Shown here: piece by piece, positions 1-64,000 of the stretch
How the letters are laid out: the number at the start of each line of letters is the position of its first letter
Numbering within the stretch: the first letter of the stretch is position 1
Program-made: the position numbers and the translations under genes
Notes under the pieces: generated by a model
Database searches by the model: none
What the model saw: the letters and a program-made list of their open reading frames with translations, nothing else
What the model was told of the DNA's origin: nothing
NCBI GenBank assembly: GCA_944990035.1
Contig: CALYLX010000124.1
Location: 124,001 to 188,000, forward strand
From: Clitopilus passeckerianus
Taxonomy: Eukaryota > Basidiomycota > Agaricomycetes > Agaricales > Entolomataceae
Direction: 5' to 3'
Length of the DNA: 64,000 bases

Positions 1-2382
1 TCGAAACTGTATTATTGTAAGCTTTCTAAGTCTTTAGAATGAGAACGAAGGCGCGGCACACTCGGACAGAATTGACCTCCCGCTTGATCGCAGATGCCGG
101 ACACAAGCCTATGGCCGCACAATGAGGGGCTGAGCCTTGCCGCATGGCCAATCAGTAGAAAATGTCACTCCGGTGGACTCCGACGTCAGACGAAATCTCA
201 ATCGGATTGTATTGCCTATCCAGCTCTAAATATTCAATTTAGACCGACCGTATATCGGTACTATCCTCATATACCATATGTACACTGTCATTTAGCCCTT
301 ACCGCAGCCAAATCTGCGAATTTGAAAAAGTCAGACGATGCTCGAAAGATCGGTAGGGTTTTCTATACATTCTGTGGTCAAAGTAACCTTCGAAGCTGAA
401 CTTCACCATCCAAAAGACAGAAAATATTTCAAGGGCAGTTAATGGAGGTACTAATGCTCCTCACTATCTTTACTCATTACTTTTTGCTTTTCCGTATCCT
501 CGTTGGCCGTGTGTGCGAATGAATGTAGTCATTGTGCCGTAGGCAGTACGTTTCGAATGTCCAAGAACAAATGTGATTTCCCCGCCGTTCCTACAGTAGC
601 TATATGTAGAAATACGATCCCCTCGAGCGCTCGTAAGCCTTCAGTGTCTGAGACAGATCGCTCAGCCTCATGAACGAGAAATGAAAATAGGCAGAAAAAG
701 TTGCAACTATAAGGAATCGAACCCTCAAGCCCAAAAATGGTTTCCCGCGACAAAACCGTTAAGCCACAAGGCCTTTGTGTAAGTACCTACTCAAATGTAT
801 TATGAGGATACGAGCGGTGCCGCTTGAGACGTGAATTATAATGTACTCAAAAGAGTCAAAACCTGGCCATCGGCATTGTAATGCGTTGATTCCCCGATGC
901 GCGGGAGTAACAGTCCATGTGTATTATAATACAGAACCTAATTCAAGCTCAGCAGGCCATACTATAACGCCTTTTTCCACCAAATGCTGGACGTATTACA
1001 AAACAGCTACACGGACTCCTCATCTGTCTAAGTTAACAATATACATATATCTGCCGTAATCACCATGCGTGAGGCGATGGAATCTTCGAGTCTAGTTTCG
1101 GTGCTCGATGTCGTTGATGAAGTACGAATTGCCGGAAGGTAAACTAATTGTTACAAGGTAAAGATATCGATTTGGAGCGTTTCTTGGGAGTCTCGAAATC
1201 GCTGTGGATACTATTCTAGGATATCGACGACCTCATCCCCAGCCACTCCTTCCGTTCCTTCTCCACGAGGCCTGAGCAATTAGGGCTACATCGATGTGGC
1301 AATGCGCAGGGCACGCCCTAGCCGGTCGAAGAATCCGGAGTTTGGTGTGACGGTACCGAGGGATGAACAGATGAGAAGGGGTACGGATACCCACGAGAGG
1401 GCCAAATCAGGAAGAGAGAGGCGTCGGAGGGTGGTGCTCGCAGATATCCGACGTGGATGAAATAAACACTGTGCATGTCGTGAAATTACAATGTTCCGTT
1501 CGGTAATAGCAGCACATCTGTTCCAACCATGTCAGATACTTCTGGCCGCCATGCCCCAAGACTTCGTGAGCAAAGGAGGTTCTAGCTTTACATGGAGGTT
1601 AAAACGGGACGCCAACAAAACGGGGAGGTAAGGGGAGTGAAGAGGTTTTGGGGCCAACGGGGCCAGCGGGTGGAGGGGCGGGGAGAAGTGGAAGAACGGG
1701 GATCAAACGAGCTGGTCGAGCTCTGGGGCGGGAACGTGATTGCCTGGAAGCAAAGTCGGCGTAGCGCCTTGAGATTGCTTCAAGCTAAGATGTTCATTCC
1801 TGTCGGCTCGCTTCTCCGTCAAGGTGGAAATTTCCGATGCCCATGTGTTGAGAAGGGTGGTTGGAGCAAGAGACGCTAGCACGTTGATCGGGGGTTCCAA
1901 TGCTTCCAGGGTGTGACAGCACTACGACTGGGTAGTGGCGCTGAACGGCCAGGCCCGTAGCCACTTGACGTTGTCAGGATCTGCGTCGAAGATATCAACT
2001 TCAGTTTAATAGGTCGACGTACATCACGTGCAGGTGCATCAAGCAGTCTTCGGCGTAAATCGGTCAGATGGAGAGCAAGAGCGAGCGGCTAGGAGTCTAC
2101 ATGTGGTGTATTATCCATGCATTGTAACCTTGCTAACAATGCCGGTGCGAATCGTGCAGTGCTTGAAAACGGCGCAACAGCAGAGACACAAAAACTGAAG
2201 AAGTCAGCAAGAGAAGATCTGCCAGCAAGGATGGTTAGCTAAGCAGCACTTAGCGAGCGCTAAACAGATGAACCAATCATCATCGGCCGATCGATCGCCG
2301 TTTCTTGTTGACCGTGATGGCGTTTGACCCTCCCTTAACATCTACTCTCTCCTTATCACATATAACTCACAGACGACCCTAA
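1..2382. other. Intergenic region, no supported gene
   Basis: I see no reading frame with recognisable domains or a convincing exon chain. The short frames have no family signature. A tRNA-like segment sits on the minus strand at 702-773 and is listed separately. A purine-rich stretch at about 1590-1720 gives spurious frames. Confidence 0.6.
702..773 (-). other. tRNA-like segment (Pol III A and B boxes)
   Basis: The minus strand carries TGGCTTAACGG (756-766), a good box A, and GGTTCGATTCC (713-723), a good box B, about 32 nt apart. A run of five T follows at 699-695, as a Pol III terminator would. The 5' and 3' acceptor arms do not pair, so this is not a functional tRNA. It is better read as a tRNA pseudogene or the head of a tRNA-derived SINE. 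The same box A occurs at 24659. Confidence 0.4.
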
Positions 2383-3518
2383 ATGCTGCAACCTCAACAG
2401 AACACCGTCGATTTTCTCATTCTTGGCGCTGGATGGACCTCCACCTTTCTGATTCCATGGTTGACTGAGCCTCCGTGTTTTTTGACGTATGCTGCGACGT
2501 CTCGTTCTGGCTCAAAGTCGACGATTGCCTTTACTTTTGACCAAGAGGGAGAAGATACAGAAAAAGAAGAGGGGAACTTCCGGAAGCTACCTGACGCAAA
2601 GACCGTTCTGATAACCTTTCCTATCACGAAAGAAGGCGCTGTGACACGGCTGGTTGGAACATATAGGAGGACAAGGAGCTGGTTCACGGGCAGTGAATCG
2701 GAACGGTGTGAAGTCCGGTGGATTCAGCTGGGAAGTACTGGTGTCTGGGATGTAGGATACTCAGAAACTCCCGCCTTTGCAAGCTAACATACCTTTTTCC
2801 CGTCCAGGGAGTTCGTAAAACCGCGACAACTGCCAGTGATGGGAAGACCACAGCTTCGCCGACGAAATCTAATAGCCATACTTGGTATACTAGGCATTCT
2901 CCACTGGGAATACCTCTATCTCCGCGTGCCATCTGCGAGACTGAGCTTCTCTCGCTCAACTCTTCGTCGACTGGCGACCTCACAACGGTTCTGAACCTGA
3001 GTGGGCTCTGGGGTGGCGAACGTCAACCAAGACGATGGGTAGGTAGAGTGGCTCCAACGAAGGAAGCTTTGAAGAACAAGGTACAACGCTCTTTACTCGA
3101 GAAATTAGAATTCGATGTTTATCCCTAGATATAGGGCTCTCTTCACCTCATCCACGGCACAGATGTTGCACGTGCGATCCTCGCCATCCATTCAGGATTC
3201 GACAAAGCTGCTGGTGAGAGGTGGTTACTCACCGATGGGCGGGTCTACGACTGGTGGGATTTGGCCTCGGCGTGGCAAACTTCTTGTACGTGTGTTGGCT
3301 TGTCGCCCAATGTAACATTTACTCAACAATTTCCGTTTCTCATCCTAGCCGACTTTTCGTCAAAGCAAGGTCCACAAGCGACCTGGGTTCGAGAACTCAT
3401 GCATGAGGAGGGCGTGAGGGCGTTGCCTAGAAACGTCGAATCGCTCGGGCGAGCTCTGGATGGGAGAGAATTCTGGGACACATTCCAACTCACGCCTGTT
3501 AAAGGTCGTGTGGTATAA
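2383..3518 (+). CDS. NAD(P)-binding Rossmann-fold protein (atypical SDR/YeeZ-like)
   Basis: Four exons can be joined in frame: 2383-2751, 2808-3080, 3135-3285 and 3349-3518, with introns of 56, 54 and 63 nt. They encode 320 residues. The N-terminus DFLILGAGWTS (about residues 10-20) is a beta-strand plus a glycine-rich nucleotide-binding loop. The GxGxxG third glycine is replaced by Ser. Later segments WYTRHSPLG, HGTDVARAIL and ERWLLTDGRVYDWWDL match the general layout of the fungal epimerase-like proteins related to bacterial YeeZ. The substrate is unknown. The frame total (963 nt) is a multiple of three, which supports the model. The ATG at 2383 is the first in frame before the Rossmann strand. 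Confidence 0.75.
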
Positions 3519-4199
3519 ACGTTGGTACTCGCTCGTTGAATTGGAGGGATTTCGCGTGCTAGTTGGCATTCTAAACTTTGGACGTTACTTGATGCCACTT
3601 TGACAAGGTCTTGGTACGATTGACTGTCATGTGTCGACATTGAAATGTTTTAATAATAGTATGCATGGTCTGGATCGCTTGGGGATGTGCCTTCCAACGA
3701 GTGGGAGACGAGGCTGGTGGAAAACTAAATATGCCAACGTTCAGCTGGAGCATCAAACTATCACTACTAGTCTGACCTGTGCTGTTCGTGCTATCTCGTT
3801 ATATCAACCTCCCCTCCCTTGATTAACTGGAAGAATCGGCTGAACTCCATAGACAACCCTCGGAAATACGCCTTGGTCAGCTACCGGTTTCGACGAGGGA
3901 TCTGTGAGGGCTAAGCATGACGGCGCCTCACGCCTGTATACTGGACTTTTAAAGCCCAGTAATTCTGAGTTAAAGATCAGAGTCGTCAAGAGGCGTCCAC
4001 CCAACTAGTCTCGATTTCTTTCGACTCTGGGACTTGCAAGAGCTTTAGGAAGATTAGACTACTTATTTTCGGTGATTCCCACTCTATACAGGGATTTTGA
4101 GTGGGTATCCGTTGACAAACCTTCGTTATTGTCAAATACGTGTCAAATACTAACGATAGAGTAGAAGCTTGGCCCAAACACAGCACCTCAGCGCAATGT
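3519..4199. other. Intergenic or decayed sequence
   Basis: No supported gene. This is where the missing 5' half of the broken F-box/LRR-like copy at 4200-5048 would be expected, but I could not recognise F-box sequence in it. Confidence 0.45.
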
Positions 4200-5048
4200 G
4201 AGATCGAGTTCAAAATTTCTCTAACAGTCAACTTGGAGACAATCGCCCCATTCTATTCTCCCTTTACCCGCCTGCGCTCAACCATGAAGGACCTTCTGGA
4301 GATCATATCTACACACAGATCCCTAAAAGCATCGACTCTTGCGAAATGGCTCGGTGGGTTTGTGCTTAATCTCTCTGAGTCAGTCATGCCGGGCTGACTT
4401 TCGATCTTAGGGCTCCCATCCAGGTGCCACTCCTCCGACGACAACCAAATTAATTCACTGATATAGGTTGATTACACTACAGATAAAGCTCCATTCGGGC
4501 TTCGTAAACTCACCCATAAGATCGGCTATTTGGATGGCTCTCATCTGCGCTACCTGGTCTCAAGTCCCAATCCAGTCCTGCGATACATTCGCCTGTGGGA
4601 ATTATCGGGAATTGCGGATAGCGACCTGCACGTTTTCTTTGCAGCTACATCAAGGTCTCTTGAAAGCATCACCATCTACGAATCCAAGATTACCGTGGAC
4701 TCAGACAAACTCGCTCTGGACGTATATCTCCCCTCCATGACGCGCATTACCGAGATCAATGTACAGGGCAACTTGATGTTAAATCTAGTGCTGATTCGAA
4801 AGTGCGCATCGACCACGGGGCGGAAATCCAAGTTGCACATTTCTGCCTTCTCCGTGGATGCGGTATTCGAGAAACCAGATGTCCGCGGGGTTGGACTCCT
4901 ATCCACAGTGAAGGTTACGAATTGGGATAGAATATGGTTGAGTTCATGGGATGTACCCCAGCCGACAGAGGAACAGGTTTCCGAGATCGGTAAAGCACAG
5001 CAGGTTGCACAGAAAAGAGGGATCGAGTTCAAGGCATGTTTGGATTGA
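4200..5048 (+). pseudogene. F-box/LRR-like paralogue, 5' truncated
   Basis: The C-terminal half is clear. From about 4484 the frame reads FGLRKLTHKIGYLDGSHLRY, then LVSSPNPVLRYIRLWELSG and a tail QQVAQKRGIEFKACLD. This lines up with the genes at 11815 and 54780 (tails VVANERHIDLNVVYCL and RQVAERRGISLTIPWL). A preceding block at about 4240-4340 (MKDLLEIISTHRSLKASTL) matches the block before the last introns of those genes. No F-box or intact start is visible upstream, so it is either a 5'-truncated copy or a gene whose first exons I could not find. The family is LRR-like and its binding partner is unknown. Confidence 0.5.
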
Positions 5049-5905
5049 AGATTCATTTTATTCGTAAAGTACTTGGGACGTATCAAAGCGGTGGTGAAAT
5101 TTCCGTACCAGCACCAAGCTGGCTATGCCACAACCGTTTGCAGGCATTTCGGTTGGGTACCCTTATGGTCGAGAGAGCATACAGGATAATGTGGCGTTGC
5201 ATGCTCGGGATCTTTAAGGTCCAGGGTTTTCTCCCGAAACCTTGAGCACCGGCGACGGCGGATCTGGCCATGAGGTCGTTGGTGGCGTCATGCACATCGT
5301 TGAAATATCATGGTAGTTGGTCCTCTTAGAGAACAACGACGCGCCCAATGATAAGGAGAACGCGTGAGCATTCCGAAGATGAAAAATTGGTGACTTTGGT
5401 CACTGTCAACATCGTCGCAAAGCCGTTGTAATTGCGAGTAGGAGTAGGGGTTCTTAAGGAGGTAGCAAGCTAGACGTGCTAAGGAGCTGCGGCCCCAGGT
5501 TCATGTGGTTGGAAGGATTCGGAACTGGCCATCGTTGTTTGCAGCCGTGCCATGTACAGTACACTGTACACTGTGGGACGCAGCAAATACACTGTTAACT
5601 CTGCCAGTACAGTACTCGAGTACTGGCGACTCGGTAGCGGCTTGTCACGGTGTCACTATCAGTGTCAGCTCACGTGGCCATAATTGGTGGCCACTCCAGC
5701 CAAACAGGGTTAAACATTTAGACGGGAAAGGCTGTAATCGAAGTTGGATTGAAGCCTTTTTAGCACGACGAACTGGTGAAGCTTGGAGGCCTATGTAGCT
5801 GGTCGCATATTCATACACACACACATCCCACCTCGTTCTGTTGTATCTCTCACTAAGACTCTCTTATACACCGACCTTACACTACCTATAACTGGGATCA
5901 GCAAC
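5049..5905. other. Intergenic; short perfect palindromes
   Basis: Two palindromes lie close together. TGTACAGT-AC-ACTGTACA is at 5553-5570 and AGTACTCGAGTACT is at 5611-5624. They lie about 280-350 nt upstream of the ATG of the beta-motif gene at 5906. A CA-rich microsatellite occurs near 5815-5826. No other gene is supported. Confidence 0.5.
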
Positions 5906-6342
5906 ATGGAACTTCCGAACATCTCTATGTTCTCTGGAGCTGAGAACGTGAAGATAACTGGCGGAAGCTTTTCCATAATGAGATTCAAGACTGTGAACAA
6001 TGCACTAGGCGATACACTCCCTGGCAGCAATTCTCAGCCAGCAAATTACAGCACACGTACACGATGTTCGTTATAATTCTCCTGACTTCGCTTACCTCTA
6101 TATATCTAGCTTCCATCACACTGTTCCAAGGCGCCAAAGGCGTTCAGATCTGTGACACCCAATTCACATCCACCGAGCTCGAAGTCATGTGCCCCCCGTT
6201 GAATGTGTCACGTCCGCCTAGACAAGGTACGCATTCTTCTTCCGAATCCCCGCCCAGCGACGATGATGTCCTGACTATTTGATAAGGACCCCGCCAGGGC
6301 ACCCGGCCTACTTGTCGCTGTCGACGAAGAAGGCGGTCTTGA
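5906..6342 (+). CDS. Small two-repeat beta-motif protein, member 1
   Basis: Exons 5906-6056, 6110-6226 and 6287-6342 join into 107 residues. Both introns (53 and 60 nt) are phase 1. Exon 1 carries NISMFSGAENVKITGGSF. Exon 2 carries a second, degenerate copy, SITLFQGAKGVQICDTQF. Exon 3 is a short tail rich in Arg. Members 2 and 3 at 25338 and 26628 have the same order and intron phases. The alternating hydrophobic pattern plus GG turns suggests one beta-solenoid rung per repeat. Similar motifs occur, as far as I recall, at the N-termini of Agaricomycete STAND/NLR-type proteins, but none is attached here. No signal peptide. The function is unknown; amyloid signalling is a hypothesis only. Confidence 0.6.
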
Positions 6343-8116
6343 TCATGAGCTGGACTTCCCGATGTCCACTACGTAGTTCTTGGCTCAATGAGTCCAATGT
6401 GTTATACACGGTTGTGAAACGTGTATTCCAGTTTCAATATGATACTATTATACCTTCGATTTGTTTATGAAGCTCTTAGGATTGTTCTAGCCCACGATTC
6501 CAAATATATCTACGACTGAGACAAGCTAAGACCGAGACAAGTATCTCGATTCGATACACTATCCAACCTAGGTGACGCAACTACCACACCTGTGCCTGGA
6601 GACTAGACAAACGAGGCTAGACAAAGATATCAGTCAGCAAAACCTGGTTATAAGGATTCATCGAACATCACTGACTTTTTGAAATGACAATTTAGTGCCC
6701 CTCGCTTCTGCAACTCCCCTCGCCTCTTCCAGATCAATTGCAATTCCCATATACGGTAGGGTATCGATTGTGACACTCCTCTAATCCGTCCTGCCAGGCC
6801 AATACCGTATGGGTAAGTATGGGCGAAGATATATCGGCTAGGCCACCATTCGATGATTAGTTCTCTTCCCCTAGAGCCCGTAGTAAGAGAGGCGGGTCCT
6901 TTCTGCCTTCGAGATATTCTAAATGTGAAAATAATCCTCCCAGAGACAAATGCACCCTCAGGGAATGCATAGAGTCAATGATCATGTCCATGGCAGTGTC
7001 GAGCATACCAGGGATGGCTCAGAACCGTTTGAGACACTCAAGACGGTGTTCGTGGTCCAATTACGATCTGTGAACTTGCATATTGTCACTTCTAAATCTC
7101 GTAGGCTTCTCGGAGATGGATTGAGGGAATCGACTAATCCTGCGTTTTCCGACCGCGTATATGTTTGATTTCGAATTCTTGGAGCCCGTCAGTCTGAGTA
7201 GGGTGCGAGAGGAGGTGTTGGAGATGAACGCCAAGGAGCGGAGATTTAGTTCTGAGGTAGCCTAGTTGAAGAGCCGTTGGTACGACACCGGTACCTCTGA
7301 TTCAAAGGAATCGCTGAGAATTCAGATTCGCGCAATTCGGCCAAACTGAAGACGAGCTCACTGTATTCCCCATTCCCGAATGGCTATAAGCACGTCTTCG
7401 AAGAAGACAGACTCAGAGAGCTCGTGTTCTGCTTCCCTTTTTTCTGGAATCTTGAAATCTTGCACATGCCCGAGATCCGCAAGCGCAGACCATACTAAAT
7501 CAGTTTTTGAACACGGAAAGCTACCAAAAAAATGGACTTCCTCCTACCTCTGACGCAGAGAGTCGACGAAGTTAATTCACATATGGTAAACTTGACACTT
7601 TAGGTATCTTAGAGATTTCAGGTATGAACAGTAAAGCGAGACGCTGGAGGTGTGCAAGTCCCAACGAACTCAGCTATGTGCAATCCATGAGAGGAAGCCG
7701 CCAAGAAAGAGCTCGAATCTGCCAGTCCGAGTCGCCATTCCTTGCGTCAATCGTTGTTCACATTATAATCGCCGACCGGCGGGATTGATCGCGGATACCT
7801 CCGGTACTGGTGAGGCCTAGGGCCTAGGCCCTCCACATCAAACTTCACACCTTTTAGACCATGGACTCCGTCATTGGACTCTGTTCTTCTCTGTGGCAGC
7901 CTGTCTCCTCTCGGATCCAGTTTCCATTCATGTGGCAACACAACCATGTAAAAATCTCGGTTTTTCCGCTCTGACGAAAGGAAATCTCACAACTACGGCC
8001 AAGAAGACACCTCCTTCTTGATACACCGGTGGCTCACATCGGACTGACCAACTATGGCCACTGTATTTTCGTTCGTTCCGGTCGCCAGGCTCGTCAGAAG
8101 ATGGCGTGATGCTTGC
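6343..8116. other. Intergenic, no supported gene
   Basis: Only short frames without recognisable domains. A frame at 6950-7168 and another at about 7162-7265 have plausible composition but no start/stop/splice chain I can defend. Confidence 0.5.
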
Positions 8117-8743
8117 ACTCCGGAGTGTGATGGGTGTTTCCCGAGGAAAAATGGGCGAGGAAAAGTTACTCGTTTTCTTGGGCACATTTTTATGTAGGAA
8201 AGATTATAGATGTATCTAGGAGAAAAGTTATGAAAAATTCTGAAATGTTTCTTACGGTATTTGGCTCAAGAAACTTGTATCGTTGTTCTTGTGGAAACCT
8301 TTCAGAGAAATTTTGAGTGTTTCTGGTCAAAAAAAGGTCAAGTTTTCTGTCGAATAATTTCAATGGAAACATACATCTTCGGACATTTCTAGGCAAAAAG
8401 AACTTATAATTTAGCCAATTTCTTGCATGTTTCCGGAGTAAACATGGTAAATTTCAAAAACATGTGTTGTTTTTACTATGGAAATACCCTAAGATGAATG
8501 TTTCTGATGAGATGATCAGACAAAAAACTTAACCTCTTTTGGATAGAAACATCCAAAACTTCTCTAAAGAGTTTCCGAGAGAAAAACATTCCACGTTTCT
8601 TGGGCGTCGTACCATAGGAAACATTTCAAAAGTTTTCATCATTTTCCTCCTGTTATCTTCTCTATGTAAAAATGTGCCCGAGATAAAGAAATAACTTTTC
8701 CTAGCCCGTTTCTCCTCAGGAAACATGGATCACACCCTGGAGT
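8117..8743. repeat. Large imperfect palindrome / fold-back element
   Basis: The segment is almost one long inverted repeat centred near 8430, with arms of about 300 nt. The left arm begins ACTCCGGAGTGTGAT at 8117. The right arm ends ATCACACCCTGGAGT at 8743. Inner blocks also match, such as GGCACATTTTTA at left against its complement at right. As a result, both strands show a similar frame starting MFPEEK. Arm similarity is roughly three quarters by eye. The flanks GTGATGC (8106) and GCATCAC (8754) extend the symmetry. It is AT-rich relative to its neighbours. It could be a fold-back transposon, a long-arm MITE or a hairpin small-RNA source. It ends 306 nt upstream of the UstYa-like ATG. Confidence 0.8.
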
Positions 8744-9049
8744 GTTGATCAGTGCATCACAAGGTGCCTATCCCCCGAAGACCGAAGTGAGGGCGCCCGA
8801 TACTGAGGACCCTTGACTGATAGAGCTCTGGTGATCGAGATCCCAACACGCTGACGAGATGACATTGAGTTAACCGGGTATTCAATTCAGCTCTTCATAT
8901 ATGGTTCCATTCCATGAGCGCCGGGTGAACGAGCCCACGACCGTCCACAGAGTTCCACAGGTAAACTGCTCCTTGTCCCGTCCCAAGTCGTTCCGTTGCT
9001 GATCAGCCCGGAATCAAGTCCCTCAGCCATTGAATCTCCCATATTGATA
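8744..9049. promoter_or_regulatory. Presumed promoter region of the UstYa-like gene
   Basis: About 300 nt between the palindrome and the UstYa-like ATG. I see no distinct binding site. Its role is inferred only from position. Confidence 0.3.
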
Positions 9050-10079
9050 ATGAGCAAGAGCCTCGAAGAATATATTCCTCTCGCGGCTGAGGATCCTTCG
9101 CAGACTCAAGATGAGAGCGACTATATTCGTAGGCGTAGCCCTTCAATGAGAGGTCGATACGGAGACAAGCTACCCTATCTGCTGGTCATTCTTCTCCAAT
9201 CCATCTGCCTCCTCGTCGTTTCTATCGCTTTTGTACGCAAGAGTGGAGATCACCCTCCAAATACGACGCCAGTTAGGACCTCTACGCCCAACCAAATATG
9301 GTGTAAGTCACAATTCCGACCCTTGTTCACCTCTCTATGAACGCTGATTATCTCCCAGCACCCGCTCAGGATATCATCGAGCACGAAGTCAAGGTTTTCA
9401 CTGGAGGCTTTGACAATCAGAAGACGATATACCAGGAAACCTCCGATGCCGCCGATAAGGCTTGGGAGGATCTGTACAACCGTAAGCTCTCTAGAAATGT
9501 CTTTGCGGTCAGCGAGCTCACTGTCTGATAGGTACCCTAATGAAAATAAACAAGAACGAGGCCTCACAACTTCCCAATAAGACATATCCTCTCAAAGACT
9601 CGCCCGGATACTACATTACCGAGCTCGATGTGTTCCACCAACTTCATTGTCTCGTGAGTTCCCCGACATTACTTATCTGCTATCCTGCTGATATAATGTT
9701 CGCAGAACAAGATCCGACAAGCATTGAACAAGGATAGGTACTGGGGCCATCTGAAAAACGCCGAAGAACATTTGGGAGACGACCATATCTCTCACTGCGT
9801 GGATTCAATTCGGCAGTCTCTCATGTACGTGATCGGTCTCTCCCCCTTCAGTTGTTTGTAAAAGTGACACTCTTGTATAGGTGCAATGCCGACATCTCGA
9901 CTATCCCATGGCAATGGCACGAACCATCCAAGTCCGTGAAGATTCGCCTCAATTATCCTCACCAGTGCATCAACTTCGAGAAACTCTGGGATTGGGTTTA
10001 CGAGAGGCATCTGGACGAGTACATTGACCCGAACACATATGTCGCGGATGAGCTTCCAGAACCTAAGATCGTGTATTGA
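9050..10079 (+). CDS. UstYa-like oxidase (DUF3328 family)
   Basis: Five exons (9050-9302, 9359-9481, 9532-9653, 9706-9824, 9881-10079) give 816 nt and a 271-residue protein in one frame. A cytosolic N-terminus precedes one membrane helix at about residues 41-61, which is the usual DUF3328 topology. Two HxxHC motifs are present, HQLHC and HISHC; these are the diagnostic copper-binding-type motifs of the family. A WPW-like stretch (STIPWQWHEP) and CINFEKLWDW follow, as in UstYa proteins. Known relatives cross-link or oxidise ribosomal peptides (ustiloxin, phomopsin, asperipin) in the secretory pathway. The next gene downstream, 626 nt away on the same strand, encodes a Kex2-type repeat precursor and is the obvious candidate substrate. 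An upstream TTG at 8996 was rejected in favour of this ATG. Confidence 0.9.
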
Positions 10080-10704
10080 TATTGTAGCTTACTCCATGTA
10101 TGAACGAGGCAATTAGAACCTGAATACCGGCATGAACCATGTGGACGAAGAGATCTGGAATGCACAGTTGAATACACGTGTGCCTAATTATAGATTTCAC
10201 CGCAAACAATCAGAGCGGGGTGGGATTACGATTACGCCAGGGTCGTATATCCCGAGATCCTCGGTTGGCAATGGCGAGAGGCATTGTTGAACATTGCGTG
10301 ATAGTACCGCCGGATCTTCAAGATAGGCCTGACCTGCCCGGATTTCAATGGGAAGGCTCGCCTAAAACCAACCTCCATTCTGTTGCGAATATAATTGGCG
10401 TCCATCTGACAGAGCAACAGCATGGTTCGCTAAGGCGCAGCCTCTCGTTGAAGTGCACCATACGGTGCTGACATCAAATCCGAATACATTCATTTGCGAG
10501 CGTGTCGGATATCCTGACTTCCTGGCATCCATGGTTCGGCCAGAATCGATGGACCGCTGCCACATATCATAGAAGCTCATAATGGCGACGTGATGGGCGG
10601 TTGAAGATCTGAATTGAGCGGACTGAGCATTGGGGTAGAAAAGGGCAACGTTGAAGCGTTTACATACCTTAATCCTGTTCACCCGTTGACAGATCAAACT
10701 CGCA
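10080..10704. promoter_or_regulatory. Spacer between oxidase and precursor genes
   Basis: No supported gene. It must hold the 3' end of the UstYa-like transcript and the promoter of the precursor gene. I see no clear TATA box or repeated operator-like element. Confidence 0.4.
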
Positions 10705-11145
10705 ATGAAATTCGCTGTTGCTCTCGTCGCCCTCGCTGCCGTTGTTGCTGCTCTTCCGGTCGAAGAGGTATGCAGATTTGCTTTGTTCTTAGCTTACGGG
10801 CTATCAGTTGACGTGGGTGCTTAGCGTGGCGATGCCGCAGTCTATGACGCCCATGCTGTCCCAGGCTCTTGGATCAAGAGGAAGGAGGCTGCAGAGGCCG
10901 ACGCTGTCCTGCAACGCGGAGTGTACTGGCCTACCAAGAGGAGCGAGGCCGCAGAGGCTGACACCTTCCTTCAACGTGGCATCTATTGGCCGACGAAGAG
11001 AAGCGAGGCCGCTGAAGCCGACACAGTCTTGCAGAGGGCCGGCTACTGGCCTAAGAGGAGTGAGGCTGCTGAAGCTGACACGTTTTTGCAGAGGGGTATC
11101 TACTGGCCTAAGAGGGAGGCAAGTGCTGAAGCGGACGGCGCTTGA
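10705..11145 (+). CDS. Secreted Kex2-processed repeat precursor (candidate dikaritin-type RiPP)
   Basis: Exon 1 (10705-10767) encodes the signal peptide, hydrophobic to about residue 17. After a 57-nt intron, exon 2 (10825-11145) encodes the repeats; total 127 residues. Four units follow one plan: an acidic EAAEAD spacer, then xxLQR, then a core and Lys-Arg. The cores are GVYWPT (53-58), GIYWPT (73-78), AGYWP (93-97) and GIYWP (112-116). Kex2-type sites lie at 39-40, 59-60, 79-80, 98-99 and 117-118. The Glu-Ala-rich spacers after KR resemble dipeptidyl-peptidase trimming substrates. Every core keeps Tyr-Trp-Pro, which gives aromatic side chains for UstYa-type cross-linking. A plain secreted repeat peptide without cyclisation remains possible. 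Confidence 0.88.
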
Positions 11146-11814
11146 AATTCAATGTATGGCGGCGCTTCCTTGATTACTTCCACTTCGTTTAGCTGACAAG
11201 CATCCTACAGGCGGTATGCTTCTCGTGCCGATTGAAAGCTGTTGTGAAGTCGGAAGGAAGTCATCGTACACGATCCAGAAATCAGACTAGTACTAGAAAT
11301 TTGAACATAATGTTTGTTGAAGAACAGTCAGAGCACCAGGAAGATATTTAGACCCATTAAGATAGCCTTATATAGGCGTGGGTTCGATTTTCGAGGTGGA
11401 ATGTGAGAATGCCTGTCCGCCTGAGAGCTACAGCCTTCCTTCGTAAACGTCTGACCGGTAACTCAAGTAAGTCGTCCGGCATCAAGTGGACATGGCAGGT
11501 TCTGGCAAGCTGCCACTTTTTTTTTTGGATCCCAGGGTATGTTGTTCGTCTGTCATGAGGTGACGACGACGCTGACCCCTCGATATCTATGGTTTAGAAC
11601 TTTGGATTTAGAGCTCGTTGGGGGAGATTATTGGAGGTTGGCCTTCCTTCTCGTGTCACGACGTAATAGCGATGTTGTAAGAGGATTTCCATCCTTTAGG
11701 CCGTATTTACACAGTTATTTGGTACCAAGTCACCCTCCTGGATGCCGTTCACAATCAACTTCGCCCAGTGTAATGTTGCCTATTTTGATGCACCCATTTG
11801 TTATACTCTAAGAA
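11146..11814. other. Intergenic, no supported gene
   Basis: 3' flanks of two convergent genes. A T-run lies at about 11516-11526. I looked for further RiPP tailoring genes here (tyrosinase, a second UstY, methyltransferase) and found none. Confidence 0.5.
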
Positions 11815-13250
11815 TTATAGACAATACACTACGTTGAGATCAATGTGTCTCTCATTAGCTACGACCTTTGCCTCCTGAACCTCCCCTTTTGATTGATTAA
11901 TCTCGGCGGTGTAGAGAGAGATATTTGCCCATCCCGTACATCTGACCACTTCTGATAAACGCATTCCTCCAGCAGATTGGGGTTTCCAATCATATATGGA
12001 GATCCAGCCGCGAAGTTGCCCATCAACCATCTGTTTCCGGGAGATGGCGAGTAGAGAGGCCAAATCACCGTGAAGGACGGCGCCTCTGAGCTCGACCATA
12101 CGATTGACAGTGGCATCGAAAGCAAGTTCCTCTCCGTCCCAGCGGCAGTGGTGAGAACTCGGGGATGTGACATCCAACTGAAATCTGGACAAAGATATTG
12201 ACCGCAATGTTGAGCATGTCGCATCGAGTACATAACGCAGTTCATTATTGGCAATCCCGCGGACATTTTCAAGGTGCAGCCCCTGGAGCGCCTGATTTGG
12301 AGACGAAATCAAGTGACGGAGAGAACCCTTTGGCAGCCGGCCATTTTTCAGACTAAGTTCACGCAACTGGTATGCCGCTGGTTCTTCCGGCTGAATTTAT
12401 ATATATTATTAGTCCGTACGATTCAGAATTATAAGGTTCACCTACAGGCGACGAATACCTAGCACCTAAATATGAGAGATACAACATAATCAGATTACAG
12501 ATGAGGAAGATGAAAAGTACACATTGAGGTATGCACTCACTCTCCGAATCCCATTCATGAAGGCAAAGTCGTCCGAGCTTGGTCCACTTTTGAATGGTCT
12601 CCAGAACTGTACAGAAGTGAACAGGAGAATCCCATTCCGAGACGACCCCTGTATGATTGCGATGGAACTGCGATATGGTAAAGTTCTCGACGTGGTCCAG
12701 CCTCTTCATGCGGTTTTTGGAGTAATTGAAAACAAAACAGCGAATGTCCATGGTATGTAGGTTGTGAGCCACAGAGAGGATGTCATCGACCGGCTCAAGC
12801 CAGTCTACCGATTTCCAGGTGTTGTCGCCATAAAATAACACGTGGCGAGGCATGGTCACGACTCTTTCAGCGATGGAATGATACGCCTTTGTTGCATTAG
12901 CCAGTGAACGGAATTGGGGTAGGAAGAGTGGTGATTGGCCCCAAGCACGACACGTCCAAAGAAGGTTCAGCGTACCAGCATCAAGCCAATATTTCCTAAT
13001 GAGTGCACAAGAGAGTAGTGTACGTGCACAAGAAGCGGGGTCCTCGTCGTCCTCAATAGCATTTCGCCCGATTTCGCGAATAACGTGCGAAGGGAGTGAT
13101 GGAACCCCGTTGCGTGAGCGGACATCGAGAGGAAATATTCGAAGCAAATATCGAAAATCATGAAAACACTGGTCGGCTGATTCATGGTCGCGAATGACCA
13201 CATAGGCTCCACTGGATTCGAAAGTAGCGTGTACTGTTTGACGGTCAGGG
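11815..13250 (-). CDS. F-box/LRR-like protein with a 20-nt microexon
   Basis: The large exon (down to 12541) contains an F-box-like start, LPSHVIREIGRNAI, followed by LLSCALIRKYWLDAGTLNLL, the usual F-box helices. LRR-like sequence follows (VLETIQKWTKLGRLCL). Splicing through a 20-nt microexon at 12446-12465 (ARYSSP) joins it in frame to the last exon, 11815-12390. That exon reads PEEPAAYQLRELSLKNGRLP and ends ERHIDLNVVYCL. Phases fit: phase 1 into the microexon, phase 0 out of it. F-box proteins recruit targets to SCF ubiquitin ligases; the target here is unknown. The start is not resolved: no in-frame Met precedes the F-box, so a first exon is missing or the 5' end is damaged. Confidence 0.65.
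12446..12465 (-). other. 20-nt microexon of the F-box/LRR-like gene
   Basis: The minus strand reads TTTAG acceptor, 20 nt, then a GTAGG donor. Adding it restores the frame between the exon ending WDSE plus one base and the exon starting PEEPAAYQ. Without it the two exons are out of phase. A 16-nt or 19-nt equivalent is possible in the paralogue at about 55270. Confidence 0.55.
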
Positions 13251-13269
13251 TCTACGTGGTACAAACGAT

Positions 13270-13692
13270 TGTGTAGAATGCGCAGTTTCCTCCTTTCTTT
13301 TCCGAAGCTGCGGTTATGTGGAAGAGGCTGGAGGATTTGTTCATGGTTTGATGACAGTAAAAGTGATACCGCGAGGGTCGAGGTTGGTCTTCCAGGTCCT
13401 TGACGTAAGCGGGATCTGTTACAGGGTGGTAGTGCCCTCTGTAAGATAAAAGTTATCAACACGTTCTTTTATATTTCTGACCACGTACCCATGATCCTAT
13501 CTCGTCTAGGTTATCAGTATCATCGGTAACAATTAAGATTTGAACGGTTGAAATCGCTAACTGCTGGAAGTGGAGGGTGACAATGTGCGTTCGAACGCGG
13601 TCCCAAGGTAGATCTTCGTATTCCAGACCGTCTACAGGTTCCAAAGTATGTGTCGCGTCTATACAGAAGCTAGCAGAGTCGTCATGATCCAT
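13270..13692 (-). pseudogene. Possible truncated gene or 5' exon upstream of the F-box gene
   Basis: A frame starting MDHDDSASFC at 13692 has good coding character (LPWDRVRTHIVTLHFQQLAI, then DDTDNLDEIGSW). After a likely intron at about 13450-13492, one frame reads HYHPVTDPAYVKDLEDQPRP and stops near 13265. A different acceptor leads into the F-box frame instead. I do not recognise the family. It could be the 5' end of the F-box gene or a remnant of another gene. Confidence 0.35.
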
Positions 13693-14674
13693 TGGATCGA
13701 TTCAAGTGTGAGTGGGCAATCCCCACCAACGCGGCGTGCTGTTTACTCATGTTTGTTCAGCCTATCAGCGATAGAAAAAGTGTCTGGTGCACTTTTCGAG
13801 CCACAAAGTCATTTTCACCACATATGTTCGCAGAGAGAGTTGCTCTAAAGCGGCTAATAAAGAAACTTATCCTAATAGAATATTTGTAACTGCTTCTGAA
13901 CACGAGATCTTGGCTTGATTGCACGACTAAAGCCATGGAGAGCAAATGTACCAGAATAGAAATCATCTACTATAGTTAGGAACGAAATCTCTCCGTCAGA
14001 GTGGGACGCAAAAATGAGTTTATGATTGGGAATGTGCACCACAAGATAGAGCTTTTTGCCACCAGCGGTTAGATAGGCGTGTGAAAACACGGTTTTTGGT
14101 GCAAACCCAGGTTGTTTCCCTGTTCGTTAACGTCCCATGATCTTCTGGCTGAGTTATAGCGTATTATGAATCTATATTGTTACATCTATCATTGTATAGT
14201 TCAAATGACTGGTTTATACTTGTGGACGTTCACAAAAGTGTCCTGGACATCTTTTGATGGCTGTGCGCTTGCTAAGTGTATCACACCCATATGCGGAATT
14301 GCCCATTGACAGTCCCAATTCAAGACGAGCAAGGAGGTCTTTGTAAGCAGCATTCGCCTCCATCTTCGATGCTTCTGGAGCCGACGTTCCGATGGATTCA
14401 CAGTGGCTACAGCTGGGAACCTCTCAGAGAGAACTTCCACCATTATTGGGTATTTTCTTCGCACATAAATTACGACCCAACACCTGCGTCAAGTATGGTT
14501 TCCATCATCCTTGATGCGGGCGCCTCTAACACCATTGACGAGTTTCGCCTCCTTATTTTGTCTCATACGGATGGGGTGATCGGTAATCTGGTAAGCGCTA
14601 AGCTCATTTGCACGCCAATAATTGAAGAACCCGGCGTACAAAGCGGGACATAGTGGCAACTCAACCCAAGCTTT
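13693..14674. other. Intergenic or decayed sequence
   Basis: Overlapping frames on both strands, none with recognisable domains. Part of 14276-14674 may be the decayed N-terminal half of the pseudogene that follows, but alignment to intact copies is not convincing by eye. Confidence 0.35.
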
Positions 14675-15603
14675 GTGGAGCAGCGGCGGAACGTAATAAC
14701 CAGCATCCAGCATGCAGAAGGATCGCGCTTCCCCTCATTTTCCACCCAAGCCATCTGCATAGACTACCGTCTATCCACGGCTCCTAGAGACCCCCAACAA
14801 AGCCTAGAATTATTTATGACACGGTTTTTACTCTGTCACGAGGCCATTCAGCCTCAGAGATGACTCGATCTATGGAAACCAATCGTCATACCTTCCACAC
14901 TATTCTGTCTATCGTATTCTTCCAACGAACGCGCTCCAGCGAAGACCGTTCCCCATGATCCAGATTCTCTAACGGTCGGATCGCTCTACAGCGGGGGGCT
15001 TGATGTACGTACTACTGAAGTCCATTCTCACCCACCACAGCAACCCCAGTCCGCAAAGTATCAACTGCAGCATCTGACTCTCAGCCAAGGCTCACTTTCC
15101 GGCGCATATCTCCGGGGTTTGGTATCAAATTCCACTCATACATCGAGAGTGTTGCGGCTCAGAGGGGTGACGGGCTTGACGAACCAAAACATATACGGGG
15201 TTCTCCTGTCGGTCTCCGAGAATTTGGAGGAGGTCGCCTTGACCAACTTCAAAATTACACCATTTGCCATTGAGGGTGAAGAACGGGCTTTCGATGCGAG
15301 TGTGGAAAGGATGGTGCGCCTACGAAAAGCAACCCTCATACAAGTGTGGCATCGAATCTTGCAAATATACGCAAGAGATCATCTCAGATGGTCCCACACT
15401 CAGAGCTCTCTCTGACCTCTTACACTGTTGACTATATTCGAGCGGAAACAGACCCGGTGGGAGTAGGAATTGTTGACGCTGCCCAACACACGGCATGGTC
15501 GAAGGTGGAACTATCAATTCTTTCGCCACCTGGCACCGACGACGGAGCTGAACTCGAGCAAGAGTTGCGACGCGCGATGGAAAAAAGCTTTGTAGATATT
15601 TAA
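14675..15603 (+). pseudogene. F-box/LRR-like paralogue, frameshifted
   Basis: The C-terminal half is recognisable: KYQLQHLTLSQGSLSGAYLR and LVSNSTHTSRVLRLRGVTGL parallel the genes at 11815 and 54780. After FDASVERMVRLRKATLI the homologous sequence continues in another frame (ASNLANIRKRSSQM, from 15346). A single-base frameshift at about 15340 is therefore indicated. The tail ends RRAMEKSFVDI at 15603. The upstream part is interrupted by stops, for example after HEAIQPQR. Confidence 0.6.
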
Positions 15604-15692
15604 AAATTCGAAAGTAAATATGAAGATTTTCATTCATTATCATATACAGTCTAGACCATCTATCCAAATATACAATGTACTAGAGGAAGCGC

Positions 15693-16991
15693 TCATCTAC
15701 TGGGTATTGTACTACTTTCAGTGAGGAACTTGGGAAATATGCTTGTTGGCGGAGGCTTCAAGCCAGCGTCCGCCTGGGCCATGTAAACCCGACCGGCGAT
15801 GAGGTTGAAAACAAGACCTGTAGTGAATTAATTATCGTGGCGCCACGAGATAGATTCTAGATGAGCATACCTATCGTGGGTACAAGAACGTAAGATAGGG
15901 TTACGGTATACGGACTTCCCGTTGCGCCAAGGATAACAAGAGCTAACAGCTCCAGAGAATAGATCATGGCACTCTCGATAATGATAAGAGTCACTTGTAC
16001 CAGAGATGCTCCAAGAGAACGAGCTCCTGCCTTGGATGAGGCTCTGTGTTGAAGCCAGATGCGGAGGACGATTAGACCCGTCGTGCTGACGTTCTGAACG
16101 AGGTGAGCCAAGGCTATGAGCCTAAGAATTGTCCGAAAGGTAGTGGCGGGAAGAAGAGTTGGACGCCTGTAGCAGGCGAAGAGTGGCAGGCCGAGACCTG
16201 GGGTATGGAATCACTAACTCGCCTAAAAGAAAGACGGGACGTCGCTTCGTACCAATAGATGTTAGGAGAAGAGAACCAGGGAGTACCACGACGTAAAACC
16301 GCCGGTACCAGAGTACGAAGCAGCGATAAATCTGTCAATAATCAGGAAGGTGGATGTTTAGAATAGCAATGAGCTTACGACAAGTGCATCTCCAATATTC
16401 ATCATTAAAAACTCAAGGATGTGAGTTGCCAGGCTGCTCCATGTATTAATGGACATCAAATAGTCGGCTGGCCCCGATGAGTTCCATACAAAGGCGTTCA
16501 GGAGCCTCGCGAAGTTGACCACTGCAAGTCATGCGTAGTGATGAGCTCATGAGCGTAGTGTTAATCATGAAACGTAGACCGCACCTGTATACAAGGTGGC
16601 AACAATGAAGAGGAGTGCATTTATGACGAAAAAGACCTGAAAAGCAAGGTCGGACAAAGGATTGGCTCACTATTCGTATTCAGCCACGAACCTTGGTCGC
16701 CGGGGAAAGTGGTAACTTTCTCTGCCTGTGAACGACGACAAGAGAGACCAAAAATGAACAGAGATATATTCCTAGGGGATTACTATTAGCAGAAGCGAGC
16801 TCAGGAATCCAGCCGCCCAACCATAGAGCAGAAACTAATTCTAAGGTTAACTTTGATCCGGTGGGCATATGAATGATTCAGAGGGAAGATACCTGGAGAA
16901 GAAAACCCAGAAGGTGTGCTAGAATGACCTGTTCGTCGTCCTCTGGAGTGAAAGAAGATAGCAACGCTGCTGAACCATGAGACTCGGGCAT
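15693..16991 (-). CDS. Seven-helix membrane protein, copy 1
   Basis: The gene is built from several small exons. It starts MPESHGSAALL at 16991. The next segments are FLLYGIYLCSFLVSLVVV (helix 1, spliced across a short intron), VFFVINALLFIVATLYTG, and ARLLNAFVWN through HILEFLMMNIGDALV. These are followed by IYRCFVLWYRRFYVVVLPGS, LVQNVSTTGLIVLRIW and IIIESAMIYSLELLALVILG. The last exon reads GLVFNLIAGRVYMA and stops at 15693. This is the common Agaricomycete family of putative seven-helix proteins of unknown function, GPCR-like in topology. The exon-by-exon match with copy 2 supports the model. Exact splice sites are approximate. Confidence 0.7.
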
Positions 16992-17992
16992 CGGAGCAGA
17001 ATTTGGGTGGAAAGATACTGTTCAGTTAGTATATATTCTCGAGTGGCTGACAAACGGTGACCGAACGGCGATCAGGTTTCAATTTTGATCCAGGGTATCG
17101 TATCAAGCTTCGATACCTCATGACAAGACCCTTCCGATCCAGGGCCGATAACCTTAATACATACAGTCAAGGAAGCAAAGGCCACTCAGTGGATCAGTCA
17201 TGGGCTTGAGAAGTTCACGTAACGGAAGATCATGAACGCAGAAATGACGCAGGAGAGGTTCCGCCATGCTGACTCGGTGTCAACAGATTTCCAGCTAGAA
17301 GTCAAGAACCAAATGAATAATCGATGGCAAGGCCAAAAGTTACCCATTCTCAGCCTCTCGTTGGGGTGAAAGCTTTTTCCAGCTGTGCTGATCGTCCTGG
17401 TCTAACTGATACGGGCCAGAGAGGAATGACTATAGCGTTATGAGTAACGTCAAGTACTTTGAACCCCAATAACCGAGTATCAATGTATTGCCAAGGCACA
17501 GGGGACAAATCCGTACGAGCACTCTATCATGTGTATGTCAATGGGAATTTGTACATGGGATTTCGGAAGAAACCACCGGCGACACGCCGCAAAGAGGAAT
17601 GACCAGTCCAACTCGTTTTTAGATAAATACTCCCGAAAACACGGAGACCGCAGATTTAGGTCCCGTTGACCCAGACCGATGTGAAGGGGTAAGAATTTGT
17701 TTGGGCCACTTCGGGTCGGAGGCGCCTGCTGTTGCTGACACGCAAGCTTATCTCCTACCCCAAAGTCGTCAGGCTGTTTCCCCCAGACTTTATACCAGTG
17801 AATGGACGCTTCGCAAAGTCGAATTGTAATCTACACTCCAGATTATTATACTACATTATCAGGGTAATATAAACTATCACCCTAAACGTGGGCGAGGGAA
17901 CCAGTAGCGCTACTGGTACATTATATATCGGCTAACCTAGCAGTGGGAATATCATACAACTCCAGGGTGTTTGTCTGATGATGGCATAGTCA
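16992..17992. other. Intergenic, one perfect palindrome
   Basis: No supported gene. An 18-nt perfect palindrome, ACCAGTAGCGCTACTGGT, lies at 17900-17917, just beyond the 3' end of seven-helix copy 2. Confidence 0.55.
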
Positions 17993-19497
17993 CTAAAGGC
18001 TCTTGAGGGACTTGTCAGAGTCGTCTGAGATACAAGAACCGATTTGCTGACCTGCACATGGCGGTGTTGCCTGGGCTGTGGAGGAAAGGTTGTCACACTC
18101 AGCATCCACCGACCCCTTTAATGAAACCTTGTCTAGGATTCGATTAGGTTGGTCCATAATCCCACCGTGTAATAATGGAGCAACATACCTGCTTCATGTC
18201 TGATTGTAGCCAAGCCGGTGTCTTGACTCGTCGCTACCGAATTGAACCTGGGCAATAGGTTCGTACTGGGCATCTGCATGGCTGCGGATGACTGAGCAAC
18301 ATATACTCGTATGGAGATGAGATTGAAGACGATTCCTGGTAGGAAACAGTGAGGAGATCTATCATAGTGAGAGGCGTTTGACAGGCCGCACCTATGGTTG
18401 GGACGAGCACATACTGAACGGTGGAGAGAAAATGACTGTCGCGGACATCAAGGATGATCAACCCAAGCAAGATCAAGGTGTAAATCATCGCGCTCTCAAC
18501 GATGATCCTAGCCGTCTGCATCAAAGTGGCGCCCAGAGTCCGAACACCCGCTTTCGTTGAGGTACGATGTCGCGTCCAGAGTCGCCAGACAATGAGCCCC
18601 GTCGTGAGGATGTTCTGGGAGAAGTGCATCGGATACACGCAGGAGCGGAGAGCCAGAAGTGTCGAGTTGGGGATGATAGTGGGGTGGCCGAATGAAATGA
18701 ACATCGGGATACCAGCAGCTGATCATCAAGGGTGAACTATTGAACGCTGTGAACGAAGGATTTTGCTCACCGAAGGATGCTAGCGCAAGAAGGACAGGCA
18801 GCATGATCACATAGAAATTGCGTGACCAGATAATGTAACACCGGTAGATCTATCGTCCGTCAGCCTTGCTGGTCAGGTAGGTTTCAAGGCACTCACCACC
18901 AGTGCGTCTGCGGCATTCATCATTATGAAAATGAGGATATAGAAGGCCAAGTTTTCCCAGTGCTTGGCCCAGGAAGGATAGTTGAAGTAGGCCGTTGGCC
19001 CATCGGGATTTATTATGAAAGCTCGCACGAGTCTTGAGAGACCTATAGCTGTGACAGAGTTTAGTGCTTGGCTGGTATTTGCGGAAGGATGACATACCAG
19101 CATGGATCGTAGCCGTAACGAAGAGCAGGACATTCGAGTAAACGAAAACCTATTCAACACCTAAGTCTCGTTGAACAGTGCAAGCAGCCAAATACCCACC
19201 TTTGAAGAGAACGTAAATTGGCGGCGCTGCCTGAAGATGATTCCAAGTGAAACCACGAATGAGAAAATATAACTTCCTGCGATCGACATCAGCCCAGAGC
19301 AACATGGAAGATCTTGTGACGCACCGTAGAGTAAAAACTGAGGAAGTGTCAGCCAAATGTCAGCTCATGAGGAAGCTTGTCGAACTAAGACTACACACCT
19401 CAATGGGGAGGCCAAGTATGTGTGCGAGTCCGAACTCACGGCCGGCATCTCGCCTGGCTACCACTGTCGTCGGTCCTGTCCCATTCAAGCTGCCCAT
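17993..19497 (-). CDS. Seven-helix membrane protein, copy 2
   Basis: Starts MGSLNGTGPTTVVARRDAG at 19497; an in-frame upstream Met at 19566 is an alternative. Segments in order are FLLYG joined to SYIFSFVVSLGIIFRQRR, then VFVYSNVLLFVTATIHA, SRLVRAFIINPDGPTAYF and FYILIFIMMNAADALV. IYRCYIIWSRNFYVIMLPVL, FSQNILTTGLIVWRLW, IIVESAMIYTLILLGLIILD and a C-terminal GIVFNLISIRVYVAQ follow. The tail either ends TNLIES or, with one more intron, SDDSDKSLKSL at 17993. The order matches copy 1 exactly, so these are tandem duplicates. The role is unknown; receptor-like topology only. Confidence 0.7.
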
Positions 19498-19566
19498 TGA
19501 ATGGAAGGTTGGTAAAGTGAGTTCGAAGAGGGATCCTCGGGGCTGCTGAAAGAATATATATCCCAC

Positions 19567-20075
19567 GACTCGCCTGTCAATGAAATGTCGACGAAGTGTG
19601 GAGAATTACCGGACCAGGGATCCAGGGTCATTCTTGCAGATGAATTTTGATCCAGAGGTTCAATGTTTCAAGCGTTCAAGAGGGCGATTGGGAGGCGAAG
19701 AGCACCCAGAAGTGTCTGAGTCCAGGGAGACGTATCGCAAGGATGGGGGAATCGTGATAACATTTCCTTCCCAAATCTCTACCTATGCGTCTTGAGGATC
19801 CTATCTAGTTGCTTTCAAGATTCTCAAAGGATACATTCCAAGGGTCCGGCTGCTCTCAGTGGCAGTGGCGTGAGTACTGCGGCAGGACCCTCGCGTTTTG
19901 CCTTGACGCGTGACGCCACCGGTCACGCACGGTCCAGGTGCTGATGGAGCTGGTGTCCCTGGCAGTATCCATGTAAGCCCTCGTCATGACGAATTGGCAA
20001 ACATCCTAACCAAAGCTGGACGGATAAAATTACAGAAGGTAAGCAGTACGAGCGTAATTAGAGAGGCAATCGCAA
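19567..20075. other. Intergenic, no supported gene
   Basis: Promoter side of copy 2 and 3' side of copy 3. Nothing further recognised. Confidence 0.5.
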
Positions 20076-21473
20076 CTAATCGACAAAATGACCCCCTTCC
20101 AGAGAACACATTTCATCGCTCGGTGTAAACACCATGAGTTCAACGGGCTCGTCGATACGAAATCGGCTTTCTGCAATGGCGCACATGCTGTCGGTGACCG
20201 AAGCCTTGGTTTGAACAAGTATACGGAGTATGATCATGTAGTTAGCCTGGCAAGGCGAGTGATTAATTAGAATCTTCCAAAGGACCTGTGAAATCAGACC
20301 TACGGCGAAGGCGAACTGAAATCGTTCTAACACCAATCTAATGGCCAAGGCGACATAGGAGGGATAGTCTCTAACCCTGAAAACGACTGCGAATCCCTGT
20401 ATTGAATGAGCCATTTCGTTGTGAGAGGCCCCAAGACAGTAAACAGACCTGAACGACACAGAACGCAAACCCAGTTTCGAGCATAAACATAATTCGTTTT
20501 TGTGCTGGTGAATACCCCATGTCTATCTCGTTCAGATGTCTAATAAGCCATCGTCGATGTGACCTAGTTACAGGTCGGTGACCCGAAATTATTCATGAGA
20601 TAATGAAGACGTACCACAACTTATACCCAACCAGAAATGTGGTGCTAACATTGGTAAAAAGCGATAGGGACTGGCCGGCACAAATAAGATTGTATCCAAC
20701 GACGGTCAAGTGGGTAAATCGAGGCAACTGGGAACCCTCGATCGCATATCCGACGAAGAGACATGCTATAAGGGTACTTCAGTTAATCTCTGTGTAGCTG
20801 CAAAAGGTGTAAACACTCACGGACAGATGCGGAGAGAGCAAGAATAGACGGGATAAAGATTTTCGCTGTATCAGGATAGAGCGCTCGCGCTCGCCAGATC
20901 ACTAAAGCGTCGCTAACACTAAGCTTATGGAGACGTTATTGCTGAGTTTTTGGAACGGCAGAAAGTCAACTACGACTTACCGTAAGGTATTCTGAGAAAT
21001 ATGTTGCATATGTGGTTTTCTTAAACATGATGTCGACGGTATCGGCCACTTGACGCATCTTGGTGACATTATTGCCGTAGTTGGACTCGCGCGTGAATGC
21101 CTGCATGAATATCGAGAGACCGGCGGTTGACGAGGTGAAGCTTGCAAACTCGCTGATGAAGCAGAGAGCAGCGGATGTCACTACGATTTGCATCGGTAGA
21201 CCACGTAGTCCTCGCTGACTAGTGGGTATCAAGCAGAGGTCAGGGACTGGATTACAGACGATATCTCTGGGGTGGGGATACATACCGAGTCAGGTAGAAG
21301 GCAAAGGCGAACAATCCAAGAGAGACACCTGGATGCTAGGAGTCAATGGAGGACTGGATGCAGTGTAGCTCATGTGGCTCACCAAAGCGGATTGAGCCAG
21401 TAATCAGTCGAAAGATGTCAATGAGCACTGTGTTTCCGACATGGCGTGCAAAGTCAAGTTCTTCGGGAGTCAT
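20076..21473 (-). CDS. Seven-helix membrane protein, copy 3 (divergent)
   Basis: Starts MTPEELDFARHVGNTVLIDI at 21473 and splices to GVSLGLFAFAFYLTR. Further segments are ALCFISEFASFTSSTAGLSI, VSDALVIWRARALYP, CLFVGYAIEGSQLPRF, SLFTNVSTTFLVGYKLWY and KRIMFMLETGFAFCVVQ, then a long hydrophilic C-terminal tail stopping at 20076. The helix layout matches copies 1 and 2, but residue identity is low, so this is an older paralogue or another subfamily of the same superfamily. Intron borders are approximate. Function unknown. Confidence 0.6.
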
Positions 21474-22056
21474 GAAGGGAAATGCATGTTTCGTTCAGGG
21501 ACTGCAGTGGCTCGAGTATATAAGCCTCATATCTCATCAAGAACAAGGCATTTTGGTTCCGCTCCCTGCCTTTCGAGCTTCGAGGCACAGTCTCAGATTG
21601 AAGGTAATGCCTACATAAAGAACAAGGGCCGGGAACGCTTGATTGTTGCAATGGCAATCGTGACGTAGAAAGCTTTGCAGGAGAGATTTAATAGTATGCC
21701 TGTTCAGACTCGCATAGGTTTGACGAGGGCCTATGTTCAAGAGCTTCGACACCACCGAGAATCTGGATGACAAGAGATGAAGGCCGCAAATTGAGCCCAA
21801 GGCTGACCGATGAATGCCAAATGGAATTTAATTCCCACGCACTGAGCAAAGGTGTTAAGCGATCTTGGGTCGGACATCGGTCCGTCGATCCTTGCTTACC
21901 TAACAACCTTCTCGTCTTCGCAACGCTTTTGACGTTTGACGTTTGACACTTCCCCCTCAGACGTCACTCATTCCAGATCAACTTCCAGGATTCGAAGTCC
22001 AACCCACCTTACTTACCTATGCTGAGACCCACAGCAATAAGTCCACTTTTAACACA
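21474..22056. other. Divergent promoter region
   Basis: It lies between the divergent starts of seven-helix copy 3 and the hydrolase gene. GACGTTT is repeated at about 21931-21945. No gene is supported. Confidence 0.45.
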
Positions 22057-24487
22057 ATGATTGGGAATACAACCACCGAACTCGTCTTCATACGCCTCTC
22101 GATTCTCCTGCTCCGTTCCATCCCTTTGCTTTCCTTACTCGTCCTGACACTAAATGTACTCGACTACTGGCACCTGATATACCTTCCGTTCATGGGTGGC
22201 CTACTCGCTGGGTCTCCAGGCTGGTTAGGTTATGCTCTGCTGGCATACGCAGCGGTAGAGGTTGTGTTCTGGGTGTTCAGCAGAAGAAGATGGTGGAAGT
22301 TACAAGCAGTTCGTTCTTTCCCCTCTCTTCTGATCCAGGCATACAACGGTCTGACGGAATTACTCTAACTAGCCTCCAACCTACCGCCCCCCACTGACAA
22401 CACCTGCCGAGCGAAGGAAGATCTTCGAAGAGTGTGGCGACGATCCAGGACTTCAAGAATTGGATCCAACGTACCCACAGGACTGGTTTTTCCCATGCTC
22501 TCGGCCATCTCCCCTCACGACCTCATTACCGTCCGCGAAATCGGCGTTCAATACTCGAGTCAGGAGGAAAGACGTGGTAGAGTGGGTACACTCCGTCTTT
22601 GCGCTTCCAGAGCCTGCGACTGCGGCGGAGGGGAGTGAATATGACGCTGAGATCACTGAATACGTGGAGTGGGTCGGAGGGAGGTTTGGAGTGACTTTGA
22701 TCGACGACGATGAAGAAGAGTCGCAGGATGGAAGTGATACGGGCCGGAGGAATGTCTGGAAATCGAAGAAGCAGAAGAGAAAGAACGAGATTAGAAGTAT
22801 ACGGGTAACGCACGATCCAGTCAACGCCCTCCATCGACCGTTTATCTGGTACATGGTACGTATTCAAATTCTCCAATTCGCTTTCTAACCAGGAACGAAA
22901 CCAACACCACTCTTGTTTCCAGATCGTAGCCCTAGTTGACACCCTAACCTCCATCCAACTTCTCTTTCTGGGGTTCCGGCATTATACGCTCTCCAACGCC
23001 TGGTTCGCATGTTTCCCACCACGGCCATTGCTCGCTATACCTGGGGTGTCCACGAATACGCAGTTAATGGAACTCAGGAAAGCAAATCGGAGTAATGGGG
23101 ACGAGAAAGTCGAAGAGGTCCTCCTACCGTGGTGGTACAGACCTCACCGTGCTGGCCCAGAAGAAATGCCAGTTGTATTTTTACACGGAATCGGGGTACG
23201 TTCTTTCCTTCCCTTCCTTCTTTCCCCCTCATACTAAACCCGCCTCTTCTCCAGATCGGTCTATACCCCTACCTTCCTTTCTTCCGCTCCCTCCCGCGCA
23301 CGACAGGTATCATTGCATTCGAGCTCCTACCAATATCGTCGCATATGACGTCGACGTCGTTGCCCCCGAGGCCGATCCTGGTACAGGCAGTGGAGAGTGT
23401 GTTGGCGAGTGTTGGGTGGGAGAAAGTTGTGATTATGGGGCATAGCTATGGGACGTTTTTGGTGGGTGGGTTGGTTAAGGAAATGCCTATGCCCAATGGT
23501 GGGCCGGAGGAGGAGGAGAATGAGGAGGAGGGAAGAACGGGAGCGAGAGCGCCGGGGTTGGAGGCGTCGGTGAGTCGCTCAACGGATTCGGATGTTGAAG
23601 GTCCGGGCGATGGTGAAACTCAACCTCCTCCATTGTTGCCTATCTCGTTCAGACCAACTACCCTAGCTTCCTCCACCGCGGCTACACCTTCCGGACAACT
23701 CTCCTCCTCTCTACCCTCCATTACCCCTCCTTCCCTCCCCAATGGCTACCCAACCCACATCCTCTACCCTCCCACCCTCGCACACACGCACCACCACCTC
23801 CAGAACCGAATCGCGCATATAATCCTCATCGACCCCATCCCCATCCTCCTACACCTCCCCAATATCGCGTTCAACTTCCTCTACCGCGAGCCGAACAAGG
23901 CGGCGGAGTGGCAGCTGTGGTATTTTGCGTCAAGGGACGCGGATGTGGGGAGGCAGTTGGGGAGAGGGATGTGGTGGAGGGAGGGGTGGTTGGGTGTGCG
24001 GGAGTTGAGGGATGTTATGACGAGACGAGGGCTGGAAGGAGTGGGACAGGGAGAAAGGAGAGGTGGGGAGAACGGGAGAGGAAACGGAGGGGAAGGGAGG
24101 AAAGGACGGAATGTGGCTATCCTACTGGCTGGCGAGGACCAGATCGTACCAGCGGAGCTTGTGAGGAGGTATCTTACAGGCGAGGAGGGGGCGAAGGAGT
24201 ATTGGACTAGGAAAGGGTGGGGGTGGGATCGTTCGGCAGAGGCTATTGGTTCTGATTCCGCGGTGGAGGAGGGAAACCCGGTTGATATCGACGTGCATCA
24301 GGGCGACTCGGAGGGCAAGAGGAATGGGACGATTGGCGGAAGAGGAGGAGCAGGGAGGGAAGAGAGGAAATATGGGGATCTAGAAGTGTTGTGGATGCCT
24401 GGGATTGATCATGCTACTATCTTCGATACGGAGCAAAGGAGGGAGGGAGTATGTGAGGTTTTGATGAGATATGTTCGGGATATTTGA
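22057..24487 (+). CDS. Membrane-anchored alpha/beta hydrolase
   Basis: Exons 22057-22308, 22373-22855, 22923-23195 and 23255-24487 sum to 2241 nt (746 residues) in one frame. Two or three hydrophobic helices lie in the first 85 residues. A hydrophilic linker follows, then the hydrolase fold: MPVVFLHGIG (oxyanion region), VVIMGHSYGTF (nucleophile elbow with catalytic Ser), ILLAGEDQIVPAELV (candidate acid) and GIDHATIF (catalytic His). A low-complexity Pro/Ser/Glu insertion at roughly residues 460-560 separates the nucleophile from the lid. Large fungal relatives are uncharacterised lipase- or esterase-like proteins; the substrate is unknown. A TTG start at 21943 was rejected. Confidence 0.85.
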
Positions 24488-25337
24488 AGCGCATATTGGG
24501 TGGTTATTCTGATTGCGTTCATTGTCTGGGTATTAGTGCATCATAGGCTAGTGTACATGTAGTTGTAGATGTATTATTAGATGGGCTACGTTGATATTCG
24601 TTGAAATAATCTACTTCTCTACATAGTGCTTCCTTGTGTCCACGTTTAGAACGGTTCATGGCTTAACGGATAGAGTTTCTCTTCGTAAAGGCATGACCGA
24701 GAGACCCCCTGTTCGAGTCAGGTGAGATACTTCTTGGAGTATTTCTCTAGGCAAGGTTTGCGCCATATTTTGTCCCATAGTCTTTTGTGTAGCCGCTAAT
24801 ATTTTCCTAGCTTGGGCTGCATTCAAACCATGGTGGTTTTTTGACAACAATGAAAGCAATTGACGATGGACTTTCGGCTTGACAGGTCACTCAGCTACTC
24901 GATTGGCTGAGCTGAACAAGTGCCTGTTCAATTCAGGTGTTGTGTGTTTTTGGTTTGTCGCCGTTTTATTACTCGCGAAGCCTCGAGTTTCTCCTTCAGA
25001 TGAGGCCAGCGAAAGCCTCTGTAGGGATGTAGAAAGCGGAGGAGAAAGGCTGTACTATGGACCGCCTCATACTTGCTCAGTATTTCCGCGGATATATAAC
25101 ACTCGAATGTAGCTTTATATTGATGTGTTTATTGTCAGGCAGAATGGTTCACTTGTTATGGGCTTCTCATTTATAAATCTCTTCGAGTAATAAATATATT
25201 TTTATAGCAACTACAACACCATATACATGATCGCTACATAATAACTTCCCAGCTCATACAGTTGGCGACAAAAGATAATAAAGTTAGCCACGTAAATAAT
25301 GATTCGCAACGAAAACTAATTTCTGGAAGAGCCACGC
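24488..25337. other. Intergenic with a tRNA-like segment
   Basis: 3' flank of the hydrolase gene and 3' flank of the convergent beta-motif gene. Apart from the tRNA-like stretch near 24650 I see nothing supported. The end is AT-rich (about 25150-25260). Confidence 0.5.
24651..24735 (+). other. tRNA-like segment (Pol III A and B boxes)
   Basis: TGGCTTAACGG at 24659-24669 is identical to the box A of the minus-strand segment at 756-766. GTTCGAGTC at 24711-24719 fits box B. The anticodon and acceptor stems do not pair, so it is a tRNA pseudogene or SINE head rather than a working tRNA. Confidence 0.4.
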
Positions 25338-25924
25338 TCACTTCCACGCAGCCTTTCTAGCCTCAGAACTTGAAATATGCTTCATGCCACTCTTCATCTT
25401 CGCCGGCTGAGCCATCGTCGCTCCTGGCGGAGGAAGCGCCAGTCTCTCAGTCTTCGGGATTGCTAGTGAGGAGTTGTAATAAGTTACTTCCACTGTCGGC
25501 CGGCGGTGCAATTTTGAGACTTACACTGTGAAGTCAAATCGTTCTTCGGAAAACGAGTCCCAACTCTGAGTCCGGCGGTCTGTCGAAGAGCCAGCGCATC
25601 TTCCGTACTCGTTTGGGTGACCTTGAGCTGGCCCTGCTCTACCTTGGTGTCCTTGCCGAAAATAATCTCACGAGATTGCTCAAACATGGAAATCTCGCCT
25701 ATGTGAGTCAACAGTAGTGAGCTTGTGCATGCAAGTGAATGGAGTCAGGACTGACCTTGAGGAACGGGGATGTCCTCGACTTGAGTTTTAGGGTCGCCTA
25801 TGAACTCGTACGTGGCGGTGTGGGTTGAGAGGGACCCGCCTGCAAAGTAGATACCTTCGGCTCCCTTGAACATCGTGATCTTGTTGCCGTCATTTGTCGT
25901 GCCTTTGGATTTGGAAGACTTCAT
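25338..25924 (-). CDS. Small two-repeat beta-motif protein, member 2
   Basis: Exons 25756-25924, 25525-25698 and 25338-25462 give 468 nt and 155 residues. Both introns are phase 1. Exon 1 carries KITMFKGAEGIYFAGGSL. Exon 2 opens with the second copy, EISMFEQSREIIFGKDTK. Exon 3 is a Pro/Lys-rich tail ending SEARKAAWK. Architecture and intron phases match members 1 (5906) and 3 (26628). No signal peptide or membrane helix. This is the longest and least regular member; its second repeat has lost the GG turn. Function unknown. Confidence 0.65.
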
Positions 25925-26627
25925 TGTTGAGCAGGGATATTAGGAGGGGGCGGCTACAGAAGATATCGTGAAGCGGGATGAGATTGTGAAGATCGAGGGA
26001 GACAAGTGAGGGTAGAAAGTGAGTGTGACTTCGGACAGCCATTCAAGGTTTTATGGGTCGACAATGTCGAATCCCTGAATTCGGGCGGTGCGTCAATCAC
26101 TCAGGAATTCATGTCGATTTCCCTCATTGGCTAAAGGAATTCGTGGCTGTGGATGTCGAGCGTTGATCTGGCCAAACGCCCACTTGGACCTACAATGTAT
26201 TACAGAACTTCGAGGGAAGATACCAAAGGTAGTCATGGACAGCAGAGGGGTCTCGACAGGCTGTGAAATGTACGAGGTCGCACGCGGCGTAGCATTTTCC
26301 TGGAAAGGGCAAAGTGTGCTGATTGACGCCTGGGGCAAGTCAACGCCCGTCCCACGAGGTGAGATTAGCTGTAGAGGATTGAGGTCGAAGCTCATATTAT
26401 CGTATAGCTTTTCCTAATTTAGACATGTAGATGAATAAGAGGAGACTCCACCGGAGGCCGCGACGAGAAAGGGAGGGAAAAGATTCATCGATCCCGGGGA
26501 GATTCACAAACGGTTGAGATACAAAGCGAAGATGACCAAGCATGCGTTCCCTGCAATGCTGAAATGATGATATAAACCCATATCGTGGTCTGTGTCACCC
26601 CGTTTTTCTCCTTTCTGACACTTTCCA
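25925..26627. other. Intergenic between two beta-motif genes
   Basis: Promoter side of member 2 and 3' side of member 3. Open frames on both strands at 26090-26410 lack domains. Nothing further seen. Confidence 0.45.
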
Positions 26628-27057
26628 CTAGGCATTCTTACGAGAACGCGAGGCCTGCTCTGGGACGGCAACTATGGATTAGTTCGATTCTGACGCACAG
26701 GTGGCACACGTACTCGGAGGGGGAGCAGAATCCTCAGTATGACGGTGAAAGGTAGCCGTTGTTCTGTTAAATACGGTAATCCTTTCAGCGGAGACAAACT
26801 CGCTGGAGATGATGTCGATGTTATCGGAATCCTTGAACATGCTAATGGCTGCTGTACGATAGGTGTGCATTAGACCCTTGATCGGTCAGTTGGAATTCGA
26901 GCCACGTACTGTCCCCCATGTCCCCAGTAAAGGCAGGTGGGTGCCCGAATTTAGCCATGGAGTATCCCCGGTAAACAGTCTTGACTTTCGTCGTTTCAAA
27001 GGTTCCCCCTGCTATAGTGATATTCTTGGCGCCGGAGAACATTGATATTGAACTCAT
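26628..27057 (-). CDS. Small two-repeat beta-motif protein, member 3
   Basis: Exons 26910-27057, 26714-26851 and 26628-26671 give 330 nt and 109 residues. Introns of 58 and 42 nt are both phase 1. Exon 1 holds SISMFSGAKNITIAGGTF, the best copy of the motif in this window. Exon 2 holds AISMFKDSDNIDIISSEF. Exon 3 adds a short basic tail ending ASRSRKNA. If the 42-nt intron is retained, the protein ends about ten residues later in a Cys-containing tail instead. Member 2 lies 703 nt downstream on the same strand. Confidence 0.65.
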
Positions 27058-27872
27058 TGTCGCGAGGAAGGTCAATCAAAAGACCAGGGGTGAGGGGAGT
27101 ATGAGTCAACGCAGACGGCTTAAGTATGGCGCATGTGGTGTGCAAGCAGCACGACCTCCGCAGTAGAGTGATCTGGAAGGACCGGAGGATGCGAAGTCGT
27201 GGATGTCAGACGCAATTTGATGAGAATGTGACCGAGCACGGCATACCGAGCACCAGGTGGAACACGTTCCGCCTCATAAAAGACTCACGTCAGATTCTGG
27301 AATGTTCCGAGGCACATGATTGCGTGGTCTTCGGGGTAGTTTCTTGCCTTCGCAAACCTCGACCAGCAGTTCTTTTATGTTTCTACAGAAGCAGAATGCG
27401 AGCCCTAGAGGTCAATGCGTTCCAATCCCTTCCTCACATGATCGTTGAAGGGAAAAGGTACGACAGTGGGACGAAGATGAGGCAGCTCGTAGCAGCGGCG
27501 ATCGACGTGACCGCTATGTTTACCTCTTCGAGAATGATATGCCCAGGGACGCCGGGTCGGCCAACGAAGTCTAATGGAATCTCTTCAACACACACTAGGG
27601 CGATTAAAATATCCCTGAGAATTATTCCTTGATTCAATGGGCCCCAAGAGAATAGAAGGTAGTTGAACCCAGGTGTTTAGCGCTCTGGCCCTCGCGCAGA
27701 CCACGCTGAACAGGCGAGGTGTCGGTGATGAATTTGACTGTGAAGGGTAGATATTTTGCTGAGTAGACTGTGACTTCGTGCATTTTTCGAGGTGGATAGT
27801 GACTATAAAGTCGAAGTCCGAATGAACTAAGCGATTGGCGTGGTGGAAGGAAAATGGGGTTAAACTGACGTA
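27058..27872. other. Intergenic; duplicated flank of the F-box genes
   Basis: About 27640-27860 is similar to about 30177-30450: both contain CCCCAAGAGAA, TTAAGCGCT/TTTAGCGCT-like and GCAGACCA blocks in the same order. This is the shared 3' flank of the two tandem F-box genes. Frames at 27126-27637 on either strand show no family I recognise. Confidence 0.45.
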
Positions 27873-28167
27873 ATACTCGTAGCTGTCAAAAGTATACAAC
27901 ATTACATAAGCTGATGCGCGAGGTCCTCATTTGACAATTCTTTGACTCGCCGAAAAACATATTATATGTATTCCATACTCAATTATAGGCAATACCACCG
28001 TATATACAACATTAATAGATGTGAATAAGTTATTATATAACATTAGAAGCGCGTTCAACCAAGCAGGAAACGTTGAACGAAGAGAAAGAAATAATGAAGA
28101 CGCGTCGTCACCTAGGACGCGTCTGATGGGTTTTGTAATGTTGTATACTTTTGACAGCTACGAGTAT
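27873..28167. mobile_element. MITE-like element 1
   Basis: Perfect 33-bp inverted repeats occupy 27873-27905 and 28135-28167 (outer end ATACTCGTAGCTGTC). They enclose 229 bp of AT-rich non-coding sequence. TA dinucleotides border both ends, as expected for a Tc1/mariner-type insertion. The interior holds GACGCGTC twice near 28099-28122. No coding capacity. The corresponding 3' flank of the paralogous F-box gene (about 30440) lacks it. Confidence 0.75.
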
Positions 28168-28220
28168 ATTTAGACTCGGACAAATCTATAAATTTGATCG
28201 TAAAGTGCGATCTGTGAAGT

Positions 28221-28566
28221 TACAGCTATTCCTGTAAATAATGACGACAAAACTGGTTTTTTTTCTCGCGCGTCTGGGTGTGCCCAAAAAAGGAATCTTC
28301 CAACCTCAATCTTCGAAAGCCCAGTGAGCGAGGCACTGACCGCGTCACCAGCGCACAGCTCTAAAACTTAGTCGACTGTATTATAGCACATGAGCTTTCT
28401 AGACTACATATACGTGTGATAGACCCCAAACCACCACCAAAAAAAGTTTGCCCTCAGCCTGGTTCGAACATCTGAGTGGCGAAGTTGCTTGGAGGGTTCC
28501 TTTTTGGGAACGCTCAGACAGTCAAAAAAAAATTCAGTTGTGTCATTATTTACAGGAATAGCTGTA
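28221..28566. mobile_element. MITE-like element 2
   Basis: Perfect 25-bp inverted repeats at 28221-28245 and 28542-28566 (outer end TACAGCTATTCCTG) continue as weaker inverted similarity for roughly 80 bp. The ends start and finish with TA, again fitting a Tc1/mariner-like TA target. The right end lies 5 bp from the TAG stop of the F-box gene at 28572. The paralogue keeps the same stop context (CTACGAAGCG on the plus strand) without the element. Confidence 0.75.
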
Positions 28567-28571
28567 CATGG

Positions 28572-30065
28572 CTACGAGACGTTAGGAGGGGAAATTATGG
28601 CAGGGACTTCAACTATTTTTAACCTTTCCGTTAGGCCCTCTGCCAGGCCCAATGATTTGACGCCCAAAGGCAGTAGCGACCTCGATACCACCGCAGAAAA
28701 CATTGGGGAAGCAATAAATCTCGACCTGAGCAACTCGCCTAGCGCCGAGGGTGATGGTGGGGACATATCCATGGGGTCTTCATTCGCAAATGTCAACTCC
28801 TCGAGACATGGGAGTGCATGTGCATGATCCCCAATAGTGAGCAATGAGCACAAGAAGTACCACCGTGTGACTGGTGAGCGCTCACTAATATTTAGGGATT
28901 GGAGGTGGGAAAGATGTTCCAGAAACGAGGCCAGGATTCCCCGGTCTGATATCACCACGTTCATTGTCGTGAGACGCTTCAGTCTACAGCACGATCGCTG
29001 GATGAAACTAACAAGGAATGATAGGTCCAGGCTATCTGCCCTATCCGCTTGGCAGTAGACTGTGAGCTCTGTTAAGCTAGGGACTTCCATAGAGCTGAGA
29101 ATGAACGTAGCGGGGATATGAAGGGACTTGAGCCGATGATGAACAAGTGGGTCTTCGACAATAGGGTAGGATATGCCGAGTTCCATCCGACAGCTCTCGA
29201 GCTTTCTCCCAACCCTCAGCAGGCTGGCCCAGTCACCTTGTACGCCGTCGTATTCTACCAGCTGAGAAAAGGGTAGGGGAATTTGATTGATTCGTTTAAA
29301 ACCCTTCATAGATGCATGTGTTAATGCAGGTGCAACCTTGAACATGTCGAAACATTGATCACCTCTTGAAGAGAAGGCTTTGTTCACAAGGATAGAGATA
29401 CGCTCAAGGAGAGGCAGCTTCCCAGCAATACAAGTCAGCTGTGAGAGAAATGCCACGGAAGGGAATTTGAAGTGGACATCTCTCCATCGTGGCGAGTTTG
29501 CAGCCAAGAGTGGAAGTAGATTCTTCATAGCTTGTATAAGCCCCACGCCGTCGGCCGGGGCGAAGTATATGGTCAAAGGAAGGGGTTTGGAGCGCAAAAG
29601 TGCCAGGCGGAGCATTGGTTTAGTCGGAAGGATGGTATAGCCACCCTGGGAACCCCAAGGGCGTTGGATAATGATGTTACACCACAGGCTTTTGCGTGCC
29701 AATGCTATCGATCTCCATCGACGATTGACCTTCCCCAGCGCCCAAGGCGCCTGGTGTGGGTCCAAGGTATTAATATGTATATATGGCTCTCTTTCAACAC
29801 AAAATGCAAATATTGATTCGAGAACCTCATTCGGTACGGTGTCGAATGTTGCCGGAGTATCACTTTCGCTCTGGGCCTCGGCGGTGTCCATTGCGGGAAT
29901 TATGAGTGAGGATTGTTCCGAGTCGCTATCGCCCAAGTCCAGGAAAGACAAGGAATCGAGAGTATGAGGTCCTTCTGTGGACATGTGGAGGTTCCAGGTG
30001 ATGGTTGTGCGGAAAGGTGTGCAGACGTGCTCGGTGCCCATTTCGGCGGACTGACAAATGGTCAC
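28572..30065 (-). CDS. F-box protein, tandem copy A
   Basis: One uninterrupted frame of 497 residues. The F-box is at about residues 74-130: FDTVPNEVLESIFAFCVE, then APWALGKVNRRWRSIALARK and LWCNI. Downstream is LRR-like sequence (LTELTVYCQADRADSLDLSF, HLSHLQSLNISE). It is closely similar throughout to copy B at 30520. F-box proteins act as substrate adaptors of SCF ubiquitin ligases; the target is unknown. The Met at about residue 28 (MSTEGPHTLDS) is an alternative start. A MITE-like element sits right after the stop, so its 3' UTR probably differs from that of copy B. Confidence 0.85.
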   Translation of the reverse strand: MTICQSAEMGTEHVCTPFRTTITWNLHMSTEGPHTLDSLSFLDLGDSDSEQSSLIIPAMDTAEAQSESDTPATFDTVPNEVLESIFAFCVEREPYIHINTLDPHQAPWALGKVNRRWRSIALARKSLWCNIIIQRPWGSQGGYTILPTKPMLRLALLRSKPLPLTIYFAPADGVGLIQAMKNLLPLLAANSPRWRDVHFKFPSVAFLSQLTCIAGKLPLLERISILVNKAFSSRGDQCFDMFKVAPALTHASMKGFKRINQIPLPFSQLVEYDGVQGDWASLLRVGRKLESCRMELGISYPIVEDPLVHHRLKSLHIPATFILSSMEVPSLTELTVYCQADRADSLDLSFLVSFIQRSCCRLKRLTTMNVVISDRGILASFLEHLSHLQSLNISERSPVTRWYFLCSLLTIGDHAHALPCLEELTFANEDPMDMSPPSPSALGELLRSRFIASPMFSAVVSRSLLPLGVKSLGLAEGLTERLKIVEVPAIISPPNVS

Positions 30066-30519
30066 GGGCGTTTACTTCGTCATTGACCCTCAGTTTTTTG
30101 AGAGTGACATCTCCATATGTCGAGTTGACCGTTGAAGTCTAGTGGATTCGTATGTACGACGGTGGCGGCTTCATTCAGTTGTCCCCAAGAGAAACAGAAG
30201 GGAGTTTCAGGGTCCGGATCCAGGGATTAAGCGCTGGAGTGCTCTTGAAGTCCTCGTGCAGACCATGCTGAACCAGCGAGTACGTAGTGGCTATACATTC
30301 AACGGCGAGGCAGCGTGGTGCGCCGAGTATCTTACTGACAAAATTGTGGCTCAAAGCGATCTTCAAGGTGGATCAGGGCAGAAAAGTCGAAATATGAACG
30401 GACCACTGATGCCGTTGACGTATTTGGTGCGAAGAAAAACAGAGTAAGTTGATGTGATATGTTCCAACGAAGTTAGATTTCATTTCTCAAGTACGAATGT
30501 GATCCCTGACGCTAGATAG
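30066..30519. other. Spacer between the F-box pair
   Basis: It holds the promoter of copy A and the 3' flank of copy B. The 3' flank is similar to 27640-27860, the 3' flank of copy A, so the duplicated unit included flanking DNA. Confidence 0.5.
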
Positions 30520-32238
30520 CTACGAAGCGTAAGTGGTAGAATCCGTAAGAGATGGGGATTCGTCTATTGATAACCTTTCAACCAGGCCCTCCTCAAGATC
30601 CAATGATCTGACGCCTAAAGGCAGAAGCGACCTGAATATTAATGCAACAAACGTTGGGGAAGCGTTGAATCTCGACTTGAGCATCTGGCCTAAAGCTGAA
30701 GGCGATGGTGGGTTACACATGCTATATACGGGAATGTTTGCAAATGTCAACTTCTCGAGACAGGGGACTAGGGGTGCCACATTACTCTCAATCGTGAGTA
30801 ATGTGCACAGGAAGTACCATCGAGTTACGGCGTATGTCTCCTCAAGTCTGAGGAATTGGAGGTGAGGGAGATGTTCGAGCAATGTGGTTAATGTTTCTTG
30901 ATCTCCGATATGCATGTTCCGCATGTCGAGACGCTTCAACCGACAGCACGATCTCTGGATGAATGAAATAAGGGTTACTAGATCCCGGCTATGCATCATA
31001 TCCTCACGGGAATAGATAGTGAGGTCTGTCAGGCTAGGAACCTCGATGGAGTGGAGGATACACGCAGCAGGGATATGAAGAGACTTGAGCCTATGGTGGA
31101 CGATTGGGGGATAGGCGGTGATGTCGGACGAGCCGAATTCGATGAGACAGCTCTCGAGGTTTCTCCCAGCCTTCAGCAGGTCGGCCCAGTCTTCTCTTGC
31201 TCCATTGTATTCAATCAGCTGTGAGAAGGGGAGAGGGAGCTGGTCAACACGTTTAATGCCCCTCGTAGTTGCGTGTGTCAACGCAGGTGCGACCTCGAAC
31301 ATGCGGAAGGTTTGTTGATCGCCTGTGGGGATCAAGCCTCTGTTCACATGAATGGAAATCCGCTCGAGCAGAGGGAGCTTCCCAGAGATACGCGTCAGCG
31401 CGCTGAGGAATGAAATGTGAGGGAGCTCAAGGTGAACATCTTTCCACCGTGGCGAGCAGGAAGCCAAGGGTAGAAGCAGATTCTTCATGGCTTGCACGAG
31501 CATCACGTTATCGCCTGGGGCGAGGTATATGGTCAAGGGGAGGGGTCTAGATCGTGAAAGTAGCAGGCGGAGCATGGATTTAGTAGGCAGGAAGGTGAAA
31601 CCACGGAAACCCCAAGGCCGTTGGAAAACGATGTTACACCACAGGTTTTTGCGGGTCAGTGCGATCGACCTCCATCGACGATTGACCTTCGACAGGGACC
31701 AAGGCGCCTTGTATGGGTCCAAGGTATTCATAGGCTTGTCGTGCTCTCTTACAACACAGAAGGCAAATATCGATTCGAGAACCTCATTTGGTATGGATTC
31801 AAATGATACGTCAGTTCCGCTGTGGTCATCGGTGTCCATGATCCGAGGCTGTTCTGGATCATTCTTATTTGAGCCAAAGAATGACTCGTAGCAGAATGAT
31901 GGGGCCTCTACTTTGGGCGTATTAGGGGTTTGAGTGCTGGCTGGGCGGAAAGGTGTCCGATTGCACTCAGCGTCATTTAGTCGGACCGTCAAACTAGTCC
32001 ACGGGCGCTTTAACTTTTTCATTAGCCCTGAGCCGGTCCCTTTGAGCCCCATGTTAGTTGCGGTGTCAGAACTTCTCAGACGAATGTGTGTTAGATGCAC
32101 GAGTTGCCTGTATACCGTCGGCGCTGGTGGTGGTGGCCACTGCAAAGTTACAGAGAATGACAGAGATAGTGGCGGTGTAGAGATCACGAGCTCAACGCGT
32201 TGTTTGGCTTTGTCCGAATCGCCAAACACAGAAGCCAT
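30520..32238 (-). CDS. F-box protein, tandem copy B
   Basis: Single frame of 572 residues. The F-box region FESIPNEVLESIFAFCVV is followed by APWSLSKVNRRWRSIALTRK and LWCNIVFQRPWG. LRR-like repeats follow (VPSLTDLTIYSRED, LLEHLPHLQFLRLEE). It matches copy A along its whole length, including the stop context. The N-terminal 60 residues before MGLKGTGSGLMKKLKRPW look like translated leader, so the Met at 32052 may be the true start. Confidence 0.85.
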   Translation of the reverse strand: MASVFGDSDKAKQRVELVISTPPLSLSFSVTLQWPPPPAPTVYRQLVHLTHIRLRSSDTATNMGLKGTGSGLMKKLKRPWTSLTVRLNDAECNRTPFRPASTQTPNTPKVEAPSFCYESFFGSNKNDPEQPRIMDTDDHSGTDVSFESIPNEVLESIFAFCVVREHDKPMNTLDPYKAPWSLSKVNRRWRSIALTRKNLWCNIVFQRPWGFRGFTFLPTKSMLRLLLSRSRPLPLTIYLAPGDNVMLVQAMKNLLLPLASCSPRWKDVHLELPHISFLSALTRISGKLPLLERISIHVNRGLIPTGDQQTFRMFEVAPALTHATTRGIKRVDQLPLPFSQLIEYNGAREDWADLLKAGRNLESCLIEFGSSDITAYPPIVHHRLKSLHIPAACILHSIEVPSLTDLTIYSREDMMHSRDLVTLISFIQRSCCRLKRLDMRNMHIGDQETLTTLLEHLPHLQFLRLEETYAVTRWYFLCTLLTIESNVAPLVPCLEKLTFANIPVYSMCNPPSPSALGQMLKSRFNASPTFVALIFRSLLPLGVRSLDLEEGLVERLSIDESPSLTDSTTYAS

Positions 32239-32527
32239 ACACGGTTCGCTTTAGCCACCAACTTGCAGGCTCGTTGCTCTTAACGTTCATCTTTGAGGCC
32301 CAAAAGGCCTATCATAAACTACGGGGCTTCTCGGTTATCTCTATGGGAAAGATCCCTTCATAGGAAGCCGGAATTTATAGAGTTAACCCAGTAGCTTTTC
32401 TCGAGGAGTCGTCAATCCCGCGTCTACAACGTTTGGTGAGTCCTGGACTTCATATTTCCAATCCCTTAACAAACGTTTCTTTTAGGGAAATACACGTCCT
32501 TGAATATAGACTATCTAAAACAGTGCG

Positions 32528-34591
32528 ATGGTCACGCCTGTTGTGTATCGGTCCTCTTCCGCTTCAAATATCCCAACCCTTTCACCCAAATCTCACCGGG
32601 TGCTCCTGATCCCGGAACTCCTATCTCTCATATTCTCCAACCTCGACCGGAAGACAAATGCTACAAACACCCAAATTTGTAAGGTCTGGTCAGAAATTGC
32701 CCTGGATGTTCTTTGGAAGAAGGTCGACAACCTTTACCGCCTGTTTCGTATTCTAGCGCCGATGTCCCGAGACGTAGAGACTGGCGAATGGGTATGTAAC
32801 CATTTTTCAGCCCCCCAAGTTTTTAAAATACTAATCTCCAATTTTCAACAGGCTTTTACCCGACTTCCAGATGCTTCCGACTGGCATCGTTTCGCACCAT
32901 ACCGGCGACGTGTCAGGCACCTCATCTATTCCACTCTCCCCAGCTCGCCTCACTGGCAACGCAAGCATCGAGTGCACCATACTGTCTTTGATGATATTGC
33001 ACGTACCAGGACCTCCTACGAAATCCTGCCCAACACACATACCCTTGAATGGTCTGCTACTCTATCCCTGAGCGTGCTGTTCATGCATGCTAACATCAAG
33101 AAGTTCTACTGCTTCCTACCCCCTCCTCTGAGCGAGAAAAGCCCAGAACCTTTCTTCTTGGACATCAAGGAGAGAATGACGGGTCTCGTGCATCTCGACC
33201 TTGGCATGGAGCTGAGCGTCAAGGAAATCGAGAGGGAGATGGTCGACTTACTATCCACCCTCACGACGCTCAGGCGGATCACATTCCCGAGGTTTACTAT
33301 GACCACGGCAATAGCCGAGGCACTTTCCCGGCTACCCAACCTGGAAGTCGTCGAATTCCAATACGACGAACGACAAGGGAAAGGCGACTCCAAGGACGTC
33401 GTGCCCTTCCAACCGGCACTTGACCATGGGGCATTCCCTTCTTTATGGGACCTTGGGGCCACCATTACCGTCGGTGATGCAGCAGCATTCTTGGACTCGA
33501 CATTTGCTCCGACGAACCTTACATCCCTCTTCATTGATTCACAGCTGGTCGAATCACCGGAATCCATCTTCGAGCTTTTTGAAGTGTTGGCGGACAACTG
33601 TCAGCTGCTACAAGCATTGGCGGTCATGACGCGTGTGGCGGCCTCCTCACAGGGTGTGTTGATGACCAGCACGAACGACTATGGAGAAGAGGTCGTAGAC
33701 GGGGAGCACCAAGTCCAGCCAGACAAGTGTCTGACATACGACTCCTTCCAGCCCCTGCTTAAGCTCCCAAAGCTAGTCTCTTTCGAGCTCGTCCATCACT
33801 ACCCTGTTCTCATCACCCACGAAGAGATCGAGACCTTGGCTCTGGAATGGACCAACCTCGAGGTGTTGATACTCAACACCGAGCCTGCGTACATCAACCA
33901 CGCTAGCCAGCTCACCCTACGTTCTCTCATTCCGTTTGCCCAGCATTGCAAGAATCTGCGAATGCTAGGTCTCTTCTTGGACGCCATGGATGACATCCCA
34001 CCCTCCCTCAGGCAAGACGAAGAAGCCACCGAAGAAGGGTACCAATACCCTATCTTCCAGAGCCTGAAGCGGCTTTCGTTCGGCGTTTCAAGAATGGATA
34101 GAGACAAGCTCGAAGATGTTGCTCTGTTCCTCTCCCAGGTCCTTCCTATCGGATGCGTTCTCGACTCCGGCATAACCTGGGAGACCTCCACCACCTCGTC
34201 GCTCTCCCCCTCCTCCCCAGCGACCTCCATTTCTATGTCAACCGACCCCTCCCAGCTCCTCACCACGGACTCGCTCTTCTCTCGTCCTATCCACCCTTTC
34301 ATCTTATCCGAGATTGAAACCAGATGTGCGATGTGGTCGAAAGTTGGGGAGATGCTCCCTCTACTGATCAAGCTTAGAAACGACGAGAGGACGAGAGGGA
34401 AGAAGCTGAGAGGCGAGATGGAGGAGTTGAGGATGAGGTGTGGGGTGCTGATGGATAGGGAGAGGGTTAGCGGGATTGTTACGAGGAGAGATGAGGAAGA
34501 GGTGGAGAGGTTGTTGCTGGAGGGTGGGAATGCCAATGCTAATGGAGGGAGCAAATTCTCGATATTTAGGCTGTTGCCGTTCAGCTTCTGA
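32528..34591 (+). CDS. F-box protein with C-terminal coiled coil
   Basis: The F-box lies near the N-terminus: LIPELLSLIFSNLDRKTNAT, then CKVWSEIALDVLW. A 60-nt intron at 32792-32851 (GTATGT...CAACAG) is very likely. Its removal joins GEW to AFTRLPDASDWHRFAPYRRR, and the frame stays open either way because its length is a multiple of three. The middle is LRR-like (LVHLDLGMELSVK, LPNLEVVEFQYDERQ). The C-terminus is charged and helical (RGKKLRGEMEELRMRCGVLM), probably a short coiled coil. This is not a close paralogue of the other F-box genes here. Likely an SCF substrate adaptor. Confidence 0.85.
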   Translation: MVTPVVYRSSSASNIPTLSPKSHRVLLIPELLSLIFSNLDRKTNATNTQICKVWSEIALDVLWKKVDNLYRLFRILAPMSRDVETGEWVCNHFSAPQVFKILISNFQQAFTRLPDASDWHRFAPYRRRVRHLIYSTLPSSPHWQRKHRVHHTVFDDIARTRTSYEILPNTHTLEWSATLSLSVLFMHANIKKFYCFLPPPLSEKSPEPFFLDIKERMTGLVHLDLGMELSVKEIEREMVDLLSTLTTLRRITFPRFTMTTAIAEALSRLPNLEVVEFQYDERQGKGDSKDVVPFQPALDHGAFPSLWDLGATITVGDAAAFLDSTFAPTNLTSLFIDSQLVESPESIFELFEVLADNCQLLQALAVMTRVAASSQGVLMTSTNDYGEEVVDGEHQVQPDKCLTYDSFQPLLKLPKLVSFELVHHYPVLITHEEIETLALEWTNLEVLILNTEPAYINHASQLTLRSLIPFAQHCKNLRMLGLFLDAMDDIPPSLRQDEEATEEGYQYPIFQSLKRLSFGVSRMDRDKLEDVALFLSQVLPIGCVLDSGITWETSTTSSLSPSSPATSISMSTDPSQLLTTDSLFSRPIHPFILSEIETRCAMWSKVGEMLPLLIKLRNDERTRGKKLRGEMEELRMRCGVLMDRERVSGIVTRRDEEEVERLLLEGGNANANGGSKFSIFRLLPFSF

Positions 34592-35498
34592 TGTGGCAGC
34601 AGCTCCCGCTCAACACTTCGCTTCATCGAGTCTCAACACGTTCCACGGGCTTATGCACTACCATCGGATCTCAATTTTCATCTGCCAAAACACATCGTCA
34701 AGGTCTCCCTATACCCACACACATATCTCCTACCTCCCCAAATTGTCTCCTTTCGTGGCTGCCCGCGGCCAGCTACATCAGCAACGACAAGTCACATCTG
34801 CAGGAAACAGCCCCGTCACGATTTCTTTGCTCCGAGCAACCAAGCAAGGCCTCTTGCAATCGCATACAAGACTTCCCCGCCTACGTTGTTCCTAGACATT
34901 AACCCCGCCCTAGCTGCAAACCGCTTGGGGGACGTCCGGGAGGGGTGCTGAACGACCTGCTGGAGGTTAATCCAGAAATCGAGAGGCATGGCGGCCACTG
35001 ATGCGGAAAGCGTAAAGAGGCGCAAGATATAGGAATGGGCCAAGGGCGTTGGAGCTGGCGGGAGAATGGCCGGCTTTCTTGGTTAGCTCAGATGAGAGAG
35101 CAGGGCTTATATGAAGCTTGGGCAGTGGTTTGATGATATTTCTGCCATCCCCGGCATGGTCTGATTCGAGAGCGGAAAGGATGATACGGATGCTACTTTT
35201 GTCGGAATTCTATGGGCAGGAGTCCTGTGTTGGTTTAGTGCTGGTCAAGGGTCTACAAATTGACTTGATTTTCCTCTTGCTTATCGTCTCGCTCTGATAT
35301 TACTTTCTTGCATATACATTATAGACTATCTTTTATCTCATGTATCTAGTATCCTAGCGCAGAATAATGACTCCCATTTGTCGCCTTCATGCAGACGTGT
35401 CTGGTTTGTTTGGACCAAACAACGCGTCTCCATTTCGGGATTGACCTGCTTAGTTATCATTATCTCTTTTGCAATCTATTCCGACAACAGAGAGTGAA
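34592..35498. other. Intergenic, no supported gene
   Basis: 3' flank of the F-box gene and promoter of the BTB gene. No domain-bearing frame. CT-rich stretches lie near 34660-34760. Confidence 0.5.
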
Positions 35499-36575
35499 AT
35501 GGGTGTGTCCTGGTCATTTCTCCCGTCCTCGAAGCCAAGTTCTGAGAATGTATCTGCACAAACCATAGCCTCCTCTGAATTTCACCCGACCTTCTGTTTC
35601 GAGGATGGATCTCTGGTGCTCCAGGTGGAGAAAACTTGCTTCAGGATCCATCGGTCAATGTTGGTTCGACAATCACGATTACTCGCTGAGAGATTGCAGA
35701 GTAACAGCGCTCCGAATAACCAATCTGGAGTCGATATGATACTGGGACCAGGCAAGGAAGTCAACATTACCTCACAGGATTTCGTCGTCCTACTCGAGCA
35801 TCTCTATCATGACTCGTACGTCATGCTGCAATCTTCTATAATATTTCCTCATCTTGTGAAGGCCTCTACAGATTGAAACCAGGTTCACCAGGATTGCCTC
35901 CATCCTACGGATTACAGGACCGGACGCCTTAGACTGTCCAAATATCCACGGCCTGGCACTGGAAAGATTGAACATGATACTTCCAAGCTCATCGAAGGAA
36001 ATAGAGGGTCTGAAGCATAAAGATACATTGGTAGGTGAACGTCTATATGAAGTCCGGCAGAAATCTAAGCTATACCCCAGATGCGGAAGTTCCTGCATTA
36101 TGACGCTGTTACATCCCCCGATCCAACTCCTGAAGATACCGAAGACGGCACCACAGGAGTAGACCCTTCCAAAACAGCTATGATACCAGCAAGCGATGCA
36201 TCCTCTGCTCCTCCCTCAGCCACTGCCACAACCCTGCCCTCCCCACCCAACACCGACTCTGAGCTCGTCTCCTCCCTCATGACCCGTCTCATCGAACACT
36301 TCAGTCCAACGATCTTCACTCCACCCCCAACCTCGCACATGGAGTGCACAGACATCCTAGCCGACATTTGGCTGGAATGCGTCATCCACCCGGCGTTGGC
36401 CAACGATGGGGTGTATAAGCCGCTTGAGACGCTGGAGGATATGAAGGCGGTGGATTGGGTTAAGAGGGGGATATGTGAGGGGTGTGTGAAGGAGAAGGAG
36501 GAGGAGTGGATGGAGGAGCAGAGGGTGGTTTGGAACTTGATGGATGGGTGGTTGGTGGAAGGTGCCAGGTCGTAG
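35499..36575 (+). CDS. BTB/POZ domain protein
   Basis: Exons 35499-35815, 35883-36030 and 36081-36575 sum to 960 nt, 319 residues. The BTB core reads FCFEDGSLVLQVEKTCFRIH, RSMLVRQSRLLAERLQ and ITSQDFVVLLEHLYHDS. It is followed by FTRIASILRITGPDALDCPN and IHGLALERLNMILPSS, the layout of the large Agaricomycete BTB family. The second half is Ser/Pro/Thr-rich, then helical, with WLECVIHPALA and a Glu/Lys-rich stretch (CVKEKEEEWMEEQR). BTB proteins dimerise and often serve as CUL3 adaptors; no direct evidence for that here. An upstream TTG at 35469 was rejected. Confidence 0.8.
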
Positions 36576-36776
36576 TGGGGTCTGGTATGATGGAAAGACA
36601 AGTGGCCTGCAAGATGCAGCCATCCGCATGCGAACGAGATGTAATATCCGATTCATGACCGAAGGGCAGGACGAGGCAAATAGAGGTATGTATGGGAGCA
36701 GGGAGGATGAAATATGAAATAAATTAAAATATGTAATATTATACAAACGTGCGTGATGCATTGTCCATTGATGAAT

Positions 36777-37854
36777 TATGAAGACTGCTGGAACCATATC
36801 TTCCTCTGGTAATCTAAAATTATGGGTACAAAATCCGAGAACCCGAAGTTTGGCCAGTAGGTGGATGAAAATTGGATTTGGGTATTTTCGCAACACTGAA
36901 TGGAGGTTGATCGTGAGTGTCAATATGGAATGCAGGTGAGGGTGGGAGTAACTGACCTGCCATAGGAGGTAATCGCTGAGACGCTTGACGCCACTGGTGC
37001 GGACGAGGATTTCAAGGGGTGGGCTGTTGCCTCTCGTCGTCATTAATTCGGATTCGATATGCTTTTCAGTGATGTCGCTGCAGAAACATGTTAGAAAATG
37101 GGCAGTCCCGCAGAGTGGAAATGAGAAAACGAACCTTTCATACTCGTCCTCTAGGCCTTTCAAAACGCAGGACTTGAGCGCGGTAGTCATTTCATCTCGG
37201 GAACCATATGGCATGCAGAGGTTGAATATGGCCCTGGAACGGCGTTAGGTCAAAACGTAGACCAAGTTTAGGTCGACGTACTTGTCGTTATGCCGTGTCA
37301 TGTCCTCTGCTTTGCGAAACGCAGCCTGCACTGATTCTGGCAGCAGGTCCATCCGTCCAACAACGTTCAGACGAATGCCATATTGGTCTAGCAAGTCTCT
37401 GTGAATTTCATTTTCATTTTAGCTACGGTTCGAGGAGGCATTAGATGGGACATCACGCACCCATGTGTTGTAAGCTCCAGAATTTTTTCCTCGGCCAAAG
37501 CCATTAACGCGTTGACCTCTTCAGGCGACCGTTTGAAGTTCTCTAGTGCAAATGCATACGCCGAAACACATTTCACGTTCAAACGCATACAAATTTCAAG
37601 CATCTATTATATCACATAGTCAGAAACTCCGTGAAACTCCAACAAAAATGAATCCATACGTTCCGCAATGTGGCAAAGCCAGAAACATGGCCCTGGTGCA
37701 CTTGCTGCTGCTGCATCCTTGCCCAGCGTCGATTCCCATCCATAACGAAAGCCACATGTTTTGGTACAGGTCCAGCCGCGAGTATACCGATAACGAAACG
37801 TTGAGCTTTCTCAACGACCTTGTCACGAAGCCAGCGCAGGCCGCTGCGTAGCAT
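36777..37854 (-). CDS. RER2: Cis-prenyltransferase (dehydrodolichyl diphosphate synthase)
   Basis: Exon 1 (37660-37854) reads VPKHVAFVMDGNRRWARMQQ, the signature with the catalytic Asp. Later exons give MLEICMRLNVKCVSAYAFAL, ENFKRSPEEVNALMALAEEK, YGIRLNVVGRMDLLPESVQA, AIFNLCMPYGSRDEMTTAL and ILVRTSGVKRLSDYLLWQ (diphosphate-binding motif). The last exon reads SSTYWPNFGFSDFVPIILDY. The product adds isopentenyl units in cis to make the dolichol backbone for glycosylation at the ER. The C-terminus is short, ending IWFQQSS, and no RxG motif is visible after it. The BTB gene ends 202 nt away, convergent. The F-box pseudogene starts 115 nt away, divergent. RER2/SRT1-type is assigned by motif only. 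Confidence 0.93.
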
Positions 37855-37969
37855 TTTGGAGAATCGGGGAAGGGAAGTGAATGTGGGAAAGTTTGGACAT
37901 TTCGAGCTACGACGTGGTCCAAAGTAGTCACGTGCCCGACGCGTCGTCCGCTTATATCATGAAGCCGAC

Positions 37970-39260
37970 GTGCCTCCCGCTTTTCGAGAATCCACGACAA
38001 CCCAAGTTGAGCCAGCTGTGGCCACTCCAAATGCGCAGGCAGCTCTGAGTGACCGCCCTCCCTGTGAACTCCCGCTCGACTTAATCCACCAGATCTCCCT
38101 ATATTCAGATCCCTCTGTCCTTCTAGCGTTCAGCCAGACGTCCCGATCATTGGTTGCCCCTGCTGGAAGCCCGCTATTCAAAATTATTGAATTCAAAGGG
38201 CAACGCGATAGGAGAAGCTTTGACGTCTTCCTCCAATTTCTTGACTCCCCTGATGCCACGATCCCACTCACAATGAGGACCTTACGATTTCGGGATACTG
38301 TACTCGCAAACTTTGGCTGCACGATGCGTGATCGCGACACTACCTATGGTTTGGCCTCAAGCCTTCGCAGCTACACGCTCTCAAGCTCATCTGTACTTCC
38401 AACTTTATTCCCTCCACCGTACTCGACTTTATCTCGTCACTCACGTTGTTGAGGCAACACAATTTGTTGGAAGGAGTATGTTCCTGAGTTTGATACGGCA
38501 TCCGCCTACAGGAACTGGGCGTCTTATTCTGCTCAAAAACCACTACCACTCAATTGGCGAATCTACCTTTACTCAAGAGAAAGTAGAAGAGTATAAAAAG
38601 ATGTCGCATCCAGCAATGACCGATACCACATCCCTCGTAACACTCTCTAACATTTGGACCCTTCCCGACCTCTTTGAACGATAAATTGCCGTTAAAACAT
38701 CCTATTTGCAGCCACTCTCGTCAATGTTCCAGGATACAGATCCGCGCCCGACTCTGTTCCGTCAATTCTTCGAGAGCAGAGGAGCCACAATTCGCAAGCT
38801 CTGCATCGACCTGGACCATCACGAATTTTCCAAAGGTCAGTCTACCCTTCCCTAAAACAAACTGCCGTGGCGTGCTATCCCAAAGTGAACCTCTCGGCAT
38901 GCACAAATTTATCTACTGTCTCCCTCAGAATCTTCATGTACAAGTACTCGGTGGACCATACCGAAACCCTTGAAGCGCTTTGGTCGGTGCCTGACCTTGT
39001 TCCCGCTCAAACCGTCGAAGCTGTGGCCATTGTCTTCGAGTTTTGGTTCATTTCACCGATTAAGCTAACTGAAATCAACGACTTTCCATAGGCGGAAACT
39101 ACTCAGGAAGTCGTAAAACGGCTTCCAGCCGCAAAGACTATCACATTAAAAATTGGAAGGATGCGGCGGAATCGCTGCTGCTGCCTATTCTTTCATCTCT
39201 CATCGATCAAATTCGAATGGAACATTGGGCTGATGCTGACATTAGGGTCTTTCAAAGTTG
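37970..39260 (+). pseudogene. F-box-like array, copy P1 (decayed)
   Basis: Begins well: ELPLDLIHQISLYSDPSVLL then AFSQTSRSLVAPAGSPLFKI, matching P2 and P3. At about 38345-38370 the homologous sequence changes frame (LKPSQLHALKLICTSNFIPS). Later blocks lie in separate frames: DTTSLVTLSNIW, then LFRQFFESRGATIRKLCIDL, then CTNLSTVSLRIFMY through LTEINDFP with a stop at about 39091. Homology resumes after that stop (VVKRLPAAKTITLKI). Several disablements make function unlikely. Confidence 0.75.
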
Positions 39261-39785
39261 AAAAGTTTCGTCCCATTAATGGGTATTCCGCTACCTCTCT
39301 TATTCGTCCCTTGCTTTAAACAGAGAGTTTGGCATGTATACTTTTCACCATTCTCAGTTTCAGACCGAACAAGGGTCGGGAATGGTGATTAATGGAACCA
39401 AACTTTTCAACTTTGAAACCCCCTATTGTGTCCAAACTGGACGAGTAGTCCGAGTCGTATCAAACGAGCAGACATTAGGCCTAGTCATTTCCTGCGCTTT
39501 GCTTTCGTTGAAACAACGGGTTTTAGAATGTACATTAATAAAAAGGCATCTGTTTCTGGCTGGATACAGGGCCCAAAACGAACGCCAGTAAAAAGGGTAG
39601 GGCAGTACCAAGCCAATTTGCTCCAGGAATGGCATGCCAAGCGGTCAGCGCATCATTGTGAATCAGTCAATGACTCTGAGTAATCATCTCAGCATCTTTC
39701 CGACTCTTTCTCTGTCCTTCCTGGTCGGTATTGGCTTAGGAGAACAGCAAAATCGAGCTCGATCCGCCCATCCACTCAAGCTACC
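39261..39785. other. Spacer between array copies P1 and P2
   Basis: No supported gene. Confidence 0.45.
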
Positions 39786-41350
39786 ATGTCCATAATCGGA
39801 GGTCACCCAACTCCATGCAATCGATCTCCAATCGATCTTCCGTTCGATATCATCGAGCAGATTATTGCTTGTGCTGATCGCTCTACTCTCCTGGCCTTCA
39901 GCAGAACTTTCCGCGTATTGGTGGCGCCTACAAGGAGGCTACTATTCGAGAATGTTAAACTCAGGGACGCAACAAGCTTCCATACCTTCCTTGATCTTAT
40001 CAACTCTCCGGATACTACGATTTCATCTGCGGTAAAGACTCTCCGGATAGACAATATCCTAGCTAGGGGCAACATTCGCGACTTTTACAGTGATTACGAT
40101 GGTAGTATTATGGACGGCAATCGGTCCCTAAGACTGCTCCAGCTAAACACCCTCGAACTCGGACTCGCCGCCATCGACGATGATAAACATGATTATTTCA
40201 TGGCCATGCTTGAGGTTATCTCGCATCCTGAAGCAGAGAACGTTCTCGTGGATGAGTTTGTGGTCACCCATGGAAGCGTGCTCGTCGATTTCATGCTGCA
40301 CCTACCTGAACAGATGCAATGTCTGACCCTGATTGGAGTTTTTTAAGTCGGGGTGTGCTCGACGGTTTGGGTGTTATCGGAGATAGTACAGGAGTGCCCC
40401 GGAAGAAGTTACGTCGGATGACAATAGACACAACTTCTCTGCTTCTATTCTCCGACGTCATCTGCAGCAGGCTCTTCGATCTAGAGGCCACTGTAGGCAC
40501 GTTCCATCTACGGCTCTCGCCGTTAGACACTGAGGGTACGCCGGGCTCCCTTGTCCTTTTCCATCGGTTTCTCGAACGAGCAGGGCCCACCATTCAGAAG
40601 CTGTGTATTGACCTGTATTATGGCGGCTTTTGGAAAGGTTATTGAGGTCTAATCTTTCATTGGGATCACTTATTCACAGCTATTCTAGATGTAGACAATC
40701 TGAACCTATACTCCGCAGTTGGCCTCTCAAGGTGTATAAACGTGGCTTCCGTCGGTGTCGGATTTGAGGTGTCTGTGAATTCCGTCGGGGAATTTCAGAG
40801 TTTGGGACCGGTATGGTCCGTTATCGATCTCGTCCCGGCTCTCAAGGTTGAAGTGTTTACAATGGTCTTCGGGTTTATTAGGACAAGGGTGCATGTCCCT
40901 ACGATCGAAGCCTTCCCATGGGTAGAAACAATTCAGCGAGTAAAGAGGCTTTTCCCCGTCTTGAAGACACTCAAGTTCAAGCTCAATGGATGGCCGACAA
41001 ACGATGAGCTGATCACGGCTGTGGCGGCGTCGATCAATGACCGACTTCGAGCAGCAGAACGTGGCATTGGCGTTGCAGTCGGAGCCCGTAGGTGGGTGGC
41101 CCCATCTTACAACGACATTGTAAGCAACTATCGTTACCCCAGTGGCTCACGCCATGGAGAGATCTCTGAGCAGATTGGCAACAAAGACTCTGGTCATACA
41201 TTGGTGCAAACGGTTGGCTCTATAGTGCGCGCGTATATCGATTGCATAGTTTCGTCGCGACGTGAGCAAGAAGTAGGAATTCTGTTCGACCTTAGAACCG
41301 TAGGGTGTGGCGGCATCTTCCTTGGCTCGAGGTTGACACTCGTCGCTTGA
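39786..41350 (+). pseudogene. F-box-like array, copy P2 (single frameshift)
   Basis: Starts MSIIGGHPTPCNRSPIDLPF, then DIIEQIIACADRSTLLAFSR, the F-box. Reading is interrupted at 40346 inside a run of six T: the frame ends CLTLIGVF, while homology continues as LSRGVLDGLGVI in another frame. Exon 1 (39786-40637) is 852 nt, whereas intact P3 ends its exon 1 in phase 1. One extra T would restore that phase. Exon 2 (40689-41350) then reads DVDNLNLYSAVGLSRCINVA. A single deletion, or a base-calling error in the homopolymer, explains everything. Confidence 0.75.
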
Positions 41351-41895
41351 ATGAGAAGATAAGACGTTCATCAATCAACAGTCAGGAGCGTGTTAGTGTC
41401 ACGACTCCCTTTCGATTGTTGCTCTAACGCAGCGAGGCACGAGCGCAAAGACAGAATGAGGTCTTTGTATAGACGCGTCACAGTCACGGCGGTCACACAC
41501 TCTTTCCTCCTGCCATCACCACTGCAGGACTGTAGTCTCTCTTTCGACGCTCTACCGTTTGTTTTCCCCCACCCTCCCCACCCTCTTCTCGCCACCTGCA
41601 CGCGACATTGCCCGCGCAGGTCGTGACTGATTCAGGCTCCAGAGAACCCGCGTCACGGGCTACGTCTGCCCACCCGCCCGACGCGGCTCCTCTCATACCC
41701 CAGGATAAGCACCCCGTCGGGCCGGAAAGCCTGCGGCTTTCGCCCAACCTTTTTCCTCTCTGCCTGCACCTATCCACAGACACTTTATTATTCTACTCTA
41801 CGCACATATACCGCCTCTCTACTGAAGAAGCACCTACTTCAAAGAGTTTAGTTGTAAAGACCACTGCCAGGATCCATTCATCCACTCGAGCCAGC
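41351..41895. promoter_or_regulatory. Upstream region of array copy P3
   Basis: CT-rich stretches (about 41500-41600) typical of fungal promoters. The in-frame extension upstream of 41896 has no homologue in P1 or P2 and is treated as leader. Confidence 0.4.
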
Positions 41896-43294
41896 ATGGT
41901 TATCATACATCCACCTCCAACCTCGGGTATCAGATCTCCTATTGATCTTCCATTTGACATAATCGAGCATGTTATTTTACATGCAGATCGGTCCACTCTT
42001 CGTGCGTTCGGCCTGACTGCTCAGGCTTTCGTGGCGTCTACGCGAACTCTGCTTTTTGAGCTCGTCAAATTTAGAGGCCCAAGGGATGCCAGAAGCCTCG
42101 ACGTATTCCTCGACCTCATCAGATTCCCCCATTCCACGCTTTCACCCGCTGTAAAGATCCTCAGGATAGAAGATATGTTGTATAGGAACTCCGGCTATAA
42201 AATTCGCCACCGTGATGACGCCCGAGAATTGGCAGCAAAGCTATCCCAACTGAAGTCCATTGAACTTATTAATGTAGCCGGAAATCTGATTCCCTGCTCC
42301 ATGCTCGAATTCATCTCGCATCTGCCAGCAGAAGACGTGCTGCTCGACACGGTGGTGTTCTACGAGGAAAGCGTACTCTTCGGTCTATTGCAACAGCTTC
42401 CCAGAAGGATGCGGCGTCTTACGCTCGTCAACATGGGCTATGACTACTTTCCCGAAGGCACAACTTCTATCAGAGAATATCCGGGGTTGATCGAGAACAT
42501 GTTACACTTAGTGGAAGTCGACACCACATCTCTTGAGATATTTTGCGATCCTTGGGCGCGTTCTGAGCTGTTTAGGCTGGGCACTGCCATAAAGACATTC
42601 CACTTGCGGCTCTCTTCGTCCCTCCTCGTGGATACAACGCTATCCCCATCCTTTTTCTCCGAATTCCTAAAAGAAGCAGGGCACACCATAGAGAAGCTAT
42701 GTATTGACATGACCCATAACGAATTTAACAAAGGTCGGTTCAGTCTTGTTCCCGTGTACCCGCTTGCTCATATGGCTACGAGCAGACCTGCATCTGTATT
42801 CTGAAGTCATACTTTCTGGGTGCACGAATCTAGCTTCCATCTGCATTGGAGTTGATATATATGTGCACCACATCAAGTGCACGGAGGACTATGAACCAAT
42901 GTGGTCGGTCCTTGGCCTTATTCCTGCTGGAAAGGTCACAGCGGTGACCATCGTCCTCGAGTTTTGGTGGATAGGACCATTGGAGTTTACTGCAATCGAA
43001 GACTACCCTTGGGTCGACACGGTTGCACGGCTAAGGAGATATTTTCCGGCCGTAGAGATGATTACGTTCAAAGTCAGGAGAAAAGAAACAGATCCAGTGC
43101 TGCTGCTACCCATCATTGCATCTATCAGCGATCAAGTCCAAAAAGAGAACGGGTCAGATTTTAAAGTTAGGCTCAGAACATGTCGGATCGACATGGTGAT
43201 ATCCAAGAAGGTACGCTTTCTATTTCTTACAAGTACTCTCGGGTTTCTGACCAGTCCTGAACTAGTGGAAGATGCCGTGGAGGATTCTCTCTGA
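41896..43294 (+). CDS. F-box-like array, copy P3 (intact)
   Basis: Exons 41896-42733 and 42786-43294 join in phase 1 to 1347 nt, 448 residues. F-box: SGIRSPIDLPFDIIEHVILH, then ADRSTLRAFGLTAQAFVAST. LRR-like sequence follows (LSQLKSIELINVAGNLIPCS), then GHTIEKLCIDMTHNEFNKG. Exon 2 starts DLHLYSEVILSGCTNLASI and ends VEDAVEDSL. This is the only copy of the array with no visible break. Start chosen to match MSIIGGHP of P2. Probably an SCF adaptor; target unknown. Confidence 0.8.
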
Positions 43295-43620
43295 GTAATC
43301 GTATCTCCCCGGCAGATAGATCATACTAGGGCCACTCTCGAAGAGATTTGAATTGGTATCGAAGAAAATGTGTATGTAAATAGTTAACAGGATGCACCTT
43401 AGGTGTGCTCCCTAAGCCGATCACGGCGACTAATCACTCCCGTTTTTGCGCGGGGTCATAATGTGGACGGATTTAAGGTAGCCTTCGCGTCAGTTCCCCC
43501 CACATCACAGTGAGGCGGATACCTGTGTATCAAATCCGCATCATATCCGTACAAAGCGGGGATGCACTTGAATATGGGCCGGCGCAATGACCACCTGGTC
43601 CGTATCAGCGAGTACCTGAC

Positions 43621-44420
43621 ATGCTCTCTAATGTGTTTCCTGTCGTAATACTCGAGTTCATCTCACCTCTTACTTTGTCCGAGGTTCTCGACACGATCGT
43701 ATTCCCTACCGCCAATACGCTCGTCATATTCTGGCGACACCTTTCTTCCGAAATGCAGCGTCTGACACTATACAACCTCTTCTGCGACATATTTGATGAA
43801 AGGAATATCGTACTCCAAGGAAATGCTGGAGTGCTTGAGAAGATTCTTCACTTAGCCGCGATTGATACCACCTCTCTCATCCCGTTCAACGATGTTTGAC
43901 TGCCTAGAGAGCTCTCTCAGATGGGCGTCACTGTTGAGCCATTTCACTCGCGACTCGCAGGCCCAACATCTCGGAATACGGCGGCATCCATACCATTTTT
44001 GACGGTTCCTCGAGCAGGCTAGGCACACAGTTAGAGAACTCTACATTAACCTGACCGGTACCGATTACAACGAAGGTGGATCCTTTAGGGTTCGGACAGT
44101 TCCGATATCGCGTTGGATTGAACCTTTCGAATAGACCTCCTGAAGCTTTACCCGGAAGTAAACCTGTCAAACTGTATAAACCTGCCATTAGTTTGCGTTG
44201 GGGTGATCGATGTTGCCCTAGAAGCCGCAATGTGGTCCGTCCTTCGAACAGTCCCCAAAGCCGCAGTTGACAAAGTGACCATCCCTTTATTTTTCGGACG
44301 GTCGGAGAGGTCCAGATTACCAAGGTCAAAGGATACCCGGGGATAGCAATGGCTGAGCGAATACGGAGACCTTTCCTGGCCGTGAAGGACATCGCGTTCA
44401 AGATCGGGGAATGTATGTAC
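43621..44420 (+). pseudogene. F-box-like array, copy P4 (remnant)
   Basis: The 5' half including the F-box is missing. Recognisable pieces are VILEFISPLTLSEVLDTIVF, then GVLEKILHLAAIDTTSLIPF followed by a stop. After many stops comes LKLYPEVNLSNCINLPLVCV with MWSVLRTVPKAAVDKVTIPL. These align with consecutive parts of P3, so it is a truncated and decayed copy. Confidence 0.7.
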
Positions 44421-44972
44421 TTGCAGCTCTAGAAGCGCAAGTTTAAGACGAAAATCGAACGGATGCTAGGATTATGTTTAGAGCGTGTAACTTGGACCTG
44501 GGATCTCGAGCTAGGGTAAGCCAACCAAGTCGAGGAACCTAATTTTTGATTGATCTACAACAGTGGCGTCTTCCATGGCAAGAGTTCTCAAAGTAGTTGC
44601 GACGATGCGACGTGGGGCTCAAAGCAACGGCGTGCACCGGTTTGCTCCAGTAGCAGGCATTTTTTGCTCCTAGCATGTAGCCACAAACACCAGCAGCGGG
44701 CCTGACGCAGCACTATCATAATCCTTTGGAAATTTAGAAATTAACATAAGGATGTCCTGTTGGTCAAAGGATTGAAGCGCAAAAACAACAGCAACGTGGG
44801 AAAAGGATGACTTTATGCCAAATTATGGGACAAACTGTGGTCTACCTGGTCATGTGGATGACGCACGCTCGCTTATGTGACCAAGCGACAAGGTCGCGAA
44901 CCTCTGGCCGCTTGCAATTGCCACAGCTCCTTTGACATCGACTATAGGGTACAACGCTCAATTATTGGGACA
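44421..44972. other. Intergenic, no supported gene
   Basis: Between the last array remnant and the SWIM-RING gene. Nothing recognised. Confidence 0.5.
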
Positions 44973-46508
44973 ATGAACTCACTCAAAAGGAAGGCTGGCT
45001 CTTCAAGTCAAGTTCAGGCTCGTGCGCCAATAACGAAAAGACGAAGAGTGCAAACGAAAGCAAATGGTGCGTTAAATCGGCCAGTTCAACCTACCTCGAG
45101 AACTTACCCCGCCTAATCTCAGAATCCTATGTAGTGGCGTTGGGCTCTCAGCCAGCGATGAAAATTTCAGAAGGTTACACCTATACGTCCTCTTCGTACC
45201 CCCAACCCTCTCCGAAGAAGGGAAAGAAGAAGCCAGATCCAGATGCGCCGCTTCCGGAGAAGCGTGGTGCCAGGTTCAAACCGGCTTGTCCTCAGAATAT
45301 TATGGAACGAGTGCACAGAGTAATGTCTCAAAGGTAGGCCTGTATACCGCTGTGGATCGGGTTGAGCTAACCTATTCCGTCGCAGGTTCTTCATGATCGA
45401 TAGGTACCGGACACCACAGGCACCTCAGGAGGTGTTTAGTGTACTTGGGTCTACAGGCAACGTGCGTCTGGGTTGTCATATGTCTTGCTGTATCTAATAC
45501 CCTCGCAGGTGTACACTGTGACGATCAACCATAAGCCTAGCTGCGACTGTTAATTAGGTTCCTCAACCAACTCGACCGATATCACTGACTATTCTCATAG
45601 GCCCGGATGCCTCAAAAGGAAATCACTGCAAACACATTGTACGCGATTTCCTCCTGTTATATGATGCACACCATGTCTAAGTCCTGCGGCAGTTGTTCAT
45701 TTTCTTGAAAGGTAAGCGAGCCTCCTACGTCAACATTACGTTAATCGAACTGATGCTTGGCCCTACCAGTCCTACAGGTACCACAGTCGTCTCCCGTATG
45801 GTATCAGAAGTAAGTGTCCACCTCCGTTCGCATCAGGACGGGCACTCACAATTCCTTATTTGCTTCCGTATATGTAGGGCCCTCCTCTCTAGCGAATTGC
45901 AAACCATATTTGATCAAGCCCCTCTCGCCCCCAATGACATCGCCAACGCCAGAGTACGCGAGGCTCATGCACGTGCAACAGGAAAAGCCTCCGAACCCCA
46001 AACCCTTCAGTCATCTCCCTCGAACAAGAAGCGGATCCCCGGCCCGGATGACGACTGTCCAATTTGTTATGAGGGTATGGACGGTGTCAGTGAACCATCC
46101 CTAACCTTCTGCGAGGAATGTGGAAACGCTTTACACAGGGAATGTTTCCGGCAATGTGAGTGCTTCGTGTTGTCGCTTCTAATGAGCCTAGTTTCCCGAT
46201 AGTGACCAACGAACGTTTTCTTTGCGTTTACAGGGCAAGCGAGTACTGTCAGAGATGGGAAGACGCTTACTTGCGTGTGGTGCAGATCGACGTGGGCTTT
46301 TCCTGGTGCGACAGACTCCGCGCGTGCTCCTGGTGCTGCTACCAGCGAGGGGTATCTGAATCTGGGGACTATCTCTGGTGCGAGTCCTATTCGCGACACC
46401 AGCACGTGTAGGTCCCTCATCTGTTGCTTTAACCTGAGAACGATGGTGATGATACGCTTTCTAGATTATCACGGCCCAAGGCGGGGCTACAGGGCTTTTG
46501 GCTCTTGA
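44973..46508 (+). CDS. SWIM plus RING zinc-finger protein (putative E3 ubiquitin ligase)
   Basis: At least nine small exons. A basic N-terminus (MNSLKRKAGSS, then TKRRRVQTK) precedes KKGKKKPDPDAPLPEKRG. The SWIM domain reads YTVTINHKPSCDCPDASK plus GNHCKHI, giving the CxC...CxH pattern once the intron after SCDC is removed. IFLKVLQVPQSSPVWYQK and ALLSSELQTIFDQAP follow. The RING-type finger is DDDCPICYEGM, FCEECGNALHRECFRQW and LTCVWCRSTW, with all Cys/His pairs present. SWIM-then-RING order is that of ZSWIM2/MEX-like E3 ligases. The C-terminus ends YHGPRRGYRAFGS. Gene borders are well supported by continuous homology-like phrasing across introns. Confidence 0.85.
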
Positions 46509-47084
46509 GTTGGCCCTGGCGAGATCTAGTTCGTTTCGTATTTTTCTTGGTACAACCATTTCTTGAATCAGCTTTTCTTGCACATCCTCCGCATATGTAT
46601 ATCATCATTAGCAAGATTGATAGCATCTTGGCTCGAAGTAACCTATGTACCACTCTTCACAATCTATCGTACCCCACGCTTGAGCCTCGTGCCCAGCTGA
46701 CATGAGTAGGCCTGCCACGGCGCTCTTTGTGGGCGCTATTGACATCAGCGGAACGCCACATGCTACGGCAGGCATGACCCTCGTACAATGGATTGGGAAT
46801 GGCATGTTCTTTATAAATATTATTCCTGCCCATATATGAACACTAGGTGTATGTATTCACAGAGCTTCATGTGGAGTGCCGAAATTATGTACAGAATGTT
46901 TTTAAAATGTGGCTACATTAGTAGAAACATTTAACCGATTATTCAAAGGATAGGTGATGAACTAATTATAGTGGAAGATACGTATAATGTAGCTCAGAAA
47001 GTTATGGAACACAATATATACACAGGACTGACGGGTTTCAGCTTTAGATGTCGAGGTGGCTGTATACAGATAATGTCTGAGTGG
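46509..47084. other. Intergenic between convergent genes
   Basis: 3' flanks of the SWIM-RING and ABC-like genes. AT-rich near 46800-46980. No gene supported. Confidence 0.5.
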
Positions 47085-49484
47085 TCATTTTTCAATATTG
47101 GAAAAAGGAGTGACGTACAAGGTGATATCGGCACCTGGTATGCCTTCAATAGGCTTCTCGGAGAGAACGATCACGGCCTTCCCCGTTCCAAGCTTCGAGA
47201 ACTTGCGAACCAGCGCATTTTCTTCCGCCTCAGGAAGGCCAGAAAAGGGGCATTCGATGACGAGGCGCTCCAAATTGGAAGAGAGTGCTCTCATAACCAT
47301 GCGAGCACTGAATCAAGCAAGGATGAATCAGTACAAGACCTTAAGCAAAGGAGAGATGACACTTACACAATGATTCTCTGAGTCTCTATCTCCGAAGGTA
47401 TGTATTTCTTGACTTGAGCCTCCTTTCTCGATAGTGCAGTCAATGCAGCCGGCCCAATACGACCAGCGTGCTCGGTCGACATGGCGAGCATTCCTGGCCA
47501 GTGGCTAACGATCGCCTCTCCGCGATCCAGAAGTAGGTCGAGGCATCCAGCTAAACGAGCAGCTTCGAGCATATTCGAGTAGCGGGTTTGAGCGGACACA
47601 GAGGCGTCGCTGGCACCGATCGCAATGTTCTCTGCCAAAGTGAGAGGTAGGAGGGTTTCACCCAGGGAGGTTAAAACGCTCTCTTGTGTGGAGCCAGACA
47701 GGGATTTTGCGAATACTGATCGGGTGGAGGACGATCCTCCTACTATCGAGATCAAGCTTTCTTCTCCAATAGGGGACAATTGCCTGGAAGGACGTTCGCT
47801 GTAGCGTATTTGGATTTTAGTCACGACGGTCGCTGAAGAATCACTAAGTAGTTGCTTACCTTGAATCGGTCAAACCGCTAGTGGCATTCGTGGTTAGCTT
47901 TTGGCAACGTTTTCCTGCTCCAGCAGGGGCTCCATCGTTGGGCGACTCGGCCGTTGCGAGGGCGAGATAGAAATACTCGAGGTTTCGTAGTGTGAAGGAA
48001 AGATTGACAGCGTCGTAGGATTGGAGTTCAATCATGAACTTGCGTATCTTGATTGAGGCATAGAATGCAAATGCCACAGTGCCGACCGACTCAGCCGTTG
48101 AGCTAAAGGCGAGCAAGACGGCGCCGAAAGCCTAGTACCTTTAGTGAACCTTGTTGATCCTGGCGTGTAGGGATCACTCACCAATGGGCATTTGAAGAGA
48201 ACGGCTTGGACTAAGTGCCAGATCCACGCAGGATTAAACTGTAAAACCTGAAGTGGGGTTATATCCAAGTCATCAACAGCCTCGAGCGTCCGGCGATAGT
48301 CTGGAGTGAGCTGGTTCAGTACTGGATAGATTGGCTGAACATCGCGGCGTACCTTCTAGTATTGAATGTTCCCCAGTATTCCCTGCCAGTGTTTCCTTGT
48401 ATTCCGGAGAGAAGATAGTATGGTGGAGATTGTTGAGACGATGGAGATCGGAATTATCCGTCCAAAATGTGAACCCTTGTCGAACCCTTAGTATCATGGA
48501 AACGGGTCGGTGTAACAAGAAAGACTAGTTACCGGTACCGCCGGCGATATTCCTGGGCGCTATAAGGGACAGTAGGAGAAGAGCGCCCAGGTAACCCCGC
48601 ATGACCCAACCGAGGCTATCGTCGATCCATAACAGGTACAGCAGGACGCAGACTTGTAGGAGGATTGAAACGTGAAGACTTAGTCCAGTGACGACATCTC
48701 GGGCGTGGCAGAGGAGAGGTGGGTTATATAGAGAACACCAATCCATGGGCGGTTCGATTGTATCTAAACGGACATCAGGATCTGCGTTAATCACCTCCTG
48801 ACTCCGATGCCTACCTGGACCGCTCCGTTTAGCTCGGATATTGAGACTTGCTAGATGAAATATAGAGTAAGTGATAGAACAATTAGAATGGTAAAGGACC
48901 CGCCTTTCGCCATAAGAGGAAGGAAATGGCGTCTCAAGCGACCCCCTAGCTTCCATTCGAGACGGAGCCTGATGCATTTCGCAGCTGGTTGAAGGGCTTC
49001 TATCATAAGCCAGGTGCAGGCGAGGATTTGAAGTCCGATCCGATGTTGAGCATCTTGTCCCATGGTGTCCAGATACTGAGGGCTTGTTTAATTCCGTATT
49101 GGGCGGGACCAAATACGGAGCCTTACCTTCAATGAGTTGCTTGCGCAATACAGCAGAACACAAGGGGCAACCGCAATTGACATCTCTGTTCCAAGGTATG
49201 CAGGCCAGTAGAGCGGAGTGACCGAGCAAAGGTTGGAAAACATATGTTCCGCGTGTGGGGACCGAAGAATAGTCATAATTGAGCTGATCCTCGACGGGAG
49301 TAGGAATTTGGGAGACAGGGAGTCGTAAAATACGGTAAAGGTTCCCCATGGCTTGGTTTCGAGGTGCGGAATTGGGTTTGCAGGCGAATGCGATTTTTCC
49401 CGGGGGCCGTCCTCCATTGTGAGCGGTTATAGAGATAAGTAGCACTCGACAGACTTGATTCGCCACGGGATGAGTTGATGACAA
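47085..49484 (-). CDS. ABC-type protein with degenerate nucleotide-binding domain
   Basis: The N-terminal half has several hydrophobic segments (LSLHVSILLQVCVLLYLLW; YLGALLLLSLIAP; GGSFTILIVLSLTLYFI). The C-terminal third follows the order of an ABC ATPase, KIQIRYSERPSRQLSPIGEE then SLISIVGGSSSTRSVF. Key residues are lost: the Walker A slot reads GGSSSTRSV (no GK[ST]), the signature reads LSRKEAQ, Walker B reads LVIECPFSG and the H-loop reads VLSEKP. The last exons give RIIVARMVMRAL and a normal end at 47085. The frame is open, so this looks like a conserved non-catalytic ABC protein or a gene starting to decay. A 36-nt stretch (VKKYIPSEIETQ) between LSRKEAQ and RIIVARM could be a tiny intron. 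The start is uncertain: 49484, 49349 or an exon near 49700. Confidence 0.6.
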
Positions 49485-49490
49485 GACGTT

Positions 49491-49700
49491 CTATAAAGCG
49501 ACAGGCTTTATATCATCGGCTGTAGTGGCGACGAAGTTACTCCAATTGTCATGGCCCGTTAGAATGGCCCAGAAAGCAGTGGTTGGCTCGCGGCAGGATA
49601 TCATACCATCCCTGTCTATCTTCGGATCGGGGAGTGTTATGGGGAATAATAGGAATATGACGAGGTATAAGGGTGACAAATACGCCCAAGAATAAAGCAC
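49491..49700 (-). other. Possible upstream exon of the ABC-like gene
   Basis: Frame MLYSWAYLSPLYLVIFLLF, with one membrane segment and an open hydrophilic stretch, just upstream of the ABC-like gene on the same strand. It could be its first exon or a separate small membrane protein. No family recognised. Confidence 0.3.
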
Positions 49701-50300
49701 CTAGTTAGCTATCACTCACCAGGTCAACCATAGGCCTGCATGGTAGGGCAAGGCTCCTCGATACATAAAGGTTTGTGGGCGTCGTAGGCCAGAATTTGTC
49801 TAAAAGGACTGCCGTAGTGGTGTGTCCTGAGACAAAACAAGCCGGTGGACCCACACGCCAGCAACAAGCCGACTACCTCATACGACGATCGAGGCACCAC
49901 GCTTGTGCGGCCCACTAGCGCTCTCGGTCAGCCTGACTTGTGGGCGACGAGACGAGGTCGTTTCGGATTCAACCACAGGAGATGCCCGAGTGGATCGCAC
50001 ATATATATGGCGAGGGAAATTTCAACTTAGGCATACGCCTCAAAGCCAAGTTCATGAAAGAAATCAAGAGGCTGTCCACATGCTGTAAGCGCGTTTTTCA
50101 TAAAATGGGAGATGTTTAATGTTGCATATTATAATTGAAAACAAGAAATTCATCGTCAAGGGTTGTGTGGGTGCCAAAGACCAGAACTTTTCAGCAACCG
50201 CCACCAATTGTCGACAAGGGGTGAAGGTCACATGATCGTTTAGGGCAGGTCCACTGTGGAGGCATCCGAGCCAGTTGTCCGCTCCCCAGCCCTGTCCACA
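49701..50300. promoter_or_regulatory. Divergent promoter region before COG6
   Basis: No supported gene. It lies between the ABC-like gene or its possible exon and the COG6 start. Confidence 0.4.
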
Positions 50301-52931
50301 ATGGCTGCGTCTCCTCCAGCTCGAAGCGCGTCGCCCACGACAGATAAGGGCCAATCCAGGAATCCTATATCTGTAAGGCTCTACAAGATATTAGGGAGCA
50401 GCTTTGAAGACGAAGCATCGAAAGAGGCACTGCAAACACTGTCTGATCTCTATGTGCAAGCGCCTGGCAGCGAGAACATCCACTCTTCTGTTACAGGCAC
50501 GAATTTGGGTACAGATAGGGATATATCTACCCGAAATGCAGCAAGTCTTGCAAGACGCCATCTGCGACGAGATATGGAGAAGAACATGACAAGGGCAAGC
50601 CAGCAATTCCTTGATGCATTCGGAGAGGTGGATCAAGTGTGTGAGTTTTCTCTCTATATTTTGGTGACTCCGTTGATGGAATGCTTTATAGAGGCTCGAC
50701 GATCTCCAGAAAGATATCGATGCCATGAAGCTGGGTTGCGACGAGGCTGAAAAGCACCTTTCTCAGACGACGGAATCAAGTCGGTCACTTTTGGAGCGCG
50801 CAGGCACTCTACGAGAAGAAAGGTGACTACATTTGTCTTATGGGAGCTCTATTACTGACCGTACATCCAGTCTAGAAGTTGAAACGAAGAGATCAGTTGT
50901 CACTGCCTTCCTCTCTCGATTCACCCTGAACGAGGAGGAAGCAGAAGCTATCACTGCAAGAGACGTGCCTGTTGGGTTCAGGTTCTTCAAGGTGATGGAC
51001 AAGGTCGAGCAGATACGAGACGACTGCAGGATTTTGATGTCCGGAGAGGAGGGGCCTACACAAGCTGGGTAAGTAGATTTACCAATTGTTCAATATCTCT
51101 TCCATATTCATGAAATTTCATACAGCGTCGACATTATGTCTGCTATGTCGTCCTACCTTGAACAAGGATATGACAAAATTACGAGATGGTGCTCCAACGA
51201 GTTTCGCCAGCTGGGTCGCGACTCTCAGCTAGAAGTCAACGAAACCATGCGAGAGGCGGTCAAGCGGCTTAGCAAACGCCCGGAGCTTCTGAAGTGAGCG
51301 TTCTGCACGTATTTTGACCTACCCGCTAATTTGATATCTTTCTCAGTGAGGCCCTCTCGGTTCTCTCCCAGACACGTCAGTCAACACTGGTGTCAGCTTT
51401 TATCACTGCCCTCACCCGAGGCGGGCCTTCTGGGTTACCCCGACCCATTGAGCTGCACGCCCATGATCCCTTGCGTTATATTGGCGACATGCTTGCTTGG
51501 GTTCACCAGACTTTGGCTGCCGAGCAAGAATTTCTCGAAGCCTTGTTTGGCCTCAGGGGTAAAGCAAGGATGGTTGGGAGTGTACGCGTTTTTGAAGGGA
51601 AGACCGAAGAGGAGGAATGGTCCCGGGAGCTTCTGGACTCTGCAGTGGAGAAACTGTGCGTGCCCTTGAAGGTATTGTGATTCCTTCCCTCTCGTAGAAT
51701 CTATGCTTACTATGCATCACCAGGTTCGAGTTCAGCAAACGGTTCGCTCTCAGGAAAGCAGTATCGTTGCCTACAAGGTGGCAAACCTGCTGCAATTCTA
51801 TATGTTGACCATGCGAAGAACTATCGGTGACCAAGCGCTTCTTTCAAAGACTTTGCTTGAGTAAGTCACGGCTGCCCGCAACAACTACCGCCGTGCTGAC
51901 TGCATTGGACTTCAGGATGACCGATACGGCTTATGGAGCGTTTTATGAATCCATTTCCGCGCTTGGACGAGCTCTGCTCAGAACACCTCTTGTGAGCCCC
52001 ACCTTCTGAATTATGTCACTTTGGTGACTAACGCTGCTCAGGATGTCAACGACATCTCGCTCACACCTCCACTCTCCATTCTGGACCATGCACAAGTCCT
52101 CAAGGAAATTATGGCCGTCTACCAGTCGTCGTTGCTCGACGAAGACGAATCAGAGCAAGTTGCAGGGTTTGAGAAGATTCTCGAGATCACCATTGATCCT
52201 GCTGTGGAACTTTGCACGGCTGAACACGCTGAGAAACGAAGACTACGGCCGAACTGGGATCACCCAATATTTGTGCTCAACTGCCTTACCTACCTCCTGG
52301 TATGCCTTTGCCTCTTGTGTCGTGCCTGGTCTCATAAAATTTGCTGCTCAGGGCGTTCTCGAACCATTTCCATTTACGAAGGACAAGCAAGAGGGGATAG
52401 ACAACCTTATTGACGAGCAGGTTCAGGAAGTGACCGAGCAACAGGTAAGTTATCAGCTCCGCCTTCATTGCATTCCGACCTGATAAGCTGCTTCCAGTTC
52501 CTGCACATCATGAGTGACGCTGGGCTAGAAGATATCTATGCGACATGCCAAAACCGACAGCCAGGGGTTCGTACTAGCGTACTTATTGCAGCTCCTCCTA
52601 AGCTGACTATCGCGCACAGGAACCGTTGTCACGTCTGCCAGCGGCGGAACCGCAAGCACTGCGGAACGCGCTGAAAGCCTTTTCCTCTTGGCTTTCTGGA
52701 GATGAGGTCGTGCACTCAGCTCGCCTGTCACAGCTAACGGCGCAGCGGCTCCACACCAGGATTCACCAGGAGGCTCTGAAGCTGGTGGCGCAGGCTTACA
52801 AGTTCATCTGCGACGAGGTCAGGAAGCCGGAGAATAGATATGAGGCGGCGTCGACTTTGTTAGGGAGCGAACGGCCATTTGGGCAGATCAATTTGCTGAA
52901 CCAGATCTTCAGCTTGACGGACGATCTATAA
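50301..52931 (+). CDS. COG6: Conserved oligomeric Golgi complex subunit 6
   Basis: Multi-exon gene. The start MAASPPARSASPTTDKGQSR is followed by NPISVRLYKILGSSFEDEAS. Coiled-coil segments (RLDDLQKDIDAMKLGCDEAE) come next, then SVVTAFLSRFTLNEEEAEAI, PVGFRFFKVMDKVEQIRDDC and MSSYLEQGYDKITRWCSNEF. PIELHAHDPLRYIGDMLAWV, the most conserved COG6 block, follows. The end is EKRRLRPNWDHPIFVLNCLT, then RPFGQINLLNQIFSLTDDL. COG6 is part of lobe B of the COG tether, which brings retrograde vesicles to the Golgi. The GTG at 50256 was rejected as a start. Length and segment order fit a full-length protein. Confidence 0.92.
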
Positions 52932-53080
52932 AAGGTGTCCATACGTCAAGCACCCTGTTGTTAAATCCAGTACTAGAATTAATTAAACGAGCTGTACAAT
53001 ACATCATAGACGTGGGCGAGATGCAGCTGAGAAAACGAAGACAAAATATGTAGACGAGAAATGCTCATGGGGTGATATTT

Positions 53081-53419
53081 CTACTGCTTGTTCTCCCCGA
53101 CCCTCCGACAGATGCCCGCATAATTTCCTCCACACCATTGATCATAGTTGATGTTTCCGCCGACGCAAAGTTGACGAGCTAAATGCAACGCGATTGTCAG
53201 CTTCAAGCTATCACGCAAGCATCGATGATACTCACTCCCTTGTTGGCAAGGATATCCTCGTCTAGCAACGTCACAATAACGGACGTTGGTGGTTTGTCTC
53301 TCCCCCAATTCACACTTGCAGCGATAGTAGTAAATATCGACGGTGTATTCCTTAGTGCACCTGAATCAAAGTTTTATCGTCAGGAGTAGGTAGAGAGTCG
53401 AGTGTATTGGAGCTCACAT
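53081..53419 (-). CDS. Small cysteine-rich protein with split start codon
   Basis: On the minus strand the sequence reads AT, then a GTGAGC...CAG intron (53417-53361), then G TGC ACT. Splicing creates the ATG and the protein MCTKEYTVDIYYYRCKCELG. It continues RQTTNVRYCDVARRGYPCQQ, then after a second intron RQLCVGGNINYDQWCGGNYA, and stops at 53081. Seven spaced cysteines and no signal peptide recall the cytosolic Cys-rich small proteins common in fungi that begin MC and contain CxC. Function unknown. Other starts cannot be excluded. Confidence 0.5.
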
Positions 53420-54779
53420 GGTTTGAAGAACGTGAGTTAGTAGACTAAGGCAAAGCGTTGAGGTTGCTGGGATGCAAACGACAATGCTGCTTGCGCTTTA
53501 TATGCTGAAAACTGGAATATACCCAATCTGAGTAACCTCTCCGTGGATACTTTGACGAAGTGCTGTAGGAAATGTCAGTAGTGGATAACAAAACACTGTG
53601 AAGGAGACTTACCTCTTTGAGTTACATGTCGCGGTCGAGTCATCAGGAGCTGCGAAACGAAAGCACAGGAATAAAGCGCCTTTAATGCGATAGCGTAGCG
53701 GGTAGAACCGGAATAGGTTCCAGAAGAGAGCAAACCCCTGCGAGTCTCAGCCGCACCCGTGGGGAGAGATTCAGCGTTATTAAGCACTCCATAGAATCAC
53801 GCCAGTATTCGATCTCGTTCAGAGTCCCGCCACGATCGAACGGAATAGCGGTAGTAGACAGCCGTCTTCTAGAGGTTCCGCAGTAACCACCGTCACGAAA
53901 ACGCGTGTCTGTACCGCTGTGAAGAGGTGTAAACCGCTGAAGGGCAGTATGGCCCTCTGCGCGTCACTCCAAGTATTTTGCCTAGCCATATCGAAGGGAG
54001 ATACGCAGCAACAGGGTGCGGTTGCGAGCAAGCTCCGGCATTCGCCTTCGTGGCGACAAATATATTCAACTTAAGGACACCTGGAATCGCTGGAAGTTTC
54101 CAAGTTCCGGTGCGTTTCACAGCAGGCCTTCTGAGCCTCCGATTGCCCCTCGCCTGCAAGGATGCCTCATTTGAACTCGGGAGCGAGCTCAATTGTGTAG
54201 CGACCTAGCTATTCAGTAGTGTGGAAATAGTTATTATCGACCATGTTAGCCTGGGATACCTGCGCTGAGCAGCGAGATGGATGGGAGGGGAACAGTCAAC
54301 TAGCTATAGTCACGCCTGGTTTGATGGTGTTCTGTAGGGCCGGCTTGGCCGGAATTCAGCGTATTCATTGCAGATTGCCGATCACACTGGGTAGAACTGT
54401 CCTATGAAATTTAAATGGACCACCATCGTGTACTCACTGTCACTGGAAGTGAGAGAATCAACCCCAGGCTTGAGTGCGCAGAGGGGATTGGCATGCGATT
54501 GGCATGATCGGATGATTTGAGGAAATTTCAGAATCCGCCATCATACTTGAGGGCCGGCTACATTCCGGTAAGGAAGAGTTCTGACTTATGTTGACCATTG
54601 TGCAAATAGCGCTCTGATGGGATACACGAGCTTATCTTCGAACGAAAACCTATGGATTTCTATAGGCCACCAACGTATTGGGCTATCCGGTGGCCCCGGG
54701 GATGTCCAATACACTCTGATGATCAACTTCAACCTCGAAGAGAGGGAATGTAGTGCTGGCTTTCGACTCGTTATGAAAA
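53420..54779. other. Intergenic, no supported gene
   Basis: Probably includes 5' non-coding sequence of the Cys-rich gene and the unresolved 5' exons of the next F-box-like gene. Several frames on both strands lack domains. Confidence 0.45.
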
Positions 54780-55962
54780 GCATGGCTTCCCGTTCGTCAT
54801 ATTCTATGGGATGCTGCGATCGACGTTACACCTATTCACAATCTGAAAGCGTTCGCAGATATGATTCAACGGAACCCACAACATGCATATAGCATCCAAC
54901 ACATGCCCCACTGCCATATACCCAGTAGCCTGCGCCCATCTAGATATAATGACTGTAGAGACATGCCTATCTGGGAGGACCGGGTGACGGCTTTCGATAA
55001 TCTGGCTAGACTCTGTCTAAACTTAGAATCGATCGAGATAACCAAAGACCTGTTCCCGCGGATGAGGGCGTCTCTCAGCACGTTGAGGAAGGTCGTGCGC
55101 TTCCGGGTTCGAAAGGAATACCGTATGGTGATAGACATTTATCTGAAGGACCTACTTGCGACAACACAAGAATGGACATTCTTGGAAAGTCTACGTTTCA
55201 GTGGTGGGTCTAACAAGTGAGTTTGCTTTCCTCCCCACTACCCATTCTCGTATTCTAGCTAACGTTGAGAAGTACTATAGCAACCTGGGTATGCTACACT
55301 TGTAAAATATCGTTGCATAACTCATTCATATTGCTCCCCATTTCCAGCCGGGACGAATTGCACCGTACAGTCTGTACACATTGGAGTTGAACAGCGGCGA
55401 AATCCTGCGCAAACAACTCCTTTACCTCGTCTCAAACCCACTTTGCCGACTACGCTCCTTCAAACTGTCTAAGATAACCACAGAAAACCGAGATCTCCGC
55501 GCTTTCTTCTCGGTGATAGCACCCACGATCAGGGACATTCAGATCATCGACTGCAATATCTACATCCAGAACTATAGCAAAGAACAAAGAGCTTTAGACG
55601 CTACGATATCACAGATGACGAAGCTTCGGGAGATGCGTGTGCCAGCCGCAGTTTGCACAGCCAAAACAATCGCAGAAATGCGCTGTGGCGAAACCGGCTA
55701 TCGGGCGGAAGTTCGAGTTGACTTCAGGGCACTGGAGTGGAGGATAGACTTCATAAATTTTATGGAGCCGGAGGAGATTGAGGTGTTCTGGTCCACCGTC
55801 GATCTCGTCGACGCCCTAGCAGAAACAGGCTGGACAAAGGTCTGGCTCAACTTACCCTATATCAGCCCCGACGGCTATTACAAGCACTACTGGCACTCTG
55901 CAGCCTCGGCGAGGCAGGTAGCAGAACGTAGGGGCATCTCGTTGACTATCCCCTGGCTTTGA
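54780..55962 (+). CDS. F-box/LRR-like protein, 5' end unresolved
   Basis: The frame upstream of 54861 reads RHILWDAAIDVTPIHNLKAF, then ADMIQRNPQHAYSIQHMPH, a typical post-F-box region. LRR-like blocks follow: FDNLARLCLNLESIEITKDL, LSTLRKVVRFRVRKEYRMV and LKDLLATTQEWTFLESLRFS. The last exon, from 55348, reads PGRIAPYSLYTLELNSGEIL and ends RQVAERRGISLTIPWL. Between them a 16-nt or 19-nt microexon near 55270-55290 would restore the frame. It belongs to the same family as 4200, 11815 and 14675. F-box proper not seen; the start lies upstream. Confidence 0.6.
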
Positions 55963-56123
55963 CCGTCTTGAATCGTAAATTTACTTACGTTTTACTGATT
56001 GGATAGTTTAGAGGTTATGAAGGCAAACGATGTATGTTATGGAGGTGAAATTAAACTAGACACGAGTCTACCGAATGTGCCGAAAGTCCAACATTGTCCC
56101 AAAACACTACGGGTATCCTTACC

Positions 56124-58184
56124 TCAACACCTCTTCCACATCTTAACATAATCCACGACCATGCCTCTCTCCTTCGCGGTACTTGGCCAAGTTTGATACC
56201 ACCTCTTCTCAGCATTTGCGAAATCCCTCGGAGGACTCGGTGCGTGGTCGAGCCATGGCTTGTCCCCTTGACCCTCTGGGAACCAGCCGTTCGTGGATCC
56301 GACGGCGACGTTGAGGATGAGGTAGAATTCTGTCACAGAAAAGGTGGTCGGAATTCAGATTTCGAAGTAGAAGACGAAGCAGAAAGGAAATTGGACGTAC
56401 CTTGGTCAAAAGGCGTAGCATTCGTTCCATTGATCCAGGGATTCTGGAGTGCCTCCAAACTCGAGCCATTGAAGATGACTTGCGGAAAATTACCTCTCTT
56501 GAAAAACGGTTTGTTGAAGCGTAGGTCGAGCATCGTATGGAGCCTTGTATCGACATACATCCGCCTATTCCAAATACCCATTAGCCACGACTCCCTACAC
56601 AAAACTCAACTCAACGAAGACTTACAGGAATTCAGGTGTCCACTCCAAGGCATAAGTATGGAACCCCTCATCATACCCCTTCCTCTTATCCGTCCACCAA
56701 CTATACGTCTTCTCCACCCCATTCAACCCCAACGCAGGGCCCCAATTCAAACTCCCCTGGACATAGTTCTTCCCTCTCGCCGTATACCTCAACCCATTTC
56801 CCCTTGACTCAACTATATCAATTTCTCCACTTAGAGGCCAGTCTCCGTAGACGTTGTCACGGGGTAACATCCAGATGGCAGGCCACATCCAGTCGCCTGT
56901 CGGCATCTTTGCCCGGACTTCAACCCGACCGAATTTGATAGACGCGCTGTAACGAGTGGTGAGGCGCGCGGATTGGACAGAGTTGATGATGGTCCCCGTT
57001 GTGGCGTTCGACACAGCGCTGCAGGATCGGAGGTATCCTTCCCAATCGAACCATTTTGGAGCAGAGGGGTCTTGGGGGTTGGAGAGAGAGTATCCCTGGT
57101 TGGGACGCGTGATGTTGAATGTGCATTGGGTGGCGTTGTATACTCCTCCATCGAATATGAGATTGGGGTCTGGGAGGGAAGAGGACGTGAGTGTCGGAAC
57201 GATGTGTAATTTCCCATCTTGGACGAAAGAGTTGTTCGAGGAGGCAGTTGTCATATCGAATTGGCCGTTCCCGAATCCATCGAGGTTGACTTCGCGGAAG
57301 AATGTGCCTTTGGATTTGCCCTCCTCTGTTGGTTCTGCGAATACCGTATCGGGGTTGGAGAAGTCCTCGTCGAGGACTAGGCAGAGGGGATGCTTGTCCA
57401 AAGGAACGTTCTTGTACTCGAAGTAACACTGGATGGCACCACCCACTGCACCAAGGAAGATGAGGAAATAGACCAGATAGTACGAGAACGTCGCTCTTGG
57501 ATTAGGGTTCGTCACCCATGGTTTTGGAGCATCAAGTTTCTCGGCCTCGGAAAGCCCATCCGGACCTTTCTCTGTCGAAGGTTTTGAGTTTGTGAGAAGG
57601 GAGATTGGGAGCATGTGGGATTTCATCCGTGGAAGTGTTTTGCGGTGGAGGTTTCCGAGAGATTCTAGGCGGGAGATGCGAGCACTGGCTCGGGTGGTGA
57701 ATCCGTGCAGCTCTCCAATAGCAGGGTTGGGTGTAGTCTGCCCAGGGAGAAACCCAATACTACCACTGGATGCGACAGAGCTAGGTTTACTTCCAGCATT
57801 AGGTGAGAGATGGGTGGCAGTACTGGGCGAAGGGAGGAGGATAGACTTGATTGCAGGTGAGGAAGCACTCGAACCTGGTCTAGACGACGGTGCGGATGAG
57901 GATCCGGTTGAAGGTGCGTACGAAGAAGGTGCCGCACTAGCCCCTGTGGTTGGTGGATTTGCGATGGAAACACGAGCACGAAGGTTCGTGCTTGAAGTCG
58001 GGCGAGAGGTGCTCGCACTTAGGCTGGCGCTGGACATAGGGTCTGCGAATGGGTCGGCAGGGATACGAGGTGAAGCCAGGGGGGACGGAGGGACAGAAAT
58101 GATTACTGTTCGTTCACCTCGTTGTGCCATCTGTGATGAGGATGGCTTAGTGGTATTGTTGCCAGCATCTGTTTGAGACGACAT
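56124..58184 (-). CDS. KRE6: KRE6/SKN1-type beta-1,6-glucan synthesis protein (GH16-like)
   Basis: Type II membrane protein. A Ser/Pro/Thr-rich cytosolic tail of about 230 residues is followed by a helix (FSYYLVYFLIFLGAVGGAIQ) and a large lumenal GH16-like domain. Diagnostic blocks are LVLDEDFSNPDTVF, then IKFGRVEVRAKMPTGDWMWP, AIWMLPRDNVYGDWPLSGEI and GEIDIVESRGN with the catalytic acidic residues. Two introns follow. The second exon starts after EWTPEFL (RMYVDTRLHTMLDLRFNKPF), and the third reads EFYLILNVAVGSTNGWFP to MVVDYVKMWKRC. KRE6/SKN1 proteins work in the secretory pathway and at the plasma membrane in cell-wall beta-1,6-glucan assembly. The start at MSSQTDAGN is preferred over an in-frame Met at 58271. 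Confidence 0.93.
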
Positions 58185-60943
58185 CTCGTGGTATGAAAGG
58201 ACCCGAAAAGTGTCAGGGAGGAATGAGAATTGAATGAACGACCGCCGGAACGACGAAGGACCAACAACCACGGGAGGGAAGCAGGAAAAGCCCGATCGAC
58301 GTCTCGCCTCTAAATGAGATATAAGGACTTTACGACTTCTTCGAATCAGCAGATTCGCCTCCCCTTCAAATCCATCGGGGGTAGGGATCCAGCTAGGATT
58401 TCGCTGACAATATCCAAGGCTATCAATCCCCCTTGCCTTGTGTTTGACTCGGAGTCAAGAAGACCGGCATGGACTTGAGGTTGAGGAATCCCGGGATCTC
58501 TCTGTATCAACAGGCCGACGTGTGTGTGACGGGTATGCGGCATGGCTTATCCTGGACCCTAGGCACCAACAGCCATGCAAGATATCACGCCACTCCTTCG
58601 GGAAGGGAATATTCGAAGAAGCATCGATGATGTCCATGGCATTGTCTTTGGTTCAATGTATTGATGATGATAGATGCCGACGGAGGAAGAGAGGTGACGC
58701 CGGTGAGAAGATTGGGTAGAACGGGAGTAAAGAGCCTGAGGGTGCGATAAGGTGCACGTTGGTTGCACCAGGCATTCATGGAATTTTATGTACGATACGT
58801 TCCTATACCCATGAATTAGTTCTCAACGAGACACGATGAGTACAAGCCTCAGCAGCTCACCTCTTCAACCACCCAAGGGTCCAAGACCAAACACCTTCTC
58901 CCGGCCGATCTGCAGCCTTCAAATGGAGACAGCATGCCAGTGCAGTGCAATCAAAGAAGCACGTCCGTCGGTTGGCAGTGGTAATTATCGCCAAGCGGGT
59001 ATAAGTGGACGAACGCGTCGACCCGGCGTAGCGAAACATGTAGACATTGCCGTGAACTTCGACATACGATAGGAGCTATGACCACTAGCCCATGGCATTG
59101 ACTCGCGGATACCTTATGTCCAACCAGGTTCGCCTCGGTATGGAAGGGCATAGCATTGAAGGTGCTCAACCAAGATGGCGCTGTATCTGTTGACACTGTG
59201 TGAGGAATCAGGATGAATGATAGATAGCCAAGAAGGCGATTGAACGGACCTCAACCGGGGATTTCTTTAAATTGTCTGCTCAACTCCTGTCTCATCTTGA
59301 CTTTTCTTGTTTATCACGAAATTTGAATCAAAGCATGTCCTTGTCGTTGTACTCCTTTCGAGTTTCCTAGCGAAGGTTGGATAGCCCTCCTATCTCGTAT
59401 CTTCGTATCTTTGTACCTCCTCTCCCCTCCTCCTCAGATGGTCTTTAAATGAACCTCTCCTGCTTATGAGTTCGGTCATCAGTCCTCCAACGCCTCTGAC
59501 GCACACAGATGACGAACTTACCCTGTCGATTCGTACTCAGGCCGCCGGCCGTACATACGCTCGGGCATTTCATGAAAGTCCAAGCGTTCCTGAGGTGATA
59601 CCCCACGTAACACCGTTCTACCCATCCAGTCCATCCATTAAGCTCATGTTGTATTGCATGACGTTTCCATGCAGTCAGGGCGACATGTGTTTCGGCTGTC
59701 GTTCGTGGAAAGACTCAAGAGAATGACATGGCATGGCAGAAGACGACAGAATTGACAGAAATTGACGGAATTTTTGACAGACGGTGATTAGGTGTTCGGT
59801 GGGTCCGAGGGTGGCAATCAACAAGGCTGAAAAAGGCAAGAGCATGTAGGCAGTAGTGGGCGCCTATTTGAGCGCTTATTCGGTGGCATAGCGGCTAAAG
59901 GATGAAATCAAGCCCGTTGGACGCACGAGTTATTACTTGACCACTCGGAGTCGGTTTTAATTTATTTTACCTATAAAGAATACCCTGCGGTTAGGGAATA
60001 TTCTAGGGCTCCAGAAGTGTAGTCATTGACTGGCGAAAATTGCTAGTGACCCCGAATTCTCATTCAAACCAAGACTTTTGGCTTCATACTCGTTATCGAC
60101 ATTGAATATTAAAGTTCGTCCCTCCCTCTATCACCTCCCTTCAATAAACTTGAACACGCGCGTAGATTTATTCTGGCCCGGTGAAAACTTTATACCATGC
60201 ACTCGCTAAAGGAACGTTCTTGTGCTAGGCTTTGAATTATGTTCCATCAGGACTCTCAGTGCCGGAGCGGTGATGGCTTGTGCCACTGAGAAGAAGATGT
60301 TTGCTTCAGTGGATGTTGTGAAGACAAGTGAAAATTGTTGGCGAGGATTGGTGGTAAGTGCTTTTGGGCCGCTCACCAAGCCTCTCACTCGAGATTTCCT
60401 GGATTATCTTGACGTGCCAACGGCCGGGTGTAAGCTCAAGCAACATTAGAATAATTTTTTTTTTGCCGAATTGCAGGACAGATAGAGGAGAATGCACGAT
60501 AACGATAAGCCCTCTCCTGCTTGAGCTTGTCAGGAACGGGCTTGAAGCAAAGGACGAAATCCCTTCGACGCCGACGGCTGACTAACCCGCCTGATGGACG
60601 CGTTGATCCGTTCTTCCAACACGCGTTCCGATCTATCCACGATCTTTCATTGTCCATCACCATGCCTGCCTTCTCTTGACTTCTCAACCTCCGCGGTAAA
60701 CAGGACCAGATACGAGATTCGAAGCAGATGGAGGGGAGAATCCCCGATAGGCGTGGAATCCTAAAGAATCCTGAGATGATGAAGGGGTAAATGAAGGACC
60801 TGCGAATCTGCGATAGGACATATACATATCAGGAGGACAAGGAAGGGCCTCTGGGTTCGACTCTGGATTGAGCCTCTCTTTTATTGGAGGCCCCGCCCTC
60901 CTTCAATCCTTTGCCAACACGAGGGACTGTGGACTCTGCTGAA
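58185..60943. other. Long intergenic region
   Basis: It lies between the divergent KRE6-like and GT2 genes. Frames at 58836, 59466 and 60222 have no recognisable domain or splice chain. A run of T at about 60457-60466 and CT-rich tracts are seen. No gene supported in 2.7 kb, so long regulatory regions or an unrecognised non-coding transcript are possible. Confidence 0.5.
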
Positions 60944-63900
60944 ATGGCGTCGACAACGGTACTTCAATCAACGTCTGCATCCCTACCTGTGACTGGGGCA
61001 GGGACCGGCGCACCCCAAGTAGTCACCATCCACAACAACGACTACGACCTCTTCGATGCGTGGTTACACAAAATATGTACGTTTCCCTTCTCTCTATTCT
61101 CCCTTTACTTCCCTCTCTATCTTCCCTACCTCTTATACAACCCCACCCTAATGCACGGCCCCCATAGACGAAGCAACTCAAACCGACAACTGGTTTATGC
61201 CTGCCTCCGAAGTCGCCTCCACTGGCGTCTGCCTACGCGCATCGCACGACTTCTTCCGCGTATTCCCGTACGAGAATCCCCAACTCGTCACATTCGAGGC
61301 TGCGGTACGGGGCCTGAATCCGGTGGTGGCGGTTAAGATTCGGAGTTCGGGGGTGTTGGCTGCGCTGGCGAAAGTGTGAGTGTGCTTTCTACCCCCTCCC
61401 TTTTGTCGATTGTGAAGGAATGGATACTGATGAGTTACTTTGATACAGGAAACCAACCGACACTTACATCCAAATAGACACCCAAACACGCATCCAGATC
61501 CTCCCCTCCCTCACACACCTCCCCCACGCCGAAAAGGACCAATGTGGGGCGTTCATAAGAGATGAATCGTGTCTCGTTCTGTGGAGCTATCACCTCGAAA
61601 CGATGATTCCGCTGTGTAAGGATTTTGAGGAGAAGTTGATCAAGTATATTTGGAGAATGAGGAAGGTTGGGAGGAGATCAACCGCTACGATGGGGACGAC
61701 GATGGGTGGGGAGGGATTGGGTATTGAGGTTGTGCCTGCGAGTCCCGTGGAGGGTGTGGAGGCTCCAGCGAAGGTGGACTCAGGGAACTCGAGTCGGATC
61801 GAGCTTAACGAGAAATCCTCCTTCAAAGAGGCTGAAGAGCCGAAACTGGCACCGCCACCACCTATGAAGAAAGCCTGGTGGTCGTGGAGGCTTCAGCCTA
61901 CCAAACCTCCTTCCTCCTCAACCTCTTCGGCAGGTGATCTGGAGAAAGGAGGTGAAAAGGCGAAGAGGAAAGAGAGGAAATTGGTCCTCCTCGGACCGTT
62001 ATATGCGGGTGTTGGGGCTGGGTTGGCATTGTGTAAGTTTCCATTTCGCTCTGCTCAACCTATCTTCGTTCGAATGCTGACTCGGTGCAATAGACTTCGT
62101 AACGGGAGGCATCAAAGTCTTACTCACCGAATACGCGCTCGACGGGGACCCAAAGCGGTTCGTCCTATTGGTTACGATGCCCGTTATTTATTGTGTTTCT
62201 ATCGTACGTTCCCCTTTTTCTCTCCGTTCGTCACCAACTCATTCTCACTCTTCCGACCACAGTTCTTCTGCCTGCAACTGGTCGGCAACCTAACCCTCAT
62301 CTTCGGCCCCGTCGCGCAGTACCACGAAAACTCCATGTACTATTCTGCAATCAAGCCGGATCCGAACCCGGAGGTGGATAATAACCTCCCGCATATGACG
62401 ATTCAGCTGCCGGTGTATAAGGAGAGTTTGGAGTTGACTATGTTAGCGTCTCCTTTCTCTGTCTATCTCAACTCCAAAAAGAGGCTGATTCTAAATTGAA
62501 CAGTGGTCCTTCGATCTTCTCAATCAAAAAAGCCATGCAGACATATGCCCGACAAGGCGGGACCTCCGCCATCTTCGTCTGTGACGACGGGCTGCAGCTC
62601 ATCTCCGAAGAAGAGCGGGAGGAGAGGAAGGCATTTTATGCGAATCACAATATTGGCTGGGTGGCGAGGCCGCCGCATGATGGGAAGAGTGTGGATGGGT
62701 TTAAGAGGAAGGGGAAGTTTAAGAAGGCTAGTAAGTGAGTAGTGACCTTTTCTTTTTCGTTCTATGGGTGTGGAGCGTGAATGTATGCTAACAACGGATG
62801 ATGTACTGATAGCATGAACTACGGCCTTGCACTCTCCCTCAAACTCGAGAAACACCTCGCTACCTTGATCGCGGCGAACGCATCCGAAGACGAGGAGTGT
62901 CTAGAAGACCAGGCGATGCGGATGGCACAGGAGGAGCTATGGGAGGAGAGTGGGAAGAGGTGGAGACCTTGGTGTGCGAATGGGAAGAGTCTGAGGATGG
63001 GTGAGATCGTGTTGATTATTGATGCGGATACTATTGTTCCTGAGGTGAGGAAAATCCCAAGCCGTCTTTTCGCAACACATGAACTGATGAACTCGTATCG
63101 ACGAATTAGGACTGCTTCCGCGACGCAGCCCGTGAAATGTATGCCTCCCCCGACCTCGCCATTATCCAACACGAATCCGACGTCATGCAAGTCGCGCACC
63201 ACTACTTCGAGAACGGCATCACCCACTTCACACGTCGCATCAACAAATGCATATCCTATGGATGCGCCAATGGGGAAGTCGCGCCTTTCGTCGGGCATAA
63301 TGCGTTCCTCAGATGGAGCGCGATGCAGGATGTGAGTTTTATTGAGGAAGACGACGGGGCGAAGGAGGGGGATGGGAAGAGGAAGATTTGGAGCGAGGCG
63401 AATGTGTCGGAGGATTTTGATATGGCGTTGAGGTTGTTGTTGAAGGGGTATACGTTGAGGTGGGCTACATATAGTGAGGGAGGTTTTAAAGAGGGCGTGA
63501 GTTTGACGGTTGTGGATGAGCTGGCGAGGTGGCAGAAGTATGCGTATGGTGAGTCATTTCTGCTCTAATGATACGTTGGTGATGGAGGGGCTGACTGGTG
63601 ATGGCGGTTGTAGGGTGTAACGAGATTATATTCAACCCGATCATTAAGTGGTGGAAGCATGGTCCGATCAGCTCACAGCTACGTGGGTTCATCTGGTCCA
63701 AAGCACCGGTGCATTACAAGATCGGTATGATGTCCTGTACGTCCTTCTATCTTTCTTCTCATCTCCCTCCGAGTCTAATTTCCCTCATACACAGACATGT
63801 TCTCATACTATGGTATAGCAGCCGCCATGGTCGGCTCCATCCTCAACTACCTCCTCCTTGGTCTTGCACCCCAATTAGACCGGTTCTACCTCCACTCGTT

Positions 63901-64000
63901 CGAGATATTCCTCGCGTGTACCGTCGTGTTCCCCGGCATTGGGAATTTAGGCTTCACGCTGTTGGAGTATAGACTTGGGCATAGGAGTTTCTTCCCGGCG
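60944..64000 (+). CDS. Membrane glycosyltransferase family 2 protein (partial, cut by window end)
   Basis: Start at MASTTVLQSTSASLP (60944), then VVTIHNNDYDLFDAWLHKI and several introns. Membrane segments (LVLLGPLYAGVGAGLAL; KRFVLLVTMPVIYCVSI; LQLVGNLTLIFGP) precede the GT-A catalytic domain: NNLPHMTIQLPVYKESLELT, SAIFVCDDGLQLISEEEREE, MGEIVLIIDADTIVPE (DxD-like), HFTRRINKCISYGCANGEVA and ANVSEDFDMALRLLLKGY (ED catalytic motif). The C-terminal membrane block IAAAMVGSILNYLLLGLAP runs off the window. It is a fungal processive-type GT2 related to the cellulose/chitin/hyaluronan synthase superfamily. I see no QRRRW motif, so chitin synthase is not supported. The product polymer is unknown. Confidence 0.85.

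Follow-up and report, generated by a model that had tools for sequence, protein, structure and literature searches.

The occurrence in Clitopilus passeckerianus of a UstYa-like gene followed, on the same strand, by a Kex2-type repeat precursor gene (positions 9050 to 11145 of the window, i.e., the whole 64,000-nucleotide stretch analyzed) raises the question of whether the two genes jointly specify a modified peptide and, if so, which residue of the peptide core is the target of the enzyme. It is considered likely, with a probability of about 0.6, that this locus represents a RiPP unit of two genes that falls within the ust-RiPS/dikaritin kind and whose UstYa modifies tryptophan-containing cores, and that it belongs to a set of such pairs which have this tryptophan in common.

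The UstYa gene and its neighboring precursor

The UstYa/DUF3328 gene extends from its start codon at 9050 to its stop at 10079 of the forward strand and comprises five exons deduced from GT-AG borders (9050-9302, 9359-9481, 9532-9653, 9706-9824, and 9881-10079). Its 271-residue product matches PF11807 across residues 43 to 247 in a Pfam profile search (E 8.1e-49) and carries the HxxHC motif of DUF3328/UstYa proteins at two positions, as HQLHC (9636 to 9650; H161, H164, and C165) and HISHC (9784 to 9798; H193, H196, and C197). These residues, as well as H233 and C235 of a third conserved site, PHQC (9957 to 9968), are invariant in an alignment of 44 sequences consisting of the window protein and 43 relatives. 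The identification of the gene in the earlier note as UstYa-like, with both HxxHC motifs, was upheld, and the coordinates which it had assigned to both window genes proved correct to within a few bases. Near-full-length named relatives with 44 to 46% identity are encoded by Cyathus striatus, Phlegmacium glaucopus, Gymnopilus junonius, and Guyanagaster necrorhizus; relatives of the UstYa protein point to an agaricomycete host.

The reading frame is also open in the allele on contig C26, where all splice-border bases (20 of 20) are identical to those of the window locus. The two haplotypes differ immediately upstream in a further respect, as a foldback element of ~630 bp (8116-8745), located ~300 bp ahead of the UstYa start codon and bearing end repeats that are 80% complementary over 60 nt, is missing from the C26 haplotype; seven further near-full-length copies of this element are present in the genome, one of which is 99% identical.

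The precursor gene begins ~625-629 bp downstream of UstYa in tandem orientation (10705 to 11145, forward strand; ATG at 10705) and encodes 127 residues from two exons, 10705-10767 and 10825-11145, which are separated by a GT-AG intron. Exon 1 encodes the hydrophobic N terminus MKFAVALVALAAVVAALPVEE, a putative signal peptide, while the N-terminal stretch MKFAVALVALAAVVAALP is hydrophobic according to a hydropathy rule used as the sole criterion. Exon 2 encodes four units conforming to the consensus EAAEADxxLQR[GA]xYWP(T)KR, namely, KEAAEADAVLQR-GVYWPT-KR (unit 1, 10882 to 10941), SEAAEADTFLQR-GIYWPT-KR (unit 2, 10942 to 11001), SEAAEADTVLQR-AGYWP-KR (unit 3, 11002 to 11058), and SEAAEADTFLQR-GIYWP-KR (unit 4, 11059 to 11115). 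While these four units read as the earlier note had described them, its inventory overlooked a preceding Kex2-bounded unit 0, RGDAAVYDAHAVPGSWI-KR (10825 to 10881), which ends in AVPGSWI-KR and thus contains tryptophan, though not YWP. When the 64-kb window was searched with a detector of secreted repeat precursors, which looks for a hydrophobic start, an optional intron, and repeated segments between dibasic sites, this gene was the single one to attain a score of ≥40. Sub-cut-off Pfam matches of its product to Tautomerase-like, MDY2_C, and AAA_lid_8 were dismissed as chance. The locus presents two of the features that typify dikaritin/ust-RiPS systems, i.e., repeated cores with Kex2 sites between them and an adjacent DUF3328/UstYa gene.

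Across the six pairwise comparisons of units 1 to 4, synonymous codon differences outnumber non-synonymous ones by 47 to 15. None of the Y, W, P, L, Q, K, or Arg residues (the two Arg positions included) changes between the units, although codon drift is seen at Y, P, L, Q, and the two Arg positions; the constancy of the Arg in LQR despite such drift fits a possible role of this residue in cleavage or recognition. Between the haplotypes, in which the precursor frame and its splice borders are unchanged, one core varies (GVYWPT versus GGYWPT). The pN and pS values of 0.020 and 0.191 for the precursor and 0.017 and 0.221 for UstYa indicate that, as judged from these two haplotypes, both genes are under purifying selection.

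Recurrence of UstYa-precursor pairs in the genome

The assembly (64.8 Mb in 160 contigs) contains many loci as two haplotypes and yielded 68 exon-wise matches to PF11807. For distance counts, UstYa matches with E<=0.001 from the genome searches were merged by hand into 34 intervals. Used as a query, exon 2 of the window precursor retrieved its allele, a diverged copy on C141/C79 (here termed P2), and a copy on C93/C142 (P3), while application of the detector to UstYa flanks revealed further precursors adjoining UstYa genes at C142:46488, C142:88302, C142:188188, and C74:295481. The exon 2 search and whole-genome searches with the precursors at C142:46488, C142:88302, and C142:188188 together defined 20 precursor places, both haplotypes being counted. 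In arriving at this figure, exon fragments and reverse-strand low-complexity rows were merged into the overlapping precursor loci, C156:638001 (E 0.22, three stops) was left out, and C83:193598 (E 0.0048) was counted as an unlinked place.

The expected co-occurrence of the two genes, assessed inside the source genome alone, was found to recur: 13 of the 20 places have a UstYa match at a distance of up to 2 kb, whereas sequence up to 3 kb from such a match makes up only 0.37% of the genome. Ten of the 13 linked places are divergent with respect to UstYa and one (C93:97855) is convergent, the window locus and its allele being tandem; at C93:87125, the orientation was set by the fuller UstYa gene C93:89505, 1580 bp away, because the closest match, at 859 bp, is fragmentary. 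The 13 places do not represent independent events, as many are alleles, paralogues, or local duplicates. The precursor-linked UstYa genes nonetheless occupy three places in a rough paralogue tree, whose branch lengths are unreliable because it was built from exon blocks anchored on the query, some of which read into introns. As an observation in its own right, UstYa genes (at least seven) and precursor genes with tryptophan cores (at least four) occur together in the stretch of about 35-202 kb on C142 and C93, arranged mostly as divergent pairs.

This recurrence bears directly on the suggestion that the window genes are unrelated and stand side by side by chance. Such a suggestion could draw on the several UstYa genes that lack a precursor and the several precursors that lack a UstYa gene; the same neighborhood, however, reappears on C123/C26 (C123 carrying the window), C142/C93, C74, and C141 when the queries are precursors alone, and mere adjacency is accordingly regarded as most improbable.

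The survey of flanks covered 166,237 bases surrounding UstYa and precursor genes, mostly of one haplotype and typically 1.5 to 4 kb per side, leaving out the flanks of C94:74988, C4, and C116. In three shuffles of these 166 kb, nothing was detected at a score of >=60, a control level below which the P2 copy (48 and 43 in its two haplotypes) and the single-core gene C93:97855 fall. No precursor reached a score of >=60 in the ~40 kb surrounding the UstYa genes of a different clade (C66, C67, C69, C139, C59, C114, and C8). Members of this distant second clade are tightly clustered in groups of two to five matches, as at C66:1228670-1234328 and also on C67, C69, C139, and C59. Nor was a precursor detected near four genes of the window clade, C142:67044, C142:200911, C142:761283, and C142:815861. 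The second of these (C142:200911-201951) is placed by the rough tree nearest to the window UstYa among the paralogues, and its surroundings (C142:196400-204900) were devoid of a detectable precursor; on that haplotype, HQLHG replaces HQLHC.

The seven unlinked places, which lack a UstYa match up to a distance of 2 kb, are P2 in its two haplotypes, C59, C139, C82, and two on C83. P2 (C141:284833-288033 and C79:303299-306499) appears to have arisen by partial duplication of the window locus: DNA upstream of its precursor aligns to the 3' end of UstYa (window positions 9972-10008, 89% over 37 bp, followed by shorter pieces), and the layout of its repeats is alike, including a counterpart of unit 0 that reads AVPGNWI-RR, while one of its three units (GVWV) lacks both Tyr and Pro. 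The genome-wide UstYa searches gave no match closer than 267 kb on that contig. The P2 precursor is open in both haplotypes, which differ at seven synonymous positions and one non-synonymous position. Its peptides may either undergo modification by a different UstYa acting in trans or function without modification. Intergenic DNA is present a second time downstream of the P2 precursor.

P2, being constrained although its UstYa was lost, provides the best evidence in this genome that the precursors might instead yield linear, unmodified, Trp-containing signaling or defense peptides, for which a UstYa neighbor would be optional or would serve another substrate. The presence of tryptophan-core precursors without UstYa linkage in the same genome points in the same direction, as do the acidic, Ala-rich spacers, which are similar to those of alpha-factor, and the Trp-ended linear peptides from STE13-type KEPs reported for Coprinopsis expression, Pleurotus, and Lentinula (PMC9769878). 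Against this reading stand the proximity of UstYa matches to most precursor places and the similar constraint on the window UstYa and its precursor, as well as a published survey in which 98.6% of 216 pheromone-type KEPs were without a DUF3328 neighbor (PMC7329392); we consider it rather unlikely, and the two-gene modification unit is retained as the preferred interpretation.

Tryptophan and tyrosine in the precursor cores

The linked precursors share their layout and their acidic, Ala-rich spacers, while their cores are diverse. Besides GxYWP(T), these cores include YNWGA, YTNWST, and YHWGL (HNWGL in the other haplotype), NGGWYYG, IGGWAPG, PAGWSIGPP and DGWDFLPS, FFYNWGEE, and HGWANP, the only core of the C93:97855 gene. 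Among the 40 Kex2-delimited segments with >=10 residues in eight linked precursors (including two alleles of others), 37 contain Trp, and two of the remaining three segments are not repeat units. Counted by eye, the repeat units number 38, and the only one that lacks Trp is the last of C142:188188, which reads YDRG. Tyr is missing from ten of the 38, i.e., five GGWAPG units, three units of C74, and two HNWG units.

The assertion that Tyr-Trp is conserved in every core is accurate for the window, where Y-W-P is present in all four repeat units on both haplotypes, but does not extend to a general rule: with ten of the 38 linked units lacking Tyr and 37 containing Trp, the Tyr-Trp pairing is a local feature. 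The same figures weigh against a Tyr-directed dikaritin pathway, in which a cyclic product would arise from the YWP cores through a Tyr-Trp or Tyr-ether cross-link. The constancy of Y-W-P at the window locus would suit such a pathway, as would the linkage of known ust-RiPS products through Tyr (PMC7329392), while a direct bond between adjacent Tyr and Trp residues would presumably need a very small ring; on balance, this route appears quite unlikely. Modification centered on Trp is, as a hypothesis derived from these core sequences, a better general one than the Tyr-Trp rule. Tryptophan is not specific to UstYa linkage, as it is also found in four of five segments of the unlinked C59 precursor and in all four segments of that on C139, and its conservation does not by itself prove that UstYa acts upon it, given that these unlinked precursors carry it too. 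The latter two, which are of the FFYNWGEQ repeat type (C59:373538 and C139:261855), are located 131 and 107 kb, respectively, from the closest UstYa match.

Relation to known systems and proposed biosynthesis

In common with the dikaritins or ust-RiPS of Ascomycota, the window pair couples a predicted secreted Kex2-repeat precursor to an adjacent DUF3328/UstYa gene, the single DUF3328 gene being a feature also of the asperipin-2a system (PMC7329392). The further claim that known UstY-dependent peptides, ustiloxin and phomopsin included, derive from exactly this gene pair is not borne out, as those two need a tyrosinase as well and involve two and five DUF3328 genes, respectively, and only asperipin-2a has one (PMC7329392). 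The window pair differs from the dikaritins in its basidiomycete host, in the family-wide presence of Trp, and in its core, [GA]xYWP(T), which departs from the YxI[GP] core of the ustiloxin/phomopsin type (PMC7329392). It also differs in the lack of a tyrosinase gene like that of ustiloxin/phomopsin-type clusters: an exon-wise six-frame search for PF00264, which a very divergent gene could escape, gave 12 matches in the genome and none on contig C123.

Pairs of this general kind have been encountered in bioinformatic surveys. Among basidiomycete KEPs, 103 of 1680 have a DUF3328 neighbor (Umemura 2020, PMC7329392), and for homologues of putative basidiomycete pheromones the proportion is 17 of 76 (PMC7329392). 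DUF3328 genes are most frequent at the position adjoining KEP genes (PMC7329392), a pattern that accords with a UstYa-precursor unit. In the relevant passages of that survey, basidiomycete KEP-DUF3328 genes are counted, with neither a product nor a pairing architecture described. Its type P-3 KEPs, from Galerina, Psilocybe, Coprinellus, Fonsecaea, and Cladophialophora, have W accompanied by P and a DUF3328 neighbor in four of seven cases (PMC7329392); compared by description, P-3 and the window pair have in common a KEP with DUF3328, repeats in which Trp is joined by Pro, and hosts that include Agaricales, and they are probably of the same kind. Dikaritins are listed among ascomycete RiPPs, and 16 UstYa-like genes have been reported in Pleurotus (PMC9233826, PMC8893723). 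The titles, abstract openings, and passages of the open-access literature considered here yielded no characterized product of a basidiomycete UstYa. While the KEP-UstYa kind is thus known from surveys, its Trp-centered, mostly divergent two-gene organization within one basidiomycete is new, and UstYa-precursor pairs probably represent a family of modified fungal peptides that has received little study. Searches of a protein database for precursor orthologues retrieved none at E<=1 among 2419 candidates for the window precursor and none at E<=10 among the 7997 candidates that had the most words in common with an alignment of five precursors, results which constitute weak evidence of absence since short repeat proteins are poor queries.

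Linear KEP peptides offer a second point of comparison. The mushroom STE13-signature peptides MSGVAADW and QYKAPSW derive from precursors which, like that of the window, possess a signal peptide (putative in the window precursor), Kex2 sites, XA-pair spacers, and a core Trp, but these peptides were detected in linear or minimally modified form, as were the agaricomycete KEP peptides detected so far, and UstY/DUF3328 is absent from the main text of the report (PMC9769878). STE13-signature KEPs are known to occur in Basidiomycota (PMC6339444). In the window precursor, XA/XP pairs are present in the spacers EAAEAD and DAHAVP, with no clean run from the cut site. Ascomycete alpha-factor precursors likewise combine Kex2 repeats with EA-rich spacers; the window core is, by eye, unrelated to that of alpha-factor, and, in contrast to alpha-factor-type linear KEPs, which almost never have a DUF3328 neighbor, the precursor lies some 625-629 bp from UstYa. 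Basidiomycete pheromones are of the a-type (PMC6339444).

In the proposed pathway, the precursor would enter the secretory pathway and be cleaved by kexin after each Lys-Arg, with a possible further cut by an endoprotease behind the LQR arginine. The peptide ends would be trimmed by exopeptidases, and membrane-anchored UstYa is predicted to modify the short Trp cores oxidatively before or during their release. The window pair would accordingly be one member of a locally expanded, diversifying UstYa-precursor set in which the core residue held in common is Trp and not Tyr. The genome contains two matches to the kexin-type P-domain, both on C125, and matches to DPPIV_N (STE13 family); a genome search for an STE2-type receptor gave no match, and none of the control genomes gave one either.

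A broader proposal, advanced tentatively and regarded as somewhat improbable, is that basidiomycetes possess their own Trp-directed UstYa branch, organized as compact, usually divergent two-gene units in which UstYa would oxidize or cross-link through the conserved Trp while the cores otherwise vary freely, with the pairs diversifying by duplication as a peptide library. Cyclization in basidiomycetes has been suggested either to hardly occur or to use another motif (Umemura 2020, PMC7329392). A concrete set of pairs with Trp, and not Tyr, in common makes this question directly testable, only two small genes being involved. Should Trp prove to be the target, Basidiomycota would possess a new class of oxidative peptide chemistry; if the peptides are linear, the role of the paired UstYa genes needs to be rethought.

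As regards the remaining window genes, no tailoring-type enzyme was recognized among the ten larger ORFs scanned with Pfam, which comprise three F-box-like genes (two of them below the family cut-off), one GH16 gene, one DUF7928 gene, and five genes without a match; together with the lack of a PF00264 match on C123, this agrees with the earlier view of a two-gene system without tyrosinase. The three F-box-like genes are large and form a row at 28575-34588, the first two of which lie on one strand and are similar by eye.
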